NCBI RefSeq assembly: GCF_014332515.1
Contig: NZ_VFSD01000025.1
Location: 1-64,000 of the forward strand
Direction: 5' to 3'
Length of the DNA: 64,000 nt
DNA from: Pontibacter beigongshangensis
GTDB taxonomy: Bacteria > Bacteroidota > Bacteroidia > Cytophagales > Hymenobacteraceae
The translations under genes were made by a program, and so were the position numbers. This document shows positions 1-64,000 of the stretch, one piece after another (the first letter of the stretch is position 1; every line of letters begins with the position of its first letter). A model generated the notes under the pieces. The model made no database searches, was not told the origin of the DNA, and saw nothing but the letters and a program-made list of their open reading frames with translations.

Positions 1-53
1 TTACTACAGCCCATTTTTTTCGAAAAGGTTAATAGTTGATGCCTTTCCTCTTC

Positions 54-253
54 TTACCCGTTTTCGTTTAGCTCCGTCATGATTTCTGCAAAGAGTCTGG
101 TAGATTTTAAATGGTCATCCAGGTTGTACATGGTGGATACAGTGATCAAGTTATCCACACCTGCTACTTCCCGCAATTCCTGAATTTGTGTTTTTCCTGG
201 TTGCCTATTATCGACACAGTAATTACTTGGGCATTTGCTGTAAACTTGGATAA
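54..253 (-). pseudogene. C-terminal remnant of a luciferase-like (LLM class) flavin oxidoreductase, frameshifted
   Basis: The minus strand encodes a tail with the pattern ELREVAGVDNLITVSTMYN followed by RLFAEIM, which resembles the last 50 residues of LLM-class flavin-dependent oxidoreductases (VDE-L/I-hydrophobic strand, then a final helix). Upstream the matching sequence (TANAQVITVSIIGNQEK) sits in another frame. The switch falls in an A-run near 189-196, so a one-base slip broke the gene. A stop closes the upstream frame just beyond 253 and no start is visible. Family assignment is from pattern memory only; a conserved hypothetical is the alternative. Confidence 0.5.
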
Positions 254-359
254 TTATCTATTCATGTATTATCCAGAGTATTCCATCCAGTTCTTTTTCG
301 ATTCTGTTTTAACAGGTACAGCTATTTACTAACCAAGTAGTCGATTAATTACTGGACAG

Positions 360-449
360 GAGGCTCAAAAAGGGATCTTTGAGTATATCGAGCTGTATCA
401 CAACACCATAGGGTACCTGAGCCCGATGCACTTCGAAAAGCAATGTTAA
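360..449 (+). mobile_element. Remnant of an IS3-family transposase (OrfB C-terminus)
   Basis: Thirty codons read TGQEAQKGIFEYIELYHN then GYLSPMHFEK before a TAA stop. IS3-family OrfB proteins end with a closely similar block (IFEYIE-x-FYN-RKRxHSxLGYLSPxEFE). The RKRxHS segment is missing, so the fragment has an internal deletion as well as lacking the DDE core upstream. No terminal inverted repeat could be recognised. It sits beside the broken oxidoreductase end and marks a decayed insertion. Confidence 0.6.
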
Positions 450-793
450 CTTTATGAGCGCTAAGCACGTTTACTGCCCGTCATTTCCGACACACCTCAC
501 CTCTTGAGGAGATAAGGGACACCCGAAACTAGAGATACAAAGGCTGCAGCTAGCGGTTAGCTAATGCACCTTAGTGCTAAAGTTAAGCCGAGAAGAAAGC
601 TAAATTGCACCGATTCCTTTTATAGTAGCTATGATTCCATGAATTCAGCTATATCCCTGCTATACTACTTCAATACTTCTGTTTTTATCCATTATAACAA
701 AATGTTATACCACATAACTATTTGCTATTGGTATGTCTTTCGAGCCGGCCGTACCTTTAACCTAAATATATCTTCAACTAAAGAAAGAATGTT
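450..793. other. Intergenic stretch without a recognisable gene
   Basis: AT-rich DNA between the transposase remnant and the peroxiredoxin gene. An open frame at 564-797 overlaps the next start but has an implausible Tyr/Phe/Asn-rich composition, so it is not called. The promoter of the next operon is expected near the right end. Confidence 0.5.
728..759 (+). promoter_or_regulatory. Weak candidate promoter for prx-cysJ-cysI
   Basis: TTG at 728-730 and TACCTTTA at 752-759 are 21 nt apart. This is one base off the Bacteroidota -7 element TAnnTTTG and would start transcription about 30 nt before the peroxiredoxin ATG. Confidence 0.25.
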
Positions 794-1429
794 ATGAGTT
801 TAAGAATCGGAGATGATGCTCCTAATTTTACGGCACAGACGACAGAAGGCGAAATCAATTTTTACGAATGGCTCGGAGACAGCTGGGGAATTCTCTACTC
901 CCATCCGGCAGATTTTACTCCGGTTTGCACGACTGAGCTTGGCAGAACTGCACAACTAAAAGATGAATTTACCAAAAGAGCCACAAAAGTAATTGCCGTT
1001 AGTGTGGATGAGCTAAAGTCGCACCACGACTGGATCAAGGACATCAACGAAACACAAAACTGTGATGTTGATTTTCCTATCATTGCGGATGCTGATAGAA
1101 ATGTGGCTACCCTTTATGATATGATCCACCCGAATGCATCTACTAGTGTGACGGTAAGATCAGTGTATTTTATTGGGCCTGATAAGAAAATCAAAGCCAT
1201 TATTACGTACCCGGCTTCTACAGGAAGAAACTTCCAGGAAATACTAAGGGTGGTTGATTCACTTCAGCTGACAGCAAACTTTAGCGTGGCTACTCCAGTG
1301 GAGTGGCAGGAAGGACAGGATGTAATCATTTCACCGGCCGTGAAGCAGGAAGATGTGGAAGAGAAGTTTCCAAAAGGCCACAGGGTAATAAAACCATATC
1401 TGAGATATACGCCTCAACCAAATAAATAA
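794..1429 (+). CDS. Peroxiredoxin, 1-Cys Prx6 type
   Basis: A 211-residue cytosolic thiol peroxidase that reduces hydrogen peroxide and alkyl hydroperoxides. The catalytic motif PADFTPVCTTELG places the peroxidatic Cys at residue 45. The long C-terminal extension ending HRVIKPYLRYTPQP is typical of the Prx6 subfamily (usual length 210-225). The other two cysteines seen (one in the QNCDVDFPIIAD loop) are not in a resolving position known to me, so a 1-Cys mechanism with an external thiol is likely. The gene ends six bases before cysJ, so the two are probably cotranscribed. The link to sulfite reductase is unusual and suggests coupling of sulfur assimilation to oxidative defence. Confidence 0.93.
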   Translation: MSLRIGDDAPNFTAQTTEGEINFYEWLGDSWGILYSHPADFTPVCTTELGRTAQLKDEFTKRATKVIAVSVDELKSHHDWIKDINETQNCDVDFPIIADADRNVATLYDMIHPNASTSVTVRSVYFIGPDKKIKAIITYPASTGRNFQEILRVVDSLQLTANFSVATPVEWQEGQDVIISPAVKQEDVEEKFPKGHRVIKPYLRYTPQPNK

Positions 1430-1435
1430 GCTTTA

Positions 1436-3241
1436 ATGGATTTCAAAAAGGGACTGGAAAGGGGACCGTTTTCTGATAAGCAAGCGGCACAGCTACATGA
1501 AGCGCTGTCAGGATTAGATTCCGGGCAGCTTCAGTGGTTGTGCGGCTATATTACCGGTGCCACCTTAGCACCTACAGCTTCAGTTGTGAACACAGAGGCG
1601 ACCGGGATTTCTGTGGCAAAAGAAGCACCAAAACTAAACATACTGTACGGCAGCCACACCGGCAACAGCGAAGCCCTTGCCAATAACCTGGCGGCCCTGG
1701 CGAAGGCGCATGGTGTAGAGGTTGAGGTATCTGACATGACCTCCTTTAGAACCAGAGACCTGAAGAAGATCACCAACCTGGCGGTACTGGTGAGCACGCA
1801 CGGTATTGGTGAGCCTCCGGTACAGGCCGAGGAGTTTTACAATTTTCTTCACAGCAAGAAGGCCCCGGACCTTTCTCATGTCAAATTTTCGGTGCTGGCC
1901 CTCGGCGACAGCAGTTATGTAGACTTCTGCCAGACAGGAAAAGCATTTGATGCCGTGCTCGAAAAACTGGGTGCGCTACGCATCAGCCCACGGGTAGATT
2001 GTGATGTGGATTTTGAGGATTTGGCGGAATCATGGCAGCATTCTCTGCTCCAGCAAATCACTCAGAATTTAGATGCTGCAGCAGTGGTAGAAACGGAGTA
2101 TGTCAGCGCGGCTGAAGCTAGTAAGCCAAAGTACACCCGAAAGAACCCATTCGAGGCGACGATAATGGAGAAAATCAACCTGAACGGAAGAGGATCGTCA
2201 AAAGAAACGATTCACCTTGAGCTTAACCTGGAGGGATCAGGGTTGGTGTATGAGCCTGGTGATGCACTTGGCGTGTACGGCACCAATTCTCCTTCCCTGA
2301 TAGAAGGAGTGCTACATACTACGAATCTTTCTGGTGATGAAGTGGTGCAGGGCCATAACGGAGAAAAACCACTGGTTGAAGCCTTGGCCTACGACTACGA
2401 ACTGAGCCCGCTCTCCAGTGTCAGCCTAACCAAATATGCGGAGCTTACCGGGAGCACGAGACTAAAAGGAATACTCGCCGATAATGAAAAGATAGTAGAG
2501 TACCTGCACGGGCGCGATGTGCTGGACCTTCTGAAAGAAGTACCCTGTAAACTGAGTGCAGGCGACCTGCTGTCGGTGCTGCGAAAGAACATGCCACGGA
2601 TGTACTCTATTGCCTCTTCACAGGCTGCGGTGGAAGACGAAGTACACCTGCTCGTGTCGGTGGTGCGCTACCAGGCTTATGGCCGGCACAAGGAAGGACT
2701 TTGCTCCGCTACATTGGCTGATCGCTTTCAGGTAGATGATAAAGTGAAGGTTTTTGTAGATAAGAACACGCGCTTTAAGCTTCCTGCTAGCCCCGATGCC
2801 CCCGTTATTATGGTTGGCCCCGGCACCGGCATCGCCCCCTTCCGAGCTTTTATGCAGCACCGGGAGGTGGAAGAGCACAAAGGCAAGTCCTGGCTTTTCT
2901 TCGGCGACCGTAACTACACGACCGATTTTCTTTATCAGACGGAGTGGCAGCAGTACCTGAAAGAAGGCGTTCTGACAAAAGCAGACGTTGCTTTCTCGCG
3001 GGATCAGGTAGAGAAGCATTATGTGCAGCATCGCATGCTGGAGAACGGAAAAGAACTGTATTCCTGGCTGGAGAGCGGGGCCCACTTTTATGTATGCGGC
3101 GAGGCCAAGCGCATGGCCAAAGATGTACACAACGCTTTAAGGGAGATCATACAGCAGCACGGCGGGGTTACTCCTGCAAAAGCAGAAGAATATATTAAGC
3201 ATCTGCAAGTTGCAAACCGTTACCAAACAGATGTTTATTAA
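1436..3241 (+). CDS. cysJ: Sulfite reductase [NADPH] flavoprotein alpha subunit
   Basis: A 601-residue diflavin reductase that passes electrons from NADPH through FAD and FMN to the sirohaem subunit for sulfite-to-sulfide reduction. Order of domains: N-terminal helix region resembling CysJ, flavodoxin domain with FMN-binding GSHTGN at residues 72-77, FAD domain with RMYSIASS at 388-395 and GLCSATLADRF, and NADP domain with GPGTGIAPFRAF from 461. The C-terminus VANRYQTDVY carries the aromatic end that stacks on FAD in this family. Length is as expected (about 600). It follows the peroxiredoxin by six bases and precedes the hemoprotein gene by 74 bases, so the three genes form an operon. Confidence 0.95.
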   Translation: MDFKKGLERGPFSDKQAAQLHEALSGLDSGQLQWLCGYITGATLAPTASVVNTEATGISVAKEAPKLNILYGSHTGNSEALANNLAALAKAHGVEVEVSDMTSFRTRDLKKITNLAVLVSTHGIGEPPVQAEEFYNFLHSKKAPDLSHVKFSVLALGDSSYVDFCQTGKAFDAVLEKLGALRISPRVDCDVDFEDLAESWQHSLLQQITQNLDAAAVVETEYVSAAEASKPKYTRKNPFEATIMEKINLNGRGSSKETIHLELNLEGSGLVYEPGDALGVYGTNSPSLIEGVLHTTNLSGDEVVQGHNGEKPLVEALAYDYELSPLSSVSLTKYAELTGSTRLKGILADNEKIVEYLHGRDVLDLLKEVPCKLSAGDLLSVLRKNMPRMYSIASSQAAVEDEVHLLVSVVRYQAYGRHKEGLCSATLADRFQVDDKVKVFVDKNTRFKLPASPDAPVIMVGPGTGIAPFRAFMQHREVEEHKGKSWLFFGDRNYTTDFLYQTEWQQYLKEGVLTKADVAFSRDQVEKHYVQHRMLENGKELYSWLESGAHFYVCGEAKRMAKDVHNALREIIQQHGGVTPAKAEEYIKHLQVANRYQTDVY

Positions 3242-3315
3242 AGGAAATTGATGAGGTAAATCAAGTAGAGCACAGCATCAACAGGAGACGGTAGAAGAGG
3301 TGGGGCTTACTAAAA

Positions 3316-5046
3316 ATGAAAGCAATGGATGAGTTATTGGAAAAGCAGAAATTGTCTGCTGATGAATACATAAAAGAGAAAAGTAATTACCTGCGGGGAA
3401 CCATCAAGGAGAGCTTGAGCAACCCGCTGACGGGGGCGCTGCATCCGGACGATGTGAAGCTGATCAAGTACCACGGTTCCTACCAGCAGTATGACCGGGA
3501 CCTGGACAGTGAGCGGAAGAGGCAGAAATTGGAACCTCTATACCAGTTCATGGTAAGGGTGAGAGTACCGGGAGGAATCACCACGCCGGAGCAATGGCTT
3601 GCATTAGATAAGCTTTCCGATACGCATGGCAATGGAACAATGAAGTTGACTACAAGACAGTCCTTCCAGTTTCATGGCATACTAAAAAGAAGCCTGAAGC
3701 CAACTATCAAGGCCATCAACGAAACCTTGTTGAGCACCATTGCCACCTGTGGCGATGTCAACAGGAACGTGATGTGCAATCCCAATCCTTACCAGTCGCA
3801 GATACACGAAGAAGTATATGGTATTGCAGCCAAGCTAAGTGAATACTTTACGCCCAAAACAACAGCCTATCATGAAATATGGCTGGATCAGGAAAAGGTA
3901 GGCGGCACGCCGGACAGAGAGCCTTTATATACCGAAACATACCTGCCCCGTAAATTCAAAATTGCGTTAACCGTACCGCCTAGAAATGACATTGATGTTT
4001 TTGCCAATGATCTGGGCCTGATTGCTATCGAAGAGGGCAATGAGCTGGTTGGTTTTAATGTGTGTGTCGGCGGTGGACTGGGCAGCACTTTTGGCGATGA
4101 CACCACCTATGCGCGCTTGGCCGATGTGATTGGTTTTGTATCCAAAGAGAAGGTTATCGAAGTATCGGAAACTATTATTGCTATCCAGCGGGACTATGGC
4201 AACCGCGTCAACAGAAGGAATGCCAGGCTGAAGTATACCATTGATAAAGGAGGGCTGGAGTGGTTTGTGGACGAGTTGAATTCCCGCCTTGGCTGGGAGA
4301 TTGAAAGCCCGAGAAACTACCATTTCGATACTAACGGAGATGAGTATGGTTGGCTGAAGGGCACAAATGGAAAATGGTTCTATACCTTGTTTGTGGAAAA
4401 CGGGCGGGTGAAAGACGAAAAAGGATATAAGCTTAAAAAAGCGTTAAGAGAAGTAGCTCTTGTTCTGAATAAAGACGCCGACATGCGCCTGACCGGAAAC
4501 CAGAACCTGATTATCGGGAATATTGAAGAAAAGGACAAGGACGTGATTGAGGTGATTCTGGCACAACATGGTGTGCTGAATAATCCGAAATTAACAGGCC
4601 TCCGGCTCAATTCCATGGCCTGTGTAGCGTTGAACACGTGTAGTCTTGCGTTTGCAGAAGCAGAGCGTTACCTGCCTTCCCTAATCGATAAGTTAGATGT
4701 TTTGCTAACTAAAAATGGCCTGCAAACGGACGAAATCAACATCCGCATGACAGGCTGCCCGAACGGCTGTGGCCGATCGCCGCTGGGGGAAATCGGATTG
4801 GTAGGCCGTGCTGTTGGCAGATACAACTTATACTTGGGAGCCAGCCACAACGGCGACAGGTTAAATACTTTATATAAAGAAATGCTTTCTGAAGAGGGCA
4901 TACTGGAAACCCTCGACCCGATCTTTTCCGCGTATGCTCTGGAGAGGGGGGAAGGAGAACACTTTGGCGATTTTGTGGTAAGAAAAGGTATAGTGGAAGT
5001 GACCGACCGCCCTGTAAAAATTTTGTGTTTCAGCGAAAACGGGTAA
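3316..5046 (+). CDS. cysI: Sulfite reductase hemoprotein beta subunit
   Basis: A 576-residue sirohaem and 4Fe-4S enzyme that reduces sulfite to sulfide by six electrons in the cytosol. The cluster and sirohaem ligands are visible as ACVALNTC (Cys436 and Cys442) and TGCPNGCGRS (Cys481 and Cys485). The substrate-binding arginine region TRQSFQFHG near residue 120 is present. Length matches CysI (about 570). A second in-frame ATG lies three codons in (3325), so the exact start is uncertain. The gene is the last of prx-cysJ-cysI. A nitrite reductase of the same fold is the alternative, but the adjacent CysJ makes sulfite the likely substrate. Confidence 0.94.
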   Translation: MKAMDELLEKQKLSADEYIKEKSNYLRGTIKESLSNPLTGALHPDDVKLIKYHGSYQQYDRDLDSERKRQKLEPLYQFMVRVRVPGGITTPEQWLALDKLSDTHGNGTMKLTTRQSFQFHGILKRSLKPTIKAINETLLSTIATCGDVNRNVMCNPNPYQSQIHEEVYGIAAKLSEYFTPKTTAYHEIWLDQEKVGGTPDREPLYTETYLPRKFKIALTVPPRNDIDVFANDLGLIAIEEGNELVGFNVCVGGGLGSTFGDDTTYARLADVIGFVSKEKVIEVSETIIAIQRDYGNRVNRRNARLKYTIDKGGLEWFVDELNSRLGWEIESPRNYHFDTNGDEYGWLKGTNGKWFYTLFVENGRVKDEKGYKLKKALREVALVLNKDADMRLTGNQNLIIGNIEEKDKDVIEVILAQHGVLNNPKLTGLRLNSMACVALNTCSLAFAEAERYLPSLIDKLDVLLTKNGLQTDEINIRMTGCPNGCGRSPLGEIGLVGRAVGRYNLYLGASHNGDRLNTLYKEMLSEEGILETLDPIFSAYALERGEGEHFGDFVVRKGIVEVTDRPVKILCFSENG

Positions 5047-5165
5047 AAGTGGCACTTTTAGCAGGCAAGATACACGTATAACTAACTCTGGGTTTTTAAT
5101 CAACTAAGAGCCTTCAAGTGATTTTTGTCGAGTCAGTTTTAGAGCAGAAAGAAGTCTGGATGTAC

Positions 5166-5199
5166 GAATTATTCTAATCAAAACAGCCCTTCAGAGACC
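5166..5199 (-). repeat. ATNNAT/CCGG interspersed repeat, copy 1
   Basis: AT half GAATTATTCTAATCAAAA followed by a CCCTTCAGAG core, with a CTGCTC-rich flank to the right. Variable central dinucleotide AG when read on the minus strand. Confidence 0.7.
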
Positions 5200-5286
5200 T
5201 TTTCTGCTCCTGATGCCCCTGATCCGGCCCGCATACGACAGATTTTACTTGAATGTACTTAGTAGGCCCATCAACTTAACACTGCA

Positions 5287-6369
5287 ATGAACCGGCAAAA
5301 CGAGATTATCAGGTTATTAAACATAGCGTATCCTCTCATACAAGCTCCTATGTTAGGAGTGACGTCTTCTGAGATGGTTGCTGCTGTTTCTAATGGTGGT
5401 GGACTGGGTTCTCTGCCCTTAGGAGGTTTAAATCCGGATGCGTGTGCTACGCTTATAGCCAGGACCAAGAGCTTAACTACCCGAACATTTGCTGTTAATC
5501 TCTTTGCGCATGATGTTCCTGAAGAGGATCATACTGTTATAGAAGCAATGCAGGATTTTTTATACCGCATTTGCCAGGAAAACGGCTTCGAATATAAAAA
5601 GATCTCTGCCGGAGACATGAAGCTCTATACTTACGAAGAGCAGATAGAAGTTATCATCCGTGAGCAGGTGCCTGTCGTGAGTTTCACTTTTGGAGTTCTT
5701 AAAGATGATGTTATCCGAGAGCTTCAAAGCCGCAGGGTTGTGCTGATAGGTACCTGCACGAGTGTGAGGGAGGCCAGGCTATTGGAAGAAAAAGGAATTG
5801 ACATTGTTTGTGCCCAGGGGATAGAGGCAGGTGGACACAGGGCAAGCTTTCTATACAAAGATGAAATTCCCCAGATAGGTACTTTTTCGTTAGTGCCACA
5901 AGTATGTGACAGCCTGAAGAAACCTGTTATTGCAGCAGGAGGAATTTTTGACGGTAGAACTATTAATGCAGCCATTGCTTTAGGTGCTGCCGGTGTTCAG
6001 GTTGGAAGTGCTTTCATTAATTCTGTAGAGAGCCTGGCAGCTAAATCTCATAAAGACGCTACCCTACGCCGTTCTGATACAGGAACAGTTCTTACCAGAG
6101 CTTATTCAGGCAGATGGGCCAGGGGAATAAAAAATGCATTTATAGAGAATGTAGATAATTCAGGGTTGACCATACCAGCCTATCCCTATCAGAATGCCTT
6201 AACTGCAGAGCTCCGTAAGGCAGCTAAAGAAAAAGATGAGGAAAAATTTATTAGTTTATGGTGCGGTCAATCAGGTGCAAAAGGTCAGCATAGGGCATCT
6301 TCTGAAATTTTGGCGGAAATGATTGCCGACGCTGAAAAAGTTAAAAACCTGATATGCCACAAGCAGTGA
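5287..6369 (+). CDS. Nitronate monooxygenase / 2-nitropropane dioxygenase-type flavoprotein
   Basis: A 360-residue TIM-barrel FMN enzyme (COG2070 type) that oxidises nitronates such as propionate-3-nitronate. The family signatures are LIQAPMLGVTS near residue 17, GGGLGSLPLGG, the flavin and catalytic-His segment QGIEAGGHRAS, the phosphate-binding AAGGI-DGR strand and GAAGVQVGSAF. Length is normal for class I enzymes. It stands alone, 240 bases after cysI, with a dispersed repeat between. Related enzymes reduce enoyl-ACP (FabK-like), but the His in EAGGH and the overall layout fit nitronate monooxygenase better. The physiological substrate cannot be told from sequence. Confidence 0.87.
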   Translation: MNRQNEIIRLLNIAYPLIQAPMLGVTSSEMVAAVSNGGGLGSLPLGGLNPDACATLIARTKSLTTRTFAVNLFAHDVPEEDHTVIEAMQDFLYRICQENGFEYKKISAGDMKLYTYEEQIEVIIREQVPVVSFTFGVLKDDVIRELQSRRVVLIGTCTSVREARLLEEKGIDIVCAQGIEAGGHRASFLYKDEIPQIGTFSLVPQVCDSLKKPVIAAGGIFDGRTINAAIALGAAGVQVGSAFINSVESLAAKSHKDATLRRSDTGTVLTRAYSGRWARGIKNAFIENVDNSGLTIPAYPYQNALTAELRKAAKEKDEEKFISLWCGQSGAKGQHRASSEILAEMIADAEKVKNLICHKQ

Positions 6370-6810
6370 AAATTCAACAGAGCTGCTATCGCCATCTGTT
6401 AACAGCAAATGAGGCTGTAGTTTAAACAGCACCTTCACCCTCTTGTTGCTTTGAGGTTGCCTTACACTGTCACCTGTTACCTGTTGCATACAAGTTGCCA
6501 GTTGGCCACCAATATGAGTCTGTGGACCGTTTCAGAAAACGGCCGTTTTAGCAGTTCAGAAAAGTAACGAGGTAAAGTAGCCTTTTTCTTCTCCCTTTTA
6601 GGCGTCTCATAAGTCAAATCAGAAATATGTTTTATAAGATAAATAAGCGGGATAACCTTGGTATGATGTAGGTAATGGACAAAGATGTTTTTTGACACAG
6701 CCACCTTATCACCCATAAGAGGGGAGCAGCATAACCTTTTTCTCGTGCATTTGAGGCATTAAAAAAATAGTGATAAGTGAGAGGAAAGCGATCTTAGCAT
6801 CCGAACCACA
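6370..6810. other. Intergenic stretch without a recognisable gene
   Basis: A 79-codon minus-strand frame (6477-6716) is present. It shows no family I recognise and no convincing ribosome site, so it is left uncalled. No repeat of the dispersed families was seen. Confidence 0.4.
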
Positions 6811-6813
6811 AAA

Positions 6814-6844
6814 AAAGCCGCTTCAGTTTTAACTGAAGCGGCTT
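6814..6844 (-). terminator. Rho-independent terminator of tRNA-Glu
   Basis: A 15-bp perfect stem (AAAGCCGCTTCAGTT and its complement) with a tiny loop is followed on the minus strand by a run of seven T. It lies six bases past the tRNA 3' end. Confidence 0.85.
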
Positions 6845-6849
6845 TCGAG

Positions 6850-6921
6850 TAGTCCGTAGGGGAATCGAACCCCTGTTGCCAGAATGAAAATCTGAAGTCC
6901 TAACCCCTAGACGAACGGACC
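6850..6921 (-). tRNA. tRNA-Glu (anticodon TTC)
   Basis: The 72-nt minus-strand sequence folds as a full cloverleaf. The acceptor arm pairs GGTCCGT with ACGGACT (first pair G-U), the anticodon stem is TCAGA/TCTGG around the loop TTTTCAT (anticodon TTC), and the T arm is CAGGGGTTCGATTCCCCT. The discriminator base is A. CCA is not encoded. It reads glutamate codons and has its own promoter and terminator, so it is a single-gene unit. Confidence 0.95.
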
Positions 6922-6940
6922 ATTGTGTCGTATTGTGGTG

Positions 6941-6971
6941 CAAATATAGAGGGTCCATTTTAAATAGCAAA
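6941..6971 (-). promoter_or_regulatory. Consensus Bacteroidota promoter of tRNA-Glu
   Basis: On the minus strand TTTG (6968-6971) is followed after exactly 19 bases by TATATTTG (6941-6948). This matches the Bacteroidota -33/-7 consensus TTTG-N19-TAnnTTTG. Transcription would begin some 8-15 bases before the mature tRNA. Confidence 0.78.
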
Positions 6972-7068
6972 TAGCTGGCGCTAAAATTTCTCAGATAAAA
7001 GCAGGCTTCTGGCGTAAGTAGCTCATTTCTAAAAAGAAAAAATTTTCTGACTGCTTCAAAAATGGATG

Positions 7069-9471
7069 CTACTCCGTCTTTAGCGACTGTACAGGGTTTG
7101 CCAAGGCTGCCTGAATGGCTTTGGCGCTCATCGTGATAAGGGCCAACAGCAAGGTGGCGATGCCTGCCACCAGAAAAGCACCGTAACTTATCTCGATCCG
7201 GTACGCAAAGTCCTCAAGCCACTTGTGCATCAGGTAATAGGCAATAGGCGCGGCAATCAGGAAAGCAATCAGGACCAGCTTCACGAACTCTTGAGAAAAC
7301 AGCATAACAATATCAAATACCGATGCCCCCAGCACTTTCCGGACGCCAACCTCCTTGGTGCGCTGAGCTGCCAGAAAGGAAATGAGGCCATACAAACCCA
7401 GGCAACCAATCAGAATGGCAATAAAAGCGAATACTTTAAACAATGTCTGCTGCCGGGTTTCTTCGAGGTAAAAGCGGGCAAAGGTCTCCTCATAAAACTC
7501 GTAATTAAACTCGTCGTCCGGATAAGCCTTGTTCCACACTTTCTCAAGGTGCCGGATGGCTGCTTCTGTCTGGCTCATGTCTATTTTAGCGGCCAGGTGG
7601 TAATAGGAGTCACGCACACTGGTAATTATGGAGGGCTGTATGGTGTAGTGCAGCGAGCTTTGGTGAAAGTCATGTACAACGCCCACAATCGGGCCTTCTT
7701 TGCCTCCCATGTTCAGTTTATGGCCAAGCGCCTCCTCAGGAGTTTTAAAATCAAGTTTGCGACGCATGGTCTCGTTAATCACAAATTCGCGGATCGTGTC
7801 ACTTTCAGCGTAATTGCGGCCAGCTGCGAAAGATATTCCGAAAAGCTCAAAGTAGTTTCCATCAGCGAACTTAGTATGGGACCGGAAGGGCACATACTCT
7901 GCCGACCCATTTAGCCGGAACGCATTTTCAGCCGTGATAATGGAGGCCGGAGGGGACAGCGTAAAGCTTACCCTTTTTACAGAAGGCACGCTGGTTAACT
8001 CTGTCTTATAAGCCATCAGCTTACCGGCGGTGCCTACTGGCAGGTGCAGCAGCACAATCGCTTCTCTGTTAAAGCCGAGCGGTTTGTTCCGGAAGTAGTT
8101 CATCTGTTCGCTCACGACAAGTGTGCAGATGATCAGCACCTGGCAAATGGTAAACTGCAGCACCACCAGCGCCCTGCGCAGCGACAAGCCGGCCACCTGC
8201 TGCGTGTTCACACGGCTTTTCAGAGCCGCAATGGGCTGATACCCGGCCAGTATAAAGGCAGGGTACAAACCTGCGAAAAGTGTTACCAGCACGGTCTCCA
8301 GCAACAGGAACAGAAGCAGAAGCGGTTCTTCGGAAAAACTGAAGACAAGGTCGAGTTCCAGCAGCTGGTTCAGGAACGGAAGAGCAAGTTCTGCCAGGAT
8401 AATAGAAACAAGCGTGGCGGCGAGCGTGATCAGGAAGGTCTCGCCCAGGAACTGCAGCATGATCTGGCTGAAGCTCCCGCCGAGCACTTTGCGCATACCT
8501 ACTTCTTTAGAACGTTTGATGGCCTGCGCGGTGGCCAGGTTTACAAAGTTGATGCAGGCTGCTACAATCAGTAAAACACCGATGAGGCCCATGGCCCAGA
8601 TTACCTCCATCGGCACAACCCGCATAGAATAGTTAAACAAGTCCGGGTTATGATGCAGGTCGCTCAGAGGCTGCAGAAAAAAGGCTTTGATGTCGTCGTG
8701 CTTTTCAGGCACATGTGGCATAATGGCCTCGTTCACTCTGGCCTCCATTTCGGCCGGGTCTGCTCCGGCTGGCAGGGTAACATACAGGTTCTGGTTGCTG
8801 ACGGTAATGCCCCAGTTGCTGATATCGTAGGGGGATAAATCCTTGGCAGTACTGTAGGAGATAAACAGGCAGAACGGGAAATCGGTGTTGACAGGCAAAT
8901 CCGGCACAACGCCCACCACCTGCAGCGTCAGCTTGTTGTTGAGCCGAAGGGTCTGGCCAACTGCCTCTTCGTTCGGGAAATATTTTTCGGCCAGCGTCCT
9001 GGTCAGTACCATGGTGTTGGGCTCCCGGAGCCGCTCCAGAAAATTTCCGGATCCGGTATCGAAATCAAACATGCTGAAAAACTCCGGTTCCACAAAGCCC
9101 ATAGCCCGGTGCTCGCGGTAATGCCGTGCCGGCACATTACCCTGCTCCGGCACGGTTATCTGGCCTTCTTCTTCCCCATAAATTTGCGTTACCAGGCTAA
9201 GCCCCGGGTTGTTCTGGCGCAGTAGCTCTGTAACCGGTACCGGCATATAAGCCTGTAACCCTTCGTTCCCCTCCACACTATATCGCAGGACTACCCGGTA
9301 GGTGAGTGCCCGGTTCTCATGGAAGTTGTCGTAGCTCAATTCAAATTTGATGACCAGGAAAAGCAGAATGCTGCAGGTTATGCCTAAGGCCAGACCCAGT
9401 ATGTTCAGAAAGGTGTAGCTTCTGTTCCGGAGCAGCGACCGGATAGCGGTGAGAAAGTAGGTCTTCAGCAT
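7069..9471 (-). CDS. ABC transporter permease, MacB/FtsX type (two FtsX domains)
   Basis: An 800-residue inner-membrane permease. It starts with a cytoplasmic segment and TM1 (about residues 18-40, LNILGLALGITCSILLFLVI), followed by a large periplasmic MacB-PCD domain, three TM helices about 285-450, a second periplasmic domain and three more TM helices from about 680. This duplicated FtsX layout is common in Bacteroidota and works with a single type of ATPase. The conserved EVGMRKVLGGS and EVGVRKVLGAS loops that contact the ATPase occur once per half. The ATPase gene lies 24 bases upstream. Substrates of such exporters are lipoproteins, peptides or antibiotics; the one here is unknown. Confidence 0.92.
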   Translation of the reverse strand: MLKTYFLTAIRSLLRNRSYTFLNILGLALGITCSILLFLVIKFELSYDNFHENRALTYRVVLRYSVEGNEGLQAYMPVPVTELLRQNNPGLSLVTQIYGEEEGQITVPEQGNVPARHYREHRAMGFVEPEFFSMFDFDTGSGNFLERLREPNTMVLTRTLAEKYFPNEEAVGQTLRLNNKLTLQVVGVVPDLPVNTDFPFCLFISYSTAKDLSPYDISNWGITVSNQNLYVTLPAGADPAEMEARVNEAIMPHVPEKHDDIKAFFLQPLSDLHHNPDLFNYSMRVVPMEVIWAMGLIGVLLIVAACINFVNLATAQAIKRSKEVGMRKVLGGSFSQIMLQFLGETFLITLAATLVSIILAELALPFLNQLLELDLVFSFSEEPLLLLFLLLETVLVTLFAGLYPAFILAGYQPIAALKSRVNTQQVAGLSLRRALVVLQFTICQVLIICTLVVSEQMNYFRNKPLGFNREAIVLLHLPVGTAGKLMAYKTELTSVPSVKRVSFTLSPPASIITAENAFRLNGSAEYVPFRSHTKFADGNYFELFGISFAAGRNYAESDTIREFVINETMRRKLDFKTPEEALGHKLNMGGKEGPIVGVVHDFHQSSLHYTIQPSIITSVRDSYYHLAAKIDMSQTEAAIRHLEKVWNKAYPDDEFNYEFYEETFARFYLEETRQQTLFKVFAFIAILIGCLGLYGLISFLAAQRTKEVGVRKVLGASVFDIVMLFSQEFVKLVLIAFLIAAPIAYYLMHKWLEDFAYRIEISYGAFLVAGIATLLLALITMSAKAIQAALANPVQSLKTE

Positions 9472-9495
9472 GCTGGTTGGGCTTGGAGACAGAGG

Positions 9496-10200
9496 TTAAA
9501 ACAACGCCAGGGGGCTGGTGACGCGTTCGGTGACTACCTGCCCGTCGAAGAGGTTGATAAGGCGGTGTGCGTACTCCGCATCGGCGGGGGAGTGGGTCAC
9601 CATCACAATGGTGGCGCCTTCGGCATTCAGCTCCGAAAGCAGCAGCATCACTTCCCTGCCATGCTGGGAGTCGAGGTTGCCGGTAGGCTCGTCGGCCAGA
9701 ATCAGGCTTGGTCTGCCTACTACGGCACGAGCAATAGCCACCCGCTGCTGCTGTCCGCCCGATAGTTGCTGCGGGAAGTGTGCGTGCCGGTGCGCGATGC
9801 CCATCCGCTGCATCGTCTCCTGCACCCGCCTTTTAATCTCGGTCTTCGGCAGGCCCTGGTAAAAAAGCGGCAGTTCGATGTTCTCCTGCACACTGAGCTC
9901 ATCTATCAGGTTAAAGCTCTGGAAGATAAACCCCAGGTTCTCGCGGCGCAGGTTAGCCCGCTTTCGTTCCGGTGCCGTCGTTACGTCTTCGCCCAGAAAC
10001 TGCAGCGTTCCACCCGTGGGCCTATCGAGCAGGCCCAGAATGTTGAGCAGCGTACTCTTGCCACAGCCGGATGGCCCCATAATCGCCACAAAGTCGCCTT
10101 GTGCAATGCGCAGCTCTACCCCTGTGAGCGCGGTTGTTTCCACGGTGTCGGTCAGGTATTTCTTTTCGAGCCGCGATGTCTGGATAATAATCTTTTCCAT
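9496..10200 (-). CDS. ABC transporter ATP-binding protein, LolD/MacB type
   Basis: The 234-residue ATPase that drives the adjacent FtsX-type permease. Walker A is GPSGCGKST at residues 42-50, the signature is LSGGQQQR, and Walker B is LILADEPTG. The frame is open further upstream (to 10332), but the added residues are not family-like, and the start at MEKIIIQTSRLEKKY matches relatives. The longer start would also overlap the putative sigma-54 promoter. The gene is first of a two-gene operon and is read divergently from the NtrC-type regulator, which probably controls it. Confidence 0.93.
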   Translation of the reverse strand: MEKIIIQTSRLEKKYLTDTVETTALTGVELRIAQGDFVAIMGPSGCGKSTLLNILGLLDRPTGGTLQFLGEDVTTAPERKRANLRRENLGFIFQSFNLIDELSVQENIELPLFYQGLPKTEIKRRVQETMQRMGIAHRHAHFPQQLSGGQQQRVAIARAVVGRPSLILADEPTGNLDSQHGREVMLLLSELNAEGATIVMVTHSPADAEYAHRLINLFDGQVVTERVTSPLALF

Positions 10201-10261
10201 AGATTCAGTTTGGACAACAGCTAAGTGCTTTGCCTGCCGGAGCGGCAAAGCTATGGAGGTT

Positions 10262-10280
10262 ATGCCAAGAGCTGTGCCAA
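10262..10280 (-). promoter_or_regulatory. Candidate sigma-54 (-24/-12) promoter of the ABC exporter operon
   Basis: The minus strand reads TTGGCAC-AGCTC-TTGGC. Compared with the consensus TTGGCAC-N5-TTGCW, the -24 box is exact, the spacing is exact, and the -12 box differs at one base (GG for GC). The start site would fall near 10252, about 50 nt before the ATPase ATG. The neighbouring sigma-54 activator supports the call. Confidence 0.6.
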
Positions 10281-10331
10281 TCTCCAAATCGGCTATTCCA
10301 CCACCTAGCCACCTTTGTCTGCTGCCTGACA

Positions 10332-10368
10332 TGTCCGGGTCCGGACATAATTTGTCCGGGAATGGACA
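10332..10368. promoter_or_regulatory. Two phased dyads, candidate enhancer sites for the NtrC-type regulator
   Basis: TGTCCGG-GT-CCGGACA (10332-10347) is a perfect dyad with 7-bp arms. TGTCC-GGGAAT-GGACA (10353-10368) is a second dyad with the same outer arms. Their centres are 21 bp apart, which is two helical turns. They lie 50-90 bp upstream of the sigma-54-like promoter, where activator sites are expected. Confidence 0.6.
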
Positions 10369-10607
10369 GTAAAAAGATGCATTTTATCTGAAAATATTTT
10401 AAATTACGCAGGAATTGGGCTGGCGCAGTACTATGCCTGAAAACTGCAAACAGGCCTTGCTGTGCTGGTTTTTCTAATTTGGAGAGGAATGAAAAAATTG
10501 TGGATGAGTGGCTGAGAGAATAAAAATCAAGGCTGATCATTTCCCTACAATGGCCTTACCACTGAAATATACCTCTCAGCATCTACAAAGAGCAGCAGCA
10601 GGTGTAG

Positions 10608-10639
10608 CTCTGGAGGCCTGTTTTGATTAGAATAATTCG
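10608..10639 (+). repeat. ATNNAT/CCGG interspersed repeat, copy 2
   Basis: Core CTCTGGAGG then TTTTGATTAGAATAATTCG, preceded by AGCAGCAGCAGG at 10591-10602. Central dinucleotide AG. It lies between divergent genes, where a terminator role is unlikely. Confidence 0.75.
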
Positions 10640-10653
10640 TGTGTATGTCCTTT

Positions 10654-10700
10654 CAGGTTATATCTGCCCCGTGCTTTCAGCTCGGGGCAGATATAACCTG
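10654..10700. repeat. Large hairpin with conserved loop NGCTTTCAGCT, copy 1
   Basis: Perfect 18-bp arms (CAGGTTATATCTGCCCCG and its complement) enclose the loop TGCTTTCAGCT. The hairpin at 17562-17588 has almost the same loop and a changed but still paired stem. Confidence 0.7.
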
Positions 10701-10878
10701 ATTATCACAATTGAGATACCCCCTATACTGTTATGCAATCACCTGTTTCAAGCCCAAAAAATCTACCCATTCTAAAATTCTGTAAATTATTGGGGTAGGG
10801 GGCCTATAAATAGAATCAAACAAAATTCACTCAATCACTCTTTCGCTTATTCAAAATGCATAATTAACCCCTACCGCT

Positions 10879-12276
10879 ATGGAAGAAAAAAGCCTTGGTC
10901 GCATTCTCGTCATCGATGATAACGAGGATATCCTTTTCTCCTCTAAAATGCTGCTTCGGAAGTACGCCACGGAGGTAGTAATGGAGAAAAACCCGAAGAA
11001 GATCCCGTTCCTGGTGTCGAACGAGCAATTTGATATCATTCTGCTCGACATGAACTTCAGCCACGACATCACCAGCGGGCAGGAGGGCTTTTTCTGGCTC
11101 AAAGAGATCCTGAAATACGACCCGTCGGCGGTGGTGGTCATGATTACGGCTTTCGGCGATGTGGAGATGGCGGTGCGGGCGCTCAAAGAAGGTGCCACCG
11201 ATTTTGTGCTGAAGCCCTGGCAGAACGAGAGACTGCTGGCTACACTCACCGCGGCCTCCAAACTGCGCCAGTCCCGCAAGGAGGTAGACCAGCTGAAGGA
11301 GGTGAACAAAACGCTGACGGCCGAGCTCAACACATCTGCCCCGGTTATTACTGGCCAGAGCGCCCCCATGCGCCAGCTGTTTTCGCTTATCGATAAAGTA
11401 GCCAAGACTGATGCCGACATCCTGCTGCTCGGCGAAAACGGAACAGGCAAGGAAGTAATTGCCCGCACCATTCATCAGCGCTCCTCCCGTGCCGACAAGG
11501 TGTTCGTGACCGTTGATATGGGCGCCATAACTGAAAGCCTGTTTGAGAGTGAGTTGTTTGGCCACAAAAAAGGCGCCTTCACCGATGCCAAAGACGACAG
11601 GATTGGCCGCATAGAAGCTGCCAACGGGGGCACCCTTTTCCTGGATGAAATCGGAAACCTTTCGCCCTCCCTGCAGGCCAAGTTGCTTACAGTGCTGCAG
11701 CGCCGCGAGGTAATTCGGGTGGGCACCAACAAATCGATTCCGGTGAATGTGCGCCTGATCTGTGCCACCAACATGCCCTTGCGGGTGATGGTGCAGCGCC
11801 ACGAGTTCCGGCAGGATTTGCTCTACCGCATCAACACCGTGGAGCTGAACCTGCCGCCCCTCCGCAACCGCACCGATGACCTGCCGATGTTCGCAGAGCA
11901 TTTTCTGGGCACCTACGCCCGCAAGTACAGACAGCCGCAAAAGGTGCTTTCTGCTGCTGCTTTGCACAAGCTGCAACACTATAGCTGGCCGGGCAATGTG
12001 CGGGAGCTGCAGCACGCCCTGGAGCGCGCCTGCATCCTGAGCGACAACCGCGAGCTGCAGCCCGAAGATTTCTTTTTCCTGCCGGAAGAGGCACATCCGA
12101 CCTTACCGTCCGGTGCTGCCACAGCACCACAAAATGCCCGCAGCCTCGACGACCTGGAGCGGGATGCCGTGCAGCAGGCCATGCAGAAGCACGACGGAAA
12201 CATATCGAAGGCGGCCAGGGAATTGGGCCTGTCGAGAGGGGCGCTGTACAGGAGGCTGGAGAAATATGCTCTTTAA
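10879..12276 (+). CDS. Sigma-54-dependent response regulator, NtrC/AtoC family
   Basis: A 465-residue transcription activator of the two-component type. The receiver domain (1-125) has the phosphoacceptor Asp57 in ILLDMNFS, the acidic DD pair at 13-14 and Lys in VLKPW. The AAA+ domain (about 145-385) has Walker A GENGTGKE, the sigma-54 contact loop as GAFTDA (a variant of GAFTGA), and LDEIG. A Fis-type helix-turn-helix (NISKAARELGLSRGALYRRL) ends the protein. It overlaps the kinase gene by 11 bases, so the pair is translationally coupled. It is divergent from the ABC exporter with the sigma-54-like promoter and dyads between, so that operon is the likely target. Confidence 0.94.
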   Translation: MEEKSLGRILVIDDNEDILFSSKMLLRKYATEVVMEKNPKKIPFLVSNEQFDIILLDMNFSHDITSGQEGFFWLKEILKYDPSAVVVMITAFGDVEMAVRALKEGATDFVLKPWQNERLLATLTAASKLRQSRKEVDQLKEVNKTLTAELNTSAPVITGQSAPMRQLFSLIDKVAKTDADILLLGENGTGKEVIARTIHQRSSRADKVFVTVDMGAITESLFESELFGHKKGAFTDAKDDRIGRIEAANGGTLFLDEIGNLSPSLQAKLLTVLQRREVIRVGTNKSIPVNVRLICATNMPLRVMVQRHEFRQDLLYRINTVELNLPPLRNRTDDLPMFAEHFLGTYARKYRQPQKVLSAAALHKLQHYSWPGNVRELQHALERACILSDNRELQPEDFFFLPEEAHPTLPSGAATAPQNARSLDDLERDAVQQAMQKHDGNISKAARELGLSRGALYRRLEKYAL

Positions 12277-13621
12277 GAACTTCCGCCTGCAACTTCTGTT
12301 GCGCCTGCTGCTGCTGGTTGCCTCGGTGTACGTGCTCGCTTCTATGGAATTTTCGGAGGCTTATCGCAGCACCTATATCGGACTGGTGTTCTTTATTTTG
12401 CTGCAGCTGGTGCTACTGGTCCGCTATCAGGAAGGTAGCAGCCGCAAAGTGCTCCACTTTCTGAATGCCATCCGGTTCGATGATTTTTCGGAGCAGTTTA
12501 AAGCCGCAGGAGAGGGAAAGGTGCTGCAAGAGCTGTCGGTGCGGCTGAACGAGGTGATGCAGAAGTTCCGGGAGGTGCGGGCCGATAAGGAGGCCAACCT
12601 GCAGTATTTCGAGGCCATTGTGCAGCACATCGGCACCGGCATTATCACTTACAAACCCGATGGCACCATTCTGCTCATGAATAATGCAGCCCGGAAGCTG
12701 CTGCAGGCCAGCCAGGCCCGTCATGTGCAGGAGCTGCAGGTAGAGCAGGCCAGCCAGGCCGCCGCGTTCCAGGACCTGGCGCACGGCGATAAGGTATTGC
12801 TGCAGGTGCGGCAGGGCGGGGAGCTGGTGCACCTGTCGGTGCAGGTAATGGAACTGGCCATGCTGGGGAACCCTATCCGGCTGGCCTCGGTGCAGAACAT
12901 ACAGCCGGAGCTGGAGGAGAAGGAGATGGAAGCCTGGCACAACCTGATCAAAGTGCTCACCCATGAGATCATGAACTCCGTTACGCCCATTTCCTCGCTG
13001 GCAGCCAGCGCAGGCGAGGAGGTGAACAGCTACATCGATACGCCAGCCCCCGAAATTACGCTGCTGAAGGAGGAGCTGGAAGATATCGGGCTATGCCTGC
13101 AGACCATCAGCCGCCGCAGCGATGGCCTGATCCATTTTGTGAGCGACTTCCGGAACCTGACCGCCGTGAAATTGCCACAGCTTCAGCTGTTTGATCTGGC
13201 AGAGCTGCTGAAGGAACTCAAAACGCTGATGCGGGAGCAGCTGGCGCACCAGCAGGTAAGCTTCTGTCTGGAGCTGGGGCACCAGAGCCTGCTGCTCACG
13301 GCAGACCGCACTATGGTGGAGCAGGTGCTGATCAACCTCGTCAAAAATGCCATAGAAGCCACCCAGGAGCAGGAAGTGAAGCAGGTAAAGGTAAACGCCT
13401 ACCTCGATGAGCGCAGCCGCATCAGCATAGAAGTCTCCGATAACGGCACAGGGCTGACACCGGAGGCCATGTCCAAAATTTTCATTCCTTTTTTCACCAC
13501 CAAAAAAACCGGCTCCGGCATTGGCCTCAGCCTCTCCCGGCAGATCATGCGCCTGCACAAAGGCACCATCTCGGTGCAATCGGAACTCGGCAAAGGCACC
13601 ACCTTTACCTTACGGTTTTAA
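12266..13621 (+). CDS. Sensor histidine kinase (two-component partner of the upstream regulator)
   Basis: A 451-residue membrane kinase. Two close TM segments (about residues 5-25 and 35-52) leave almost no periplasmic loop, so it probably senses a cytoplasmic or membrane signal. A PAS-like region (about 110-200) follows. The phosphoacceptor motif is LTHEIMNSVTPISSLA, the N box is NLVKNAIEA, and the G boxes are DNGTGL and GSGIGLSLSRQI. The frame is open upstream, but the start MLFKNFRLQLLL at 12266, overlapping the regulator by 11 bases, gives a normal N-terminus. It phosphorylates the regulator by inference from gene order. Confidence 0.93.
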   Translation: MLFKNFRLQLLLRLLLLVASVYVLASMEFSEAYRSTYIGLVFFILLQLVLLVRYQEGSSRKVLHFLNAIRFDDFSEQFKAAGEGKVLQELSVRLNEVMQKFREVRADKEANLQYFEAIVQHIGTGIITYKPDGTILLMNNAARKLLQASQARHVQELQVEQASQAAAFQDLAHGDKVLLQVRQGGELVHLSVQVMELAMLGNPIRLASVQNIQPELEEKEMEAWHNLIKVLTHEIMNSVTPISSLAASAGEEVNSYIDTPAPEITLLKEELEDIGLCLQTISRRSDGLIHFVSDFRNLTAVKLPQLQLFDLAELLKELKTLMREQLAHQQVSFCLELGHQSLLLTADRTMVEQVLINLVKNAIEATQEQEVKQVKVNAYLDERSRISIEVSDNGTGLTPEAMSKIFIPFFTTKKTGSGIGLSLSRQIMRLHKGTISVQSELGKGTTFTLRF

Positions 13622-13647
13622 ATTTGAAGATTTAGTGGTATGGTCAA

Positions 13648-13736
13648 AATCAGAATTTGCAAGATTAAAGGATTATCAGGAAAAGGATAAATAAAAAGTC
13701 CTGTGCATCCTAAGATCCAGTACATCCTGATTCTGA
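13648..13736. repeat. Imperfect inverted repeat of the GGATTTACAGGAT type
   Basis: The arms TCAGAATTTGCAAGATTAAA and TCAGAATCAGGATGTACTGG (the latter read on the minus strand) are related to the better pair at 45931-46149. The unit follows the kinase gene and could form a long weak stem-loop. Confidence 0.5.
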
Positions 13737-13787
13737 CAGTAAAAAATCCTAACCTCAAAAAGGGGCGGAACCAGGAGCATCTGAAGG

Positions 13788-13818
13788 CTCCGGAGGGGTA
13801 AATTCATTCAAATAATTG
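13788..13818 (+). repeat. ATNNAT/CCGG interspersed repeat, copy 3
   Basis: CTCCGGAGGGG core then AATTCATTCAAATAATTG. Central dinucleotide CA. Lies between the kinase and OsmC genes. Confidence 0.75.
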
Positions 13819-13905
13819 CACCTCAGGCGCGTCCATTTAGCAAGGTTTTGTGCCTTTTCCTGTGCTTTGTCGTAGTATAAGCTGAGGATGTAAAGCTGAA
13901 TAAAA

Positions 13906-14364
13906 ATGGCAAAAAGCGAAACCGTAATTGTAAGTGCCGATAGCTCAGACGGCTATGTGGCCGAGATCATTGCAGGAGGTGAGGCAATGGTTATTGATGA
14001 GCATGCCGTAGCGGAGGGGCATAAAACGGGCCCTGACCCAAACGACTTTATTTTAAGTGCGCTGGGAGCCTGCACGGTGGTGACGCTGCACATGTATGCC
14101 AGCCGCAAGAACTGGCCCCTGGAGCGGGCCGAGGTGAGGTTGCAGCATGAGACTGTAAATGTTCCGGACCCGCAATCGCCAGAGAAGCAGCTCAGGCGCA
14201 TGCTCATAACCAAGCAGCTTGTCTTATTCGGCGACCTGAGCGAGGAGCAGCGGAAACGGCTGGAAGAAATCTCGGGAAGATGCCCCGTGCAGCGAACCCT
14301 GGAAGCAGGGGTGCTGGTGCAGACTTTCCTGGACCCGACGCCGCCTTTCCCGGAGAAGCTCTAG
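13906..14364 (+). CDS. OsmC/Ohr family protein
   Basis: A 152-residue small thiol-dependent peroxidase-like protein, cytosolic. The family features are the first cysteine in LSALGACTVVTLHMYASRKNWPL and the second in SGRCPVQRTL, which form the redox pair in OsmC/Ohr. The spacing between the helix-borne Cys and CPVQRTL fits the YhfA-like OsmC branch more than Ohr. The gene is monocistronic, flanked by dispersed repeats on both sides. Its substrate (organic hydroperoxide or other) cannot be read from the sequence. Confidence 0.88.
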   Translation: MAKSETVIVSADSSDGYVAEIIAGGEAMVIDEHAVAEGHKTGPDPNDFILSALGACTVVTLHMYASRKNWPLERAEVRLQHETVNVPDPQSPEKQLRRMLITKQLVLFGDLSEEQRKRLEEISGRCPVQRTLEAGVLVQTFLDPTPPFPEKL

Positions 14365-14398
14365 CGCCTGGAAAAAAAATGATGACAGGGCTTTAGAT

Positions 14399-14430
14399 GA
14401 ATTATTCTAATGAAAAAGGCCCTCACGAGG
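14399..14430 (-). repeat. ATNNAT/CCGG interspersed repeat, copy 4
   Basis: GAATTATTCTAATGAAAA then GGCCCTCACGAGG, followed by CTGCTGTTGG. Central dinucleotide AG on the minus strand. Lies between convergent genes. Confidence 0.72.
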
Positions 14431-14552
14431 CTGCTGTTGGAGGTCAGGCTCTTAGGCATCGGGTTCTGGCTGACTGTACTTCTTGCTCCTCAAACTTAAT
14501 GGTTATAGCCCGCCAGCCAAATCCCGGATTTCAGTGTTTGGTTTGTCGATTT

Positions 14553-14591
14553 CGAGAGTAGGACTGAAAGGTCCGGTGCCTGGTACTCTCG
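14553..14591. other. Stem-loop between OsmC and the NAD(P)-binding gene
   Basis: CGAGAGTA (14553-14560) pairs with TACTCTCG (14584-14591). The enclosed segment can form a GGAC/GTCC inner stem. No T-run follows, so a terminator role is unproven. Confidence 0.35.
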
Positions 14592-14642
14592 ATTTGTTGC
14601 CCCAGTTGTTTGCGGCCTGCCTACGATCGATTTGGCGAAGCA

Positions 14643-15503
14643 TCAGACTTGCTGCGGTTCCAGTTCAAAGTACTCCTCTAAGGTAAGTACGCCGAGCGGA
14701 GGGGCTAAAAAATCCTCCTTGGTGAGGGCTAAGTAAAAGGATAACTTATCGTATAGGTTGCGCTGCACCAGTTTCAGCAGGGGCATGGCCGCTTTTATCA
14801 AAAAGGAAGGAATGGTAGGAACAAGGCCTTTGTAACCGGCAGTTTTGCAGTATAGCCTGATAAGCCTGGAGCGGGTATAAACGCGTTTGCCACCAATAGG
14901 TATTACCTGCGAGGGAAGCCCGATAGCGGCCACCGCCGCTTTGGCCACCTCTCCTTCATAGACCGGGTTTACGCGCCTGTCGGGTCCGCCCACATACCCG
15001 ATGAGTCCTCTGGAAGCCAGCTCCACCTGTTCTCTGAACCCTGCAAAAAGAGCGGTGGGCTCCAGAATGATTTTGCTGATGGGGCTCTGTTTCAGGGCTT
15101 CTGAAAAATCGGCGTGGGCCTTGAAATAAGCCAGGTGTGGGTACTGGCTCGCCGAGAAGGCAGAGATGTAAATAAACTGGGAAACAGCAGATTTTTCGGC
15201 CTCGCCCAGCAGGTTGAGGTTTGCCAGAAAGTCTATTTCTCTGAACGTGGCAGTACATTTGTTTTTCAGGCTAAGGCTTTTGCCTATGGCAGAAATCACC
15301 ACATCCACGTCTGCACACACGCCTTTCAGGGAGCCTTGGTCTGAGGCGTCGGCAATCAGAATTTCGTCCGGGGCAGGGCTGAGAGCAGCCGCTCTTTCTT
15401 TGCTGCGGGCAAGAACTTTTACATAGTAGCCCTGCTGCTTCAGTTCCTGAAACAGGTGTTTGCCCAGATTTCCGGTAGCTCCAGCCAATAGAATTTTTTT
15501 CAT
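14643..15503 (-). CDS. NAD(P)-binding SDR-like protein (atypical, NmrA-like)
   Basis: A 286-residue Rossmann protein. The N-terminus KKILLAGATGNLGKHLFQEL carries the GxxGxxG dinucleotide motif of atypical SDRs, and DVDVVISAIGKSLSL resembles the fourth strand and following loop of NmrA-like or divinyl-reductase-like members. No classic YxxxK pair is seen in the usual position. The C-terminal half (LIKAAMPLLKLVQRNLYDKL) is helical. Its reaction is unknown. It is the only minus-strand gene between OsmC and the T9SS plug gene. Confidence 0.8.
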   Translation of the reverse strand: MKKILLAGATGNLGKHLFQELKQQGYYVKVLARSKERAAALSPAPDEILIADASDQGSLKGVCADVDVVISAIGKSLSLKNKCTATFREIDFLANLNLLGEAEKSAVSQFIYISAFSASQYPHLAYFKAHADFSEALKQSPISKIILEPTALFAGFREQVELASRGLIGYVGGPDRRVNPVYEGEVAKAAVAAIGLPSQVIPIGGKRVYTRSRLIRLYCKTAGYKGLVPTIPSFLIKAAMPLLKLVQRNLYDKLSFYLALTKEDFLAPPLGVLTLEEYFELEPQQV

Positions 15504-15849
15504 AGGCCCTTCAGAATGTGTTGATCAGGTAAATATATAAACTAACAATCGTTATTGCAAAAACCATAGATTTTTTTACATGGCCTGAACCTGCCTGTAC
15601 TTTGTTAAGTACCATCTTGCCTGATGCGCACCTGTACTGCCAATGGACGGCAGCCGACGCTAAGCCGGCCCCTCTCTTACCTGCCGCAGCCGCCACCCGG
15701 AACAACTATGGCTTCAGCAGGCCTCTTTCTGAACATTTTTCGCCTTCAGAAACGAAAATTAAAGCCGGGCTGCCTATCTTAGTACATCTATTAACCAAAA
15801 AGGGGAGGGGCGGTGGCAGGTGCCACTAAACCAGAACCAGTTTTACTGC

Positions 15850-17175
15850 ATGTTAAAAAAGAAGGTTTCATCCTGGCTTTTTGCTGCTTTGCTGGCCACA
15901 GGCCTGAGTGCCTGTGTTCCGCTGGAGCAGCAGGGGCAGGGGTATGGAAGCAGCGCTACACAGGCCACCCTGCGTTACGAAGATTATGTATATGACGAGA
16001 GCATCCGTTCGGTGCAGTGCTACCGCGCCACCGGCACACCGGAGGAGGTGCTGAACCCGGCCGTACTGCCGCTGAGCCAGGAGCAGCCGATCATGTTAGA
16101 GTTCGACAGGCTGAACACGGGGCCGCAGCGCCTGATCGTGAAGCTGCACCACTGCAGCGCCGACTGGGTGCCATCGGGCCTGAACGTGACGCAGTACCTG
16201 AACGATTTCAACGAGTTCTTTATTACCGACGTACAGAACTCCGTTAGCACAAGGGTGCCCTATGTGCACTACACCTTCCGGGTGCCCCGCGTAAAAATAA
16301 GCGGCAACTACCTGCTGCAGGTAACCGAAGAAGGTGGCAATGTGCTGCTTACCCGCAGGTTGCTCGTGTACGAAAATGCCGTGACAGTAGCCGCCAAACT
16401 AGGCGCACCGGCCGGGCCATCGGGCAGGTTCTCGCGGCAGCCGGTAGAGTTCAATATTTTTTACAAGGATTTCCCGCTGGTAAACCCGGCCCAGGAGGTA
16501 AAAGTGATCATGCGCCAGAACCACCGCTGGGACAATGCCAAAGCCTACCTACGGCCAACCTTTGTGCGCGATGAGGCACGCCGCCTGGAGTATGTGTTCT
16601 TCGAGCCGAAAGATCATTTTATGGGCCTGAGCGAGTTCCGCGTGTTCGATACCCGCAGCATCCGTTTCAGGGGGTTGGGCGTGCAGAATATTAACCTGGA
16701 GACGACTCCCATTATGGTGAACCTGCAGCAGGACAAGAGCCGACAAGGAGCAGCCTACAGCCAGGACCCGGATGCAGATGGCAAGTTACTCTTTGGCAAC
16801 CGCGAGTATGGCAATGGCGATGTAAACGGCGATTATGCCTGGGTGGAGTTCGAACTGAGGTCACCGGAGCAGGCGAACGGGAATGTGTACCTGCTGGGCG
16901 CGCTGACCGACTGGCGCCTGACGGAGCAGGCCAGGCTGCGCTATAACCAGGAACGTGGCGCCTACTTGGGGCGCATGCTCCTGAAGCAGGGGTATTATAA
17001 CTACTACTATGCCCTTGCCGGAGAAGCAGGAGCCGAGGCAGATGCCAGTTACTTCGAGGGCAGCCATTTCAGCACCGGCAACACCTACGACATTCTGGTA
17101 TATTACCGCCCTCCGGGTACCCGCGCCGATATGCTGATCGGGTATGAGGAAATCGGGTATAACAGGAAGTTTTAA
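15850..17175 (+). CDS. Type IX secretion system plug protein (DUF5103)
   Basis: A 441-residue secreted or lipid-anchored protein. The start at MLKKKVSSWLFAALLATGLSAC gives a lipoprotein signal with Cys as lipidated residue; the frame is open ten codons further up. The family region begins IRSVQCYRATG and includes LEFDRLN, KLHHCSADW and FNEFFITDVQNS, features of the DUF5103 protein that plugs the SprA translocon of the Bacteroidota type IX secretion system. It acts at the periplasmic/outer-membrane side of SprA. No other T9SS gene is adjacent, which is usual because these genes are scattered. The C-terminus (YYYALAGE) resembles a carbohydrate-binding-like fold. Confidence 0.87.
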   Translation: MLKKKVSSWLFAALLATGLSACVPLEQQGQGYGSSATQATLRYEDYVYDESIRSVQCYRATGTPEEVLNPAVLPLSQEQPIMLEFDRLNTGPQRLIVKLHHCSADWVPSGLNVTQYLNDFNEFFITDVQNSVSTRVPYVHYTFRVPRVKISGNYLLQVTEEGGNVLLTRRLLVYENAVTVAAKLGAPAGPSGRFSRQPVEFNIFYKDFPLVNPAQEVKVIMRQNHRWDNAKAYLRPTFVRDEARRLEYVFFEPKDHFMGLSEFRVFDTRSIRFRGLGVQNINLETTPIMVNLQQDKSRQGAAYSQDPDADGKLLFGNREYGNGDVNGDYAWVEFELRSPEQANGNVYLLGALTDWRLTEQARLRYNQERGAYLGRMLLKQGYYNYYYALAGEAGAEADASYFEGSHFSTGNTYDILVYYRPPGTRADMLIGYEEIGYNRKF

Positions 17176-17237
17176 AGATCCATTATACTTAGTACATCCC
17201 TTTTCTCTATCATCCTAAATTCAAAAATAAAATAGCC

Positions 17238-17531
17238 ATGCCTGCATACGTCATAGTAGAAATAGAAATAACTGACCCGGTAGCGTACGAAGAATATAAG
17301 CTGTACACGCCCGCATCCATTGCAGCCTATGATGGCCGGTTTGTGGTAAGAGGCGGCCGCACCGAGAGCCTGGAGGGCAATTGGAATCCGGAAAGAATGG
17401 TATTGCTGGAGTTCCCTACGGTAGAACGGGCTAAGGAGTGGTGGAACTCACCGGAGTACGCCAAAGCCAAAGGCATCCGGCAACGGGCCGCCAACACAAA
17501 GATGCTGGTGATGGAAGTCTTCAGGGGGTAG
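17238..17531 (+). CDS. DUF1330 family protein
   Basis: A 97-residue cytosolic protein of the dimeric alpha-beta barrel type. Family marks are AYVIVEIEITDPVAYEEY, the GGRTESLEGNW block and FPTVERAKEWWNSPEY near the end, which is the classic DUF1330 pattern. Function is not established for this family. It is preceded by the T9SS plug gene at 62 bases and may be cotranscribed with it, but the pairing looks accidental. Confidence 0.9.
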   Translation: MPAYVIVEIEITDPVAYEEYKLYTPASIAAYDGRFVVRGGRTESLEGNWNPERMVLLEFPTVERAKEWWNSPEYAKAKGIRQRAANTKMLVMEVFRG

Positions 17532-17561
17532 TGCTTCGCCAAATTGAAATTAGAAATTATC

Positions 17562-17588
17562 CTGCCGCGAGCTTTCAGCTCGCGGCAG
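17562..17588. repeat. Hairpin with conserved loop AGCTTTCAGCT, copy 2
   Basis: CTGCCGCG pairs with CGCGGCAG around the loop AGCTTTCAGCT. It matches the hairpin at 10654-10700 in loop and outer stem, with one base pair inverted (covariation). Confidence 0.7.
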
Positions 17589-17625
17589 CGATGTGGTCTG
17601 TTGTTGATGTATAGGGTAATACACT

Positions 17626-17658
17626 CAAATTATTCCAATGAAAACCTCCCTTCAGAGG
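17626..17658 (-). repeat. ATNNAT/CCGG interspersed repeat, copy 5
   Basis: CAAATTATTCCAATGAAAA then CCTCCCTTCAGAGG, followed by TTGCTGCTGG. Central dinucleotide GG on the minus strand. Confidence 0.75.
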
Positions 17659-17713
17659 TAATGGCTTTGTTGCTGCTGGCGTATCAGGAGTACAATAGCA
17701 GTGCCTTGCCAGC

Positions 17714-17771
17714 ATCCACCTAAAAAGAGAAGGGATAGCCAATTGGCTATCCCTTCTCTTTTTAGGTGGAT
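17714..17771. terminator. 58-bp perfect palindrome, bidirectional terminator
   Basis: Arms of 29 bp around AATT are fully complementary and contain a CTTCTCTTTTTAGG segment that gives a T-run on either strand. It lies between the convergent DUF1330 and ychF genes. A terminator serving both is the simplest reading; the length beyond what termination needs is odd. Confidence 0.65.
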
Positions 17772-17799
17772 ATAAAGCCTGGTTTCCAGTATCTTACCA

Positions 17800-18897
17800 T
17801 TAAACGTTAAAGCGGAAGTGCATGATGTCGCCGTCCTGCACCACGTAGTCTTTGCCTTCTACGGCCATTTTGCCGGCTTCTTTTATCTTGGCTTCGGTCT
17901 TGTATTCCTGGTAGTCTTTCAGTTTAATCACCTCGGCCCGGATAAAGCCTTTTTCAAAATCAGAGTGAATAACGCCGGCTGCCTGTGGGGCTTTCCAGCC
18001 TCTGCCGATGGTCCAGGCGCGCACTTCTTTTACACCAGCGGTAAAGTAGGTCACCAGGTTGAGCAGTTGGTAAGAGGCACGGATCAGCTTGTTCAGGCCA
18101 GACTCAGTAAGGTTGTATTCAGCCAGGAACATCTCTTTCTCTTCCGGGTCGGTGAGCTCAGCGATCTGGGCTTCGATGGAAGCGCTGATCAGCACTACCT
18201 GCGCATTTTCGTTTTTCACGTTCTCCTCCAGTGCCTTCGAGAACTCGTTCCCAGTGTTCACTGAATTTTCGTCTACGTTGGCGGCATAAATAACCGGTTT
18301 TGCGGTGAGCAGGTTCAGGTCTTCTACGGCTTCCTTGTCTTCGTCGGTGGCATCGAGGGAGCGGGCGCTCAGGCCTGCCTCCAGGTGATTCTTGTATTTT
18401 TCGAGGCTCGCAAATTCTTTCTTGGCTTTGGCATCGCCGGCTTTGGCGCTGCGCTGCACCTTCTGCAGCTTTTTCTCCACCGATTCCAGGTCCTTCAGTT
18501 GCAGCTCCGTGTCGATAATCTCTTTGTCAGAGATCGGGTCTACCTTGCCGGCCACGTGCACAATGTTGGGGTCTTCGAAGCAGCGCACCACGTGAATGAT
18601 GGCATCTACCTCGCGTATGTTGGCCAGGAACTTGTTGCCGAGCCCTTCGCCTTTGCTGGCGCCTTTCACCAGGCCGGCAATGTCGACAAACTCAATCACG
18701 GTTGGCAGCACACGCTCCGGGTGTACCAGCTCCTCGAGTATTTCCAGGCGCTCGTCGGGCACGGTAATAATACCCACGTTTGGCTCTATGGTACAAAAAG
18801 GGTAGTTGGCAGATTCTGCCTTGGCATTAGAAATAGCGTTAAACAGGGTAGACTTGCCAACATTTGGCAGTCCTACAATTCCGCATCTGAGTCCCAT
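17800..18897 (-). CDS. ychF: Redox-regulated ATPase YchF (Obg-like)
   Basis: A 365-residue ribosome-associated P-loop protein that prefers ATP over GTP. Visible features are the P-loop GLPNVGKST near residue 9, the CTIEPNVGI switch I segment, DIAGLVKGASKGEGLGNKFL switch II, and the unusual base-recognition motif YAANVDE in place of NKxD. The C-terminal TGS domain ends KDYVVQDGDIMHFRFNV, a near-invariant terminus. Length is the family norm (363-368). It is monocistronic. The role is in translation control and stress response. Confidence 0.97.
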   Translation of the reverse strand: MGLRCGIVGLPNVGKSTLFNAISNAKAESANYPFCTIEPNVGIITVPDERLEILEELVHPERVLPTVIEFVDIAGLVKGASKGEGLGNKFLANIREVDAIIHVVRCFEDPNIVHVAGKVDPISDKEIIDTELQLKDLESVEKKLQKVQRSAKAGDAKAKKEFASLEKYKNHLEAGLSARSLDATDEDKEAVEDLNLLTAKPVIYAANVDENSVNTGNEFSKALEENVKNENAQVVLISASIEAQIAELTDPEEKEMFLAEYNLTESGLNKLIRASYQLLNLVTYFTAGVKEVRAWTIGRGWKAPQAAGVIHSDFEKGFIRAEVIKLKDYQEYKTEAKIKEAGKMAVEGKDYVVQDGDIMHFRFNV

Positions 18898-18923
18898 CGA
18901 TAGTTTCTTTTATTATCAGGGCG

Positions 18924-18931
18924 CAAATATA
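18924..18931 (-). promoter_or_regulatory. Candidate -7 element of the ychF promoter
   Basis: The minus strand reads TATATTTG 27 bases before the ychF ATG, an exact TAnnTTTG match. A TTTG at the expected -33 distance is absent, so the call rests on the -7 box and position. Confidence 0.45.
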
Positions 18932-19124
18932 CAACATTTTAGGCAAGTGTGCAGGTGCCTTGGCTTAAGATTAGGTTTAAGATGCCGGAAGCAGGAAAGG
19001 AAGCCAGCTGAGATCACAGCAAAAAGCCCCGCCATTAGTCGCCCTGCCCAAAGCCTGGCGACTGGGCAGTATTTCGCAGGGCAGCCAGATGCGCTCCATC
19101 CTACAACACGTGCTGAAAACAAAA

Positions 19125-19150
19125 AAAGCTTACGCGGTTACGTAAGCTTT
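19125..19150 (-). terminator. Rho-independent terminator of the DUF3276 gene
   Basis: AAAGCTTACG pairs with CGTAAGCTTT around CGGTTA. The minus strand then runs into seven T. It is 28 bases past the DUF3276 stop. Confidence 0.8.
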
Positions 19151-19177
19151 GTATAAGTTCTTATGTGAGGCTAACGC

Positions 19178-19507
19178 CTACTCCCATTTCAATTCATCAT
19201 CAAACGATGGCTCTGTTTCTGCCACTGGAGCCTCCAGGGCGGCAAGAGCCTCTTCCGTCAGCAACTCCGATTTAACGTGATCGATAGTTCCCTGCAGCGC
19301 CTCCATAAACTTCGCGAAATCCTCTTTGTAAAGGAAGATCTTGTGCTTCTCATAAGAGAAAGTTTCATCCTTAAATTTCCGCTTGCTCTCCGTGATGGTC
19401 ACGTAATAGTCGTTCGAGCGTGTTGACTTCACGTCGAAGAAATACGTTCTCTTTCCTGCTCTAACTCTTTGGGAAAAAATTTCTGCTTTTTCGTTGTTCT
19501 CTTCCAC
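19178..19507 (-). CDS. DUF3276 (PUR-alpha-like) nucleic acid-binding protein
   Basis: A 109-residue protein found across Bacteroidota. The core KRTYFFDVKSTRSNDYYVTITESKR and the following KHKIFLYKEDFAKFMEAL block match the single PUR repeat described for DUF3276 members, which bind single-stranded DNA or RNA. The C-terminus is acidic (EAPVAETEPSFDDELKWE), as in relatives. It is a single-gene unit with its own terminator. Its biological role is not established. It is likely abundant and cytosolic. Confidence 0.88.
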   Translation of the reverse strand: MEENNEKAEIFSQRVRAGKRTYFFDVKSTRSNDYYVTITESKRKFKDETFSYEKHKIFLYKEDFAKFMEALQGTIDHVKSELLTEEALAALEAPVAETEPSFDDELKWE

Positions 19508-19589
19508 CGTTTAATAGACGTTAAATTCCACTTAATGAACCTAAAAGTAACATATTGTTCTGATATATAAAAACTTTTGAATTTAAAAG

Positions 19590-19616
19590 TTGATAAAATA
19601 ATTTGCGCTATATTTG
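19590..19616 (+). promoter_or_regulatory. Candidate promoter of rlpA-DUF58
   Basis: TTG (19590-19592) and TATATTTG (19609-19616). The -7 box is exact; the 16-nt spacing is shorter than the usual 19. The start codon of rlpA follows 23 bases later. Confidence 0.4.
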
Positions 19617-19639
19617 AAACGGACCAACTATAGTATAGC

Positions 19640-20056
19640 ATGAATATAAATTCGATTATACTAGTGATCGCTTTCTTTCTAAACCCGGGCCCTGCCGCTT
19701 ACTTTGCCGATGGCAAAGCCTCTTTCTACTCCGACCGCATGCACGGCCACCGGACTGCCAGCGGCGAACGCTACGACAAAGCACTGCTCACGGCAGCGCA
19801 TGCCTCGCTTCCGTTCAACACCCTACTGGAGGTTACTAACCTCAAAAATGGAAAAACGGTGGTCGTGAAAGTGAATGATCGCATGGCTCGCTCGCGCCAC
19901 ACCATTATAGATGTCTCGAAGGCGGCCGCCCTGCAACTCGATATGGTGCGCGATGGCGTGGGCCGTGTGCAGGTAAGAGAGCTAAAAGAGGGCGGGGAGT
20001 CACAACAAGATGAACCCTTAGCCGTTTCAGAAGCTGAAGCCCCTGCAAACCAATAA
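19640..20056 (+). CDS. rlpA: Septal ring lytic transglycosylase RlpA-like protein
   Basis: A 138-residue exported protein with an N-terminal hydrophobic signal (residues 1-22) and a double-psi beta-barrel domain. The family motifs ASFYSDRMHGHRTASGERYD, LPFNTLLEVTNLKNGK and VVKVNDRM include the Asp of the active site, and IIDVSKAAALQLDM closes the barrel. There is no SPOR domain, so this is the short form. RlpA cleaves or binds denuded peptidoglycan. It ends ten bases before the DUF58 gene, so the two are likely cotranscribed. Confidence 0.9.
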   Translation: MNINSIILVIAFFLNPGPAAYFADGKASFYSDRMHGHRTASGERYDKALLTAAHASLPFNTLLEVTNLKNGKTVVVKVNDRMARSRHTIIDVSKAAALQLDMVRDGVGRVQVRELKEGGESQQDEPLAVSEAEAPANQ

Positions 20057-20065
20057 GCTGCCCGT

Positions 20066-20977
20066 ATGAAAAAGCCCCTGACCCTTGCCGACGTTCAGAA
20101 ATTTGAGAACATGGAGTTTCTGGCCAAGCAGCTGGTGGAGGGTTTTATTACCGGGCTGCACCAGTCGCCTTACCATGGTTTCTCGGTGGAGTTTTCGGAG
20201 CACCGCCTCTACAACAGCGGCGAGAGCACCCGCCACATCGACTGGAAAGTGTTTGCCCGCACCGACAAGCTTTTTGTGAAGCGCTACGAGGAGGAGACCA
20301 ACCTGCGTTGCCACATTCTGCTCGATGTGTCGCCCTCCATGTACTACCCCACCGATAACAACGGCAAAATTACCTTTAGCGCGCTCTGTGCCGCCGCCAT
20401 GGCCACACTGCTGCGGCGCCAGCGCGATGCGGTGGGGGTGGTTACCTTTACCGACAAGATTGAGCTACAGACGCCGGTCCGGTCTACGGCCTCACATCTG
20501 CACTCCCTGCTGATCCTGCTCCAGAAGCAGCTGCAGGAAAAGCCAGTAGCCAAAGACACCAACGTGGCCGAGGTTATCCACCAGATCGCCCAGCAGATCC
20601 CGAAGCGGTCGCTGGTCGTAATCTTCAGCGACATGCTGGGTCGGCATGATAATATAGACGCCATTTTCTCAGCCTTGCAGCACCTGCGGCACCAGAACCA
20701 TGAGGTACTTATTTTCCATGTCATGGACCGGAAGACAGAGGAGGAGTTCGATTTTGCGGAGCGCCCCTATGTGTTTGTGGATGTGGAGACAGGGCAGGAA
20801 CTGAAACTGCAGCCTTCGCAGGTACGGGAGCAGTACAAACTGGCGGTGGAGAGCTTTAAACAGGACCTGGTGCTGAAATGTGGCCAGTATAAGATCGATT
20901 TTGTGCCGGTAGACATCAGCGAGCCCTTCGACAAGGTGCTCTATTCCTATCTCGTAAAACGCGCCAAAGTACGGTAG
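20066..20977 (+). CDS. DUF58 / von Willebrand factor A-like protein
   Basis: A 303-residue cytosolic protein. The family signature SGESTRHIDWKVFARTDKLFVK is present at about residues 50-70. A vWA-like fold follows, with a MIDAS-type DVSPSM motif (residues 90-95) and VVIFSDMLG. Such proteins usually work with a MoxR-type AAA ATPase, but none is adjacent here. The upstream neighbour is rlpA. Function is inferred only as a metal-dependent adaptor of a chaperone-like system. Confidence 0.9.
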   Translation: MKKPLTLADVQKFENMEFLAKQLVEGFITGLHQSPYHGFSVEFSEHRLYNSGESTRHIDWKVFARTDKLFVKRYEEETNLRCHILLDVSPSMYYPTDNNGKITFSALCAAAMATLLRRQRDAVGVVTFTDKIELQTPVRSTASHLHSLLILLQKQLQEKPVAKDTNVAEVIHQIAQQIPKRSLVVIFSDMLGRHDNIDAIFSALQHLRHQNHEVLIFHVMDRKTEEEFDFAERPYVFVDVETGQELKLQPSQVREQYKLAVESFKQDLVLKCGQYKIDFVPVDISEPFDKVLYSYLVKRAKVR

Positions 20978-21010
20978 GTTCTACCTCCATTCAGCAGCAG
21001 TGGCAGCAGC

Positions 21011-21039
21011 TCGGGAGGGGCATTTTCATTTGAATAATG
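21011..21039 (+). repeat. ATNNAT/CCGG interspersed repeat, copy 6
   Basis: TCGGGAGGGGC then ATTTTCATTTGAATAATG, preceded by CAGCAGCAGTGGCAGCAGC. Central dinucleotide TG. Confidence 0.75.
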
Positions 21040-21131
21040 TCGGATTTGCTCTCTGGTTGGTATACAATTGAGGTGGTATGGACCGCCGATTTACAAGGCA
21101 CATCCTTTGTTTTGATTTACAGGTGCGTACA

Positions 21132-21200
21132 GAATTATTGTAATAGAAAAGCCCCTCCGGGCACCTTCTACTGCTTCAGCAGAAAGGTGCCCGGAGGGGC
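21132..21200 (-). repeat. ATNNAT/CCGG interspersed repeat, copy 7 (long hairpin form)
   Basis: GAATTATTGTAATAGAAAA followed by a 17-bp perfect stem (21151-21167 with 21184-21200) around a loop containing CTGCTTCAGCAG. Read on the minus strand, the stem is followed by TTTTCTATTACAATAATT, a T-rich tail. It can therefore terminate the beta-barrel gene to its right. Confidence 0.8.
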
Positions 21201-21229
21201 TGATCAGTTTATGGGAGGTTGGTCTATTA

Positions 21230-22399
21230 TTAAAATTCCAGCCCTGCCTGCAGCGAAGCCACGTGGTTGTAGTAGATGCTGCTGCCGAAGTTGAATGGGA
21301 TGAGCGTTTTGCTAAAACGTGCCTTCAGAACCAGGTTGAGGTTGTTTACGAGCGCGTACTTCACACCGGCTTTCGCCTCGAAGCCAACTTCGTATGGCAC
21401 CTCGTCGTTTTCTACTGTATTATCGAAGAGCCTGACCTGCTTTTCGTACCTCATGCGGGTATAAGCCGATTCTTTTGAGCTTACCAGGTAGCCCGCCGTA
21501 AAGCCGATGCCAACCATCGGGCGCAGCTTGCCTTTAGGGTACACATAGCTGATGCCGGGCGAGATATTGAGGTAATGCAGGTCGAAGTTGATGCGCTCGG
21601 CCACAGCCTCGGCTCCCTTGCGGTTATATTCTGCCAGCAGATCGAAAAAGAATTTGTTGTTCGGAAAGCCGATGTGTAAGCCAACTCCTGCATTCAGCCC
21701 AGTCCGGGTATTGGTCTCCGAGAACCTGGCCGAGCCTACCGTGGCAACCGACGACTGGTTGATGCCTGCATATATCGACTTGGTGATGCGGGCCCGGATG
21801 CTCGGTTTCTCGGAAGTGTAGGCAACCCCTCCTTTGCAGGTGTTGTAGGCGGCAACATAAGCTGCAATCGCTTTTAGGTTGAACTTCAGGTCTTCGGTGG
21901 CCGCCTCTCCGCAATCGCCTGCCACGGTGTTCAGTGTGTTCACATAGCCTTTTGCATAAAACGCATATTTCTTACCGTTCTGCTTTATCGTCTTCTTCTC
22001 GTTTGTCAGCTCCAGCAGGGCGCTATCTTGCTGCACATACAGGTACTGCTTGTCTTTGCTGTCTTTCCAATAGAACAGGCGGAGGTGGCCATCGTTTATC
22101 AGCTCCAGAAACACGGTCTGCGGCTGTCCCTGGTGGGTAATCTGGGTGCTGCGGTAAATGTGGCCGCCTACCTGGTAGCTGATAAGATCGGCAGGCTGAT
22201 ACTGCTTTTCCTCCGACGTACCGGTTGCCTTGAACGTGATTTGCTGGGAGTTCCTGAATTCGCCGCGGTCATCGACCAAACCGGAAATAGTGTCGCCGTG
22301 GGCGAGCACAACGTACCCTTTTGTAAAGTTGCTCTGGGCAAAGCCTGCACCACTGGTAATTAAAAGTAAAATGGCAATAACAGTAAAATTTTTAAACAT
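21230..22399 (-). CDS. Outer membrane beta-barrel protein of unknown function
   Basis: A 389-residue exported protein. A signal peptide covers residues 1-22 (ending GAGFAQ). The first half starts YVVLAHGDTISGLVDDRGEF and resembles a common Bacteroidota N-terminal domain. The second half alternates hydrophobic and polar residues in strands with aromatic ends (AGVGLHIGFPNNKFFFDLLAEYN, LQAGLEF), consistent with an eight- to ten-stranded barrel ending in Phe. No specific substrate or partner can be assigned. It stands alone between a repeat-derived terminator and a 495-base gap. Confidence 0.8.
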   Translation of the reverse strand: MFKNFTVIAILLLITSGAGFAQSNFTKGYVVLAHGDTISGLVDDRGEFRNSQQITFKATGTSEEKQYQPADLISYQVGGHIYRSTQITHQGQPQTVFLELINDGHLRLFYWKDSKDKQYLYVQQDSALLELTNEKKTIKQNGKKYAFYAKGYVNTLNTVAGDCGEAATEDLKFNLKAIAAYVAAYNTCKGGVAYTSEKPSIRARITKSIYAGINQSSVATVGSARFSETNTRTGLNAGVGLHIGFPNNKFFFDLLAEYNRKGAEAVAERINFDLHYLNISPGISYVYPKGKLRPMVGIGFTAGYLVSSKESAYTRMRYEKQVRLFDNTVENDEVPYEVGFEAKAGVKYALVNNLNLVLKARFSKTLIPFNFGSSIYYNHVASLQAGLEF

Positions 22400-22894
22400 A
22401 CAAAGGTTGGTAATGGGGTTTAAGATAAAGGATAAAAGCTGCAGGCAACCTGCCCGCAGGCCAGGTGCTGCCAGGTTTAGCTTTCAAATTTTGAGATTAT
22501 TCAGGAGTATAACATATTATCGGGGTATCGCTATTCCAATACCTATTGGTTCCAACAGTCTTAGCCACTGCGTTTCCAGGGCCTTTCCGCTGTTTTTTTT
22601 GGATATTTGAGGCGCTGAGCGCTCACAGCCCGATGGCCGGAGACTAGGTTTTGTGAGATAGCCAGCTCAGGTCCTTCATTTTCAAAACTCCAAATTGAAA
22701 AATTTACAAATCAAGTAAGTAGCACATCGGCACATTAAACCATCAGCACAGTAAACTAATTATTCGAATGAAAATGCCCCTCCGGAGCTGCTGCCACTGC
22801 TGCTGCACCCTATTGCTGCAATATAGAAGGCTTCTGCAAAGCCAGCGCAAATGTAAGCAAGGTTTGGTAGTCTTATGTTATTTAGATCCGAAAT
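22400..22894. other. Intergenic stretch with one dispersed repeat
   Basis: Apart from repeat copy 8 this gap has no convincing gene or terminator. Poly-A/T tracts occur at 22679-22700. Confidence 0.4.
22757..22787 (-). repeat. ATNNAT/CCGG interspersed repeat, copy 8
   Basis: TAATTATTCGAATGAAAA then TGCCCCTCCGGAG followed by CTGCTGCCACTGCTGCTGC. Central dinucleotide CG. Confidence 0.78.
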
Positions 22895-23518
22895 TTAATC
22901 CGGTGCATTGTTGAGCGACTGCCAGAGGTACTTGCAGGCGATGGTGCGGTAGGGGCGCCACGCTTCACCAATTTCGAGCATCTTCCGTTTGAGCTCCTTG
23001 CCCGTCTCTTCCAGCGCATAGTGCCGCTTCATGGCATTTTGTATCCCCAGGTCGTCGAGGGGCAGCACATCGGGGCGCTCCAGGGCAAACATCAGCAGCA
23101 TCTCTACCGTCCAGCGGCCGACGCCCTTGATCTGGGTCAGGTGCAGGATCAGGTCCTCGTCGGGCATGGCATCGATGGCGGCATGGGCCAGTTTTCCTTC
23201 GGCGGCAAAGGCTGCCACATGCCGGATATAGCCGATCTTCTGGAAAGACAGTCCTGCGCTGCGAAGCACTTCGTCGGGAGTGCTGAGCACCTGGGCGGGT
23301 GCCGGGTAGTTATCCGGAAACAGCGCCGTAAACCTCCTGAAAATAGTGGCGGCGACCTTCGTGCCCAGCTGCTGCGACACAATAGCACTCAGCAGTTTAA
23401 CGTAAACATCTTCGGAACGGGAGGAAGGAAGTGGCCGGCCGGCAATAATGATCTTGGCCAGCACAGGATCCTGCGACAGGGCGGCAATAGCCTCGGAGTG
23501 AGAAAAACGGTGGTTCAT
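22895..23518 (-). CDS. DNA-3-methyladenine glycosylase, AlkA-type
   Basis: A 207-residue base-excision repair glycosylase of the HhH-GPD superfamily. The helix-hairpin-helix and catalytic block LTQIKGVGRWTVEMLLMFAL is followed by the catalytic Asp in VLPLDDLGIQ. The segment LLSAIVSQQLGTKVAATIF matches the helix that packs on DNA. The open frame runs 16 codons further up (MKALLFLPSLMPISGY), but the start MNHRFSHSEA gives a family-like N-terminus. It lacks the N-terminal beta domain of E. coli AlkA, as in the short bacterial branch. It removes alkylated purines. Confidence 0.9.
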   Translation of the reverse strand: MNHRFSHSEAIAALSQDPVLAKIIIAGRPLPSSRSEDVYVKLLSAIVSQQLGTKVAATIFRRFTALFPDNYPAPAQVLSTPDEVLRSAGLSFQKIGYIRHVAAFAAEGKLAHAAIDAMPDEDLILHLTQIKGVGRWTVEMLLMFALERPDVLPLDDLGIQNAMKRHYALEETGKELKRKMLEIGEAWRPYRTIACKYLWQSLNNAPD

Positions 23519-23823
23519 ATAGCCTGATATTGGCATTAAAGATGGCAAGAATAGCAGAGCTTTCAAACTGGCCTCTCCGGTTTTGGAGCTGTAGCTGAAC
23601 GGAATGTTTTATGGCCGACAGTAAAATCAGATCGAACTGCACCGGAAGCTGCCCTGAAATTTGCCTGTACAAGCTCCCGAAGGCAGGGCCGCCTGAAAAG
23701 TGAAACTCGTGTCAGGTAGCAGCTCTGGTTCGCCTGATTTTGTCGTGCAGCCGGAACGGATCGGTTAATACGCTTTGTTAACGACCATGGCACATATCCG
23801 AAACATTTGATACCCCCTCTTTT

Positions 23824-23844
23824 CAGGTGCACCTGCTACCTTTG
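23824..23844 (+). promoter_or_regulatory. Palindrome next to a -7 element
   Basis: CAGGTGCACCTG (23824-23835) is a perfect 12-bp palindrome directly followed by TACCTTTG (23837-23844), an exact TAnnTTTG. The palindrome would lie in the spacer, where a repressor could block polymerase. The first gene downstream (24195) is 350 bases away. Confidence 0.35.
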
Positions 23845-24063
23845 CCACAGGCCGGGAAGGCAGCAGAAAAAGGAACCGTTTTCTTAACCTCTTCCGGCAA
23901 AGGTGCCAATACTATCACCCAGAGGGCTTGCTGTTCTAGGAAAAATAACTAATATTAGTTCGTGAAAAATCCTCTGGGCCGCAGTTCCGACAGATTGGCT
24001 CAGGCATGCTCTACGGAGCCCGGGCATGTATTTATTAATGTCCTGCGGCGGCAGGAAATCTGC

Positions 24064-24092
24064 CGGGAGGTCCCTTTTCATTCAAATAATTC
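24064..24092 (+). repeat. ATNNAT/CCGG interspersed repeat, copy 9
   Basis: CGGGAGGTCCC then TTTTCATTCAAATAATTC. Central dinucleotide CA. Confidence 0.75.
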
Positions 24093-24194
24093 AGAAATAG
24101 CTGTGAGGCCTTTTCCCAGGTGGTGCCCTGGTGCATCAGAATCGCTGAAAAAGCATTTGAGTAAAAGTATTCAGTCTTAAATCATAACCTATAG

Positions 24195-26036
24195 ATGTTT
24201 CAACACTACTGTCGTATTTCTTCCGCCTGGCTGTTTGCGGTTGCCTCCTTGGTTTTTGCAGTGGTTGCGGTGCAGGCCGATGGCCAGCGCAAAACGGTTC
24301 CTCTTACAGATCTGTCCTTTTTCCGGGATCCTGGCAAAAGCTGGCAGGTAGCAGGCGACGTAACCGCTGATCTGGTCAGGGCAAACCTGCTGACTGCAAG
24401 CAAAGGAACCGGGGTGCTGGTGAATACCCACTCAAAAAAGAAACCGGGCCAGGACCTGTTCACGGTGAACGAATACGGCGATGTGGACCTGGAACTGGAG
24501 TACATGATGGCGGCCGGCTCCAATTCGGGCATTTACCTGCAAGGCCGGTACGAGCTGCAATTAATGGATAGCTGGGGAGAAACCAACCTTACCGCCGCCT
24601 CTAACGGAGGCGTGTACGAGCGCTGGGACGACAGCCGGCCGAAAGGGCAGCAAGGCTACCAGGGCTATGTGGCGCGCCAGCATGCCGGGCGGGCTCCGGG
24701 GTTGTGGCAGCACCTGAAAATTTCCTTTCAGGCACCTCGCTTCGATGCGGCAGGTAAGAAAGTGGCGAACGCCAGGTTCCTGCGGGTAGAGCTGAACGGA
24801 ACCATGATCCATGAAAATGTGGAACTCACCGGGCCCACCCGAGGTGCCATAAGTAACGAAGAGAAACCCACCGGACCCATCCGGCTCCAGGGCGACCACG
24901 GCTCTGTTGCCTTTCGCCACATCAGGGTCAGTCATTTTACCAGCCCCCGCCCGGAACTTACCGCCCTCCACTATACCGTTTACAAAGGGCGCTACGACGA
25001 AAAAGTCGCTTATAACAACCTTCCGCCTGAGGCAGCGGGCGCAACTGGCATCCTCACCTCGAACCTGGACTACAAGTCGAACCGGTTTTTTGTCCGCTAT
25101 ACCGGCACCCTCTCCGTGAAAGAGCCAGGCGACTACAGCTTCAGCACCCGAACCCCTGGCGGTGCCAGCTCCCTGCGCATCAACAAAAAAGAAGTCATTC
25201 AGATGAGAGAATGGGACGGAAAAGGAAACATTACACTGCCAAAAGGGGAGTTGCCTGTTGAGATTCTGTACACCAAATACATGGACTGGGCAGCCCCTGT
25301 GCTGGAACTAAAGGTGAGCGGTCCGGGCCTGCGGGAGTTCATCATCAGTGATCCGGAAGTCGGTCTGGCTAACATAACGGATCCTATCCTGGTCTCCGCC
25401 GAGGAGAAGCCCATATTGCGCAGTTTCATGGATGTGCCCGGCAATTACCGGGTCACACATGCCGTGTCGGTGGGCAGCCCGACCCACCTGCACTACACCT
25501 ACGACCTGGACCATGGCATGCTGGTGCAGCTGTGGCGGGGCGGTTTTATAGATGCCACGCCCATGTGGCACGACCGGGGCGATGGATCCTCGCGACCCAT
25601 CGGCTCTGTTAAACATTTCGGGAAGCCAGCCCTGACCCTGGCAAAACTTACCAACGAACAGGCAGCCTGGGTAACAGACACCACCGGCAGCGGCTACCGG
25701 CCCAAAGGCTACCGGTTAAGCCCCGACAACCAGCCTACTTTTATGTATGAGGCCCATGGCGCCTCCGTACAGGATGCGCTCCGGATAGTGGAGAAGGGGC
25801 AGGGCATCCGGCGCGAGCTCACCCTGCAGCACGCAGGCCCGGGTTTGTATGTGCGCCTGGCAGAAGGAAGCAAGATAGAGGAAATTGGCAAAGGCCTGTA
25901 CCTGATCGACGACAAATCTTATTACCTGCGGGTAGAAGAGGCAGGAGGCGCAAAGCCCGTATTGCGCAACATGGCCGGAAAGCAGGAACTCCTGCTTCCG
26001 GTCCGGCAAAAGCTGGTTTACTCCATTCTATTCTAA
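24195..26036 (+). CDS. DUF1080 (3-keto-disaccharide hydrolase-type) protein with a PA14-like domain
   Basis: A 613-residue exported protein with a signal peptide (residues 1-31). A first concanavalin-like DUF1080 domain (about 40-250) shows SNSGIYLQGRYELQLMDSW and GPIRLQGDHGSVAFRHIRV, both DUF1080 hallmarks. A PA14-like domain follows (about 255-375, YTVYKGRYDE, FFVRYTGTLSVKEPGDYSFSTRT). The rest is a beta-rich region of unknown type. DUF1080 members include enzymes that cleave 3-keto-glycosides in the periplasm. The stop overlaps the start of the cytochrome gene, so the two are coupled. The substrate is not visible. Confidence 0.85.
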   Translation: MFQHYCRISSAWLFAVASLVFAVVAVQADGQRKTVPLTDLSFFRDPGKSWQVAGDVTADLVRANLLTASKGTGVLVNTHSKKKPGQDLFTVNEYGDVDLELEYMMAAGSNSGIYLQGRYELQLMDSWGETNLTAASNGGVYERWDDSRPKGQQGYQGYVARQHAGRAPGLWQHLKISFQAPRFDAAGKKVANARFLRVELNGTMIHENVELTGPTRGAISNEEKPTGPIRLQGDHGSVAFRHIRVSHFTSPRPELTALHYTVYKGRYDEKVAYNNLPPEAAGATGILTSNLDYKSNRFFVRYTGTLSVKEPGDYSFSTRTPGGASSLRINKKEVIQMREWDGKGNITLPKGELPVEILYTKYMDWAAPVLELKVSGPGLREFIISDPEVGLANITDPILVSAEEKPILRSFMDVPGNYRVTHAVSVGSPTHLHYTYDLDHGMLVQLWRGGFIDATPMWHDRGDGSSRPIGSVKHFGKPALTLAKLTNEQAAWVTDTTGSGYRPKGYRLSPDNQPTFMYEAHGASVQDALRIVEKGQGIRRELTLQHAGPGLYVRLAEGSKIEEIGKGLYLIDDKSYYLRVEEAGGAKPVLRNMAGKQELLLPVRQKLVYSILF

Positions 26037-28021
26037 TGATGATTTCAGGACTGATGAAAAACAGATATAGCAACCGGATAAAGCGCCTGGTGCTGGCAGC
26101 GGCGCTGGCCGCAGGAGCTGCCCTGCAGACGCAGGCACAGGAGTCGCCGAAGGAGGAAGATTTTTACAAGATCATGCGGATCAGCTCTCCGGAAGGTACT
26201 TTGCTGGAGGTCGGTGGCCTCACCCTGCTGCCCAACGGCGACCTGGGCGTGGCTACCAGGCGTGGCGATATTTTCATCGTGGAAAATCCGACAAGTGCCC
26301 GTCCGCATTTCCGGAAGTTTGCCTCCGGCTTGCACGAGGTGCTGGGGCTGGCCTATAAAGATGGGTCCCTTTACTGCGCCCAGCGTGGGGAGTTAACCAA
26401 AATGACCGACACCGACCACGACGGCAAAGCAGACCTGTTCGAAACGGTGTATGCCTGGCCGTTATCGGGCAATTACCATGAGTATAGCTTTGGCCCGAAA
26501 CTGGCCCCGGATGGTTCTTTCTTTGTGTCGACAAACCTTGGCTTTGGCGGCGCCTGGTGGCATGCCCTCAGCATGGTGCCCTGGCGGGGCTGGCTGCTGA
26601 GGATAACCGAAGACGGCAAGATGGAGCCCTGGGCCACGGGCCTGCGTTCTCCGGCTGGCCTGGGCATGATAGATGGCGAACTGTTCTACTCCGAAAACCA
26701 GGGAGACTGGGTGGCCTCGGGCGGCATATGGCACCTGAAGAAAGGTGTTTTTACAGCGCACCCTGCTGGCTTACAATGGAGCAACCGCCCCGAGTCTCCT
26801 GTAAAAATGACCATAGAACAAGTGCACGCAAAAGTAGACCCGCGCATCGAAACCGACGAAAAAGGTAACTCTGTAAAGCCTGAGAACCGGCAGAACGAGG
26901 AGTTCAGCACCATGTTCGAGCTAAAGAAGGATTTTCCGGAAATGCGCCTGCCTGCTGTCTGGCTTCCGCATGGCATTATGGGAATATCCAATTCGGAATT
27001 GATTAAAATACCCGAAGGGCATTTCGGGCCGTTTGCGGGGCAGGTGCTGATCGGGGACCAGGGGCAGAGCAAGATTATGCGCGTGATGCTGGAGAAGGTA
27101 AAAGACGAGTACCAGGGCGCGGTGATCGACTTTCGGAGCGGGTTTCAGTCGGGGGTGCTGCGCATGGCATGGGCCAAGGACAAGTCGCTTTTTGTAGGCG
27201 AAACGAACAGGGGCTGGGGATCGGCCGGCGAAGCAAACGAAGGGCTGCAGCGCCTTGTGTGGAACAAACGCATCCCGTTTGAGATGCAAACCATTCGGGC
27301 CATGCCCGACGGCTTTGAGATAAGCTTTACCCTGCCCGTTGACAAAAAGGCTGCTGAAGACATCGCCTCCTACAAAGTGGAGAGTTTCATCTATAAATAC
27401 CAGGCCGTGTATGGCAGCCCGCCGGTAAATGAGCAGGTATGCACCATCCGGGGCGTAAAAGTTTCGGAAGACGGCATGAAGGCTCGCATTCTGGTAGATA
27501 ACCTCCGCGAGTCTTATATCCACACCATTATGCTGGATGGCGTAAGAGCGAAAGAAAATTACTATTCGCTGGTGCACCCCAGGGCTTATTATACCCTGAA
27601 CCATATTCCTGATGGCCAGAAGTTGGCCCTGAGCGAGGTGAGCACCCGCAACTCTGCCAAAACAACGCAGGCAAAAGCTGCGGCTGGCAGAGCAACTCCA
27701 GCCCCAAAAGCCACGGCACCAGCAAAGGCAAGGCCCACGGCACTGGCCTCTGCTGCCACCAGAAAGCCAACATTCGACGATGTGAAGCCCCTGCTGGTAA
27801 AGAATACCTGCACCGCCTGCCATGCCCCCGACAAAAAGCAGGTAGGCCCGGCCTTCAGCGAAATAGCAAAACGCAAATACACCAGCAACCAGATAGTGGA
27901 GCTTATCCATAACCCGAAACCGGAGAACTGGCCCAGCTACGCCACACCCATGCCGCCCATGCCACAGGTGCCCACAGAAGAAGCCCTGAAAATTGCGGAC
28001 TGGATAAACTCGTTAAATTAA
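26036..28021 (+). CDS. Exported propeller-type dehydrogenase-like protein with C-terminal cytochrome c
   Basis: A 661-residue periplasmic protein. After a signal region (about residues 1-35), the first 520 residues look like a six-bladed sorbosone/glucose-dehydrogenase-type propeller with LTLLPNGDLGVATRRGDIF, GPKLAPDGSFFVS and ATGLRSPAGLG. An Ala/Pro/Lys-rich linker (about 545-580) joins a class I cytochrome c domain whose haem site CTACH is at 592-596; Met in TPMPPMP is a candidate distal ligand. It begins at TAATG, overlapping the DUF1080 stop. The likely job is oxidation of a sugar or related alcohol with electrons passed to the haem. Such propeller-cytochrome fusions also occur in Planctomycetes-type heme proteins, and no enzyme activity is proven. 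Confidence 0.83.
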   Translation: MMISGLMKNRYSNRIKRLVLAAALAAGAALQTQAQESPKEEDFYKIMRISSPEGTLLEVGGLTLLPNGDLGVATRRGDIFIVENPTSARPHFRKFASGLHEVLGLAYKDGSLYCAQRGELTKMTDTDHDGKADLFETVYAWPLSGNYHEYSFGPKLAPDGSFFVSTNLGFGGAWWHALSMVPWRGWLLRITEDGKMEPWATGLRSPAGLGMIDGELFYSENQGDWVASGGIWHLKKGVFTAHPAGLQWSNRPESPVKMTIEQVHAKVDPRIETDEKGNSVKPENRQNEEFSTMFELKKDFPEMRLPAVWLPHGIMGISNSELIKIPEGHFGPFAGQVLIGDQGQSKIMRVMLEKVKDEYQGAVIDFRSGFQSGVLRMAWAKDKSLFVGETNRGWGSAGEANEGLQRLVWNKRIPFEMQTIRAMPDGFEISFTLPVDKKAAEDIASYKVESFIYKYQAVYGSPPVNEQVCTIRGVKVSEDGMKARILVDNLRESYIHTIMLDGVRAKENYYSLVHPRAYYTLNHIPDGQKLALSEVSTRNSAKTTQAKAAAGRATPAPKATAPAKARPTALASAATRKPTFDDVKPLLVKNTCTACHAPDKKQVGPAFSEIAKRKYTSNQIVELIHNPKPENWPSYATPMPPMPQVPTEEALKIADWINSLN

Positions 28022-28349
28022 CTATTCATGAATTGAATTTCCGAAGTTGATTCGCTGGGAAAGCAAGTTCCTAAATCCGGCAGTATAATGAAGAAGCTGA
28101 TCTTGCGCAGCAGCAGCAGAACTTCCGGAGGGTCAATTTCATTCAAATAATTTGGTTGTCACCGTTCTCGCAGGGTGTTCAACTCCGGTTCTCTCAGAGG
28201 CTCGCAGGAGCTGCGCACGCTGCGAGGTCTTGGCTGCTGTTCTTTAAGTTTTACAGGATAGCAGTACAGGCTTCAGCCGCTTTTGCTGTTAATCTACCCG
28301 GGACTTGGGCAACTGTGCGTAACATCAGTTAAGAAGAAAAGACATCTCT
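28022..28349. other. Gap with one repeat
   Basis: Contains repeat copy 10 and nothing else recognisable; the promoter of the next gene may lie near its right end. Confidence 0.4.
28123..28154 (+). repeat. ATNNAT/CCGG interspersed repeat, copy 10
   Basis: TTCCGGAGGGTCA then ATTTCATTCAAATAATTTG, preceded by GCAGCAGCAGCAGAA. Central dinucleotide CA. Confidence 0.78.
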
Positions 28350-29120
<771 letters not shown>

Positions 29121-29170
29121 GTTGAGATGAAATGCCGCCTTAAGCAGCAGGTACAACAGCAGTTATATTG

Positions 29171-29203
29171 CCTCCGGAGGGCCATTTTGATTACAATAAT
29201 TTG
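29171..29203 (+). repeat. ATNNAT/CCGG interspersed repeat, copy 11
   Basis: CCTCCGGAGGGCC then ATTTTGATTACAATAATTTG, preceded by AAGCAGCAGGTACAACAGCAG. Central dinucleotide AC. Confidence 0.8.
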
Positions 29204-29225
29204 ATTATTGGTTGCTATAGACGGC

Positions 29226-29346
29226 AGCTTACCTTTCCGGATCCATACAGGGCATCATCACCTTGAGAAAAACGACACACGTACCACGACTTTTAATTTA
29301 GGTACAAAAGGTGAAACAAAGTCCGATAAGTTGGATTGCTGACTAC
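29226..29346 (+). repeat. Left arm of a 121-bp inverted repeat flanking dps
   Basis: This segment reappears in reverse complement at 30546-30666 with only three mismatches by eye in 121 bases. It starts GCTTACCTTTCCGGATCC and ends TTGGATTGCTGACTAC. Outside these limits the two copies diverge at once. Confidence 0.9.
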
Positions 29347-29536
29347 ATAAGGCTTACTTGTTAGATGGTTGCTTTTGAAACCGCCTCTCTCTATCGCTGG
29401 GTGTGGTTTATGGCTACGGCCTTTTTATGTCAGGGAGCTTCTGCGTGCCATTGTTTCACAGAAGCAAACCCGGGCTTTAAACGATTTTCTGGAGTAGCGT
29501 CTGCCCCTGCAGCTTTTTCGCTGCTTCAGGCAGCGA

Positions 29537-29583
29537 GGTTAGCCGGAGACTAACCCATAAAAAAGCGTAGCCGGAGACTACGC
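29537..29583 (+). repeat. Two tandem hairpins with constant loop and covarying stems
   Basis: GGT-TAGCCGGAGACTA-ACC (29537-29555) and GCG-TAGCCGGAGACTA-CGC (29565-29583). The inner 13 bases are identical; the outer three pairs differ but remain fully paired. The spacer is CCATAAAAA. Compensatory change indicates that the structure, in RNA or single-stranded DNA, is what is conserved. Confidence 0.7.
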
Positions 29584-29780
29584 CCAGTGAGCAACAGCAT
29601 GTAAGGCATCAAGTCTTCATAACCTGATTTTCCTAGTTCCAGATGATCAAGTGGGGTGTAAGTACGAGCTGCGGGCACGCACCAGAGCTCAATACATCGG
29701 ATGAGGTATCCGTCACTATTTTGATTTACTGATAAAGTACTGTGTCCTGCTACCTGTGTCTTCTGTCGAATTCAGAAAAA

Positions 29781-30257
29781 CTACTCGTCCAGGTAAGCCG
29801 AGTACATCCAGACCAGTTTCTCCTGTTCCCTGATATAATCGCTCATGAGGGCGTTAGTGCCTTCGTCGTTGGCGTCAGCGGCCAGGGCCAGCACTTCCCG
29901 CTCAATATCCAGCAGCACACTAAAGCCCTGCAGCACCTCCCGCACCGCCGTGTCGCCGTCCGACACATCAGATACTTCTTTGATGCTGGCATTTGCCAGG
30001 TACTTGGTAAAGGTGTGGTACGGCTTGTGTCCCAGCGTCAGGATCCGCTCCGCTATCTCGTCTACTTTAATGATAGCATCGTCATAAAGTTCTTCGAATT
30101 TGGCGTGCAGCTCAAAAAACTTGTTCCCGGCTATATTCCAGTGAAAGCCCCGTGCGTTGATGTAAAACAGCTGATAATTCGATAAAAGTATATTGAGCTT
30201 TTCTGACAGTTGCTGCGCGTGCGCTGCGTCGATGCCTATTAAGTTCTTTTTTGCCAT
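29781..30257 (-). CDS. dps: Dps family ferritin-like DNA-protecting protein
   Basis: A 158-residue protein that stores iron and detoxifies peroxide as a dodecamer. The ferroxidase signature HWNIAGNKFFELHAKFEELYDD supplies the His, Asp and Glu ligands shared between subunits, followed by KVDEIAERILTLGHKP, as in the Dps/MrgA family. The lysine-rich N-terminus is short. It is enclosed by two 121-bp inverted repeats and is the only obvious gene between them. The promoter must lie between 30257 and the right arm. Expression under oxidative stress or starvation is expected from the family. Confidence 0.92.
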   Translation of the reverse strand: MAKKNLIGIDAAHAQQLSEKLNILLSNYQLFYINARGFHWNIAGNKFFELHAKFEELYDDAIIKVDEIAERILTLGHKPYHTFTKYLANASIKEVSDVSDGDTAVREVLQGFSVLLDIEREVLALAADANDEGTNALMSDYIREQEKLVWMYSAYLDE

Positions 30258-30545
30258 GGTTTTAATTTGCGATAAAGGTTAGTTGGTAAATTAGAAAACT
30301 GCTGCCATTCTACCAATGACTTCGATCATCCATCTGGTTTCTGTTTCCTGATTGGCTGACCAGGTGCGGCTCAGGCAGCCACGTCTCTCTCTCCTTTACG
30401 ATATCAGCAGGGATTGTTTTCTTTAAAGAGAAATTAATACTGTTCTGGTGCCTGAAAATGCAGCAGTAAAGCATAGAAACCGGCAGTGCTTCGTTCTGCT
30501 TTTCTGAAGCAAAGGAAGTCGGAGATTACCTGACAAAAAGCGGGC

Positions 30546-30666
30546 GTAGTCAGCAATCCAACTTATCGGACTTTGTTTCACCTTTTGTACATAAATTAAA
30601 AGTCGTGGTACATGTGTCGTTTTTCTCAAGGTGATGATGCCCTGTATGGATCCGGAAAGGTAAGCC
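30546..30666 (-). repeat. Right arm of the 121-bp inverted repeat flanking dps
   Basis: Reverse complement of 29226-29346 with about three mismatches. Together the arms enclose some 1.2 kb with dps and no transposase. Confidence 0.9.
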
Positions 30667-30783
30667 GCAGTCTGTATTCTTTGGCAAAATTTTTAATTTT
30701 TAATTTTTAATTTTCAATTTGGCGAAGCACGAAGATGGTTTGTTGATCAGGCACAGGGGGGCTCTTACAGCAGGTGCAATTGT

Positions 30784-30815
30784 GTCCGGAGGGGCATTTT
30801 CATTCTAATAATTTG
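30784..30815 (+). repeat. ATNNAT/CCGG interspersed repeat, copy 12
   Basis: GTCCGGAGGGGC then ATTTTCATTCTAATAATTTG, preceded by TTACAGCAGG. Central dinucleotide CT. Confidence 0.78.
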
Positions 30816-30841
30816 TAAGGAGTGCGCTACCCATGCAGGAC

Positions 30842-31282
30842 CTAGAAAACGCTGCGGTCTTTTCGGGTAGGTAAGATGGCTTCGTCCAGACTGTACTTTC
30901 CGGGGCCGATAAAGTAGAGGGCAAAAAACAGGATGGCTGCCTCCAGGGCATGAGAGTAGCCGCTAAAGCCGTCGCCGGCGGATAGGTGCCGGATCGTGGC
31001 CATCAGCATCGTGAGAGTAAGCAGTATACAGATAGGGCGGTGCAGCAGGCCCAGCATCAGCAACGCTCCGCCTATTGCCTCGGCAGCGCCCGCCATAAAC
31101 CCCCATAGGGCAGGAACAAAGCTAATTCCTATCAGCTCCATTGTTCTCCCTACCTGCTCCCATTTTTCCGGTCCGCCTGCCAGTTTTGGCCATCCATGCA
31201 GAATAAACATGAACCCGATGCCAAGCCGGAGCAGTAATAAACCAAGATCTGTCCGATTATATGGTGCGCGTAGAAAACTCAT
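30842..31282 (-). CDS. DoxX family membrane protein
   Basis: A protein of about 146 residues with four predicted TM helices (LGLLLLRLGIGFMFILHGWPK; FVPALWGFMAGAAEAIGGALL; ICILLTLTMLMATIRHL; ALEAAILFFALYFIG). The first-helix motif LLRLGIGFMFILHGWPKL and GPGKYSLD at the C-terminus are typical of DoxX/YphA-type proteins. The start MSFLRAPYNRTDL is preferred over one six codons upstream. DoxX proteins are linked to redox homeostasis or respond to thiol stress in other phyla; the role here is unknown. Confidence 0.88.
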   Translation of the reverse strand: MSFLRAPYNRTDLGLLLLRLGIGFMFILHGWPKLAGGPEKWEQVGRTMELIGISFVPALWGFMAGAAEAIGGALLMLGLLHRPICILLTLTMLMATIRHLSAGDGFSGYSHALEAAILFFALYFIGPGKYSLDEAILPTRKDRSVF

Positions 31283-31435
31283 GAAAGCAATAATAGCCAT
31301 AAATCCTGGATATCACAAAAGGCGAATAAATGATTATCTGATTCAGGGCACGCATTTTTAGCCCGAAAATTTATTATTCAGATTAATTCTTGATGAGCAG
31401 GTGCAGGTTGTTGTATATTAGCGGTAATTTATAAA

Positions 31436-31550
31436 CCAGTCAGTGTGTGTGGCAGCAAGACTATTGCCTCTCCACACCGACATCAGCAGGAGCAGCAGTG
31501 CCTTAAAATCCGGATCACTACAGAATGCCCTGCGTCTGATCACTGACTGG
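31436..31550 (+). ncRNA. Possible structured 5' leader of surE (three-way junction)
   Basis: CCAGTCAGTG (31436-31445) pairs with CACTGACTGG (31541-31550). Inside, GTGTGG pairs with CCACAC, and ATCAG-CAGG pairs with CCTG-CGT-CTGAT, whose 3' strand abuts the closing stem. The set would form a three-way junction 22 bases before the surE ATG. Pairing was found by eye and could be chance; no known riboswitch class is recognised. Confidence 0.3.
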
Positions 31551-31572
31551 CAGCACCTAAAAGAAAATTAAC

Positions 31573-32349
31573 ATGTCGAAACCATTAATATTAGTCTCAA
31601 ACGACGATGGCATTACGGCTCCGGGCATCCGGATGCTGGTAGAGGTAGCACAAAAAATAGGGGAGGTTGTAGTGGTAGCGCCCGACAGCCCGCAGTCTGG
31701 CATGGGCCACGCCATTACCATTGGCAATACCCTGCGCCTCGACAGATCCATTGCCCTGCACGACCTGGGCGTGGAAGCCTACGAGTGCTCCGGCACGCCG
31801 GCCGACTGTGTAAAGCTGGCCAAATTTTATGTGCTCAAAGACCGCAGGCCGGACCTGGTGGTGAGCGGCATTAACCACGGCTCCAACTCCAGCATCAGCG
31901 TCTTATATTCCGGCACCATGTCGGCGGCTATAGAGGCGGCCATTGAAGGTTTCCCTGCCATAGGTTTCTCGCTTTGCGATTATGGGCACGAAGCCGATTT
32001 CTCGCATGCGGCCGAGGCGGTGGAGCAAATTATTTTGCAGGCCCTGAAACATCAAATACCGGAAAATACAGCCCTTAACGTAAATATCCCTAAAAAGAGC
32101 GACGAAAAAATAAAGGGCATCAAAATCTGCCGGCAGGCGCATGCCAGGTGGCAGGAGGAGTTTGATGAACGGCTCGATCCGAACAACCGCCGCTATTTTT
32201 GGATGACGGGCAGCTTCGTGAACTTCGACAAGGGCGAGGACACCGATGAGTGGGCGCTGGTAAATAACTATGTTTCGGTAGTTCCCTGCCAGTTCGACCT
32301 CACGGCGCACCATACCATTGGCAGGTTGAACAACGATTGGTCCTTCTAG
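31573..32349 (+). CDS. surE: 5'/3'-nucleotidase SurE
   Basis: A 258-residue metal-dependent phosphatase that hydrolyses nucleoside monophosphates (and exopolyphosphate in some species) in the cytosol. The N-terminal motif LILVSNDDGITAPGI holds the metal-binding DD pair. Further family blocks are VVVAPDSPQSGMGHAIT, YECSGTPADCVKLA, VVSGINHGSN and YSGTMSAAIEA. Length is normal (about 250-265). It is a single-gene unit ended by a strong terminator, and its leader may be structured. Confidence 0.96.
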   Translation: MSKPLILVSNDDGITAPGIRMLVEVAQKIGEVVVVAPDSPQSGMGHAITIGNTLRLDRSIALHDLGVEAYECSGTPADCVKLAKFYVLKDRRPDLVVSGINHGSNSSISVLYSGTMSAAIEAAIEGFPAIGFSLCDYGHEADFSHAAEAVEQIILQALKHQIPENTALNVNIPKKSDEKIKGIKICRQAHARWQEEFDERLDPNNRRYFWMTGSFVNFDKGEDTDEWALVNNYVSVVPCQFDLTAHHTIGRLNNDWSF

Positions 32350-32358
32350 CAGCAGAAC

Positions 32359-32419
32359 AAAAAATGCGGTGGCAGCAGCGGCTTCTGAATCGGAAGTGGC
32401 TGCTGCCACCGCATTTTTT
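32359..32419 (+). terminator. Rho-independent terminator of surE
   Basis: A 21-bp perfect stem (AAAAAATGCGGTGGCAGCAGC with its complement) is followed by the T-run already inside its right arm. It begins ten bases after the stop codon. Confidence 0.85.
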
Positions 32420-32602
32420 ATGTTATACACAAGCTCCGGCGTCTATCCAAATCCTGGAAAACCCTGAAACTGCCTATATGCATGGAAGAGGCACTTTTTG
32501 TTCTTCCCTTAAAAGATTAACCCGGAGCGGTTGCTATAGCTGGACGGTTTCCCTCCTCACCTGGAGATAATCAGAGAACCTGAAGGAGCAGCAGCAGAGA
32601 GA

Positions 32603-32633
32603 CTTGGATAGGATAACTCGTTCAAATAATTTC
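32603..32633 (+). repeat. ATNNAT/CCGG interspersed repeat, copy 13 (degraded)
   Basis: The AT half CGTTCAAATAATTTC is kept and a GGAGCAGCAGCAGAG flank precedes it, but the CCGG core is eroded to TTGGATAGG. Confidence 0.5.
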
Positions 32634-32784
32634 TGGTTAATCTATAGGAAAGTTATCCGTACTGGTGAATGAGCAATGGTATGAAGCAGCTGAAATTAGT
32701 ATTTTATCAAGGCCCTGCAAATTTTAAAGAATCGATATAACTACCTAGTAAATAGGTGATATATGAAAAAAATCTTCCCTGATA

Positions 32785-32814
32785 TTGTAATGAGGTATTC
32801 TTGCCGCATATTTG
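32785..32814 (+). promoter_or_regulatory. Candidate promoter for susC-susD
   Basis: TTG (32785-32787) and CATATTTG (32807-32814) are exactly 19 nt apart; the -7 box has one mismatch to TAnnTTTG. It would leave a 440-nt leader before susC, so a nearer promoter is possible. Confidence 0.35.
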
Positions 32815-33017
32815 CAAACTGAAGTAGGACTGTCGCTATTAAAACCAAACTTGATAAATTTTAGTTTAGTTAGTACTTTTATTTGTATAAATAATTTGAG
32901 GTTATCAGAACGCATTTATTTCTGGCAGTAAGTTACGCTGCTCCCTAATATCCAGCATCATTTGTTTCTTGACGGATAACTGATGCTAATCATTCGCCTG
33001 ATGCCAGTTTTAAGAAT

Positions 33018-33221
33018 TTATTGCTGATTTGAAGCCAGGAACCGAGAGGCCTGCTCGTGCCGAAACTGCCCAAATGCACCGCCTCCCGAATGGAAGCCGA
33101 CCAGTAGCCTGGAATCGTTCACGCTGCCATCTGATGGAGCTGTAGTTGTGATGTGCAATAGTTTGGCTGTCAGGTAATTGCTTCCTATTGGTGCTGCCCC
33201 ATTTTCATACAGTTGCCTGTT
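33018..33221 (-). pseudogene. Possible C-terminal coding remnant upstream of susC
   Basis: The minus strand is open for 67 codons and reads protein-like sequence (IGSNYLTAKLLHITTTAPSD ... SRLLVGFHSGGGAFGQFRHE) to a TAA at 33018-33020, but no start is seen and no family is recognised. Its GC-rich composition differs from the surrounding leader. Chance openness cannot be excluded. Confidence 0.2.
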
Positions 33222-33264
33222 TCAGCTTTTTCAGATTTAGTACCTTATTTAATCTAACACAAGT

Positions 33265-36255
33265 ATGAAAAAAGTTTTACTGTTAAAACTTGCTCTGCTG
33301 CTATGTCTGCTACAGCAGGCAGTGGCGCAGGACAGAACAGTTACGGGAACAGTTACAGAGCAGGCAACTGCTAAGGCATTGCCTGGCGTGTCTGTAAGCG
33401 TGAAAGGCGCTGCAACAGGTACCAGTACAGATCAGGAAGGCAGGTTTAGCCTGGGCGTACCTGCTAACAGTGCCACGGAAAACCTGACCCTGATTTTTAG
33501 CCTGATGGGCATGGTAGCCCAGGAAGTGGTTGTTGGCGACAGCACAGTGCTTGCCATAGCTTTAGCCGCCGATGCAAAGCAACTCTCCGAAATAGTGGTA
33601 ACGGGCTACCAGACCCAGAACCGGCGCGAAGTAACCGGCTCGGTGGCCACCGTGGCAGGCCAGGAAGTTGCCCTGAACCCCTTCGGGTCTTTTGAGCAGG
33701 CGCTGCAGGGCAGGGCGACGGGCATGCTGGTGCAGGCCAACTCCGGTCAGCCTGGAGCCACTGCCAGTGTACTGATCCGGGGCAGAGGCTCTGTGTTTGG
33801 GGGGACTCAGCCTTTGTTTATTCTGGATGGCGTGGAAATTTCAGCTACCGATTTTTCTACCTTAAACCATGCCGATTTTGCCTCTTACACTATTCTGAAA
33901 GATGCGATCTCTACCTCACAGTACGGTTCGCGCGGAGCGAACGGTGTGGTGGTGATCACTACCAAAAAAGGAGTGGAAGGACCAACCCTCCTGGATTACC
34001 ATGTGCAGTACGGCTTCTCCACTATGCCCGAGAACAGGCACAGGGTCATGAACTCGCAGGAAAAGCTGGCTTATGAGCTGGCAAACGGAAACCCTTACGG
34101 CTGGGATGCTGATGACATTGCCCGCCTGTCGGCTATCAATACCAGTTGGGAAAAGGAACTGTTCAGGACCGGCCTTACCAAGAACCATACGCTGACCGCT
34201 TCTGGCGGCAACAACAAAACTACTTACCTCCTGTCGGGTTCGATCTTCGACCAGGAAGGCACGGTACGCAACACCGGCCTGGACCGCTACACAGGCAGAG
34301 CCAACATCGAGAGCCGGGCCGGCGATTTTACCTTTGGCCTCAACTCCACTTTTGGCTATTCTGAACTGGCAAACACCTACGAGGCCACCACATCTACCAA
34401 CGTGCCCCTGAATGCCATTCGCTGGAGCAACCCCTACGAGCCACCCTACGACCAAAACGGAAACTATAACCAGCCAGTGGCATCGTGGCAGCCCAACGCG
34501 CTCGAACTGATCTACGAAAATACCAGCCTCCGGCAGCAGCTGAAGGGGGTGGGCAATGTGTATGTAGCCTATAACGTGCCATTCCTGCCCGGACTATCTT
34601 TCAGAACAAGCTGGGGCGGCGACTATTTTTCTAACGAAACATCCGAGCTGCTAGACCCCACTACAGCTCCCGGCCGGGGAGTGCCCGGCGGCAAGGGGCA
34701 GTATAGCAGAGGCTACAACCGCTTTTTTGGGTATACCGGCACCACCTCGGCCTCATACGACCGGCGCTTTGGCTCAGACCACACGCTCCAGGTTTCCATG
34801 TTTAACGAAATCGTGAAAGGAGGGGGCAAGAACTTTGGTTTTACAGGCTACGGTCTGGGCGGACCCTTCGAGAACGAGGCTGGCATTACGCCGGGTACTG
34901 CTACGAACGGATTTATTCCGGCTGTAAATGGCGGGGGTAATGAGCAAGCGCTGCTGTCTTACTTTACGATGGTGCACTATGGCTACAAAAACAGGTACTT
35001 TGTAAGCGCAACAGGGCGTCGCGACGGGTCTTCCCGCTTTGGCCTCAACCACCAATGGGCAAACTTCGGCTCTGCAGGCGTAAGCTGGGTTGTGTCAGAA
35101 GAGGCTTTTATGGAAGCACTCACCGGGGTGTTTAACGAACTGAAGTTTAAGGCCAGCTATGGCACGTCCGGCAACCAGGCTGGTCTCGGCGATTTTCAGT
35201 CGAGGGAGTTGTATGGCCGTGCTGTGTACAATGGGGTGAGCGGTTTGCAGCAGGTGCAGCTGGAGAATGAGCAACTGAAGTGGGAGCGCCGCACTACCTT
35301 TAACACAGGCCTGGAACTGGCCACGCTGCAGGGCCGCCTGCGGGCTACCATCGAGTACTACCACGCCCTGACCTCCGATCTTTTCCTGAACCGCCAGCTC
35401 TCAAGAACCACCGGCTATACCAACTTGGTATCGAACGTCGGCACTTTACAGAACAGCGGCGTGGAGTTCTCGCTGGATGGCGACCTGATCAAAACGCAGG
35501 ACTTTACCTGGAGTGCCAACCTCAACCTGACCCACAACCGAAACAGGATCAACAAGCTGGTTGGCGAAGGCGACAACGATATCATCAGTGGGGTGTATAT
35601 GAACCGCGAAGGGGAGGCCCTGAACTCCTTTTATGTGGTACGATACGCTGGTGTAAACCCCGATAACGGCAATGCGCAGTACCTGAACCTGAATGGCGAT
35701 TTAACGGAGGTGTACAACCCTGCTGATCGGGTACTGGTGGGCTCTGCAGAGGTGCCCTTCTTCGGAGGCTTTGGGACCTCCCTTCAGTATAAAGGCTTTG
35801 CCCTCAGTACCTTCTTCACCTTTGTGCAAGGCAACAAGATATACAACGAAGACCGTACCAATATAGAGAACCCGTCTTTTGTGTGGGATAACCTGGCGGC
35901 CGCCATGCTGGACGAGTGGCGTGAGCCGGGGCAGGTTACTGCTATCCCGCGTGCCTCCCAGGTGCTGCGCACAGGCACCACACGGTTTATAGAAGAGGGC
36001 GATTTCCTGAGATGGCGCAACCTGATGGTGTCGTACACGCTGCCGGGAAATGTACTAAAAGCTGCCAGGCTCCGCCATGTGAGCGTTTTTGCGCAGGGGC
36101 AGAACCTGGCCACCTTCACCAAGTTCCTGGGCTTCGACCCGGAAGTCTCTACGCCAGCGCTGACAGGAGCCAGGTCCAGGGTGCCGGGCCAGTTATCGGG
36201 AGCACAGTACCCCGCTTTGCGCACGATTACCTTTGGGATTTCTGTTGGACTGTAA
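33265..36255 (+). CDS. SusC/RagA family TonB-linked outer membrane transporter
   Basis: A 996-residue TonB-dependent transporter. A signal peptide (1-21) leads to a carboxypeptidase-like regulatory domain (TVTGTVTEQATAKALPGVSV), then the plug domain with QTQNRREVTGSVATV and VLIRGRGSVFGGTQPLFILDG, and a 22-strand barrel to the end. It imports an oligosaccharide or other large nutrient with its lipoprotein partner SusD, encoded 16 bases downstream. Length is in the normal range. There is no glycoside hydrolase or regulator beside it, so the substrate is unknown. Confidence 0.95.
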   Translation: MKKVLLLKLALLLCLLQQAVAQDRTVTGTVTEQATAKALPGVSVSVKGAATGTSTDQEGRFSLGVPANSATENLTLIFSLMGMVAQEVVVGDSTVLAIALAADAKQLSEIVVTGYQTQNRREVTGSVATVAGQEVALNPFGSFEQALQGRATGMLVQANSGQPGATASVLIRGRGSVFGGTQPLFILDGVEISATDFSTLNHADFASYTILKDAISTSQYGSRGANGVVVITTKKGVEGPTLLDYHVQYGFSTMPENRHRVMNSQEKLAYELANGNPYGWDADDIARLSAINTSWEKELFRTGLTKNHTLTASGGNNKTTYLLSGSIFDQEGTVRNTGLDRYTGRANIESRAGDFTFGLNSTFGYSELANTYEATTSTNVPLNAIRWSNPYEPPYDQNGNYNQPVASWQPNALELIYENTSLRQQLKGVGNVYVAYNVPFLPGLSFRTSWGGDYFSNETSELLDPTTAPGRGVPGGKGQYSRGYNRFFGYTGTTSASYDRRFGSDHTLQVSMFNEIVKGGGKNFGFTGYGLGGPFENEAGITPGTATNGFIPAVNGGGNEQALLSYFTMVHYGYKNRYFVSATGRRDGSSRFGLNHQWANFGSAGVSWVVSEEAFMEALTGVFNELKFKASYGTSGNQAGLGDFQSRELYGRAVYNGVSGLQQVQLENEQLKWERRTTFNTGLELATLQGRLRATIEYYHALTSDLFLNRQLSRTTGYTNLVSNVGTLQNSGVEFSLDGDLIKTQDFTWSANLNLTHNRNRINKLVGEGDNDIISGVYMNREGEALNSFYVVRYAGVNPDNGNAQYLNLNGDLTEVYNPADRVLVGSAEVPFFGGFGTSLQYKGFALSTFFTFVQGNKIYNEDRTNIENPSFVWDNLAAAMLDEWREPGQVTAIPRASQVLRTGTTRFIEEGDFLRWRNLMVSYTLPGNVLKAARLRHVSVFAQGQNLATFTKFLGFDPEVSTPALTGARSRVPGQLSGAQYPALRTITFGISVGL

Positions 36256-36271
36256 AAACTGATTTGAAGAA

Positions 36272-37768
36272 ATGAAATTACGTAACTTACTACTGGGGCT
36301 GGGCCTAGGCTGTGCGATCATCTTCCCGGCCTGTAAAGATATTATTGAAGTAGAGCCCGAATATCAGAAAGCTGGTTCTCCAGGCGGCTTCTTTTCCTTA
36401 GATGATCATGAGTTTGCACTCACAGGTGCCTATGCCCTCTTTAGAGCACCGGGATATTACGGGATCGGCATGTACAACGCCGGCACCTGGGCCGCGCTAC
36501 CCGATATGATGGCCGATGACCTGGTACAGACGAAGGAGGACTTTGGCAATTGGGCCGCACAAACTAACTGGACCTATGCAACAGATGAGGCCAACATAGA
36601 AATAGCCTGGGTAGCCGCCTACGCAGTAATTGCGCAGGCCAACCTGACGTTGCGGAACATTGAGCAGTACTCGGCCACTAATGCCAAGCGTGTAAATCGC
36701 ATAAAAGGGCAGGCACTGGCCATCAGGGGCATGGCACATTTCGACCTGCTGCGGTTCTGGGGCGAAAGCTACGACCGCAACTCCACTGCCAACGGCGTGC
36801 CCTACAAAACTACCGTGAACGTAGAAGATCTGCCCACCCGCCTGACAGTGAAAGAAACCTACGACAATATCTTTAGAGACTTGACAGCGGCTGATACCTT
36901 GCTGGGAGATGTAGACAGGACAATCAACGCACCCACTAACCGGGCCTACATCGACCAGATAGCTGCCCGTGCCCTGTTAGCGCGCCTAAACTTGTATGTA
37001 GAAGATTTCGAGGCAGCCGAAAGCTATGCATCGCAGGTAATCGCAGCGCTGGATTTGGCAGATAGAGATGCCTTTGCAGCTATATGGAAAGACAATTACC
37101 CCGCTGATAAAGAAGTGATCTGGAAAGTGACTTTCAGTCCTGGCGAAGGGCAGGCAGGGACAGGTATCCACATTGGTAGCGCAAACCTGAACCTGTTCCG
37201 GCCAGCCAGACACCTGGAGGACATGTTCAACAAAGCAAACGACATCAGGTATGCAGCCTATTTTGGAGGCAGAGAGGCAGGGGCCAGTGCCGCTGTTTAT
37301 CCGGGAAACACCGCTCCCGGAAGCAGCTCCAGAAGAATTGTGACCAAGTACCTGGGCCGGGGAGAAGCCCTGGACAACCTCGTGGACTGGAAAGTGCTCA
37401 GAACCGGAGAGATGTACCTGATCCGGGCGGAGGCCAGAGCAAGGCAGGGGGGAGCTAAACTGAACACCGCCCTAACAGACTTACAAACGCTTCGCGCCGC
37501 CAGAATCAAAGGCTTTGCGCCCACCGTTTCGATTGGGCAACAAGCTTTGCTGGATGCTATTGCCCTGGAACGCCGGAAAGAACTGTTTGCGGAAGGCCAC
37601 CGTTGGTTCGACTTAAAACGGACCATACGCACCGTCAGCAGAGCAGACGTAGAGAATGCCGCCGCCAGTGAGACCCTGGTACCCGCCGCCCGCGAATGGA
37701 CCTGGCCAATACCGCAAGGTGAAATAGACGTGAACAGGAACATAGCCCAGACAGAAGGGTATAAGTAG
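36272..37768 (+). CDS. SusD/RagB family nutrient-binding lipoprotein
   Basis: A 498-residue surface lipoprotein. The signal MKLRNLLLGLGLGCAIIFPAC ends at the lipidated Cys21. The SusD helical (TPR-like) fold is shown by QANLTLRNIEQYSA, KGQALAIRGMAHFDLLRFWGE and the C-terminal AIALERRKELFAEGHRWFDLKR, which is a strong RagB/SusD signature. It caps the SusC barrel and binds the ligand. It is cotranscribed with susC and followed by a terminator built from the dispersed repeat. Confidence 0.95.
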   Translation: MKLRNLLLGLGLGCAIIFPACKDIIEVEPEYQKAGSPGGFFSLDDHEFALTGAYALFRAPGYYGIGMYNAGTWAALPDMMADDLVQTKEDFGNWAAQTNWTYATDEANIEIAWVAAYAVIAQANLTLRNIEQYSATNAKRVNRIKGQALAIRGMAHFDLLRFWGESYDRNSTANGVPYKTTVNVEDLPTRLTVKETYDNIFRDLTAADTLLGDVDRTINAPTNRAYIDQIAARALLARLNLYVEDFEAAESYASQVIAALDLADRDAFAAIWKDNYPADKEVIWKVTFSPGEGQAGTGIHIGSANLNLFRPARHLEDMFNKANDIRYAAYFGGREAGASAAVYPGNTAPGSSSRRIVTKYLGRGEALDNLVDWKVLRTGEMYLIRAEARARQGGAKLNTALTDLQTLRAARIKGFAPTVSIGQQALLDAIALERRKELFAEGHRWFDLKRTIRTVSRADVENAAASETLVPAAREWTWPIPQGEIDVNRNIAQTEGYK

Positions 37769-37789
37769 TAGCCGGCAGGTTAAACCATT

Positions 37790-37857
37790 AAAACGCCCTT
37801 CCCGGCGCTCTGGTAATAGCAGAAGCGCCGGGAAGGGCGTTTTAATTAGAATAATTT
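37790..37857 (+). terminator. ATNNAT/CCGG interspersed repeat, copy 14 (long hairpin form), acting as susD terminator
   Basis: A 20-bp perfect stem (37790-37809 with 37824-37843) around a loop containing TAGCAGA is followed by TTTTAATTAGAATAATTTG. The AT half of the repeat supplies the T-rich tail. Central dinucleotide AG. It begins 21 bases after the susD stop. Confidence 0.8.
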
Positions 37858-37938
37858 GCGCCAATAAGGCAAAGGGTTTGAAAAATAATAATACAAAGAA
37901 GGTCTGGTAAATTACGTTACACCGGCAGAGGCAGTGTT

Positions 37939-38631
37939 TCAGGCTTGGGATTCTGCATCAGCTTTTCTTCGTTGCAGTATATTGACCGCCAGAAAGCTGC
38001 TTCCGCCCTTGTCGGTCAGTTTCCACCCCATCCGGCGCAACTCCAGCATAATAAAGTTGTTGAGCAGGCCGTGCGCTACCAGAATAGCGGCATGATGCGT
38101 TTCAGCCTCGCCTGCCAGTATGTTGGCGCAGGTGCGGGCACGCTGCCGGGCTTGCGCAAATGTCTCAATGCCTTTGCTGTTAAACCCCAGAAACCACAGC
38201 AGGCGCGCCATCACCAGCCAGAACCCTACAGGCAGCCGGAGCAGCGGCAATGAAAAAACCTTCCGTTCGAACTCCCTGAATTCGGGCCGGACAACGAAGG
38301 TGGCGTCTTCGCCAAAGATGGCTTTGGCCGTAAGCTGGGAGCGGAGAAGGGTACTGCAGAAAATCTTTTTGTAGCTGCCGGTCGGCAAGGCGTGGTGCTC
38401 AAAAACAAACTCCTCCACAGCGGCCGCATCATAATCAGAGATAAACCGGGCAGCTGCTCTGGAGCTGAAGAAGCCATGCCGATCCACCATTGGCCTGGCG
38501 TGCCTGATCAGTACAATCTGGTTATGAGAGAAGTTACTACCCAACCTGCTAAAAGTTGTTTTAACAGCTATACGTAAAGGAAAGAAAAAGTAGCTTTTAT
38601 AGAAAACAAAATTACAGGCCGGCAAAAACAC
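37939..38631 (-). CDS. Histidine phosphatase family protein
   Basis: A protein of up to 230 residues in the phosphoglycerate mutase-like superfamily. The catalytic motif is LIRHARP (RHG variant with Ala) and the second His is in ILVAHGLLNNF. The frame opens with MFLPACNFVFYKS, which is not family-like; a TTG about 29 codons in (LGSNFSHNQIVLIRHARP) is a plausible true start. The longest frame overlaps the upstream acetyltransferase gene by 20 bases. Substrate unknown; related proteins act on phosphohistidine or small phosphoesters. Confidence 0.8.
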   Translation of the reverse strand: MFLPACNFVFYKSYFFFPLRIAVKTTFSRLGSNFSHNQIVLIRHARPMVDRHGFFSSRAAARFISDYDAAAVEEFVFEHHALPTGSYKKIFCSTLLRSQLTAKAIFGEDATFVVRPEFREFERKVFSLPLLRLPVGFWLVMARLLWFLGFNSKGIETFAQARQRARTCANILAGEAETHHAAILVAHGLLNNFIMLELRRMGWKLTDKGGSSFLAVNILQRRKADAESQA

Positions 38632-39193
38632 TCGCTTTCCGCTCTTCCCACTCTGGTAGTAGTAGGCTATAGTAAATGGTGTCGCGCCTGCGCCCGTCGT
38701 GCATCAGCGTATGACTTCGGAGCACACCTTCTTCTGTAGCCCCAAGCTTGCACATTGCCTTGCGCGATCTCAGGTTCAGCACATCGGTCTTAAGCTCCAC
38801 ACGCTCGTATTGCAGTACTTCAAAAGCGTAAGACAGCAGCAGGTATTTGCAGGCTTTGTTCAGGCCACTTCCCCAGAAGCCTTGCCCAAGCCAGGTCCAG
38901 CCAATCTCGAGCCGCCTATCTGGAACGGATATGTTACCGAACGCGGTGCTGCCAGCTATAGCACCAGAAGCTTTGTCTACAATAACAAAGGTGTAGCGCT
39001 GCTGCTGCTCGCGGGCTGTTAGGGCAGCGGCCAGCCACTGGTCCAGTTCGGCCGCATCGGCAATACGCGAGGTCGTAAATTGCCAGATCCGGTCATCCAA
39101 TACGATAGCCATTAAACCAGGAGCGTCTGTGGGTTGCAGAGCGCGTAGCAAAACATGGTTATTTTCCAGGATTATGTCAGCAGCAAAGTTCAT
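38612..39193 (-). CDS. GNAT family N-acetyltransferase, RimJ/RimL type
   Basis: A 193-residue acetyltransferase. The first strand block ENNHVLLRALQPTDAPGLMAI, GSTAFGNISVPDRRLEIGWTWLGQGFWGSGLN and the KTDVLNLRSRKAMCKLGATEEGVLR block match RimJ/RimL-like GNATs; the last includes the acetyl-CoA-binding loop. It transfers acetyl groups from acetyl-CoA to an amine, possibly a protein N-terminus. It lies directly upstream of the histidine phosphatase and probably heads that transcript. Confidence 0.9.
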   Translation of the reverse strand: MNFAADIILENNHVLLRALQPTDAPGLMAIVLDDRIWQFTTSRIADAAELDQWLAAALTAREQQQRYTFVIVDKASGAIAGSTAFGNISVPDRRLEIGWTWLGQGFWGSGLNKACKYLLLSYAFEVLQYERVELKTDVLNLRSRKAMCKLGATEEGVLRSHTLMHDGRRRDTIYYSLLLPEWEERKASVFAGL

Positions 39194-39312
39194 ATCCAGC
39201 GCTTTAAGATTCGCGGGAAAGTTAATAAGTAATTCTCAACCTGAAAAGACATACTTTTCAGAGCTGTTGACTTTTGTACGCAGGCACGGCAGCTAGAGCC
39301 ATCCCGTAGCAG

Positions 39313-39338
39313 AAGGGCCGTTTTTATTCAAATAATTT
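39313..39338 (+). repeat. ATNNAT/CCGG interspersed repeat, copy 15
   Basis: AAGGGCCG then TTTTTATTCAAATAATTT, preceded by GTAGCAG. Central dinucleotide CA. Confidence 0.65.
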
Positions 39339-39489
39339 AGCTAGGCTTTTACTGTGTTCTACCAATGGAGTGCCCTGTGAAAAGTTGGCAGGTAGTTAAC
39401 TTATAGCGCCCTAAAAGTAATATTCTTTCCCAATTCTGTGGTAATGCATTACATTTTCGGTAGCTGCACGCAGTAAGTATTTCACACAA

Positions 39490-39518
39490 AAATTATTCTA
39501 ATCGAATTGCCCCTTCCG
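39490..39518 (-). repeat. ATNNAT/CCGG interspersed repeat, copy 16
   Basis: AAATTATTCTAATCGAATT then GCCCCTTCCG. Central dinucleotide AG on the minus strand. Confidence 0.65.
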
Positions 39519-39795
39519 ATGGCATAGTGTCCATGTGCCGCAGCTGTCTTTATTCTCAGTATTTGTACCAGAAAGTCTTTCAGCAGGAATTATGCTCTAC
39601 CATCGCTGCTGAACTGCCTCTACTGGGCGGGCAGATGTTTTTTGTGCTATTTTTTCTTGCTAGGGACTTATACGGATTTCACGCGTATTTACCGAATTGT
39701 AGCAGCTTCTTCTACAACCAGAAGTATTTAAACCTCGTTCTTAGCTATCACTGATTGTAACCGGAATATATAGTAACTGCTTAGTTCAAAAGACA

Positions 39796-40500
39796 TTGTC
39801 GTACCTTATAGGAAAAAGAGCTTTAGTATCTGGCGGGGGCTCGGGCATTGGTTTGGCCATAGCCGGAAAGCTCTCTGAGGCAGGCGTACAAACCGTCATT
39901 GCCGATATTCTGCCAGTTAATGATTTGCCTCCGCAGACGCTTTCCTTTTTGTGCGATGTAGCCTCCGGTCCGCAGGTGGACACCCTTTTTGCAGAGCTGA
40001 TAGGGCAGGTCGGCCAGCCAGATATTTTAGTTTGCTGCGCCGGCCGCGGCATCCACGAGAAACTGGCGGAGGGCGACCCGGAGAAGTGGCAACAGATCAT
40101 CAATACCAACTTAACGGGAGCCTTGCGGCTGGTGCGGGCCTTCGTGCCCGGCATGATTGCCGCCGGGCAGGGCCATGTTGTCTTCTTGTCTTCTGTAGCT
40201 GCGCGGCACGCCTACCCTTACGGAGGCATTTATGCAGCCTCCAAAGCCGCCCTCGAAGTGGTGGCCGAAACCCTGCGGCAGGAAGTGCTACCTGCCATCC
40301 GGGTAACGGTGGTGGCGCCCGGCGTAACCGACACCTCCTTTTTTGAAAATACTGTTTCCGGATCTCACACGGCAGCTGACATTGGATATGGCGCACTTAG
40401 CCCTGCAAATGTGGCAGACGCAGTGCTGTTTGCCTTGCGACAGCCAGCAGGAGTGTCAGTGAACCAGATTACGATCAGGCCAGATAGCCAGCCATTTTAA
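39796..40500 (+). CDS. SDR family oxidoreductase (first gene of the glycan cluster)
   Basis: A 234-residue classical short-chain dehydrogenase. [18 protein letters not shown] is the cofactor motif, CCAGRG is the NAG-like motif, and the active site is [22 protein letters not shown] (Ser, Tyr and Lys in order). No ATG is available; TTG at 39796 gives the usual four to six residues before the first strand, and no good ribosome site precedes it, so the start may be damaged. It opens a same-strand gene run to 48.7 kb. Substrate unknown. Confidence 0.85.
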
Positions 40501-40526
40501 CCATACCTTCTAAACAGAATGCAACT

Positions 40527-41273
40527 ATGAAACAACGAATCTTGATTACAGGTGGCGCCGGCTTTATCGGCTCTCATCTGGCAGACGAACTACTGAGCCA
40601 TGGCTACGAAGTAAGAGCGCTCGATAACCTCTCGGAGCAGACCCTGGCTGGAAAACCTTTTCCGGGGGAGCCGCTGGGTTGCGCCATGAACATCTTCCGC
40701 CGGAGCGACATCAAAGCCGGGCAGACCGTGGCGATCCTGGGCATCAGCTTTCTGGGGGCGCTGCTGGTGCAACTGGCAAAAAATGCCGGTGCCAGAGTTA
40801 TCGCCATATCGCAGCGTGATTTTTCTTTAGAGGTGGCAACAGCCTGTGGAGCCGATGAAGTGATAAAAATGAACGACCACTGGCAGATTATCGAGCAAGT
40901 AAAAAGCCTCACCAGCGGCGCCTTCTGCGAACGTGTAATAGAGTGTACTGGCAAAGAGTGGCCCCTGAACCTGGCGGGCGAACTGGCAGCAGAGCGGGGA
41001 AGGCTGATCATAGCCGGTTTCCACCAGGATGGCATGCGGCAGGTAAACATCCAGCTCTGGAACTGGCGCGGCCTCGACGTGATAAACGCGCATGAGCGCG
41101 ATCCGCAGGAATACATTAAAGGAATGCAGGAGGCTGTGGAGGCCGTGGCAAGTGGGTCCTTACGGCCAGATGCCCTCTATACCCATACATACAACCTCGC
41201 AAGCATACATGAAGCCTTTGACCACCTTACCAACCGCCCCGACGGATTTGTAAAAGCCCTTATCACATTTTAA
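40527..41273 (+). pseudogene. Chimera: epimerase N-terminus fused to an alcohol dehydrogenase C-terminus
   Basis: Residues 1-38 ([20 protein letters not shown] ... [10 protein letters not shown]) are the start of a UDP-sugar epimerase/dehydratase. From about residue 40 the sequence becomes the cofactor-binding half of a zinc-type alcohol dehydrogenase ([50 protein letters not shown]). The join is near nt 40641. The epimerase lacks its last 280 or so residues, the dehydrogenase its first 130 or so with the zinc site, as an in-frame deletion of roughly 1.2-1.3 kb would give. The product keeps one Rossmann fold but probably no activity of either parent. Confidence 0.8.
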
Positions 41274-41275
41274 CC

Positions 41276-42328
41276 ATGCACCAAACCACACCCGACAATA
41301 CCCAAACAACCACAGCACTTCCATCAGCAAAAGCATCTGGCACCAGACCGAAATTAGGTTTTTTAGGCGTGGGCTGGATCGGCCGCAACCGTATGGAAGC
41401 CATTGTTAAAAACAAAGTGGCCGATGTAGCCTGCATTGCCGATGTAGTGCCGCAGAACACAAGCGAGGCGCTGAAAAGTGCTCCTGCTGCCGTAGCTGTA
41501 AACTCGCTCGATGCCATGCTGGAAAGAAGCGACCTGGATGGTGTGGTTATTGCCACGCCGAGCGCTTTTCATGCAGAGCAGAGCATTCTGTCGCTGGAGG
41601 CCGGGAAGGCAGTGTTCTGCCAGAAGCCTTTGGGGCGCAACGTGGAGGAAACAAGACGCGTAATGGAAGCTGCCCGTGCCGGCAATAAGCTGTTAGGCGT
41701 TGACCTCTCGTATCGGCATACGGCTGCTATGCAGCAGGTGTACCAGGTGGTGCAATCCGGGGAGTTGGGGCATGTCTACGCCGTGGAGCTGGTTTTCCAT
41801 AATGCCTATGGGCCAGACAAAGCCTGGTTTTACGAGCCGAAGCTTTCGGGCGGCGGCTGTGTGATAGACCTGGGCGTGCACCTGGTGGACCTGGCCCTGT
41901 GGTCACTTAATTTTCCGAGGGTGAAGGAGGTGCAAAGCAGCTTGTTTGCCAAAGGAAAACCAATTGGCATGGCGGAGGGTAAGGTGGAAGATTATGCTAC
42001 CGCCAACATAACCCTGGGCACTGGCGCCAACATCTCTCTGAGCTGCTCCTGGAACCTGCCGGCGGGGCAGGAGGCCATTATCAGCGCTACTTTTTATGGC
42101 ACGAACGGCGGGGTGGCCTTCAAAAATATGAATGGCTCGTTCTACGACTTTGTGGCAGAGCGCTATCACGGTACAAAGGCAGAGCGGCTGTGCTCCCCGC
42201 CAGACGAATGGTCGGGCAGAGCAGGTGTGGTATGGGCCGAACGCCTAGCCAGCGGCCAGGGCTTCGACCAGCAGGCGGAAGAGTTTGTGAAAGTAGCAGA
42301 AGTGTTAGACAAGATTTACGGTAGATAA
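41276..42328 (+). CDS. Gfo/Idh/MocA family oxidoreductase
   Basis: A 350-residue NAD(P)-dependent sugar dehydrogenase-type protein. The nucleotide-binding strand is KLGFLGVGWIGRNRMEAIV, the conserved VFCQKPLGRNVEE holds the EKP-like Lys (QKP here), and GGGCVIDLGVHLVDLALW supplies the second-domain His. The first 20 residues are Thr-rich and probably disordered. It sits two bases after the chimera and seven before the GT4 gene, so it belongs to the same transcript. It probably oxidises or epimerises a sugar for the cluster product. Confidence 0.9.
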   Translation: MHQTTPDNTQTTTALPSAKASGTRPKLGFLGVGWIGRNRMEAIVKNKVADVACIADVVPQNTSEALKSAPAAVAVNSLDAMLERSDLDGVVIATPSAFHAEQSILSLEAGKAVFCQKPLGRNVEETRRVMEAARAGNKLLGVDLSYRHTAAMQQVYQVVQSGELGHVYAVELVFHNAYGPDKAWFYEPKLSGGGCVIDLGVHLVDLALWSLNFPRVKEVQSSLFAKGKPIGMAEGKVEDYATANITLGTGANISLSCSWNLPAGQEAIISATFYGTNGGVAFKNMNGSFYDFVAERYHGTKAERLCSPPDEWSGRAGVVWAERLASGQGFDQQAEEFVKVAEVLDKIYGR

Positions 42329-42335
42329 CAAGATT

Positions 42336-43448
42336 ATGGAAGTACAGCATCCATCAAAGATATTGATGACGGCAGACACCTTAGGCGGTGTCTGGACATA
42401 TGCCATAGAACTAATCAGAGCCCTGAACGATTTTGGTGTTCAGGTAGCACTGGCCACCATGGGGGCACCACTAAGCGAGGAGCAGCAGGAGGAAGTAAAA
42501 AAGATCAGCAACCTGACTGTGTATGAGAGCGAGTATAAGCTCGAGTGGATGGAGAACCCCTGGGAGGACCTGGCCAAAGCCGGGGAGTGGTTGCTGCGCC
42601 TGAAAGAGGAGGTAAAGCCAGACATCATTCACCTCAACAACATGGCCCATGGAAACCTGGACTGGGGAAAACCTGTGGTGGTAGTGGTGCATTCCTGTGT
42701 GCTGTCGTGGTGGCGGGCGGTGAAGGGGGAGGAAGCTTCCTCAGCGTGGAACCAGTACCACGAAACCATCAAAGCCGGCCTTCATGCGGCCGACATCGTA
42801 GTGGCCCCTACCCAGTCTATGCTGCACCAGGCGGAGGATCTGTACGGCCCCTTTAAGCAGAGCACGGTTATTTACAACGGGCGCGGGCAGCAGCTTTTCC
42901 AGTTCGGCCGCAAGGAGCCGTTTATTTTCAGCATGGGCCGTGTGTGGGATGAGGCCAAAAATATAGCCATGCTCGCGCACATCGCCTCGGACCTGCATTG
43001 GCCTGTGTACATTGCCGGCGACGACAAGCACCCCACCACAGGGGAATCAGTGGATTTGGAGAACGTGCACTTCCTGGGGCAGCTGACCGCCAGTGAAGTG
43101 ACCGACTGGCTCTCCAGGGCCTCCATCTACGTCCTGCCCGCCAAGTATGAGCCCTTTGGCCTGACTATTCTGGAAGCCGCCATGTCTGGTTGTGCCCTGG
43201 TGGTAGGTAAAACGGATAGCCTGACCGAGATCTGGGGAAATGCCACCAAATACGTGAATCCCAACGATGCCGATGAGCTGCGCGACACCATCAACAGCCT
43301 GATCGACGATGAGTTTACCCGCAACATTATGTCGTGCCGCGCTGTAAAGCGGTCGCATGGCTACAGCGCCGACCATATGGCCCAGGATTACAGCCACATC
43401 TACCGCCAGCTCCTTCGGTTTAAACTGCCGGAAGTGTTGGTGGAATAA
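42336..43448 (+). CDS. Glycosyltransferase, GT4 family
   Basis: A 370-residue GT-B transferase. The N-terminal half begins LMTADTLGGVWTYAIELIRAL (the Gly loop), and the C-terminal half carries FSMGRVWDEAKNIAMLAH and the donor-binding EPFGLTILEAAMSG (E-x7-E). It transfers a sugar from a nucleotide donor with retention of configuration. No TM segment or signal is seen, so it acts at the cytosolic face. It is between the Gfo/Idh gene and the CgeB-like genes. Confidence 0.92.
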   Translation: MEVQHPSKILMTADTLGGVWTYAIELIRALNDFGVQVALATMGAPLSEEQQEEVKKISNLTVYESEYKLEWMENPWEDLAKAGEWLLRLKEEVKPDIIHLNNMAHGNLDWGKPVVVVVHSCVLSWWRAVKGEEASSAWNQYHETIKAGLHAADIVVAPTQSMLHQAEDLYGPFKQSTVIYNGRGQQLFQFGRKEPFIFSMGRVWDEAKNIAMLAHIASDLHWPVYIAGDDKHPTTGESVDLENVHFLGQLTASEVTDWLSRASIYVLPAKYEPFGLTILEAAMSGCALVVGKTDSLTEIWGNATKYVNPNDADELRDTINSLIDDEFTRNIMSCRAVKRSHGYSADHMAQDYSHIYRQLLRFKLPEVLVE

Positions 43449-43509
43449 GAAAGACCCAGACCTGAGAGTGTCCTGGCAGGCAGCAGGAAAAGCGAATTGT
43501 TACAGCAGT

Positions 43510-43538
43510 AATTATTTGAATGAAATTGGCCTTCCGAA
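43510..43538 (-). repeat. ATNNAT/CCGG interspersed repeat, copy 17
   Basis: AATTATTTGAATGAAATT then GGCCTTCCGAAG, followed by TTTCTGCTGATGCTGCTG. Central dinucleotide CA on the minus strand. Forms an inverted pair with copy 18. Confidence 0.78.
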
Positions 43539-43638
43539 GAACTTTTTCTGCTGATGCTGCTGATTGGTTCCCAAAACACGCACAGGTCTGGAAGACGCTG
43601 TGAGGTTTGAGGAGGAGGAGCACAGCGACAACCAGCAT

Positions 43639-43667
43639 CTGGAAGGCCAAAATCATTGAAATAATTC
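43639..43667 (+). repeat. ATNNAT/CCGG interspersed repeat, copy 18
   Basis: CTGGAAGGCC then AAAATCATTGAAATAATTC. Central dinucleotide GA. Faces copy 17 across 100 bases. Confidence 0.78.
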
Positions 43668-43695
43668 ACTTAATCACTCAATCAAAATTAAATAA

Positions 43696-44822
43696 ATGAA
43701 CATCGTCCTTTTCTACCACTCCATCCTCTCCGACTGGAACCACGGCAACGCGCATTTCCTGCGGGGGGTGGTGCGGGAGCTGCAGGAGCGGGGGCACCGG
43801 GTGCAGGTGTATGAACCTCAGAACGGCTGGAGCCTGCAGAATCTTATTGAAGGGTATGGCCAGGAGAAGCTGGAGGAACTACAGGAATACTACCCCGGCA
43901 TCAGTACCAACTTCTACACCCTGGATAGTTTGGACCTGGATGAAGTGCTGCAGGAAGCCGATCTGGTGCTGGTGCATGAGTGGAGCGAACACGAGCTGGT
44001 GAGACGGGTTGGGGAGCACCGGGTAAAAAGCAATTACAAACTGCTCTTTCACGACACACACCACCGTGCGGTGACAGAGCGCGAAAGCATGGCCCGTACG
44101 ACCTTACCCACTACGACGGCGTGCTGGCCTTTGGTCAGGTAATACGCGACCTGTACCTGCAGGAAGGCTGGACCTCCCGCGCCTGGACCTGGCACGAAGC
44201 CGCAGACACCAGCGTGTTCTACCCGCACAAGCAAACCCAAGATGAGGGAGACCTGGTCTGGATTGGCAACTGGGGCGATGAGGAGCGTACGGCCGAGCTG
44301 CACGAGTTCCTGATAAACCCGGTAAAGGAGCTGGGGCTGAAAGCGAAGATATACGGCGTGCGTTACCCCGATCATGCCCGCAAAGCATTGGCCGATGCGG
44401 GTATCGAGTATGGTGGCTGGTTGCCCAACTACAAAGCAGCCGAAGAATTTGCCAAACACAAAGTAACGGTGCACGTGCCGCGAAGACCTTATGTGGAGAC
44501 GCTGCCGGGCATCCCGACCATCCGCCCGTTCGAGGCCATGGCTTGTGGCATTCCGCTTATTTCTTCGCCCTGGGATGATGCTGAGAACTTATTCACTCCC
44601 GGAAAAGATTTCCTGGTGGCCCGAACCGGCGAGGAGATGAAGCAGCACCTGCAGACCATTCTGAATAATAAAGCCACAGCAGAAGCAATAGCCAGCCATG
44701 GTCTGCAAACTATTCAAAGTCGCCATACCTGTGCCCACCGTGTAAACGAGCTGGAGCAGGTGTGCCTGGAGCTGGGAATAGCAGCCTCCAAAGTAACTCC
44801 AACGCAAACTGCCACTGCATGA
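43696..44822 (+). pseudogene. CgeB-like glycosyltransferase, frameshifted
   Basis: The first 133 codons read a CgeB-type N-terminus (FYHSILSDWNHGNAHFLRGV, then HDTHHRAVTERESMA). The family sequence continues in another frame as YDLTHYDGVLAFGQVIRDLYL to the TGA at 44820-44822, with PFEAMACGIPLISSPWDD as the donor-site block. One base is missing around 44091-44096 (between MA and YDL). Repairing it gives about 375 residues. Unless this is a sequence error or programmed frameshift (no slippery heptamer is apparent), the gene is dead. Its stop overlaps the next start as ATGA, so coupling to the next gene is intact. Confidence 0.8.
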
Positions 44823-45925
44823 AAACCAAAAAACTTGACATAGCCTTCTTCGGCTCCAGCCTCGTATCGGCCTACTGGAATGGTGCTGCTACTTATTACC
44901 GTGGCATTGTGCGGGCGCTGCACGATCGGGGCCACCACGTTACCTTCTACGAACCCGATGCTTACGACCGCCAGCAGAACCGCGACATGCCCGACCCCGA
45001 CTGGGCGACAGTGGTAGTATATAAGGCTACGGCAGAAGCCGCCTCCCGCTGTCTGGAAGCAGCAGCCAAAGCCGACATCATTGTTAAAGCCAGCGGAGTG
45101 GGTGTGTTCGATGAGTTGCTGGAGCGGGAGGTGCTGCGTTTTCAGAATGAAAAGACACTTGTGCTTTTCTGGGATGTGGACGCCCCTGCTACCTTAGACC
45201 GTGTGCACAACAACTCCCAAGACCCCTTCCGGCAGCTCATTCCGCAGTACGACATGGTACTGACCTACGGTGGCGGCCAACCAGTGATAGAAGCGTACGA
45301 AGCATTAGGCGCTAAAAAGTGCGTGCCAATCTACAATGCCCTGGACACAGCCACTCACCACCCGGTCGTTTCCGAAGAGCGTTTTGCCTGCGACCTGGCT
45401 TTCCTGGGCAACCGCCTGCCTGACCGTGAGGCACGTGTAGAAGAGTTCTTTCTGAACCCTGCTGCCGCCACGCCCGGCAAAACCTTTATGCTTGGCGGCA
45501 GTGGATGGGGCGACAAACCCATGAGCCCGAATGTAAAGTACATGGGCCACGTCTACACCAAAGATCACAACGCCTTTAACTGCACTCCCAAGGCTGTGCT
45601 CAACATCAGCCGCGAGAGCATGGCCCGCTACGGTTTCTCGCCGGCCACGCGCGTGTTCGAGGCAGCCGGAGCCGGAGCCTGCATTATTACCGACTACTGG
45701 GAAGGCATCGACTTTTTCTTTGAACCGGAGAAGGAGATTCTGGTGGCGAAAAGTGGCACCGAAGTAGACGCTATCATGGCCGATCTTACAGCCGAAAAGG
45801 CAATGGCCGTTGGCAAGGCTGCCTACCGCAAAGTGCTCTCTGCCCATACCTACAACCACCGCGCAGAGCAGCTGGAGCAGCTGCTGTATACCAAGATAAG
45901 GCAACAGGTTAAGGTGCTAGTGTAG
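44819..45925 (+). CDS. CgeB-like glycosyltransferase
   Basis: A 368-residue GT-B type protein of the CgeB family (named for the spore surface protein CgeB of Bacillus subtilis). It begins KLDIAFFGSSLVSAYWNGAA, has LVLFWDVDAPATLDRV in the middle, and the donor-site block SPATRVFEAAGAGACIITDY. The start at 44819 overlaps the upstream stop, and is preferred to an upstream ATG at 44762 whose 19 extra residues are not family-like. It is the second of three related genes and is intact. It probably adds a sugar to a surface glycan or lipid. Confidence 0.86.
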   Translation: MKTKKLDIAFFGSSLVSAYWNGAATYYRGIVRALHDRGHHVTFYEPDAYDRQQNRDMPDPDWATVVVYKATAEAASRCLEAAAKADIIVKASGVGVFDELLEREVLRFQNEKTLVLFWDVDAPATLDRVHNNSQDPFRQLIPQYDMVLTYGGGQPVIEAYEALGAKKCVPIYNALDTATHHPVVSEERFACDLAFLGNRLPDREARVEEFFLNPAAATPGKTFMLGGSGWGDKPMSPNVKYMGHVYTKDHNAFNCTPKAVLNISRESMARYGFSPATRVFEAAGAGACIITDYWEGIDFFFEPEKEILVAKSGTEVDAIMADLTAEKAMAVGKAAYRKVLSAHTYNHRAEQLEQLLYTKIRQQVKVLV

Positions 45926-45930
45926 GGTTA

Positions 45931-46149
45931 TCAGAATCAGGATTTACAGGATGATAGGATGAACAGGATTGTCTGCATCAGGAATATAATTCTGTCAGAA
46001 CCCGAAAAGCCAGCATGAGAGAATGTGCAGCATACGTTTTCTTCTTTTGTCATTCTGGAATAATCTTGTGATAAAGCAGCGAAAGCAGCAGCTACTGGTG
46101 AAAGACCTCATCCTGTTCATCCTACCATCCTGTAAATCTTGATTCAGAC
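45931..46149. repeat. Inverted repeat of the GGATTTACAGGAT type
   Basis: Arm 45931-45973 contains AATCAGGATTTACAGGATG and AGGATGAACAGGAT. Arm 46104-46149 is its inverted partner (CAAGATTTACAGGATGG and AGGATGAACAGGAT on the minus strand). The arms flank 130 bases and sit inside the CgeB gene run. Similar words occur at 13648-13736. Sequences like this are known to me as frequent intergenic repeats in Bacteroidota. Confidence 0.75.
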
Positions 46150-46327
46150 AAATTCGGCAGGAGAAATTAGTCTTCCTGGACCAGAAGAACCCGGATTCTC
46201 CTAACATCTAAATGACAAAAGGCGGAAACAACAAAAAAGCAAAGGCTGTTGGCACAGACACTCACCGGTCTGAAAGACGCCGTGAAGTTTTCTAACAATC
46301 AACAATTAGCAATTCAGCAATTAAAAA

Positions 46328-47404
46328 ATGAACATCGTTATACTAGGTTTATCCATAACCTCCAGCTGGGGAAACGGCCATGCCACCACCTTCAGGGGGC
46401 TGGTGCGGGAGCTGAACAACAAGGGGCATCGGGTGCTTTTTCTGGAGCGGGATGTGCCCTGGTACGCCAACAGCCGCGACCTCCCAAACCCCGATTTCTG
46501 CCAGACAGTACTGTACACTTCCTTAGATGACCTGAAGCAGCGCTTTACAGAGCAGGTGCGCGAAGCCGACTTGGTGATGGTGGGCTCGTTTGTGCCTGAA
46601 GGGGTGCCGGTAGGAACGTGGGTGGTACAGACGGCGCAGGGCATCAAAGCCTTTTACGACATCGACACGCCGGTGACGCTGGCAAAGCTGGAGCGGCAGG
46701 ATTTTGAGTACCTGCATCCGCGCCTCATCCCGCAGTATGACCTGTACCTGTCCTTTACCGGTGGCCCTACCCTGGACCTGCTGGAGCAGCATTATGGCTC
46801 ACCCATGGCAAGAGCGCTTTACTGCTCCTTCGACCCCATGCTGTACTATCCGGAGGACCAGGAGGTGCAATGGGATTTAGGCTACCTCGGCACCTACTCC
46901 GACGACCGTCAGCCCCCGCTCGAAAAGCTGATGCTGGAAGCTGCACGGCAATGGCCAGAGGGGCGGTTTGTAGTGGCTGGTCCGCAATATCCCAATACGG
47001 TGCAGTGGCCTGCCAACACGCAGCACATTCATCACCTGCCACCAGCAGCGCATCGCAGTTTCTACAACAGCCAGCGCTTTACGCAAAACATCACGCGCGC
47101 CGATATGATAAAAGCCGGCTACTCGCCCAGCGTGCGCCTTTTCGAGGCAGCAGCCTGTGGCACCCCCATCATTTCAGACTATTGGGAGGGGCTGGATACG
47201 CTTTTCACCTTTGGGCAGGAAATACTGGTAGCCTATTCTGCCGCCGATACGTTAAAGTTCTTACAGGAGCTGCAGGAGGAGGAGCGGAAGGCCATAGGGG
47301 AACGGGCCAGGCAGAAGGTGCTCACGCAGCACACCGCCGCCCACCGGGCACAGGAACTGGAGAACTATGCCCGGGAACTGATGACGCTGACAGTTAAAGG
47401 ATAA
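46328..47404 (+). CDS. CgeB-like glycosyltransferase
   Basis: A 358-residue CgeB-family GT-B protein, related to the two genes upstream. It starts NIVILGLSITSSWGNGHATT, contains AFYDIDTPVTLAKLE, and has the donor block SPSVRLFEAAACGTPIISDYW. It is intact and about 400 bases after the second CgeB-like gene, from which it is separated by the inverted repeat at 45931-46149. A start at the listed ATG is supported by the family-like N-terminus. Confidence 0.87.
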   Translation: MNIVILGLSITSSWGNGHATTFRGLVRELNNKGHRVLFLERDVPWYANSRDLPNPDFCQTVLYTSLDDLKQRFTEQVREADLVMVGSFVPEGVPVGTWVVQTAQGIKAFYDIDTPVTLAKLERQDFEYLHPRLIPQYDLYLSFTGGPTLDLLEQHYGSPMARALYCSFDPMLYYPEDQEVQWDLGYLGTYSDDRQPPLEKLMLEAARQWPEGRFVVAGPQYPNTVQWPANTQHIHHLPPAAHRSFYNSQRFTQNITRADMIKAGYSPSVRLFEAAACGTPIISDYWEGLDTLFTFGQEILVAYSAADTLKFLQELQEEERKAIGERARQKVLTQHTAAHRAQELENYARELMTLTVKG

Positions 47405-47453
47405 TCAAAATAATGGTGCTTCTTGATTCACTGGGTATTGACTATATAACTTT

Positions 47454-47828
47454 ATGAACCTTGCCGTCGCCATCAGTACCATCAGCGGATTTTTTCTGCT
47501 TGTCGGATGTCTAGCTTCGTGCGCCGTCATGCAAGGCCCTGCCTTTAGCGGTGTTACTATTCATTATGTAGGAGAAAAGCTGGCGGCAACAGATACTGTA
47601 GCAGTTTTTTATGATGAGAAGGATGTGGTGTGGCCGCATAAGGTCATAGGCAGAATGACAAATGATATTGTGTTGCAGTACGAACCTGAAAACGTAAAAC
47701 GCATGATGCAGGAAAAGGCCAAAGAGGTGGGAGGAGACGCCATTATCATTACTGACCTGGCACCGTACCGGACCCCAAACGAATTAGATAAAATCGTGTT
47801 AAAAGCAATTGTTATAAAGCATTTATAA
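47454..47828 (+). CDS. Small exported lipoprotein-like protein of unknown function
   Basis: A 124-residue protein. The N-terminal hydrophobic stretch ends in LASCAVMQG, a good lipobox with Cys as the lipidated residue. The mature part has VAVFYDEKDVVWPHKVIGRM and AKEVGGDAIIITDL, which recalls short YbjQ- or DUF-type lipoproteins in which a GGDA loop is common. No enzyme motif is seen. It lies between the last CgeB-like gene and the methyltransferase pseudogene. Its part in the cluster is unknown. Confidence 0.7.
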   Translation: MNLAVAISTISGFFLLVGCLASCAVMQGPAFSGVTIHYVGEKLAATDTVAVFYDEKDVVWPHKVIGRMTNDIVLQYEPENVKRMMQEKAKEVGGDAIIITDLAPYRTPNELDKIVLKAIVIKHL

Positions 47829-47840
47829 AGAAGTTATTAC

Positions 47841-48671
47841 ATGGAGATACAGCAGGAGATTGAACAACTGGGGCCCTGGTTCCATAACATACACCTGCCA
47901 GGTGGCGAGCAGACGGCCCCCAACCACTATTTAGCAGATTTCCCAGCTTTTAAGTAGCGGCAGTTGGAACACGCAATTCCAACAGACTTATCTGGCTGGC
48001 ATGTATTGGATATTGGCTGCAACGCCGGCTTTTATTCCATAGAGCTGGCAAAGCGCGGCGCACAGGTGCTCGCTATAGACGTAGACCCGCACTACCTGAA
48101 GCAGGCAGCCTGGGTGGCCCAACAGTTCGGGATGGAGGACAGGCTGGAACTGAAACAGATGCAGGTGTACGACCTGGCCCGCCTCGACCGCCAGTTCGAC
48201 CTGATCTGGTACATGGGCGTGCTCTACCACCTGCGCTACCCGCTGCTCTCGCTCGACATACTGGCGCAGAAGGCCAGCCACCTGATGGTGTTCCAGACGC
48301 TGACCATGCCCGGCAACGAAACCGGGGATGTGCCGGAAGATTTCGGGGTTAACGACCGGCAGCCAACGCTGGAGGCGCACTGGCCCAAGATGGCTTTTAT
48401 CGAAAAGAAAATGGCCGGCGACTTAACCAACTGGTGGGCTCCTAACCACACCGGCGTAGAAGCCATGCTGCGCACCTGCGGGTTTAAGGTAATAGAGCGG
48501 CCGGGGCACGAGCTGTACATTTGCCAGGTAGACGAACAGCTCCGACAGCACCAGCACTGGAACCAGTCGGAGTACTTATCGGCGGTGGGGCTGGCCTGGC
48601 AGGATACTGTGCAGGATAAAATCGCACAAAAAAACGCCTACATGGTATCGGGCTCCGGTAGTAAAAAGTAA
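47841..48671 (+). pseudogene. SAM-dependent methyltransferase with a premature TAG
   Basis: ATG at 47841 opens MEIQQEIEQLGPWFHNIHLP and runs to an in-frame TAG at 47955-47957 (codon 39, after ADFPAFK). The frame continues without interruption as a class I methyltransferase (VLDIGCNAGFYSIELAKRGA, LIWYMGVLYHL) to 48671. Relatives carry Trp at this place by my recollection (FPxxKW), so TGG changed to TAG is likely. It resembles the TIGR04290 methyltransferase family that I recall near glycosyltransferase genes. Translation may restart at TTG 47964 but would miss the N-terminal segment. Confidence 0.78.
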
Positions 48672-48781
48672 CAGCAGGGACGTTGCGCCCGGGCGAAAAG
48701 AATTGTGCACTAGCGCTGGCCTGGTTCTTTACATCGGTTTAGGCCGGTCAACTAATCCGAGATTTTTGTGAGCACGCTTAG

Positions 48782-48828
48782 TATCTTTGCAGCCACTCCA
48801 GCTTTGGCAAAGCCGGCGTGGCTTTTTT
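48782..48828 (+). terminator. TATCTTTG element followed at once by a terminator-like hairpin
   Basis: GCCAC pairs with GTGGC and an inner GCTTT pairs with AAAGC (48792-48822), then six T. This can end the cluster transcript. Immediately before it, TATCTTTG (48782-48789) is an exact -7 element. A start there would place the hairpin at the very 5' end of a transcript. Confidence 0.55.
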
Positions 48829-48921
48829 ATGTATAATTGCCTGCTTTAAAGCAACAGGAAAACCAAAAAAGTAGAATAGCTCCTTCACTCATTCAACAAT
48901 TCACGCATTCAAAATTAAAAC

Positions 48922-49482
48922 ATGCCTCCTAAAATAGAACCCTGGAAAACACTTAAATCTGAAATGGTTTTTGAGCACAGATGGTACAAGTTGCGCCGCG
49001 ACCATGTAGAGCTGCCTAACGGGCACGAACTCGACGATTATTTTGTAAGCGTACGGCCCGATGTGGTGGTAACTTTTCCGCTTACCCCCGACAACCAGGT
49101 TATTTTTGTGCGACAGTACAAGCACGCCGCCGGCGAGATTCTGATAGAACTGCCAGCCGGTGTGATAGACGAAGGCGAGGATGTACCCATGGAAGCCGCC
49201 AAACGGGAGCTCCTGGAAGAAACCGGCTACGCCTCAGAGGAGGCAGAACTCCTGCTGGAAGTAATCGACAATCCGACCAAAGACACGAATAAGATTTACT
49301 ATTTCCTGCTCCGCAATGTAAAAAAGGTAGCAGCCCAAAGCCTCGACGTGTCGGAAAATATTGAAGTACTGACTATTCCGCTGCAGGAAGTGGAGGCACG
49401 CATCCTGTCAGGCGACATAAAGGTGTCGGGAACGGTGGCGCTTTGCCTGCTGGCGCTGCACAAGCTGGAAGCAGAGAAGTAA
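48922..49482 (+). CDS. NUDIX hydrolase, ADP-ribose pyrophosphatase-like
   Basis: A 186-residue cytosolic pyrophosphohydrolase. The Nudix box reads GVIDEGEDVPMEAAKRELLEETGY and matches GX5EX7REUXEEXGU exactly. The upstream block VFVRQYKHAAGEILIELPAG is typical of ADP-ribose pyrophosphatases (NudF-like). Length is within that group. Substrate remains uncertain among ADP-ribose and related nucleotides. Its stop codon TAA is the first three bases of repeat copy 19. Confidence 0.92.
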   Translation: MPPKIEPWKTLKSEMVFEHRWYKLRRDHVELPNGHELDDYFVSVRPDVVVTFPLTPDNQVIFVRQYKHAAGEILIELPAGVIDEGEDVPMEAAKRELLEETGYASEEAELLLEVIDNPTKDTNKIYYFLLRNVKKVAAQSLDVSENIEVLTIPLQEVEARILSGDIKVSGTVALCLLALHKLEAEK

Positions 49483-49510
49483 TTATTTGAATGAAAAAGC
49501 ACCTCCCCGG
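49481..49510 (-). repeat. ATNNAT/CCGG interspersed repeat, copy 19
   Basis: AATTATTTGAATGAAAAA then GCACCTCCCCGG. Central dinucleotide CA on the minus strand. The repeat abuts and partly forms the NUDIX stop codon. Confidence 0.75.
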
Positions 49511-49716
49511 CATTTTCTTCTTCTTTTCTTGAAACAGGCTATTTCTTCTGAAAAAATGCGGTTTCAGCAGCAGGGTGCCCATCTTTAACAAACGTTGATT
49601 AAAACCGTACTAAAATCTTCAGGCAGGACAATAGTTCTTTAATGGAGAGGCAGCCAGAGTCCGGTTGTTCCTGAAGACAGATTTTTAACTTCTCATTACC
49701 TGTGCCTGGGACCGAT

Positions 49717-50175
49717 ATGAAGCTGGAAAATGAAATAGGTATGGCAACGTTCAGGAGTCCTTTTCAGAAGGCCTACTTGAATATCCTCTATACGGGTAAT
49801 TGGCTGGAGGCGCGGGTAGAAAGCCTGATAAAGCCATTTGGCATTTCGCCGGAGCAGTACAATGTGCTGCGCATATTGCGGGGGCAACATGGCAAGCCCA
49901 TCAACCTGTATGAGGTGCAGGAACGGATGTTGAGCCGTATGTCGAACGCTACGCGGCTGGTGGAGAAACTGCGGCTGAAAGCGCTCGTTACCCGGGAAAT
50001 ATGCGAGCAAAATCGCCGCAAGGTCGAGATTGCCATCACACCCAAAGGCCTCGACTTGCTGAACGAGCTCGACCCTCTGGTGGAGGAGCAGGAAAAAACG
50101 CTCTTTAAGCACATAGATGCCGCCGAGGTAGAGGCGCTCAGCAATGTGCTGGACAGGTTAAGGGGGGTGGAATAA
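49717..50175 (+). CDS. MarR family transcriptional regulator
   Basis: A 152-residue winged-helix regulator. The DNA-binding half contains SPEQYNVLRILRGQHGKPINLYE and RMSNATRLVEKLRLKALVTRE, followed by the wing RRKVEIAITPKGLDLL. A start five codons upstream is possible but MKLENEIGMATF is a normal N-terminus. No divergent target is adjacent: the upstream neighbour is the NUDIX gene in the same orientation. It likely responds to a small aromatic ligand or oxidant, as in the family. Confidence 0.9.
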   Translation: MKLENEIGMATFRSPFQKAYLNILYTGNWLEARVESLIKPFGISPEQYNVLRILRGQHGKPINLYEVQERMLSRMSNATRLVEKLRLKALVTREICEQNRRKVEIAITPKGLDLLNELDPLVEEQEKTLFKHIDAAEVEALSNVLDRLRGVE

Positions 50176-50274
50176 TTGTTCTGAGGTATTTGTGCGGTGA
50201 TTCCTGTTATCCTTTCAGCTGTTTGCCAGTAGCTCGCTGCCGCAAAATACTTTAAAAACAAACCTGCCTAAATA

Positions 50275-50304
50275 AATTATTCCAATAAAAAGCAGCCTTC
50301 CTGG
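50275..50304 (-). repeat. ATNNAT/CCGG interspersed repeat, copy 20
   Basis: AAATTATTCCAATAAAAA then GCAGCCTTCCTGGG, followed by CATCTGCTGC. Central dinucleotide GG on the minus strand. Between convergent genes. Confidence 0.72.
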
Positions 50305-50380
50305 GCATCTGCTGCTTTAGCAAATCCTACACAAATTGCCTGAATAACGGTTGTGTTTCCTTTCAAGATCAGAAATAAAA

Positions 50381-51355
50381 CTACCAATCGCGGCGCTCTG
50401 GTTTAGCGGGCGTTCTGGCGGTTTCCTGGTCCACAGGTTCTAAGGTAACCTCACAAACCGACCTGAAACCGAGCCATATCCGGGGCTCCTCGTATTTCTG
50501 TACGTTTTTTATCTGCGCGTACTGCATCAGGTGCGCCCAGCTGCCCCCTTTGGCTATCCCCTTCTCTGCTGTCATTTCTGCTACGTTGCCAATAAGGTCA
50601 TAAATCCTGAAATTGTTGGGTTTGTTGACAGAGATGGGCCTGTGGTTGTCAAAAAAGATGGGCGTGTGGTGTGGCTGGAAATAGCCGAACCGGAACCCAT
50701 TCCCAAAAGTGCTGATGCAGTTAAAATCGGGAACAGGGTTGTAGCGGAGGTGATACTTGAGCTGCTTTCGTAGTTCGGGCCGGTCGTGCCCCATGCTGTC
50801 GATGATCTGGTGGTTGGGGTTGATGGTGGTAAAGATGGCCCTCTGCTTAATGCCGTACGGGTGGCTGGCCGGGTCCAGTCCGCCGGCCGCTGCCCGCTCC
50901 CATTCCTCAATGGTGGGCAGGCGCCACCGAAAGGAGACTTTGTAGCGTTCCTTCGGGTTTTTCTGGGTCAGGGATCTGTTTTTGTACTGATTGTAATTTT
51001 CTGTAGAAACTGTCGATCGCCATTTATTAAATGCCAACGCCTGCTCATAGCTGATGCCCACCACCGGATAGAACCTGAAGCGGATGTAGCGCAGGTAAGT
51101 TTTTTTCATGTTGCCGGTTCTGTCTACACTATCCCAGAGGCTCGTGTCTGGCAGGGCCCGCAGGTAAGCTTCCAGAGAGGAGTCGCGCTTGAGGGCATGC
51201 AGGTAGCCGTTCCAGTGCATGTTCGTGATCTCAGCCCTGTCTATAAATAAATTCTTCTCCAGATGCACGCCACCCGGCGGAGTCGGCAGCTCCTGCTTTT
51301 GTTCACCGGCTATGGTGGCCAGGAGCAGCATAATATATAGAAGCGAGTGTACCAT
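50381..51355 (-). CDS. Exported SUMF1/formylglycine-generating enzyme-domain protein
   Basis: A 324-residue protein with an N-terminal signal peptide (about 17 residues). The SUMF1 fold is shown by IDRAEITNMHWNGYLH, RWRLPTIEEWERAAAGGL and YDLIGNVAEMTAEKGIAKGGSW. The paired active-site cysteines of true formylglycine-generating enzymes are not evident, so it is more likely a structural or binding member, as with GldJ/GldK-type gliding and T9SS proteins. Its similarity to those is only at the fold level here. It is divergent from the TerB-domain gene. Confidence 0.82.
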   Translation of the reverse strand: MVHSLLYIMLLLATIAGEQKQELPTPPGGVHLEKNLFIDRAEITNMHWNGYLHALKRDSSLEAYLRALPDTSLWDSVDRTGNMKKTYLRYIRFRFYPVVGISYEQALAFNKWRSTVSTENYNQYKNRSLTQKNPKERYKVSFRWRLPTIEEWERAAAGGLDPASHPYGIKQRAIFTTINPNHQIIDSMGHDRPELRKQLKYHLRYNPVPDFNCISTFGNGFRFGYFQPHHTPIFFDNHRPISVNKPNNFRIYDLIGNVAEMTAEKGIAKGGSWAHLMQYAQIKNVQKYEEPRIWLGFRSVCEVTLEPVDQETARTPAKPERRDW

Positions 51356-51574
51356 GCAGCAGGCATATTTTAAAACTGAAGTTTCTGACTATAAAGGCGA
51401 TAGAATAGTCTAAGTTAAAAAAATAAAAGAACAATTGTATTGGCTGGCGCATTAAACCAGTAAATCGGAAACAGGAGGAGGTCGTTGGAGGCGTGCTGTG
51501 GCGGCAAAAGGGGAAAACTGTGCTAACCTGCTGCGGCTATAGAACGTTAGTAGGAGCAGACTTATGTAAATGAC

Positions 51575-52372
51575 ATGGCACAGGAACAAACTATATTGCT
51601 GAAAGATTACTCTCAGGAAGAGAAAGCTGCTTATTTTGGCGCGCTTGCCACCATGGCATCTGCCGACGGACATGCCTCGGAGGAGGAGCTGGAATTTTTG
51701 CAGATGATGGGAGAAGCCGCCGAGTTGCCTGCAAACGTGCAGCAGGAGGTGGCGCAGATCGCTAAAAACCCCACCATCATAGATCTGAAACAATGCCTCG
51801 ACGTGCTGAAGGGTAGCCAACTGCGCTTTTCTTTTGTAACCGATATCATAAGCTTTGCCAAATCAGATGGCAAATACTCGGCTGATGAGCAGAAACGGAT
51901 AGCGCAAATTTCGGAGTACCTGGGCATAGACCAGAAACAGTTTAGTGTGCTCGATCAGTTCGTAAACAAGGCCGATGAGGCCAAGGAGCGGGGAGAAGAC
52001 CCTACCTCACAATCTTTTCTGAACAAGAGCGGCTTTGGCGACATGTTCAAGAATGCCGGCATCTCGCCAGGCATGGTGCAGGGCATGCTGGGTATACTGG
52101 CCCCAATGGTTATTGGCAGCATGCTGAGCGGCGGCCGCAGACGCGGAGGCTCGATAGGGGGAGGCCTGTTAGGTGGGCTGCTTGGTGGCGGCATGATGGG
52201 CGGCGGCATGAGGCGTGGTGGTATGGCTGGTGGTGGACTGGGGTCTATCCTGTCGGTACTGGGCGGCTTAAACGGCAGGCGCGGTTACGGTGGCATGGGC
52301 AGTGGCGGCCTGGGCGGACTGCTCGGTGGCATTCTGGGCGGTGGCCGCAGAGGAGGCGGCACAGGTTGGTAG
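51575..52372 (+). CDS. TerB-domain protein with a glycine-rich tail
   Basis: A 265-residue protein. The first 130 residues are a TerB-like helical domain: AAYFGALATMASADGHASEEE and SFAKSDGKYSADEQKRI are the two half-repeats with acidic metal-binding loops. A Gly/Met/Leu/Arg-rich tail (from about residue 175) repeats GGLLGG and GGRRRGG-type units. The tail may insert in or attach to membrane or bind nucleic acid through RGG-like blocks; neither is shown. No other tellurite-resistance gene is adjacent, so a stress function is inferred only loosely. Confidence 0.78.
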   Translation: MAQEQTILLKDYSQEEKAAYFGALATMASADGHASEEELEFLQMMGEAAELPANVQQEVAQIAKNPTIIDLKQCLDVLKGSQLRFSFVTDIISFAKSDGKYSADEQKRIAQISEYLGIDQKQFSVLDQFVNKADEAKERGEDPTSQSFLNKSGFGDMFKNAGISPGMVQGMLGILAPMVIGSMLSGGRRRGGSIGGGLLGGLLGGGMMGGGMRRGGMAGGGLGSILSVLGGLNGRRGYGGMGSGGLGGLLGGILGGGRRGGGTGW

Positions 52373-52442
52373 GTGATTTGGCTAGTTTCTGAAATCCGTG
52401 ACCTGTTACTGTTTGCAACCTGCAAAACAAGCTGACAGCAGC

Positions 52443-52476
52443 GCCTCCGGAGGTACATTTTCATTTGAATAATTTG
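52443..52476 (+). repeat. ATNNAT/CCGG interspersed repeat, copy 21
   Basis: GCCTCCGGAGGTAC then ATTTTCATTTGAATAATTTG, preceded by CTGACAGCAGC. Central dinucleotide TG. Confidence 0.8.
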
Positions 52477-52644
52477 AGTGTATTCCCTATTTATGGGTAT
52501 CTATAAAGCCATGCTTGTGCTCCGTCAAATTAAAAATTAGAAATTCAAAATTAGGCCCCCGTAGCCTCTTCGCATTTATTTTCTCTTTCTAAAAATCAAA
52601 TTGGAGGAGCAATAAGTTATGCACTCAAATTCTTTTATCGTCAT

Positions 52645-53499
52645 ATGGCCGCAGCAGCAGAAAAACTTTACGCCTTTATTCACCAGCACTTTGTGCCCTT
52701 AGCAGAAGCAAGCCTGCATGTAAGCGACCTGGCCATACAACGCGGCTATGGTGTTTTCGACTATTGCTGGGTTCAAAACGGGCTTCCCCTGTTCCTGGAC
52801 GATTACCTGGACCGCTTCTTCCGCTCTGCCGAACTGATGCTGCTGCCGGTGCCCCTCAGCCGGCCTGCGCTGCGCGAAAAAGTGCTGGAACTGATCCGGT
52901 TGAACAACCTGCCCCTCTCGGGTGTAAAACTGCTGCTCACCGGAGGCTACTCCGAAGATGGCTACGAACCAGGGGTTCCAAACTTAGCTTTGATAGAACA
53001 GCCCGTAGATTATCCGGAGCAGGAATATGTGGAGCGTGGCATCCGGATTATTACGCACGCCTACCAGCGGGAACTGCCAGCCGCCAAAACCATCAATTAT
53101 AACATGGGCATCCGGCTATTGGCCAAGATCAGGGCAAAGGGGGCGCAGGACGTGCTCTACCACCAGGGCGGCGTGGTTACGGAGTTTCCGAGGTGCAACT
53201 TCTTTATCGTGAAACAAGACAACACCCTTGTTACGCCGGGCCAGGATGTGCTGGCGGGCATTACCCGCAAAAATGTGCTGGCGCTGGCTGCCAGTTCCTA
53301 CGCTGCGGCGGAGGGAGTGGTGACCCTGGAGGATATTCAGCAGGCAAAAGAGGCTTTTCAGACCAGCACTACCAAGCGAATTGTGCCCATAGTTCAGATC
53401 GACGGCACCATGATAGGAGACGGCAAACCCGGGGCTGTTACCCTGGACCTGTTGCAGCAACTGGTCGCCCTCGAACAGCGGCATTTTTCCTCCCGGTAA
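52645..53499 (+). CDS. Class IV aminotransferase (PLP)
   Basis: A 284-residue fold-type IV PLP enzyme related to branched-chain aminotransferase, D-amino acid aminotransferase and aminodeoxychorismate lyase. The catalytic Lys is in LPAAKTINYNMGIRL, the cofactor glutamate in VVTEFPRCNFFIV, and the phosphate loop in VLAGITRKNVL. The start of the fold is RGYGVFDYCWVQNGLPLF. Exact reaction cannot be decided; relatives near branched-chain genes usually act on amino acids, but none is adjacent. It is 40 bases before the Mut7-C gene. Confidence 0.9.
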   Translation: MAAAAEKLYAFIHQHFVPLAEASLHVSDLAIQRGYGVFDYCWVQNGLPLFLDDYLDRFFRSAELMLLPVPLSRPALREKVLELIRLNNLPLSGVKLLLTGGYSEDGYEPGVPNLALIEQPVDYPEQEYVERGIRIITHAYQRELPAAKTINYNMGIRLLAKIRAKGAQDVLYHQGGVVTEFPRCNFFIVKQDNTLVTPGQDVLAGITRKNVLALAASSYAAAEGVVTLEDIQQAKEAFQTSTTKRIVPIVQIDGTMIGDGKPGAVTLDLLQQLVALEQRHFSSR

Positions 53500-53539
53500 T
53501 TTATGGTACTTTTCTGAAAGAAGTAATTTCAGCCAGCTC

Positions 53540-54286
53540 ATGCGCAAGTCAGCCGGTTTTTACTTTTACCACTCCCTCAACGATTTTTTGCCTGCCTCCG
53601 GAAAAGGGTAGCCGGTTGCCTACGGCTTTAGCGGAACGCCAGCTGTGAAAGACGCCATAGAGGCCATCGGAATTCCGCATCCGGAAGTAGATGTGATTCT
53701 GGTGCCTGAAGCCCCGGTGGGTTTCAGGCATCCCCTGCAGGCCGGCGATATAGTGAAGGTTTACCCTGCCAATACCAGCACCCAGTGGCCCGAAAACTAC
53801 TCGCTCCAGGCTGGGTTGCCTGTTTCTGATAAATTTATTCTGGATGTGCATGTGGGCAGGCTGGCCAGGGCCTTGCGTTTGCTCGGGTTTGATAGCCGCT
53901 ACCAGAACGATTATGCCGACACCTCCATCGCACAACTTGCGCTCAAGGAAAACCGGATAGTGCTCACTCGCGATATCGGCCTGTTAAAGCACAGGAGCAT
54001 ACACCGGGGCTACTGGCTGCGTTCACAGCACCTGCAGGAGCAACTGGCAGAGGTCATCGCCTACTTCCGGCTCGGGCCCAGGTTTGAAACATTTAGCCGG
54101 TGCCTGGCCTGCAAAGGGCAGATTGTGCCTGTGCCGAAAGCAGAAGTGGTGGACCAACTTCCTCCAAAAACCAGGCGCTATTTCAATGAGTTCTACAGGT
54201 GCCCCTCCTGCCGAAGAGTTTACTGGAAAGGTTCTCATTATGAACGCATGCAGGAGTTCCTGCAAAGGCTAGGGCAGCAGGAGTAG
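53540..54286 (+). pseudogene. Mut7-C RNAse-type protein with a premature TAG in its N-terminal ubiquitin-like part
   Basis: ATG at 53540 opens MRKSAGFYFYHSLNDFLPAS, then TAG at 53609-53611 (codon 24), then the same frame continues VAYGFSGTP and the rest. Both parts match the ubiquitin-like domain that precedes the Mut7-C PIN-like nuclease (ENRIVLTRDIGLLK) and C-terminal Zn ribbon (RCLACKG ... YRCPSCRRVYW). A CAG-to-TAG change is likely. Initiation at GTG 53645 would still give 213 residues with nuclease domain and zinc ribbon, so partial function is possible. Confidence 0.75.
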
Positions 54287-54290
54287 CAGC

Positions 54291-54324
54291 GCCTCCGGAG
54301 GTGCTTTTTGATTAGAATAATTCG
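54291..54324 (+). repeat. ATNNAT/CCGG interspersed repeat, copy 22
   Basis: GCCTCCGGAGGTGC then TTTTTGATTAGAATAATTCG, preceded by GAGTAGCAGC. Central dinucleotide AG. Confidence 0.8.
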
Positions 54325-54545
54325 GCCGTATATCTTAGTGCTACATAAAGGATTAAATGTCAGTAGTGGCGTCTACCCTAGCCAACCAAAAATGAGGTTT
54401 TCGAATGGAGGGTTAAAAAAAAGCCAGGAAAGCCGAACTTTGTGTTGACCAAACCTAAGAATTCGCAAGGCTTAAGTTCCGCCTTGCTATTGCATCCTCT
54501 AAATTTAAAATCAACTATTTAAACATTAAGCCTTTAAACAACCAG
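54325..54545. other. Intergenic stretch between repeat copies 22 and 23
   Basis: AT-rich DNA with no recognisable gene. It separates two oppositely oriented copies of the dispersed repeat. Confidence 0.4.
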
Positions 54546-54578
54546 CAATTATTCTAATCAAAAAGGTCCTCCGGAGGT
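54546..54578 (-). repeat. ATNNAT/CCGG interspersed repeat, copy 23
   Basis: CAATTATTCTAATCAAAAA then GGTCCTCCGGAGG, followed by GCCGCTGCTGCTGAG. Central dinucleotide AG on the minus strand. Lies just past the malQ stop and could aid termination there. Confidence 0.8.
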
Positions 54579-54605
54579 TTTTGACGCCGCTGCTGCTGAG
54601 AAGAG

Positions 54606-56117
54606 TTAGCGGTTGTAGAGCCACATCAGCTTTTGCAGCTTTTGTGCCTGGTGCCAGTCGAACAGGCCGGGCTTCAGGCGCCACTCCCAGTTATGGTCGG
54701 TGGTGGAGGGTTTGTTCATGGTTGCTTCGGCGCCGAGGCCCAGCACATCCTGAAGTGGCAGCACGGCCAGTTGTGCCACCGAACCGTAAGCCAGCCTGCC
54801 CATTACCTCATGCACGTTGTCGGCAGTGAGGTGGGTGTTGGTGTAGTGGCCCAGGCGGCTCTTGTCGTCGTAGCTGGCCTGGGTCTCGAACCAGCCCCGC
54901 ATGGTGTAGTTGTCGTGGGTGCCGGTGTAAATGATGGAGTTCTTGATGTGGTTGTGCGGCGTGTAGGCATTGCGCGGCATATCGTCGCCAAAGGCAAAGA
55001 TCAGCAGGCGCATGCCCGGCAGGTCGAACTGCTGCATCAGGTCCCGCACAGGCTCATCTATCTCTCCCAGATCCTCGGCTATAATCGGCATCTCCGGATG
55101 CTTGATTTTGACGATGGAAAGTATTTTTGCCCCTGGTGAACTTACCCATTTACCGTTGATAGCGGTTCTTTCTGAGGCAGGCACCTCCCAGTAGGCCGAG
55201 AAAGCCCTGAAGTGGTCGAGGCGCAGCAGGTCGAACAAACGCAGGTTGTGGCTGATGCGCCTCACCCACCAGTCGAAGTTCTGCTTTTCCAGCGCCTCCC
55301 AGTCAAAAACCGGCGTTCCCCAAAGTTGCCCCGTCTCACTGAAATAGTCGGGTGGCACCCCAGACGAAGCCACCGGCTGACCTGTGCCGTCAAGCTTAAA
55401 GTAATGTGGGTGCGACCAGATATCCGCACTGTCGTGGCTCACATAAAAGGGCATGTCTCCGATCAGGTAAATCTGCTGTTTGTTGCAATACTTTTTCAGG
55501 TTTTCCCATTGCCTATAAAACAGGAACTGCAGAAACTGCTCCCGCTCTATCTCCATGGCTAACTCGTGTGCCAGCTCCAGCATGGGTCTTTCCTGCCGGT
55601 ACTTGATCTCATCGGCCCAGTCGACCCAGCTTTTGTGCTCAAAGTGATTCTTAAAGGCCACATACTGCCCATAGTCTTCAATCCATTCGCTATGTTCCCG
55701 GATAAATGCCGCAAACTGGGTCCTGAGCTCAGTGGAAGGTTGCGTTCTGAAGTTCTCATAAGCCTGTAGGCAGATACGGTGTTTTAACCGCGTGACCTCT
55801 TCGTACATCACCTTATCGTCGCGAAACGAGAAGTCTGTGTGCTCCAGGTCGTGGTGGTGTAGCAGGCCGTCTTCCAGGAGCAGCTGCGGGCTGAGCAGCA
55901 GCGGGTTGCCTGCAAAGGCGGAGTGGCTGCTGTAGGGCGAGTTGCCGGAGCCCGTCTCGGTTGGGTTCAGTGGCAGAATTTGCCAGTAGCGCTGCCCAGC
56001 CTCGGCCAGTAAATCTGCAAATTTGTAAGCCTCCGGTCCCAGGTCGCCGATACCATAGGGCGAGGGGAGGGAGGTAATATGAAGCAGAATGCCGCTGCTG
56101 CGTTTTTTTATGATCAT
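54606..56117 (-). CDS. malQ: 4-alpha-glucanotransferase
   Basis: A 503-residue GH77 amylomaltase that moves glucan segments between alpha-1,4 chains. Catalytic blocks are LLRLDHFRAFSAYWEVP (nucleophile Asp), IIAEDLGEI (acid/base Glu) and YTGTHDNYTMRGW (third Asp). The N-terminus SSGILLHITSLPSPYGIGDLG is the family start. It is the last gene of treZ-GH57-treY-malQ and its start overlaps the treY stop by four bases. It would supply longer maltodextrins to TreY from short ones. Confidence 0.96.
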   Translation of the reverse strand: MIIKKRSSGILLHITSLPSPYGIGDLGPEAYKFADLLAEAGQRYWQILPLNPTETGSGNSPYSSHSAFAGNPLLLSPQLLLEDGLLHHHDLEHTDFSFRDDKVMYEEVTRLKHRICLQAYENFRTQPSTELRTQFAAFIREHSEWIEDYGQYVAFKNHFEHKSWVDWADEIKYRQERPMLELAHELAMEIEREQFLQFLFYRQWENLKKYCNKQQIYLIGDMPFYVSHDSADIWSHPHYFKLDGTGQPVASSGVPPDYFSETGQLWGTPVFDWEALEKQNFDWWVRRISHNLRLFDLLRLDHFRAFSAYWEVPASERTAINGKWVSSPGAKILSIVKIKHPEMPIIAEDLGEIDEPVRDLMQQFDLPGMRLLIFAFGDDMPRNAYTPHNHIKNSIIYTGTHDNYTMRGWFETQASYDDKSRLGHYTNTHLTADNVHEVMGRLAYGSVAQLAVLPLQDVLGLGAEATMNKPSTTDHNWEWRLKPGLFDWHQAQKLQKLMWLYNR

Positions 56118-58840
56118 GATGCTGTTGCTGTTAAAAGTGCCACCGGAAATTTATCTAATAGGACGGCTACAGGTATTTCCTGCTGCAAGGTCAGGTGCTC
56201 CTGGCTAAAAATCTGCTGCCACTCAAGGGGGGCATCGGGCGGTAACACTAAGGTGGTATCCTCCCACACCTGCCCCAGTGGCAGTTGCTCCTTCGTGATA
56301 ACCGGTACCAGCAGGCGAGGCACCACCACGATGCACCACTGGCCTTCGTGCCTGCGTGCGAAGGCCAGCACATGGGTTTTGTGTTTGCCGGTTACGTTCA
56401 GGGGCTGGTAGTCGCCAAAACTGAAGAGGTCGTGCAGGTCGCGGCGCACATTCAGGGCTTTGTAGAGCAGGTAGAGCTTCACGCGGGCATTGGCGGGGTT
56501 TGCCAGCAGGTCTGCCAGCAGGCCGTCGCTGTTCTGCTGCTCCTGCGCTTTCATTTCCTGCAGGTACTGCTGTCGCTGCTCATAATCTACCGGGCGTCGG
56601 TTATCAGGGTCCACCAGACTAAAGTCCCACAGTTCGCAGCCCTGGTAAATATCCGGTACGCCGGGGCAGGTTATTTTTAGGAGTGTCTGGCATAGCGAAT
56701 AGATCCAGCCGTAGTGCGCCAGCTTCAGGAAGAACGGACGGAAAGCCTGCATAAAGTTTTCGTCTTTCAGCAGCAGGTGCTCCACCAGCTCCTTCACCGC
56801 CTCTTCGTACTCCTCGTTCGGCTCCGACCAGTTGGTGTTCACCTTGGCCTCTCTGAAGGCCTTGATCAGGTACTCCTGCACCCGCTCCACCGTGCTCTCG
56901 TCCACGGCGCCGTCTACGGGCAGCACACCCAGCAGGGTCTGGAGCAGAAAGTAAATATCGTTGCGCTTCGGATAGCCTTTTTTAATGTGTTGCTGGATCA
57001 TCTCCAGCCATACCTGCACCTGCCCCTCCCATTCGTCTGGCAATTCGCTTAATACATTCAGGCGCATGCGTGCCCCTTCGCCTCGTTTGGTATCGTGGGT
57101 GGCGGTGGCATTGAGAGAGTGCGGGTAGCTTTTGAGCTTGTACTTCATGAGCTTGTGAAACTCGTTGGGCCTGATGTTGAACACATCCGGGCTATTGCCT
57201 ACTTCATTCAGCGAGATAATGCGGTTGTAGTTGTAGAAGGTGGTGTCTTCTACTCCTTTGGCGGCCAGCGGCCCCGTGTACTGCTGGCTGCGCATCACAA
57301 AATAGAGTTTATGCTTCAGTACGTCTTCTGGCTCCTGCTCATCGGGCTGGAACAGGGTACGCAGGTGGCGCAGCTGTGGCTCGGTATCGGGAGCACGGTG
57401 CAGTGCCTCTGCAAAGGCCTTGTCTATCACCTCTATTGCCAGCTCTGATAAAGGAAAGGCGCGGGCGTAGATACGATATACAGGAAAAGAAGCTAGCAAC
57501 ACCCCAAGCGCGTTTCGCCATTGAGCCTCCTCAAAATCACTGGTAAGCAGTTGGTGCTGCTGCAGGTAGCGCAGCAGGTTTTCGAGTTCGCCGGGCATTT
57601 GGTTTTTCAGGATGAACATCTTCTTCTCAAACACCAGCTTTTCGTAGTCGGTGGCGGCGCTCGGCACCAGGCGGCTGTAGAGCGAGGTCAGCTTTTTCTC
57701 TCCGGTAGGGTCGGTGAACAGGTTGCTGATCCAGGCCAGAAAGTCGTAGCCGCTGTTGCCCTGTATAGGCCAGTCTTCCGGCAGGTTCTCATGGCCTTCC
57801 AGTATTTTCTCCACTACCAGGTACACGTCGTCGCCTGCCAGTTCTCGGAGCCGCTCCAGGTAGGTGTCCGGGTCAAAGAGGCCGTCCACATGGTCTACCC
57901 GCAGCCCCTGCACCAGGTTCATGTCGTGGAGGCGCCTGATAAACTCGTGGTATTTATCGAACACCTCCTGCTGCTCCATGCGCAGGCAGATCAGGTCGTT
58001 TACCGTAAAAAAGCGGCGGTAGTTTATCCGCTGCTCCGTTGCCTGCCAGTGGCAGAGCGTGTAGAACTGTTGCTGCAGCAGCTCTTGAAATGCCTCTGGA
58101 CTGTCGTTAATTATTCCAATGATTTTGTCCCTCGACAGCCTCAGTGGCTCGTGCTGCTCTATGGTCTGGTGCAGGTCCAACAGCACCTGTTGCCAGAGAG
58201 CCATGTCTATCTTGTCGGAGCTGCTAATCTGCTGCAGGTGCTCCAGTTTATGGTTCAGCCCCGCTGTTTCGGCGGCAGAGCCTGCTTCTGCTGCTATCTG
58301 TTGTAGCAGGGGCTCATAAACCGACAGGCTGGCCGGGTAGCAGGAGTCGAAGTAGTTTATGCCAAATCCACTCTCGCTGAACGACAGTTTCAACTGCTGC
58401 TCCTTCAGCACGCTTTCCAGGGTATCTCCCAGAAAGGGCACCATCAGCTTCCCGTCAAAATCAGGGTGTGCAAAGTCTACGTCGAAAAAGTTGATGTAGT
58501 AGGATTTCTGCCCTTTCTCCAGCACATCCATCAGCCACTTGTTTTCCGGGTGGTAGGCCATATGGTTCGGCACGATATCCTGTAGCCAGCCCATGCCACG
58601 TTTCTGCAGTTCCTTTGCTATGTCTTCAAATTCCTCCAAAGTACCAATCTTCGACCCTATTTGCTCTGCCTCTGCTACATCGTAGCCATGCTCACTCCCT
58701 GTTTTCGCCTTGAAAAAGGGGGCTGCATACAACGTGCTGATGCCGAGTTCGTGAAGGTAAGGGATAGTTGTGCGCACATCCTTCAGGGTGAAGGAGGGCG
58801 ATACCTGTAGCCGGTAAGTGGCCGTAGGAATATAAACCAT
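56114..58840 (-). CDS. treY: Malto-oligosyltrehalose synthase
   Basis: A 908-residue GH13 enzyme that converts the reducing end of maltodextrin to a trehalosyl unit. Motifs: YRLQVSPSFTLKDV start, WLQDIVPNHMAYHPEN, GLRVDHVDGLFDP (nucleophile Asp), VVEKILEGHENLPEDW (acid/base Glu) and TATHDTKRGEGARMR, all typical of TreY. It overlaps malQ by four bases and begins six bases after the GH57 stop. Together with TreZ it makes trehalose from alpha-glucan in the cytosol. Confidence 0.96.
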   Translation of the reverse strand: MVYIPTATYRLQVSPSFTLKDVRTTIPYLHELGISTLYAAPFFKAKTGSEHGYDVAEAEQIGSKIGTLEEFEDIAKELQKRGMGWLQDIVPNHMAYHPENKWLMDVLEKGQKSYYINFFDVDFAHPDFDGKLMVPFLGDTLESVLKEQQLKLSFSESGFGINYFDSCYPASLSVYEPLLQQIAAEAGSAAETAGLNHKLEHLQQISSSDKIDMALWQQVLLDLHQTIEQHEPLRLSRDKIIGIINDSPEAFQELLQQQFYTLCHWQATEQRINYRRFFTVNDLICLRMEQQEVFDKYHEFIRRLHDMNLVQGLRVDHVDGLFDPDTYLERLRELAGDDVYLVVEKILEGHENLPEDWPIQGNSGYDFLAWISNLFTDPTGEKKLTSLYSRLVPSAATDYEKLVFEKKMFILKNQMPGELENLLRYLQQHQLLTSDFEEAQWRNALGVLLASFPVYRIYARAFPLSELAIEVIDKAFAEALHRAPDTEPQLRHLRTLFQPDEQEPEDVLKHKLYFVMRSQQYTGPLAAKGVEDTTFYNYNRIISLNEVGNSPDVFNIRPNEFHKLMKYKLKSYPHSLNATATHDTKRGEGARMRLNVLSELPDEWEGQVQVWLEMIQQHIKKGYPKRNDIYFLLQTLLGVLPVDGAVDESTVERVQEYLIKAFREAKVNTNWSEPNEEYEEAVKELVEHLLLKDENFMQAFRPFFLKLAHYGWIYSLCQTLLKITCPGVPDIYQGCELWDFSLVDPDNRRPVDYEQRQQYLQEMKAQEQQNSDGLLADLLANPANARVKLYLLYKALNVRRDLHDLFSFGDYQPLNVTGKHKTHVLAFARRHEGQWCIVVVPRLLVPVITKEQLPLGQVWEDTTLVLPPDAPLEWQQIFSQEHLTLQQEIPVAVLLDKFPVALLTATAS

Positions 58841-58846
58841 ATATGT

Positions 58847-61273
58847 TTAGGCTTTTAAATTCAGACTGTGATACAACTTGTCAAATTTCCGGCACCATTC
58901 AGCAGCTCCTTCATCACCTTTGTTGCTCCAATGTTTATAGTCTTCATAAATCTCTTTCCGCATGATAAAAGCAATGTTCTGCGCGTGCCAGTACTCCGGC
59001 TCAACGGGCGAGTTGCGGAAAAGGTTAATCAGATTTATGATCAGGTCCATCAGATCAATATTGTCAGGGTACTGCCCCAATTGTTGCATCAGACCCTGCA
59101 CGCGTTTGGCAAGGTCAAAGTTAAGGGGCGTCGCATTCAGCTTTACGTTCATGCGCTCCGCCTCATTAAGTAATTTCTTTACTTCCTGCGGGTTTATCTC
59201 GTCTTTGGCAATCTCGGTCTGCAGCCTGTTGTTCACAATATATTCTACGGTAGTGAGCAGTGGGCGGGGGAGAGGCATGCCTAAGCGGCGCATGGCCTGC
59301 ATTAGCGGGTAATTGTTGTTATAAACGTTCAGGAAGTCGTTTTCGATGTTATCCATGGTCTGCTCCAGCACCTGGTCCAGGATCTTTTTCTGGTCGTCTT
59401 TAAAGAGGTGCCAGAAAGAGTAGTAATGAGACTCAAAATGTTTGTCCAGCAGCATGATCACTTCGCTCACATTGCCTCTGTTAAAGGCTGTGCTAAGCTC
59501 GTGGTGCATGGTCTGAAACGTTTCCTCGTCAACAAACTTCCTTACGCCACCAAACAGCTGATGATCGCCCATGTGCAGGACGGCAAAGGTAAACACATCT
59601 TCACTCCAGGTAATGTTCGAGTGGATTTTAGCCTGCCCGGTAGCCAGCTTAAGCCGGCCAGCTTCCAGCAGGTCATAGTTTTTCGAGGTGGCTCTGTAGC
59701 TGTAGAGGTTCAGGTTCTCAGGCTTGTCCGCAAAAAGTGAGGCTACTGCGTAGTGCGCCCCTACCCGCAGCAGGTTAATGATGGTTGGTTTTACATGCCT
59801 GTTGTATACATCGGCAGCATTTCCCTGCTCCGGAATGTTGCTTTTTGCCTTGCTTAAAAGTTCTAAAAAATGAATTCTGTAGTCCTGTCCGGTGATGCTG
59901 TAGGCCAGCTGTAAGGCTCTGGCGGCATAATAGATGTCCTGCACCGTTTCTATGCCTGTCACCTCATCAAAGAACCAGCCACAGCTCGTGTACATGAGCA
60001 TGGTGTGGTACTGCATTTCCAGCAGCCGCAGAAACCTGGATTTTTCTTCTCTATTCAGTTCATACGTGGTGTGGGAGGAGATAAATTTGTTCACGTTTTC
60101 CTCAGACCGGTCCATGATCACCTGGATATAGTCGTTCCGGGTTTGCCAGGGGTCTGCCTTCAGCTTTTTCATCTCATTTTCGAAGACAGGTGCCAGCTGG
60201 TCGCGCAGCCAGTCGAAGGCATTGCGCAGCGGGCCCCGCCATTCCTGGTTCCAGTGGCCGTTGCCGCCGGTATTGCAGCCGCAGTTGCTTCTCCAGCGCT
60301 CCACACCGTGGGCACAGCTCCAGGAGGTGTCTTCCGTTATTTTGGCTTCGTACTCAGGTGGGTGCTTCTGCAGAAACTCTCCATATACCGTCAGGGTTAC
60401 ATCGTGCGCGTTCTCGATGTTGGTAATAGCATACGAAAGGGCCATTTCGCCAAAACGGTGATGGTGGCCATAGGTCTCGCCATCAGTGGCAATATGCATC
60501 ATCTGTGGCTCTTTGCTCTGCGGGTCCAGGGTGCTTCGCAGCCGGTGCGCAAAGCGCTCGCCACTGTTTAGCAAGCCTTCAAAAGCAATACCCTGCGACA
60601 CCGGGCCATCATAAAAGAACAGCGCAATGCTTCTGCCGGAGGGCAGGTTGCAGCGGTAGGCCCGGCGCGGATCTATTTTTGCGCCGATGGCATCATGCCA
60701 TTCCTTCTCCCCGATTTTCCGGAACTTGTTGGCCTGGTACGGCGACAGAATTGTGAATTTAATGCCGTGCTCAGCCAGTACTTCCAGTGTCTCGGTATTG
60801 GCAGCTGTTTCGCCCAGCCACATGCCCTCTGGGTCGCGGCCGAAGCGCTGTTCAAAATCATGCTTGCCCCAGATAACCTGCGTGTGCTTATCGCGGGTGT
60901 TGGCCAGGGGCATAATCATGTGGTTGTATACCTGCGCCAGCGCGGAGCCGTGGCCGGAGAATCGTTCACAGCTTTCTTTGTCGGCATCCAGAATGGCCTG
61001 GTAAGTGTCGGGGTCCTTTTTTTGCATCCACTCCAGCAGGGTGGGGCCAAAGTTAAAGCTGATGCGGGAGTAGTTGTTCTTGATGTCGGCTATCGTGCCC
61101 CCCTCTCCTAAAATGCGGGAGGCAGAGTTGCGGGCATAGCATTCGTTGGAGATGCGCTCGTTCCAGTCGTGGAAGGGACTGGCAGACTCCTGAATTTCAA
61201 CTTCGTTTAACCAAGGGTTCTCACGGGGCGGCTGGTAAAAGTGCCCGTGTATACAGATGTATTTATCGCTCAT
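58847..61273 (-). CDS. GH57-type glycoside hydrolase with DUF3536
   Basis: An 808-residue protein. The N-terminus YICIHGHFYQPPRENPWLNEV is a GH57 start, with WERISNECY-like WNERISNECYARN and a strand LGETAANTETLEVLAEHG that probably carries a catalytic Glu. The rest (over 450 residues) is the helical DUF3536 part. GH57 enzymes act on alpha-glucans (amylase, branching, transferase). Its position between treZ and treY, with two- and six-base gaps, ties it to maltodextrin or glycogen turnover. The exact reaction is not established for this branch. Confidence 0.87.
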   Translation of the reverse strand: MSDKYICIHGHFYQPPRENPWLNEVEIQESASPFHDWNERISNECYARNSASRILGEGGTIADIKNNYSRISFNFGPTLLEWMQKKDPDTYQAILDADKESCERFSGHGSALAQVYNHMIMPLANTRDKHTQVIWGKHDFEQRFGRDPEGMWLGETAANTETLEVLAEHGIKFTILSPYQANKFRKIGEKEWHDAIGAKIDPRRAYRCNLPSGRSIALFFYDGPVSQGIAFEGLLNSGERFAHRLRSTLDPQSKEPQMMHIATDGETYGHHHRFGEMALSYAITNIENAHDVTLTVYGEFLQKHPPEYEAKITEDTSWSCAHGVERWRSNCGCNTGGNGHWNQEWRGPLRNAFDWLRDQLAPVFENEMKKLKADPWQTRNDYIQVIMDRSEENVNKFISSHTTYELNREEKSRFLRLLEMQYHTMLMYTSCGWFFDEVTGIETVQDIYYAARALQLAYSITGQDYRIHFLELLSKAKSNIPEQGNAADVYNRHVKPTIINLLRVGAHYAVASLFADKPENLNLYSYRATSKNYDLLEAGRLKLATGQAKIHSNITWSEDVFTFAVLHMGDHQLFGGVRKFVDEETFQTMHHELSTAFNRGNVSEVIMLLDKHFESHYYSFWHLFKDDQKKILDQVLEQTMDNIENDFLNVYNNNYPLMQAMRRLGMPLPRPLLTTVEYIVNNRLQTEIAKDEINPQEVKKLLNEAERMNVKLNATPLNFDLAKRVQGLMQQLGQYPDNIDLMDLIINLINLFRNSPVEPEYWHAQNIAFIMRKEIYEDYKHWSNKGDEGAAEWCRKFDKLYHSLNLKA

Positions 61274-61275
61274 AT

Positions 61276-63120
61276 TTATTGTTTCTTACTTTGTAAAGTA
61301 AGCAGAGATTCTGGCTGTAGCAAAAAAGAGTTGTTTTGATTTTCGGCGGCGCCAGTGTCAGCACCCGGTCCGCCCCACTTTTCTTCAGCTGAGTTCAGCA
61401 GCATATCCCAGCTTTTGCCTGCCTCCAGAGGCAATGTTACCCTTTGTGGCTGATCGCTGAAATTGAACAGGCAGTATACATACGGCATTTTACCGGTGTG
61501 GATCAGGTGCAGCACCTGGGTGGTATCGTCGTAACTGGCAGAAAGGTTTTGTTTTTCCAGGTTGGAGAAAGCCGGAGCGGTTTTCCTGATCCCGATCAGG
61601 TTCTTGTAAAATTCCCGCAACTTCCGTTGCTGCTCGTTTTGGGTATAGCTATGCTGCAGTTTCGACTTCTGAAAAGTTTCCAGTGCCTGCGGGTCCGGAG
61701 CTTCGCCTTTCCAGGCAAAGGCCGAGAATTCCTCCCGGCGGCCTTTGCGCACCAGCTCCACCAGTTGCTCGTCAGTATGGCTTACAAAGTACAGGAAAGG
61801 GTTTGTCTCACCATATTCTTCTCCCATAAATAACATAGGTGTATAAGGCGACAGCAGAATAAGCCCTGCTACGAGTTTTAATTTCTCAAAAGAGACCAGT
61901 TGTGTCAGGCGCTCGCCCAGCATCCGGTTGCCGACCTGGTCGTGGTTCTGGGCGCACACCACAAACTGCTTGGCCGGGTTAGCAGAAGCATCGGTGCCAA
62001 CAGTTCTTTTGCGATGTTCTGAATAAAGGCCATTGTAAATAAAGCCACGTTCCAGTGCCTTTACCAGGTGCTCAGGCTTTCCGTAGTCTTCATAATATCC
62101 TTCCCGCTCCCCGGTTACGAGAGTATGCACGGCGTGGTGATAATCGTCCATCCATTGTGCCGCAAGCCCATAACCGCCTTTTGCAACCGGGTTTAGCAGG
62201 CGCACATTGTTCATGTCGCTTTCTGCAATCAGAAAGTACTCCCGGTTGTTTTGGTCGCCGAGTTGGTGTACATGCTCCTGCAGCTCCTGTAGAAAATGTT
62301 TTGGCCCCAGGTCGAGAATAGCGTGCACGGCATCCAGACGGAGCGCATCTATATGGAAGTCGCGAAGCCACATGAGGGCGTTCTGCAGAAAGTAATTCCG
62401 GACATGGTCGGAGTGAGCGTCATCAAAGTTCAGCGCGGCTCCCCAAGGGGTGTTGTATTTTTGGGTAAAGTAGGGGCCAAAGTCGTTCAGGTAATTTCCT
62501 TCGGGCCCCATATGGTTATATACTACGTCCAGAATTACTGCAATGCCTTCTTTATGGCAGGCGTTCACCAAACTTTTCAGTCCATCAGGTCCGCCATAAG
62601 AATTTTGGGCGGCAAAGGGGTACACCCCGTCATAACCCCAGTTACGGGTGCCGGGGAACTGGGCCACCGGCATAAGCTCTATGGCTGTTATGCCAAGTTC
62701 TTTAAGCTCGGGCAATTTTTTTTCTACTCCTTTAAATGTTCCTTCCTCCGAAAAAGTGCCTACGTGTAGTTCATAAATTATATATTTCTCTAACGGAAGT
62801 ACTTTCCAATCCTGGTCTTTCCATTCAAAATTTTTATGATCTATTACTTCGGAGGCAGTATGTACAGTGTCTGGCTGCGAGTGCGAGGCAGGGTCGGGAC
62901 GTTCCATCTTACCGTTGAGGCGATACACGTAAGTTGCTCCGGGGAGCACGTTTTCCAAAGCGCCTGTCCAGTATCCAAACGACTCTCTCTGAAGGAGTAA
63001 GGTGGCATGGTGAGGCGATTTCAGGATAACTTCTACCTGCTCTGCCTCAGGCGCCCAAACCGTGAAGGAGGTGCCTTTTCCTGCTGTATAGGCTGATCCA
63101 ATTGTTCTTATAATTCCCAT
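61276..63120 (-). CDS. treZ: Malto-oligosyltrehalose trehalohydrolase
   Basis: A 614-residue GH13 enzyme that releases free trehalose from the TreY product. An N-terminal E-set domain (YTAGKGTSFTVWAPEAEQVEV) is followed by the catalytic barrel with FHIDALRLDAVHAILD (nucleophile), YFLIAESDMNN (Glu) and CAQNHDQVGNRM (third acid). The block GYDGVYPFAAQNSYGGPDGL is TreZ-like. It heads the four-gene operon and lies two bases before the GH57 gene. Trehalose made here probably serves as an osmoprotectant. Confidence 0.96.
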   Translation of the reverse strand: MGIIRTIGSAYTAGKGTSFTVWAPEAEQVEVILKSPHHATLLLQRESFGYWTGALENVLPGATYVYRLNGKMERPDPASHSQPDTVHTASEVIDHKNFEWKDQDWKVLPLEKYIIYELHVGTFSEEGTFKGVEKKLPELKELGITAIELMPVAQFPGTRNWGYDGVYPFAAQNSYGGPDGLKSLVNACHKEGIAVILDVVYNHMGPEGNYLNDFGPYFTQKYNTPWGAALNFDDAHSDHVRNYFLQNALMWLRDFHIDALRLDAVHAILDLGPKHFLQELQEHVHQLGDQNNREYFLIAESDMNNVRLLNPVAKGGYGLAAQWMDDYHHAVHTLVTGEREGYYEDYGKPEHLVKALERGFIYNGLYSEHRKRTVGTDASANPAKQFVVCAQNHDQVGNRMLGERLTQLVSFEKLKLVAGLILLSPYTPMLFMGEEYGETNPFLYFVSHTDEQLVELVRKGRREEFSAFAWKGEAPDPQALETFQKSKLQHSYTQNEQQRKLREFYKNLIGIRKTAPAFSNLEKQNLSASYDDTTQVLHLIHTGKMPYVYCLFNFSDQPQRVTLPLEAGKSWDMLLNSAEEKWGGPGADTGAAENQNNSFLLQPESLLTLQSKKQ

Positions 63121-63266
63121 CGGTTATTATATAATTTGTCACAGCGTGTATAAACTTGCAAATTCGTTAATAAGTTTTCCATTATTAAATGAATTAAGTA
63201 GTTAAACATCTTAAACTTAGATGAACCCGTAATAAGTACTGATTTGATTTTTATTTCATTTGAATA

Positions 63267-63299
63267 TTTGAATATTAGCTGAAACATAATTTATATTGT
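63267..63299 (+). promoter_or_regulatory. Candidate promoter of glgE
   Basis: TTTG (63267-63270) and TATATTGT (63292-63299) are 21 nt apart; the -7 box differs at the last base from TAnnTTTG. The glgE start codon lies 34 bases further right. Confidence 0.4.
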
Positions 63300-63332
63300 G
63301 AGGTAACTACAGTAAACTACTAAACACACTTA

Positions 63333-64000
63333 ATGGAAGCACTGGAAGGTAAACAACGCGTCGTAATCGAAAATGTGAAGCCGCAGCTGAATTGCGGACA
63401 ATATCCTGTGAAGCGGGTGGTAGGAGAGGAGCTAAGGGTAACTGCAGATATTTTTACTGATGGACATGATGAGGTAAAAGCCATTTTATGCTATAAAAAC
63501 GCTAAAAAGAAAAGATGGGAGGAGGTGCCCATGCACTTCCTGGGCAACGACCATTGGGAAGCCCGGTTTACGCCAGACAGCATGGGCCGCTTTGAATATA
63601 CACTGCTGGGCTGGATAGATCATTTTTATACCTGGCAGAAAGGGCTAAAAAAGAAATATGAGGCCAACCAGGACATAAAAGTAGAACTGCAGATTGGCGC
63701 ACAGTTGCTGGAGGAAACAGCTGCTGCCGCCAAACCTGGCCAGAGTAAGCGCCTGAAAAAATGGGCGAAAGAGCTACAAACCTCCGGTTCTGATGCTGAT
63801 GCCGTTGCGCTGGCAACAGGCACTGACATAACGGAGCTGATGAACGCGGCCTCCGAACGAAAGAATGCCACCACCTACGATAAGGTGCTGGAAGTGGATG
63901 TGGAGCGGAAAAAAGCCTTGTTCAGTACCTGGTATGAGTTTTTTCCGCGCTCTGCGGCACAGGAGGCCGGGGCACATGGCACTTTCAAAGATTGCGAACG
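63333..64000 (+). CDS. glgE: Alpha-1,4-glucan:maltose-1-phosphate maltosyltransferase, N-terminal part
   Basis: The first 222 codons, cut by the window edge. GlgE extends alpha-glucan using maltose-1-phosphate. The N-terminal domain shown here starts RVVIENVKPQLNCGQYPVKR and has DHEARF-like WEARFTPDSMGRFEYTLLGWIDHF, which is typical of the DUF3416 region; WYEFFPRSAA near the edge leads into the GH13 barrel as in known GlgE proteins. The catalytic part is outside the window. It is divergent from treZ, so trehalose release and glucan building share one regulatory region. Confidence 0.9.
   Translation, partial: MEALEGKQRVVIENVKPQLNCGQYPVKRVVGEELRVTADIFTDGHDEVKAILCYKNAKKKRWEEVPMHFLGNDHWEARFTPDSMGRFEYTLLGWIDHFYTWQKGLKKKYEANQDIKVELQIGAQLLEETAAAAKPGQSKRLKKWAKELQTSGSDADAVALATGTDITELMNAASERKNATTYDKVLEVDVERKKALFSTWYEFFPRSAAQEAGAHGTFKDCE

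Follow-up and report, generated by a model that had tools for sequence, protein, structure and literature searches.

CgeB of Bacillus subtilis, presumably a member of the PF13524 family, takes part in spore-surface glycosylation, and the Bacillus Cge spore-crust system involves a sporulating host and partners encoded by the cge operon. Surface polysaccharide loci vary in their glycosyltransferase sets, and pyruvyl-transferase and FrhB-like genes occur in exopolysaccharide clusters. The acceptor of MshA is inositol phosphate, and PglA acts on a lipid carrier. Methyltransferases are numerous among B12 radical-SAM enzymes, and in chlorophyll biosynthesis the unrelated enzymes BchE and AcsF replace each other for one step.

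The window, i.e. the whole 64,000-nucleotide stretch of Pontibacter beigongshangensis DNA that was analysed, was found to contain a run best explained as a degraded version of a carbohydrate-biosynthesis cassette that is horizontally mobile and occurs across phyla, with a probability of about 0.55 for this explanation as a whole. All genes named in a preliminary description of this DNA were present, with coordinates corresponding to ORF ends (39796–40500 for the SDR and 47964–48671 for the methyltransferase ORF), and family profile scores bore out the identities of the SDR, Gfo/Idh/MocA, GT4, three CgeB-type and methyltransferase genes. The features are:

39796..40500, + strand: SDR oxidoreductase, 234 aa, TTG start, seemingly intact (ORF and family match)
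40527..40640, + strand: EPI1 remnant, the first 38 codons of an NAD-dependent epimerase (~372 aa in relatives)
40641..41273, + strand: ADH remnant, continuing the EPI1 remnant in frame; C-terminal part of a zinc-type alcohol dehydrogenase whose relatives have ~336 aa
41276..42328, + strand: Gfo/Idh/MocA oxidoreductase, 350 aa, open
42336..43448, + strand: GT4 glycosyltransferase, 370 aa, open
43696..44822, + strand: CgeB1 (PF13524), frameshift near 44090–44110; ORF 43696–44142 plus a frame ending at 44822
44819..45925, + strand: CgeB2 (PF13524), 368 aa, open
45928..46151, no strand assigned: palindromic repeat element between CgeB2 and CgeB3, 42-nt arms, 90% complementary
46328..47404, + strand: CgeB3 (PF13524), 358 aa, open
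47454..47828, + strand: small lipoprotein-like protein, no family match
47841..48671, + strand: TIGR04290 methyltransferase, in-frame TAG at 47955–47957
48922..49482, + strand: NUDIX hydrolase, downstream neighbour

The three CgeB proteins scored 131, 134 and 135 bits against PF13524, above the Pfam gathering score of 25 bits, and are the only strong PF13524 genes in the genome (132–137 bits; next best 43 bits). The SDR (adh_short, 136 bits) is an operon member in Bacteroidota only, as relatives with at least 40% identity were found at 15 of 80 named loci (the best 80 of at least 586 relatives), all 15 in Bacteroidota. The small lipoprotein, previously listed with the system, was dropped from it, being present in 4 of 22 genus loci (window included), 0 of 80 named loci and 0 of 10 annotated plasmid loci. 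The NUDIX gene is fixed downstream in 21 of 22 genus loci and is not counted among the cassette genes. Including its own copy, the palindromic element matches the genome at 33 places. An Rfam scan gave no match, and scans for promoters and terminators did no better than chance.

The window copy of the cassette is decayed. What had been described as an epimerase/alcohol dehydrogenase fragment (40527–41273) is present, but it is actually the product of a deletion that joined two genes, each of which stands alone in relatives. Compared with a relative, a deletion of ~3.5 kb joins the start of EPI1 to the back part of ADH, with loss of the rest of EPI1, a gene of ~685 aa encoding a GH39-like/epimerase protein, and the N-terminal part of ADH. 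The GH39-like/epimerase gene is present in 21 other Pontibacter genomes, and the GH39-like part lost here was not found elsewhere in the window's genome. In addition, CgeB1 is split by the frameshift, and the methyltransferase frame, which starts at 47841, is broken by the premature TAG; read through this stop it scores 336.8 bits and passes the TIGR04290 cut-off of 300, whereas the ORF after the stop scores 274 bits and does not. The methyltransferase copies above the cut-off in 21 of 21 other genus genomes have no in-frame stop. The frameshift and the stop could in principle be assembly errors, the deletion hardly so. As encoded here, the pathway would be unable to run. When the open genes were compared for relaxed selection, GT4 and CgeB2 of the window diverged beyond any other genome's median, as did the NUDIX neighbour; CgeB3 and Gfo were not unusually divergent.

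In further genera and phyla the same gene set surrounds the CgeB trio, which supports the earlier proposal that the genes form one system. The scan of named genomes found at least 586 relatives, and as the best 80 loci were kept, these are biased towards close relatives of the query; they nevertheless cover nine phyla, with 3 loci unassigned. Gene content was read by tblastn; ORF calls in high-GC loci can place genes on the wrong strand. At the 53 named loci with full flanks, CgeB3 was found in 53, CgeB1, GT4 and EPI2 in 52 each, CgeB2 in 51, EPI1 in 50, the GH39-like gene in 44, the TIGR04290 methyltransferase in 41, ADH in 36 and Gfo in 30. An intact copy is carried by pSymB of the laboratory strain Sinorhizobium meliloti 1021. 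A literature search on the cassette found no paper describing it, in line with the earlier suggestion that the system is possibly undescribed. Sinorhizobium locus tags likewise led to no paper, and the passages of PMC2912261 and PMC3596328 that were searched contain no such tags.

In a tree of 104 CgeB proteins, four groups were each one side of a branch with support of 99–100. CgeB1, CgeB2 and CgeB3 each form one clade, which indicates old paralogs that travel together. The CgeB3 model (pLDDT 93.6) has a GT-B fold with MshA as the best match, followed by PglA, sucrose-phosphate synthase and the methylmannose polysaccharide mannosyltransferase. CgeB3 alone had no sequence relative in the PDB, and its profile match to designed TIM barrels was taken as chance. 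EPI2 of a relative matched solved structures of CDP-tyvelose 2-epimerase with 288–296 bits (next structure 130), clearly its nearest solved enzyme by sequence. The GH39-like domain of relatives (model pLDDT 88.5) has PslG as its best fold match (E 4e-15; next 2e-9). Both catalytic-type Glu residues are present in 28 of 28 free copies; among the 56 fused copies one is found in 48 and the other in 50. On fold and glutamates the domain in relatives qualifies as a PslG-like GH39 glycosidase of predicted activity.

The redox genes of the cassette occur as two alternative modules. ADH, usually accompanied by Gfo/Idh, and a B12 radical-SAM gene (TIGR04295) were found together at 0 of 72 loci, 17 of which carry the radical-SAM gene (Tistrella and Azospirillum are examples of such hosts), 47 ADH/Gfo and 8 neither nearby; the window cassette is of the ADH/Gfo type and lacks TIGR04295. 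Genome-wide, ADH or Gfo was present in 0 of 16 radical-SAM genomes, and none of the 35 genomes lacking a radical-SAM locus had TIGR04295, in a check that took in 29 of 45 named ADH/Gfo-type genomes. All 8 genomes with neither module nearby have both ADH and Gfo elsewhere. The Fisher p for exclusion is 8e-11, a value that ignores kinship. In a sample of 385 genomes centred on G483, a genome picked for having the cassette, exactly one module was found in 14 of 15 cassette genomes after removal of the centre (13 radical-SAM, 1 ADH); taken alone, this sample is weak evidence for exclusion (p = 0.025 with the centre). The cassette apparently depends on two dehydrogenases or on a single B12 radical-SAM enzyme, never on both, and from this strict either/or the radical-SAM enzyme probably does the job of the dehydrogenase pair, or supplies an alternative.

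That the two modules catalyse different reactions leading to two product types (e.g. epimerised/reduced versus C-methylated), with exclusion reflecting chemotype swapping, has somewhat less than an even chance. On the tree the modules changed at least 9 times among 64 rows; such repeated swapping and the many methyltransferases among B12 radical-SAM enzymes are consistent with it. However, the position between EPI2 and GT4 is shared by both modules (17 of 17 radical-SAM and 36 of 47 ADH/Gfo loci). All but one of the cassette genomes examined genome-wide have one module or the other, as one required step would predict, and in NCBIfam the radical-SAM protein matches, after its own family, BchE best, a cyclase and not a methylase. 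The preliminary description had also left room for the genes mapping to separate known pathways, or for a synteny unique to this strain. The recurrence of the set in other genera and phyla contradicts a strain-specific synteny. Chance adjacency is extremely improbable: SDR, epimerase, ADH, Gfo and GT4 are each common families, but CgeB1–3 have the same companions in at least nine phyla (best 80 of at least 586 relatives), and in the sample of 385 both TIGR04295 and ADH were confined to cassette-bearing genomes.

A surface glycan or glycolipid, with glycosyltransferases acting on a lipid-linked acceptor and the product flipped or attached by general machinery encoded elsewhere, is somewhat unlikely, and the earlier designation as a surface system gained no support. 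A lipid-linked product is possible from the second fold match of the CgeB3 model to PglA, the GH39-like domain is closest to a Psl exopolysaccharide enzyme, and pyruvyl-transferase and FrhB-like genes lie beside a few copies (3 of 80 named loci, best of at least 586, and 1–2 of 10 annotated loci). Against this, a Pfam scan of the 22 neighbour families recurring in at least 4 loci named no part of a Wzx/Wzy or ABC-dependent cluster (flippase, polymerase, ABC exporter or priming transferase); a MalK-type ABC ATPase family is near 5 of 90 cassettes. The core proteins look soluble by sequence, with no hydrophobic segment above 1.9 in 14 of 17 families checked (matched stretches, not whole ORFs). 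Values above 1.9, which count against solubility, occur in ADH (18 of 65 sequences), Gfo (2 of 62) and GT4 (1 of 101). Fusion of the GH39-like domain to a nucleotide-sugar epimerase in 56 of 84 copies argues for the cytoplasm, and the glycosyltransferase set is constant in nine phyla, unlike that of variable surface loci. An inositol-based pseudo-oligosaccharide with a mycothiol-like start (inositol phosphate synthase, glycosyltransferase, phosphatase) is likewise unlikely. The MshA-like fold of CgeB3 fits it, inositol/inosose dehydrogenases are among the matches of Gfo and ADH, and inositol-3-phosphate synthase is near 25 of 90 cassettes, a histidine phosphatase near 27 and both near 17. However, the synthase is absent from the examined stretch of 65 of 90 loci, and PF07994 is present in 9 and absent in 7 of 16 cassette-bearing genus genomes, though the short enzyme type scores weakly (20.5 bits) and may be missed; an obligatory role for inositol is weakened by these absences.

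The best reading of the cassette product is a short O-methylated oligosaccharide assembled in the cytoplasm. Gene content, lesions, distribution, the three old CgeB paralogs and module exclusion are direct observations, and beyond them we infer a working mechanism. EPI1 and EPI2, with UDP-glucuronate decarboxylase in some hosts, would supply unusual nucleotide sugars; GT4 would start, and the GT-B enzymes CgeB1, CgeB2 and CgeB3 would add one sugar each in fixed order in the cytoplasm. The redox module would alter one position, either through ADH and Gfo/Idh (oxidation, then reduction with inversion) or through the B12 radical-SAM enzyme, the TIGR04290 enzyme would O-methylate, and the PslG-like glycosidase, EPI2-fused or free, may trim or edit. 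The likely product would be a short O-methylated hetero-oligosaccharide or glycoside, kept inside or leaving the cell through general export machinery. The hosts, and neighbours in a few annotated plasmids, prompt the guess that it acts in drought or osmotic stress. More speculatively, the cassette, apparently undescribed as a whole, might make a stress-protective solute belonging to a novel class of soluble hetero-oligosaccharides with O-methylation, with a required stereo-inversion performed by the NAD-dependent ADH and Gfo/Idh pair or by a single B12 radical-SAM enzyme. That at least nine phyla have a set of four glycosyltransferases in common suggests a single conserved molecule rather than a variable coat, and the product, once found, would put a name to a common but unseen bacterial metabolite. 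The question is testable because the pSymB copy is intact.

The link to spore glycosylation by Bacillus CgeB drawn earlier holds at the level of the PF13524 domain and no further: the likeness is by domain family alone, and the cassette has three to four old paralogs in hosts that do not form spores. The GH39-like domain has PslG (Psl exopolysaccharide, Pseudomonas aeruginosa) as its best fold and profile match with both Glu motifs aligned, but identity is ~17–18%, and in the cassette most copies of the domain are joined to one that resembles CDP-tyvelose 2-epimerase. The mycothiol start resembles the cassette in the MshA-like fold of CgeB3 and the inositol phosphate synthase of some hosts, and the mycobacterial methylmannose polysaccharide system, with its cytosolic methylated sugars, in a related mannosyltransferase fold and a methyltransferase; with 11–16% identity and other gene sets, both are works-like comparisons only. 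Single components have already been named by NCBI curators: the cassette methyltransferase and radical-SAM proteins pass the respective cut-offs of TIGR04290 (meth_Rta_06860) and TIGR04295 (B12_rSAM_oligo), hypothetical equivalogs without function that were compared by names and scores. One name includes 'oligo'; by name and score, neither entry covers the cassette as a whole, the exclusive modules or the fusion gene. Module exclusion offers a way into the function of TIGR04295, so far a family with none assigned, and resembles the BchE/AcsF-type replacement, in that a B12 radical-SAM enzyme and unrelated oxidoreductases likewise exclude each other, their equivalence in the cassette being read from genomes only.

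All genes named in the preliminary description were found to be encoded on the + strand of the window, within the following run:

39796-48671, + strand: SDR; fusion ORF of epimerase and zinc-type alcohol dehydrogenase (ADH); Gfo/Idh/MocA oxidoreductase (Gfo); GT4; three PF13524 (CgeB-type) proteins; small lipoprotein-like protein; TIGR04290 methyltransferase

The same gene order, which the preliminary description had proposed to seek in other genomes, was found in other genomes of the genus, beyond the window strain. TIGR04290 scored above cut-off in 22 of 37 genus genomes; a search of 22 genomes from other genera gave no such match. The order in the other genus loci is epimerase (~372 aa), GH39-like/epimerase fusion (681-692 aa), ADH (~336 aa), Gfo, GT4, CgeB1, CgeB2, CgeB3, methyltransferase and NUDIX; this comparison covers all 22 loci, with rough gene starts and, in two loci, one end gene outside the retrieved stretch. 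The GH39-like/epimerase gene is present in 21 of the 22, the exception being the window, where ~3.5 kb is absent relative to the Pontibacter locus L081 (locus comparison) and ORF 40527-41273 consists of 38 epimerase codons followed by the back of ADH. CgeB1 of the window is frameshifted and its methyltransferase gene includes an in-frame TAG, and among the 22 genus copies above cut-off an internal stop in the TIGR04290 frame occurs in the window copy only. No second copy of the missing GH39-like part was found in the window genome (5.75 Mb, 75 contigs), the matches being confined to the epimerase half (≤33% identity). The window run is a broken copy of a real, conserved cassette.

Palindromic intergenic repeats lie inside the operon at 45928-46151 (33 genome matches, itself counted) and 43510-43666, and translations of the region directly upstream of the run (33265-37768) read as a SusC-like and SusD-like pair. 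All that remains in Pontibacter oryzae is part of Gfo, GT4 and CgeB3 (L092:8075-11053), which looks like a second, separate reduction in the genus.

At E 1e-40, TIGR04290 was detected in one of 395 evenly drawn genomes of the window's phylum, the window's own, and the cassette is therefore sparse in that phylum. A named-genome scan gave at least 586 confirmed relatives, of which the best 80 belong to Pseudomonadota (25), Bacteroidota (21), Acidobacteriota (9), Myxococcota (8), Verrucomicrobiota (5), Thermodesulfobacteriota (3), Cyanobacteriota (2), Gemmatimonadota (2) and Fibrobacterota (2), with 3 unassigned; for the 53 named loci flanked in full, gene content was scored with tblastn. Among plasmids, the methyltransferase was found in 133 records and CgeB3 relatives in 148, mainly from Sinorhizobium and Rhizobium, then Roseomonas, Azospirillum, Paracoccus and others, and the CgeB3 of Pontibacter shares 55-63% identity with many of the plasmid copies. 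The patchy spread, the plasmid copies and this phylum-crossing similarity suggest that the cassette may have been transferred horizontally.

The most useful new fact is that two redox modules exclude each other. Among the 72 named or annotated loci in which both GT4 and EPI2, the second epimerase, were detected, 17 carry the B12 radical-SAM protein TIGR04295 without ADH/Gfo, 38 carry ADH and Gfo, 9 ADH alone, 8 neither and none both. In 17/17 radical-SAM loci the gene for that protein sits between EPI2 and GT4; ADH/Gfo take the same place in 36/47 and are nearby in the other 11. A tree built quickly from the joined alignments of four glycosyltransferases requires at least nine module changes among 64 rows. 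Genome-wide, TIGR04295 was found in 3 of 38 genomes searched, exactly the three with a radical-SAM cassette (0/35 others), and ADH and Gfo were each found in 0/16 radical-SAM genomes and in 8/8 genomes with neither module in the cassette (ADH at 48-72% identity). Four Roseomonas genomes in which the cassette stretch examined shows ADH alone have Gfo as well. For other ADH-alone loci, Gfo gave a weak match (32%) in the L095 genome and none in those of L110, L131 and L139, so Gfo may be dispensable, or these genomes incomplete.

Of 385 genomes from the class of Skermanella aerolata (Alphaproteobacteria), 16 carry CgeB3, and these include all 13 with TIGR04295 and both with ADH, one of the latter being the centre genome, a chosen one. 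No genome had both modules and one cassette genome, G645, had neither; the main lesson of this sample is that TIGR04295 and ADH go with the cassette. In the second ADH genome, also cassette-bearing, the ADH gene contains an in-frame TGA (G833:C1:2258664-2259626).

CgeB3 is predicted to adopt a GT-B fold. A fourth paralog, CgeB4, is present in 16 of the 90 named and annotated loci (e.g. L072:2206-4119), adjoined by a sugar nucleotidyltransferase in 16/16. A quick tree was built from 104 CgeB proteins of 32 selected loci, together with ten copies of the fourth type. In it, CgeB1 to CgeB4 were each confined to one side of a branch (support 99-100), with labels taken from best BLAST hits and a program warning of long branches meeting between CgeB1 and CgeB2.

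EPI2 is nearest to CDP-tyvelose 2-epimerase. No Pfam family was found for the GH39-like domain, of which 56 of 84 copies are fused and 28 free; its predicted structure has a fold like that of PslG, and both Glu motifs line up with PslG in a profile alignment. The Glu columns differ in 8 and 6 of the fused copies as aligned, counts that may include misalignment. UDP-glucuronate decarboxylase is encoded in 12/80 named loci (the best 80 of at least 586) and 9/10 annotated loci, which makes a pentose donor plausible where the enzyme is present.

The preliminary description had proposed a surface-glycan system. The shared gene set is conserved, but the surface as destination, though open, is not favoured, with no sign of export from the hydropathy of cassette proteins or from recurrent neighbour families. 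The 22 neighbour families, each in at least 4 loci, include regulators, PIG-L-type deacetylase, UDP-glucose dehydrogenase, DUF1003, DUF892, a MalK-type ABC ATPase (5 loci) and several without Pfam. On some annotated plasmids the cassette lies beside stress genes, such as those for trehalose synthesis (Agrobacterium), Ku and LigD (Tistrella) or manganese catalase (Sphingobium), a hint of a link to stress.

A 580-670 aa protein is encoded near 16/90 cassettes (L064, L066, L101, L107, L120, L121, L124, L143, L144, L145, L150, L152, L154, L156, L157 and L160). It matched no Pfam family, and for two members this held with the threshold relaxed to E 5; by eye, its motifs presumably represent a phosphoribosyltransferase-like part followed by a putative kinase-like part. 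A gene for 3-keto-disaccharide hydrolase lies close to the cassette in four Rufibacter loci (L088-L091), and a Pycsar effector-type protein (PycTM) is encoded near it in four Rufibacter loci (e.g. L090:17277-17867).

The preliminary description knew of no clear counterpart, and no paper on TIGR04290, TIGR04295 or COG4641 was found in the open-licence PMC literature; the cassette as a whole is apparently undescribed so far. In the same literature, CgeB combined with glycosyltransferase returned few papers, those on Bacillus subtilis concerning spores, by their titles, and PF13524-type terms likewise returned few, some of which appear to deal with Acinetobacter outer core loci.
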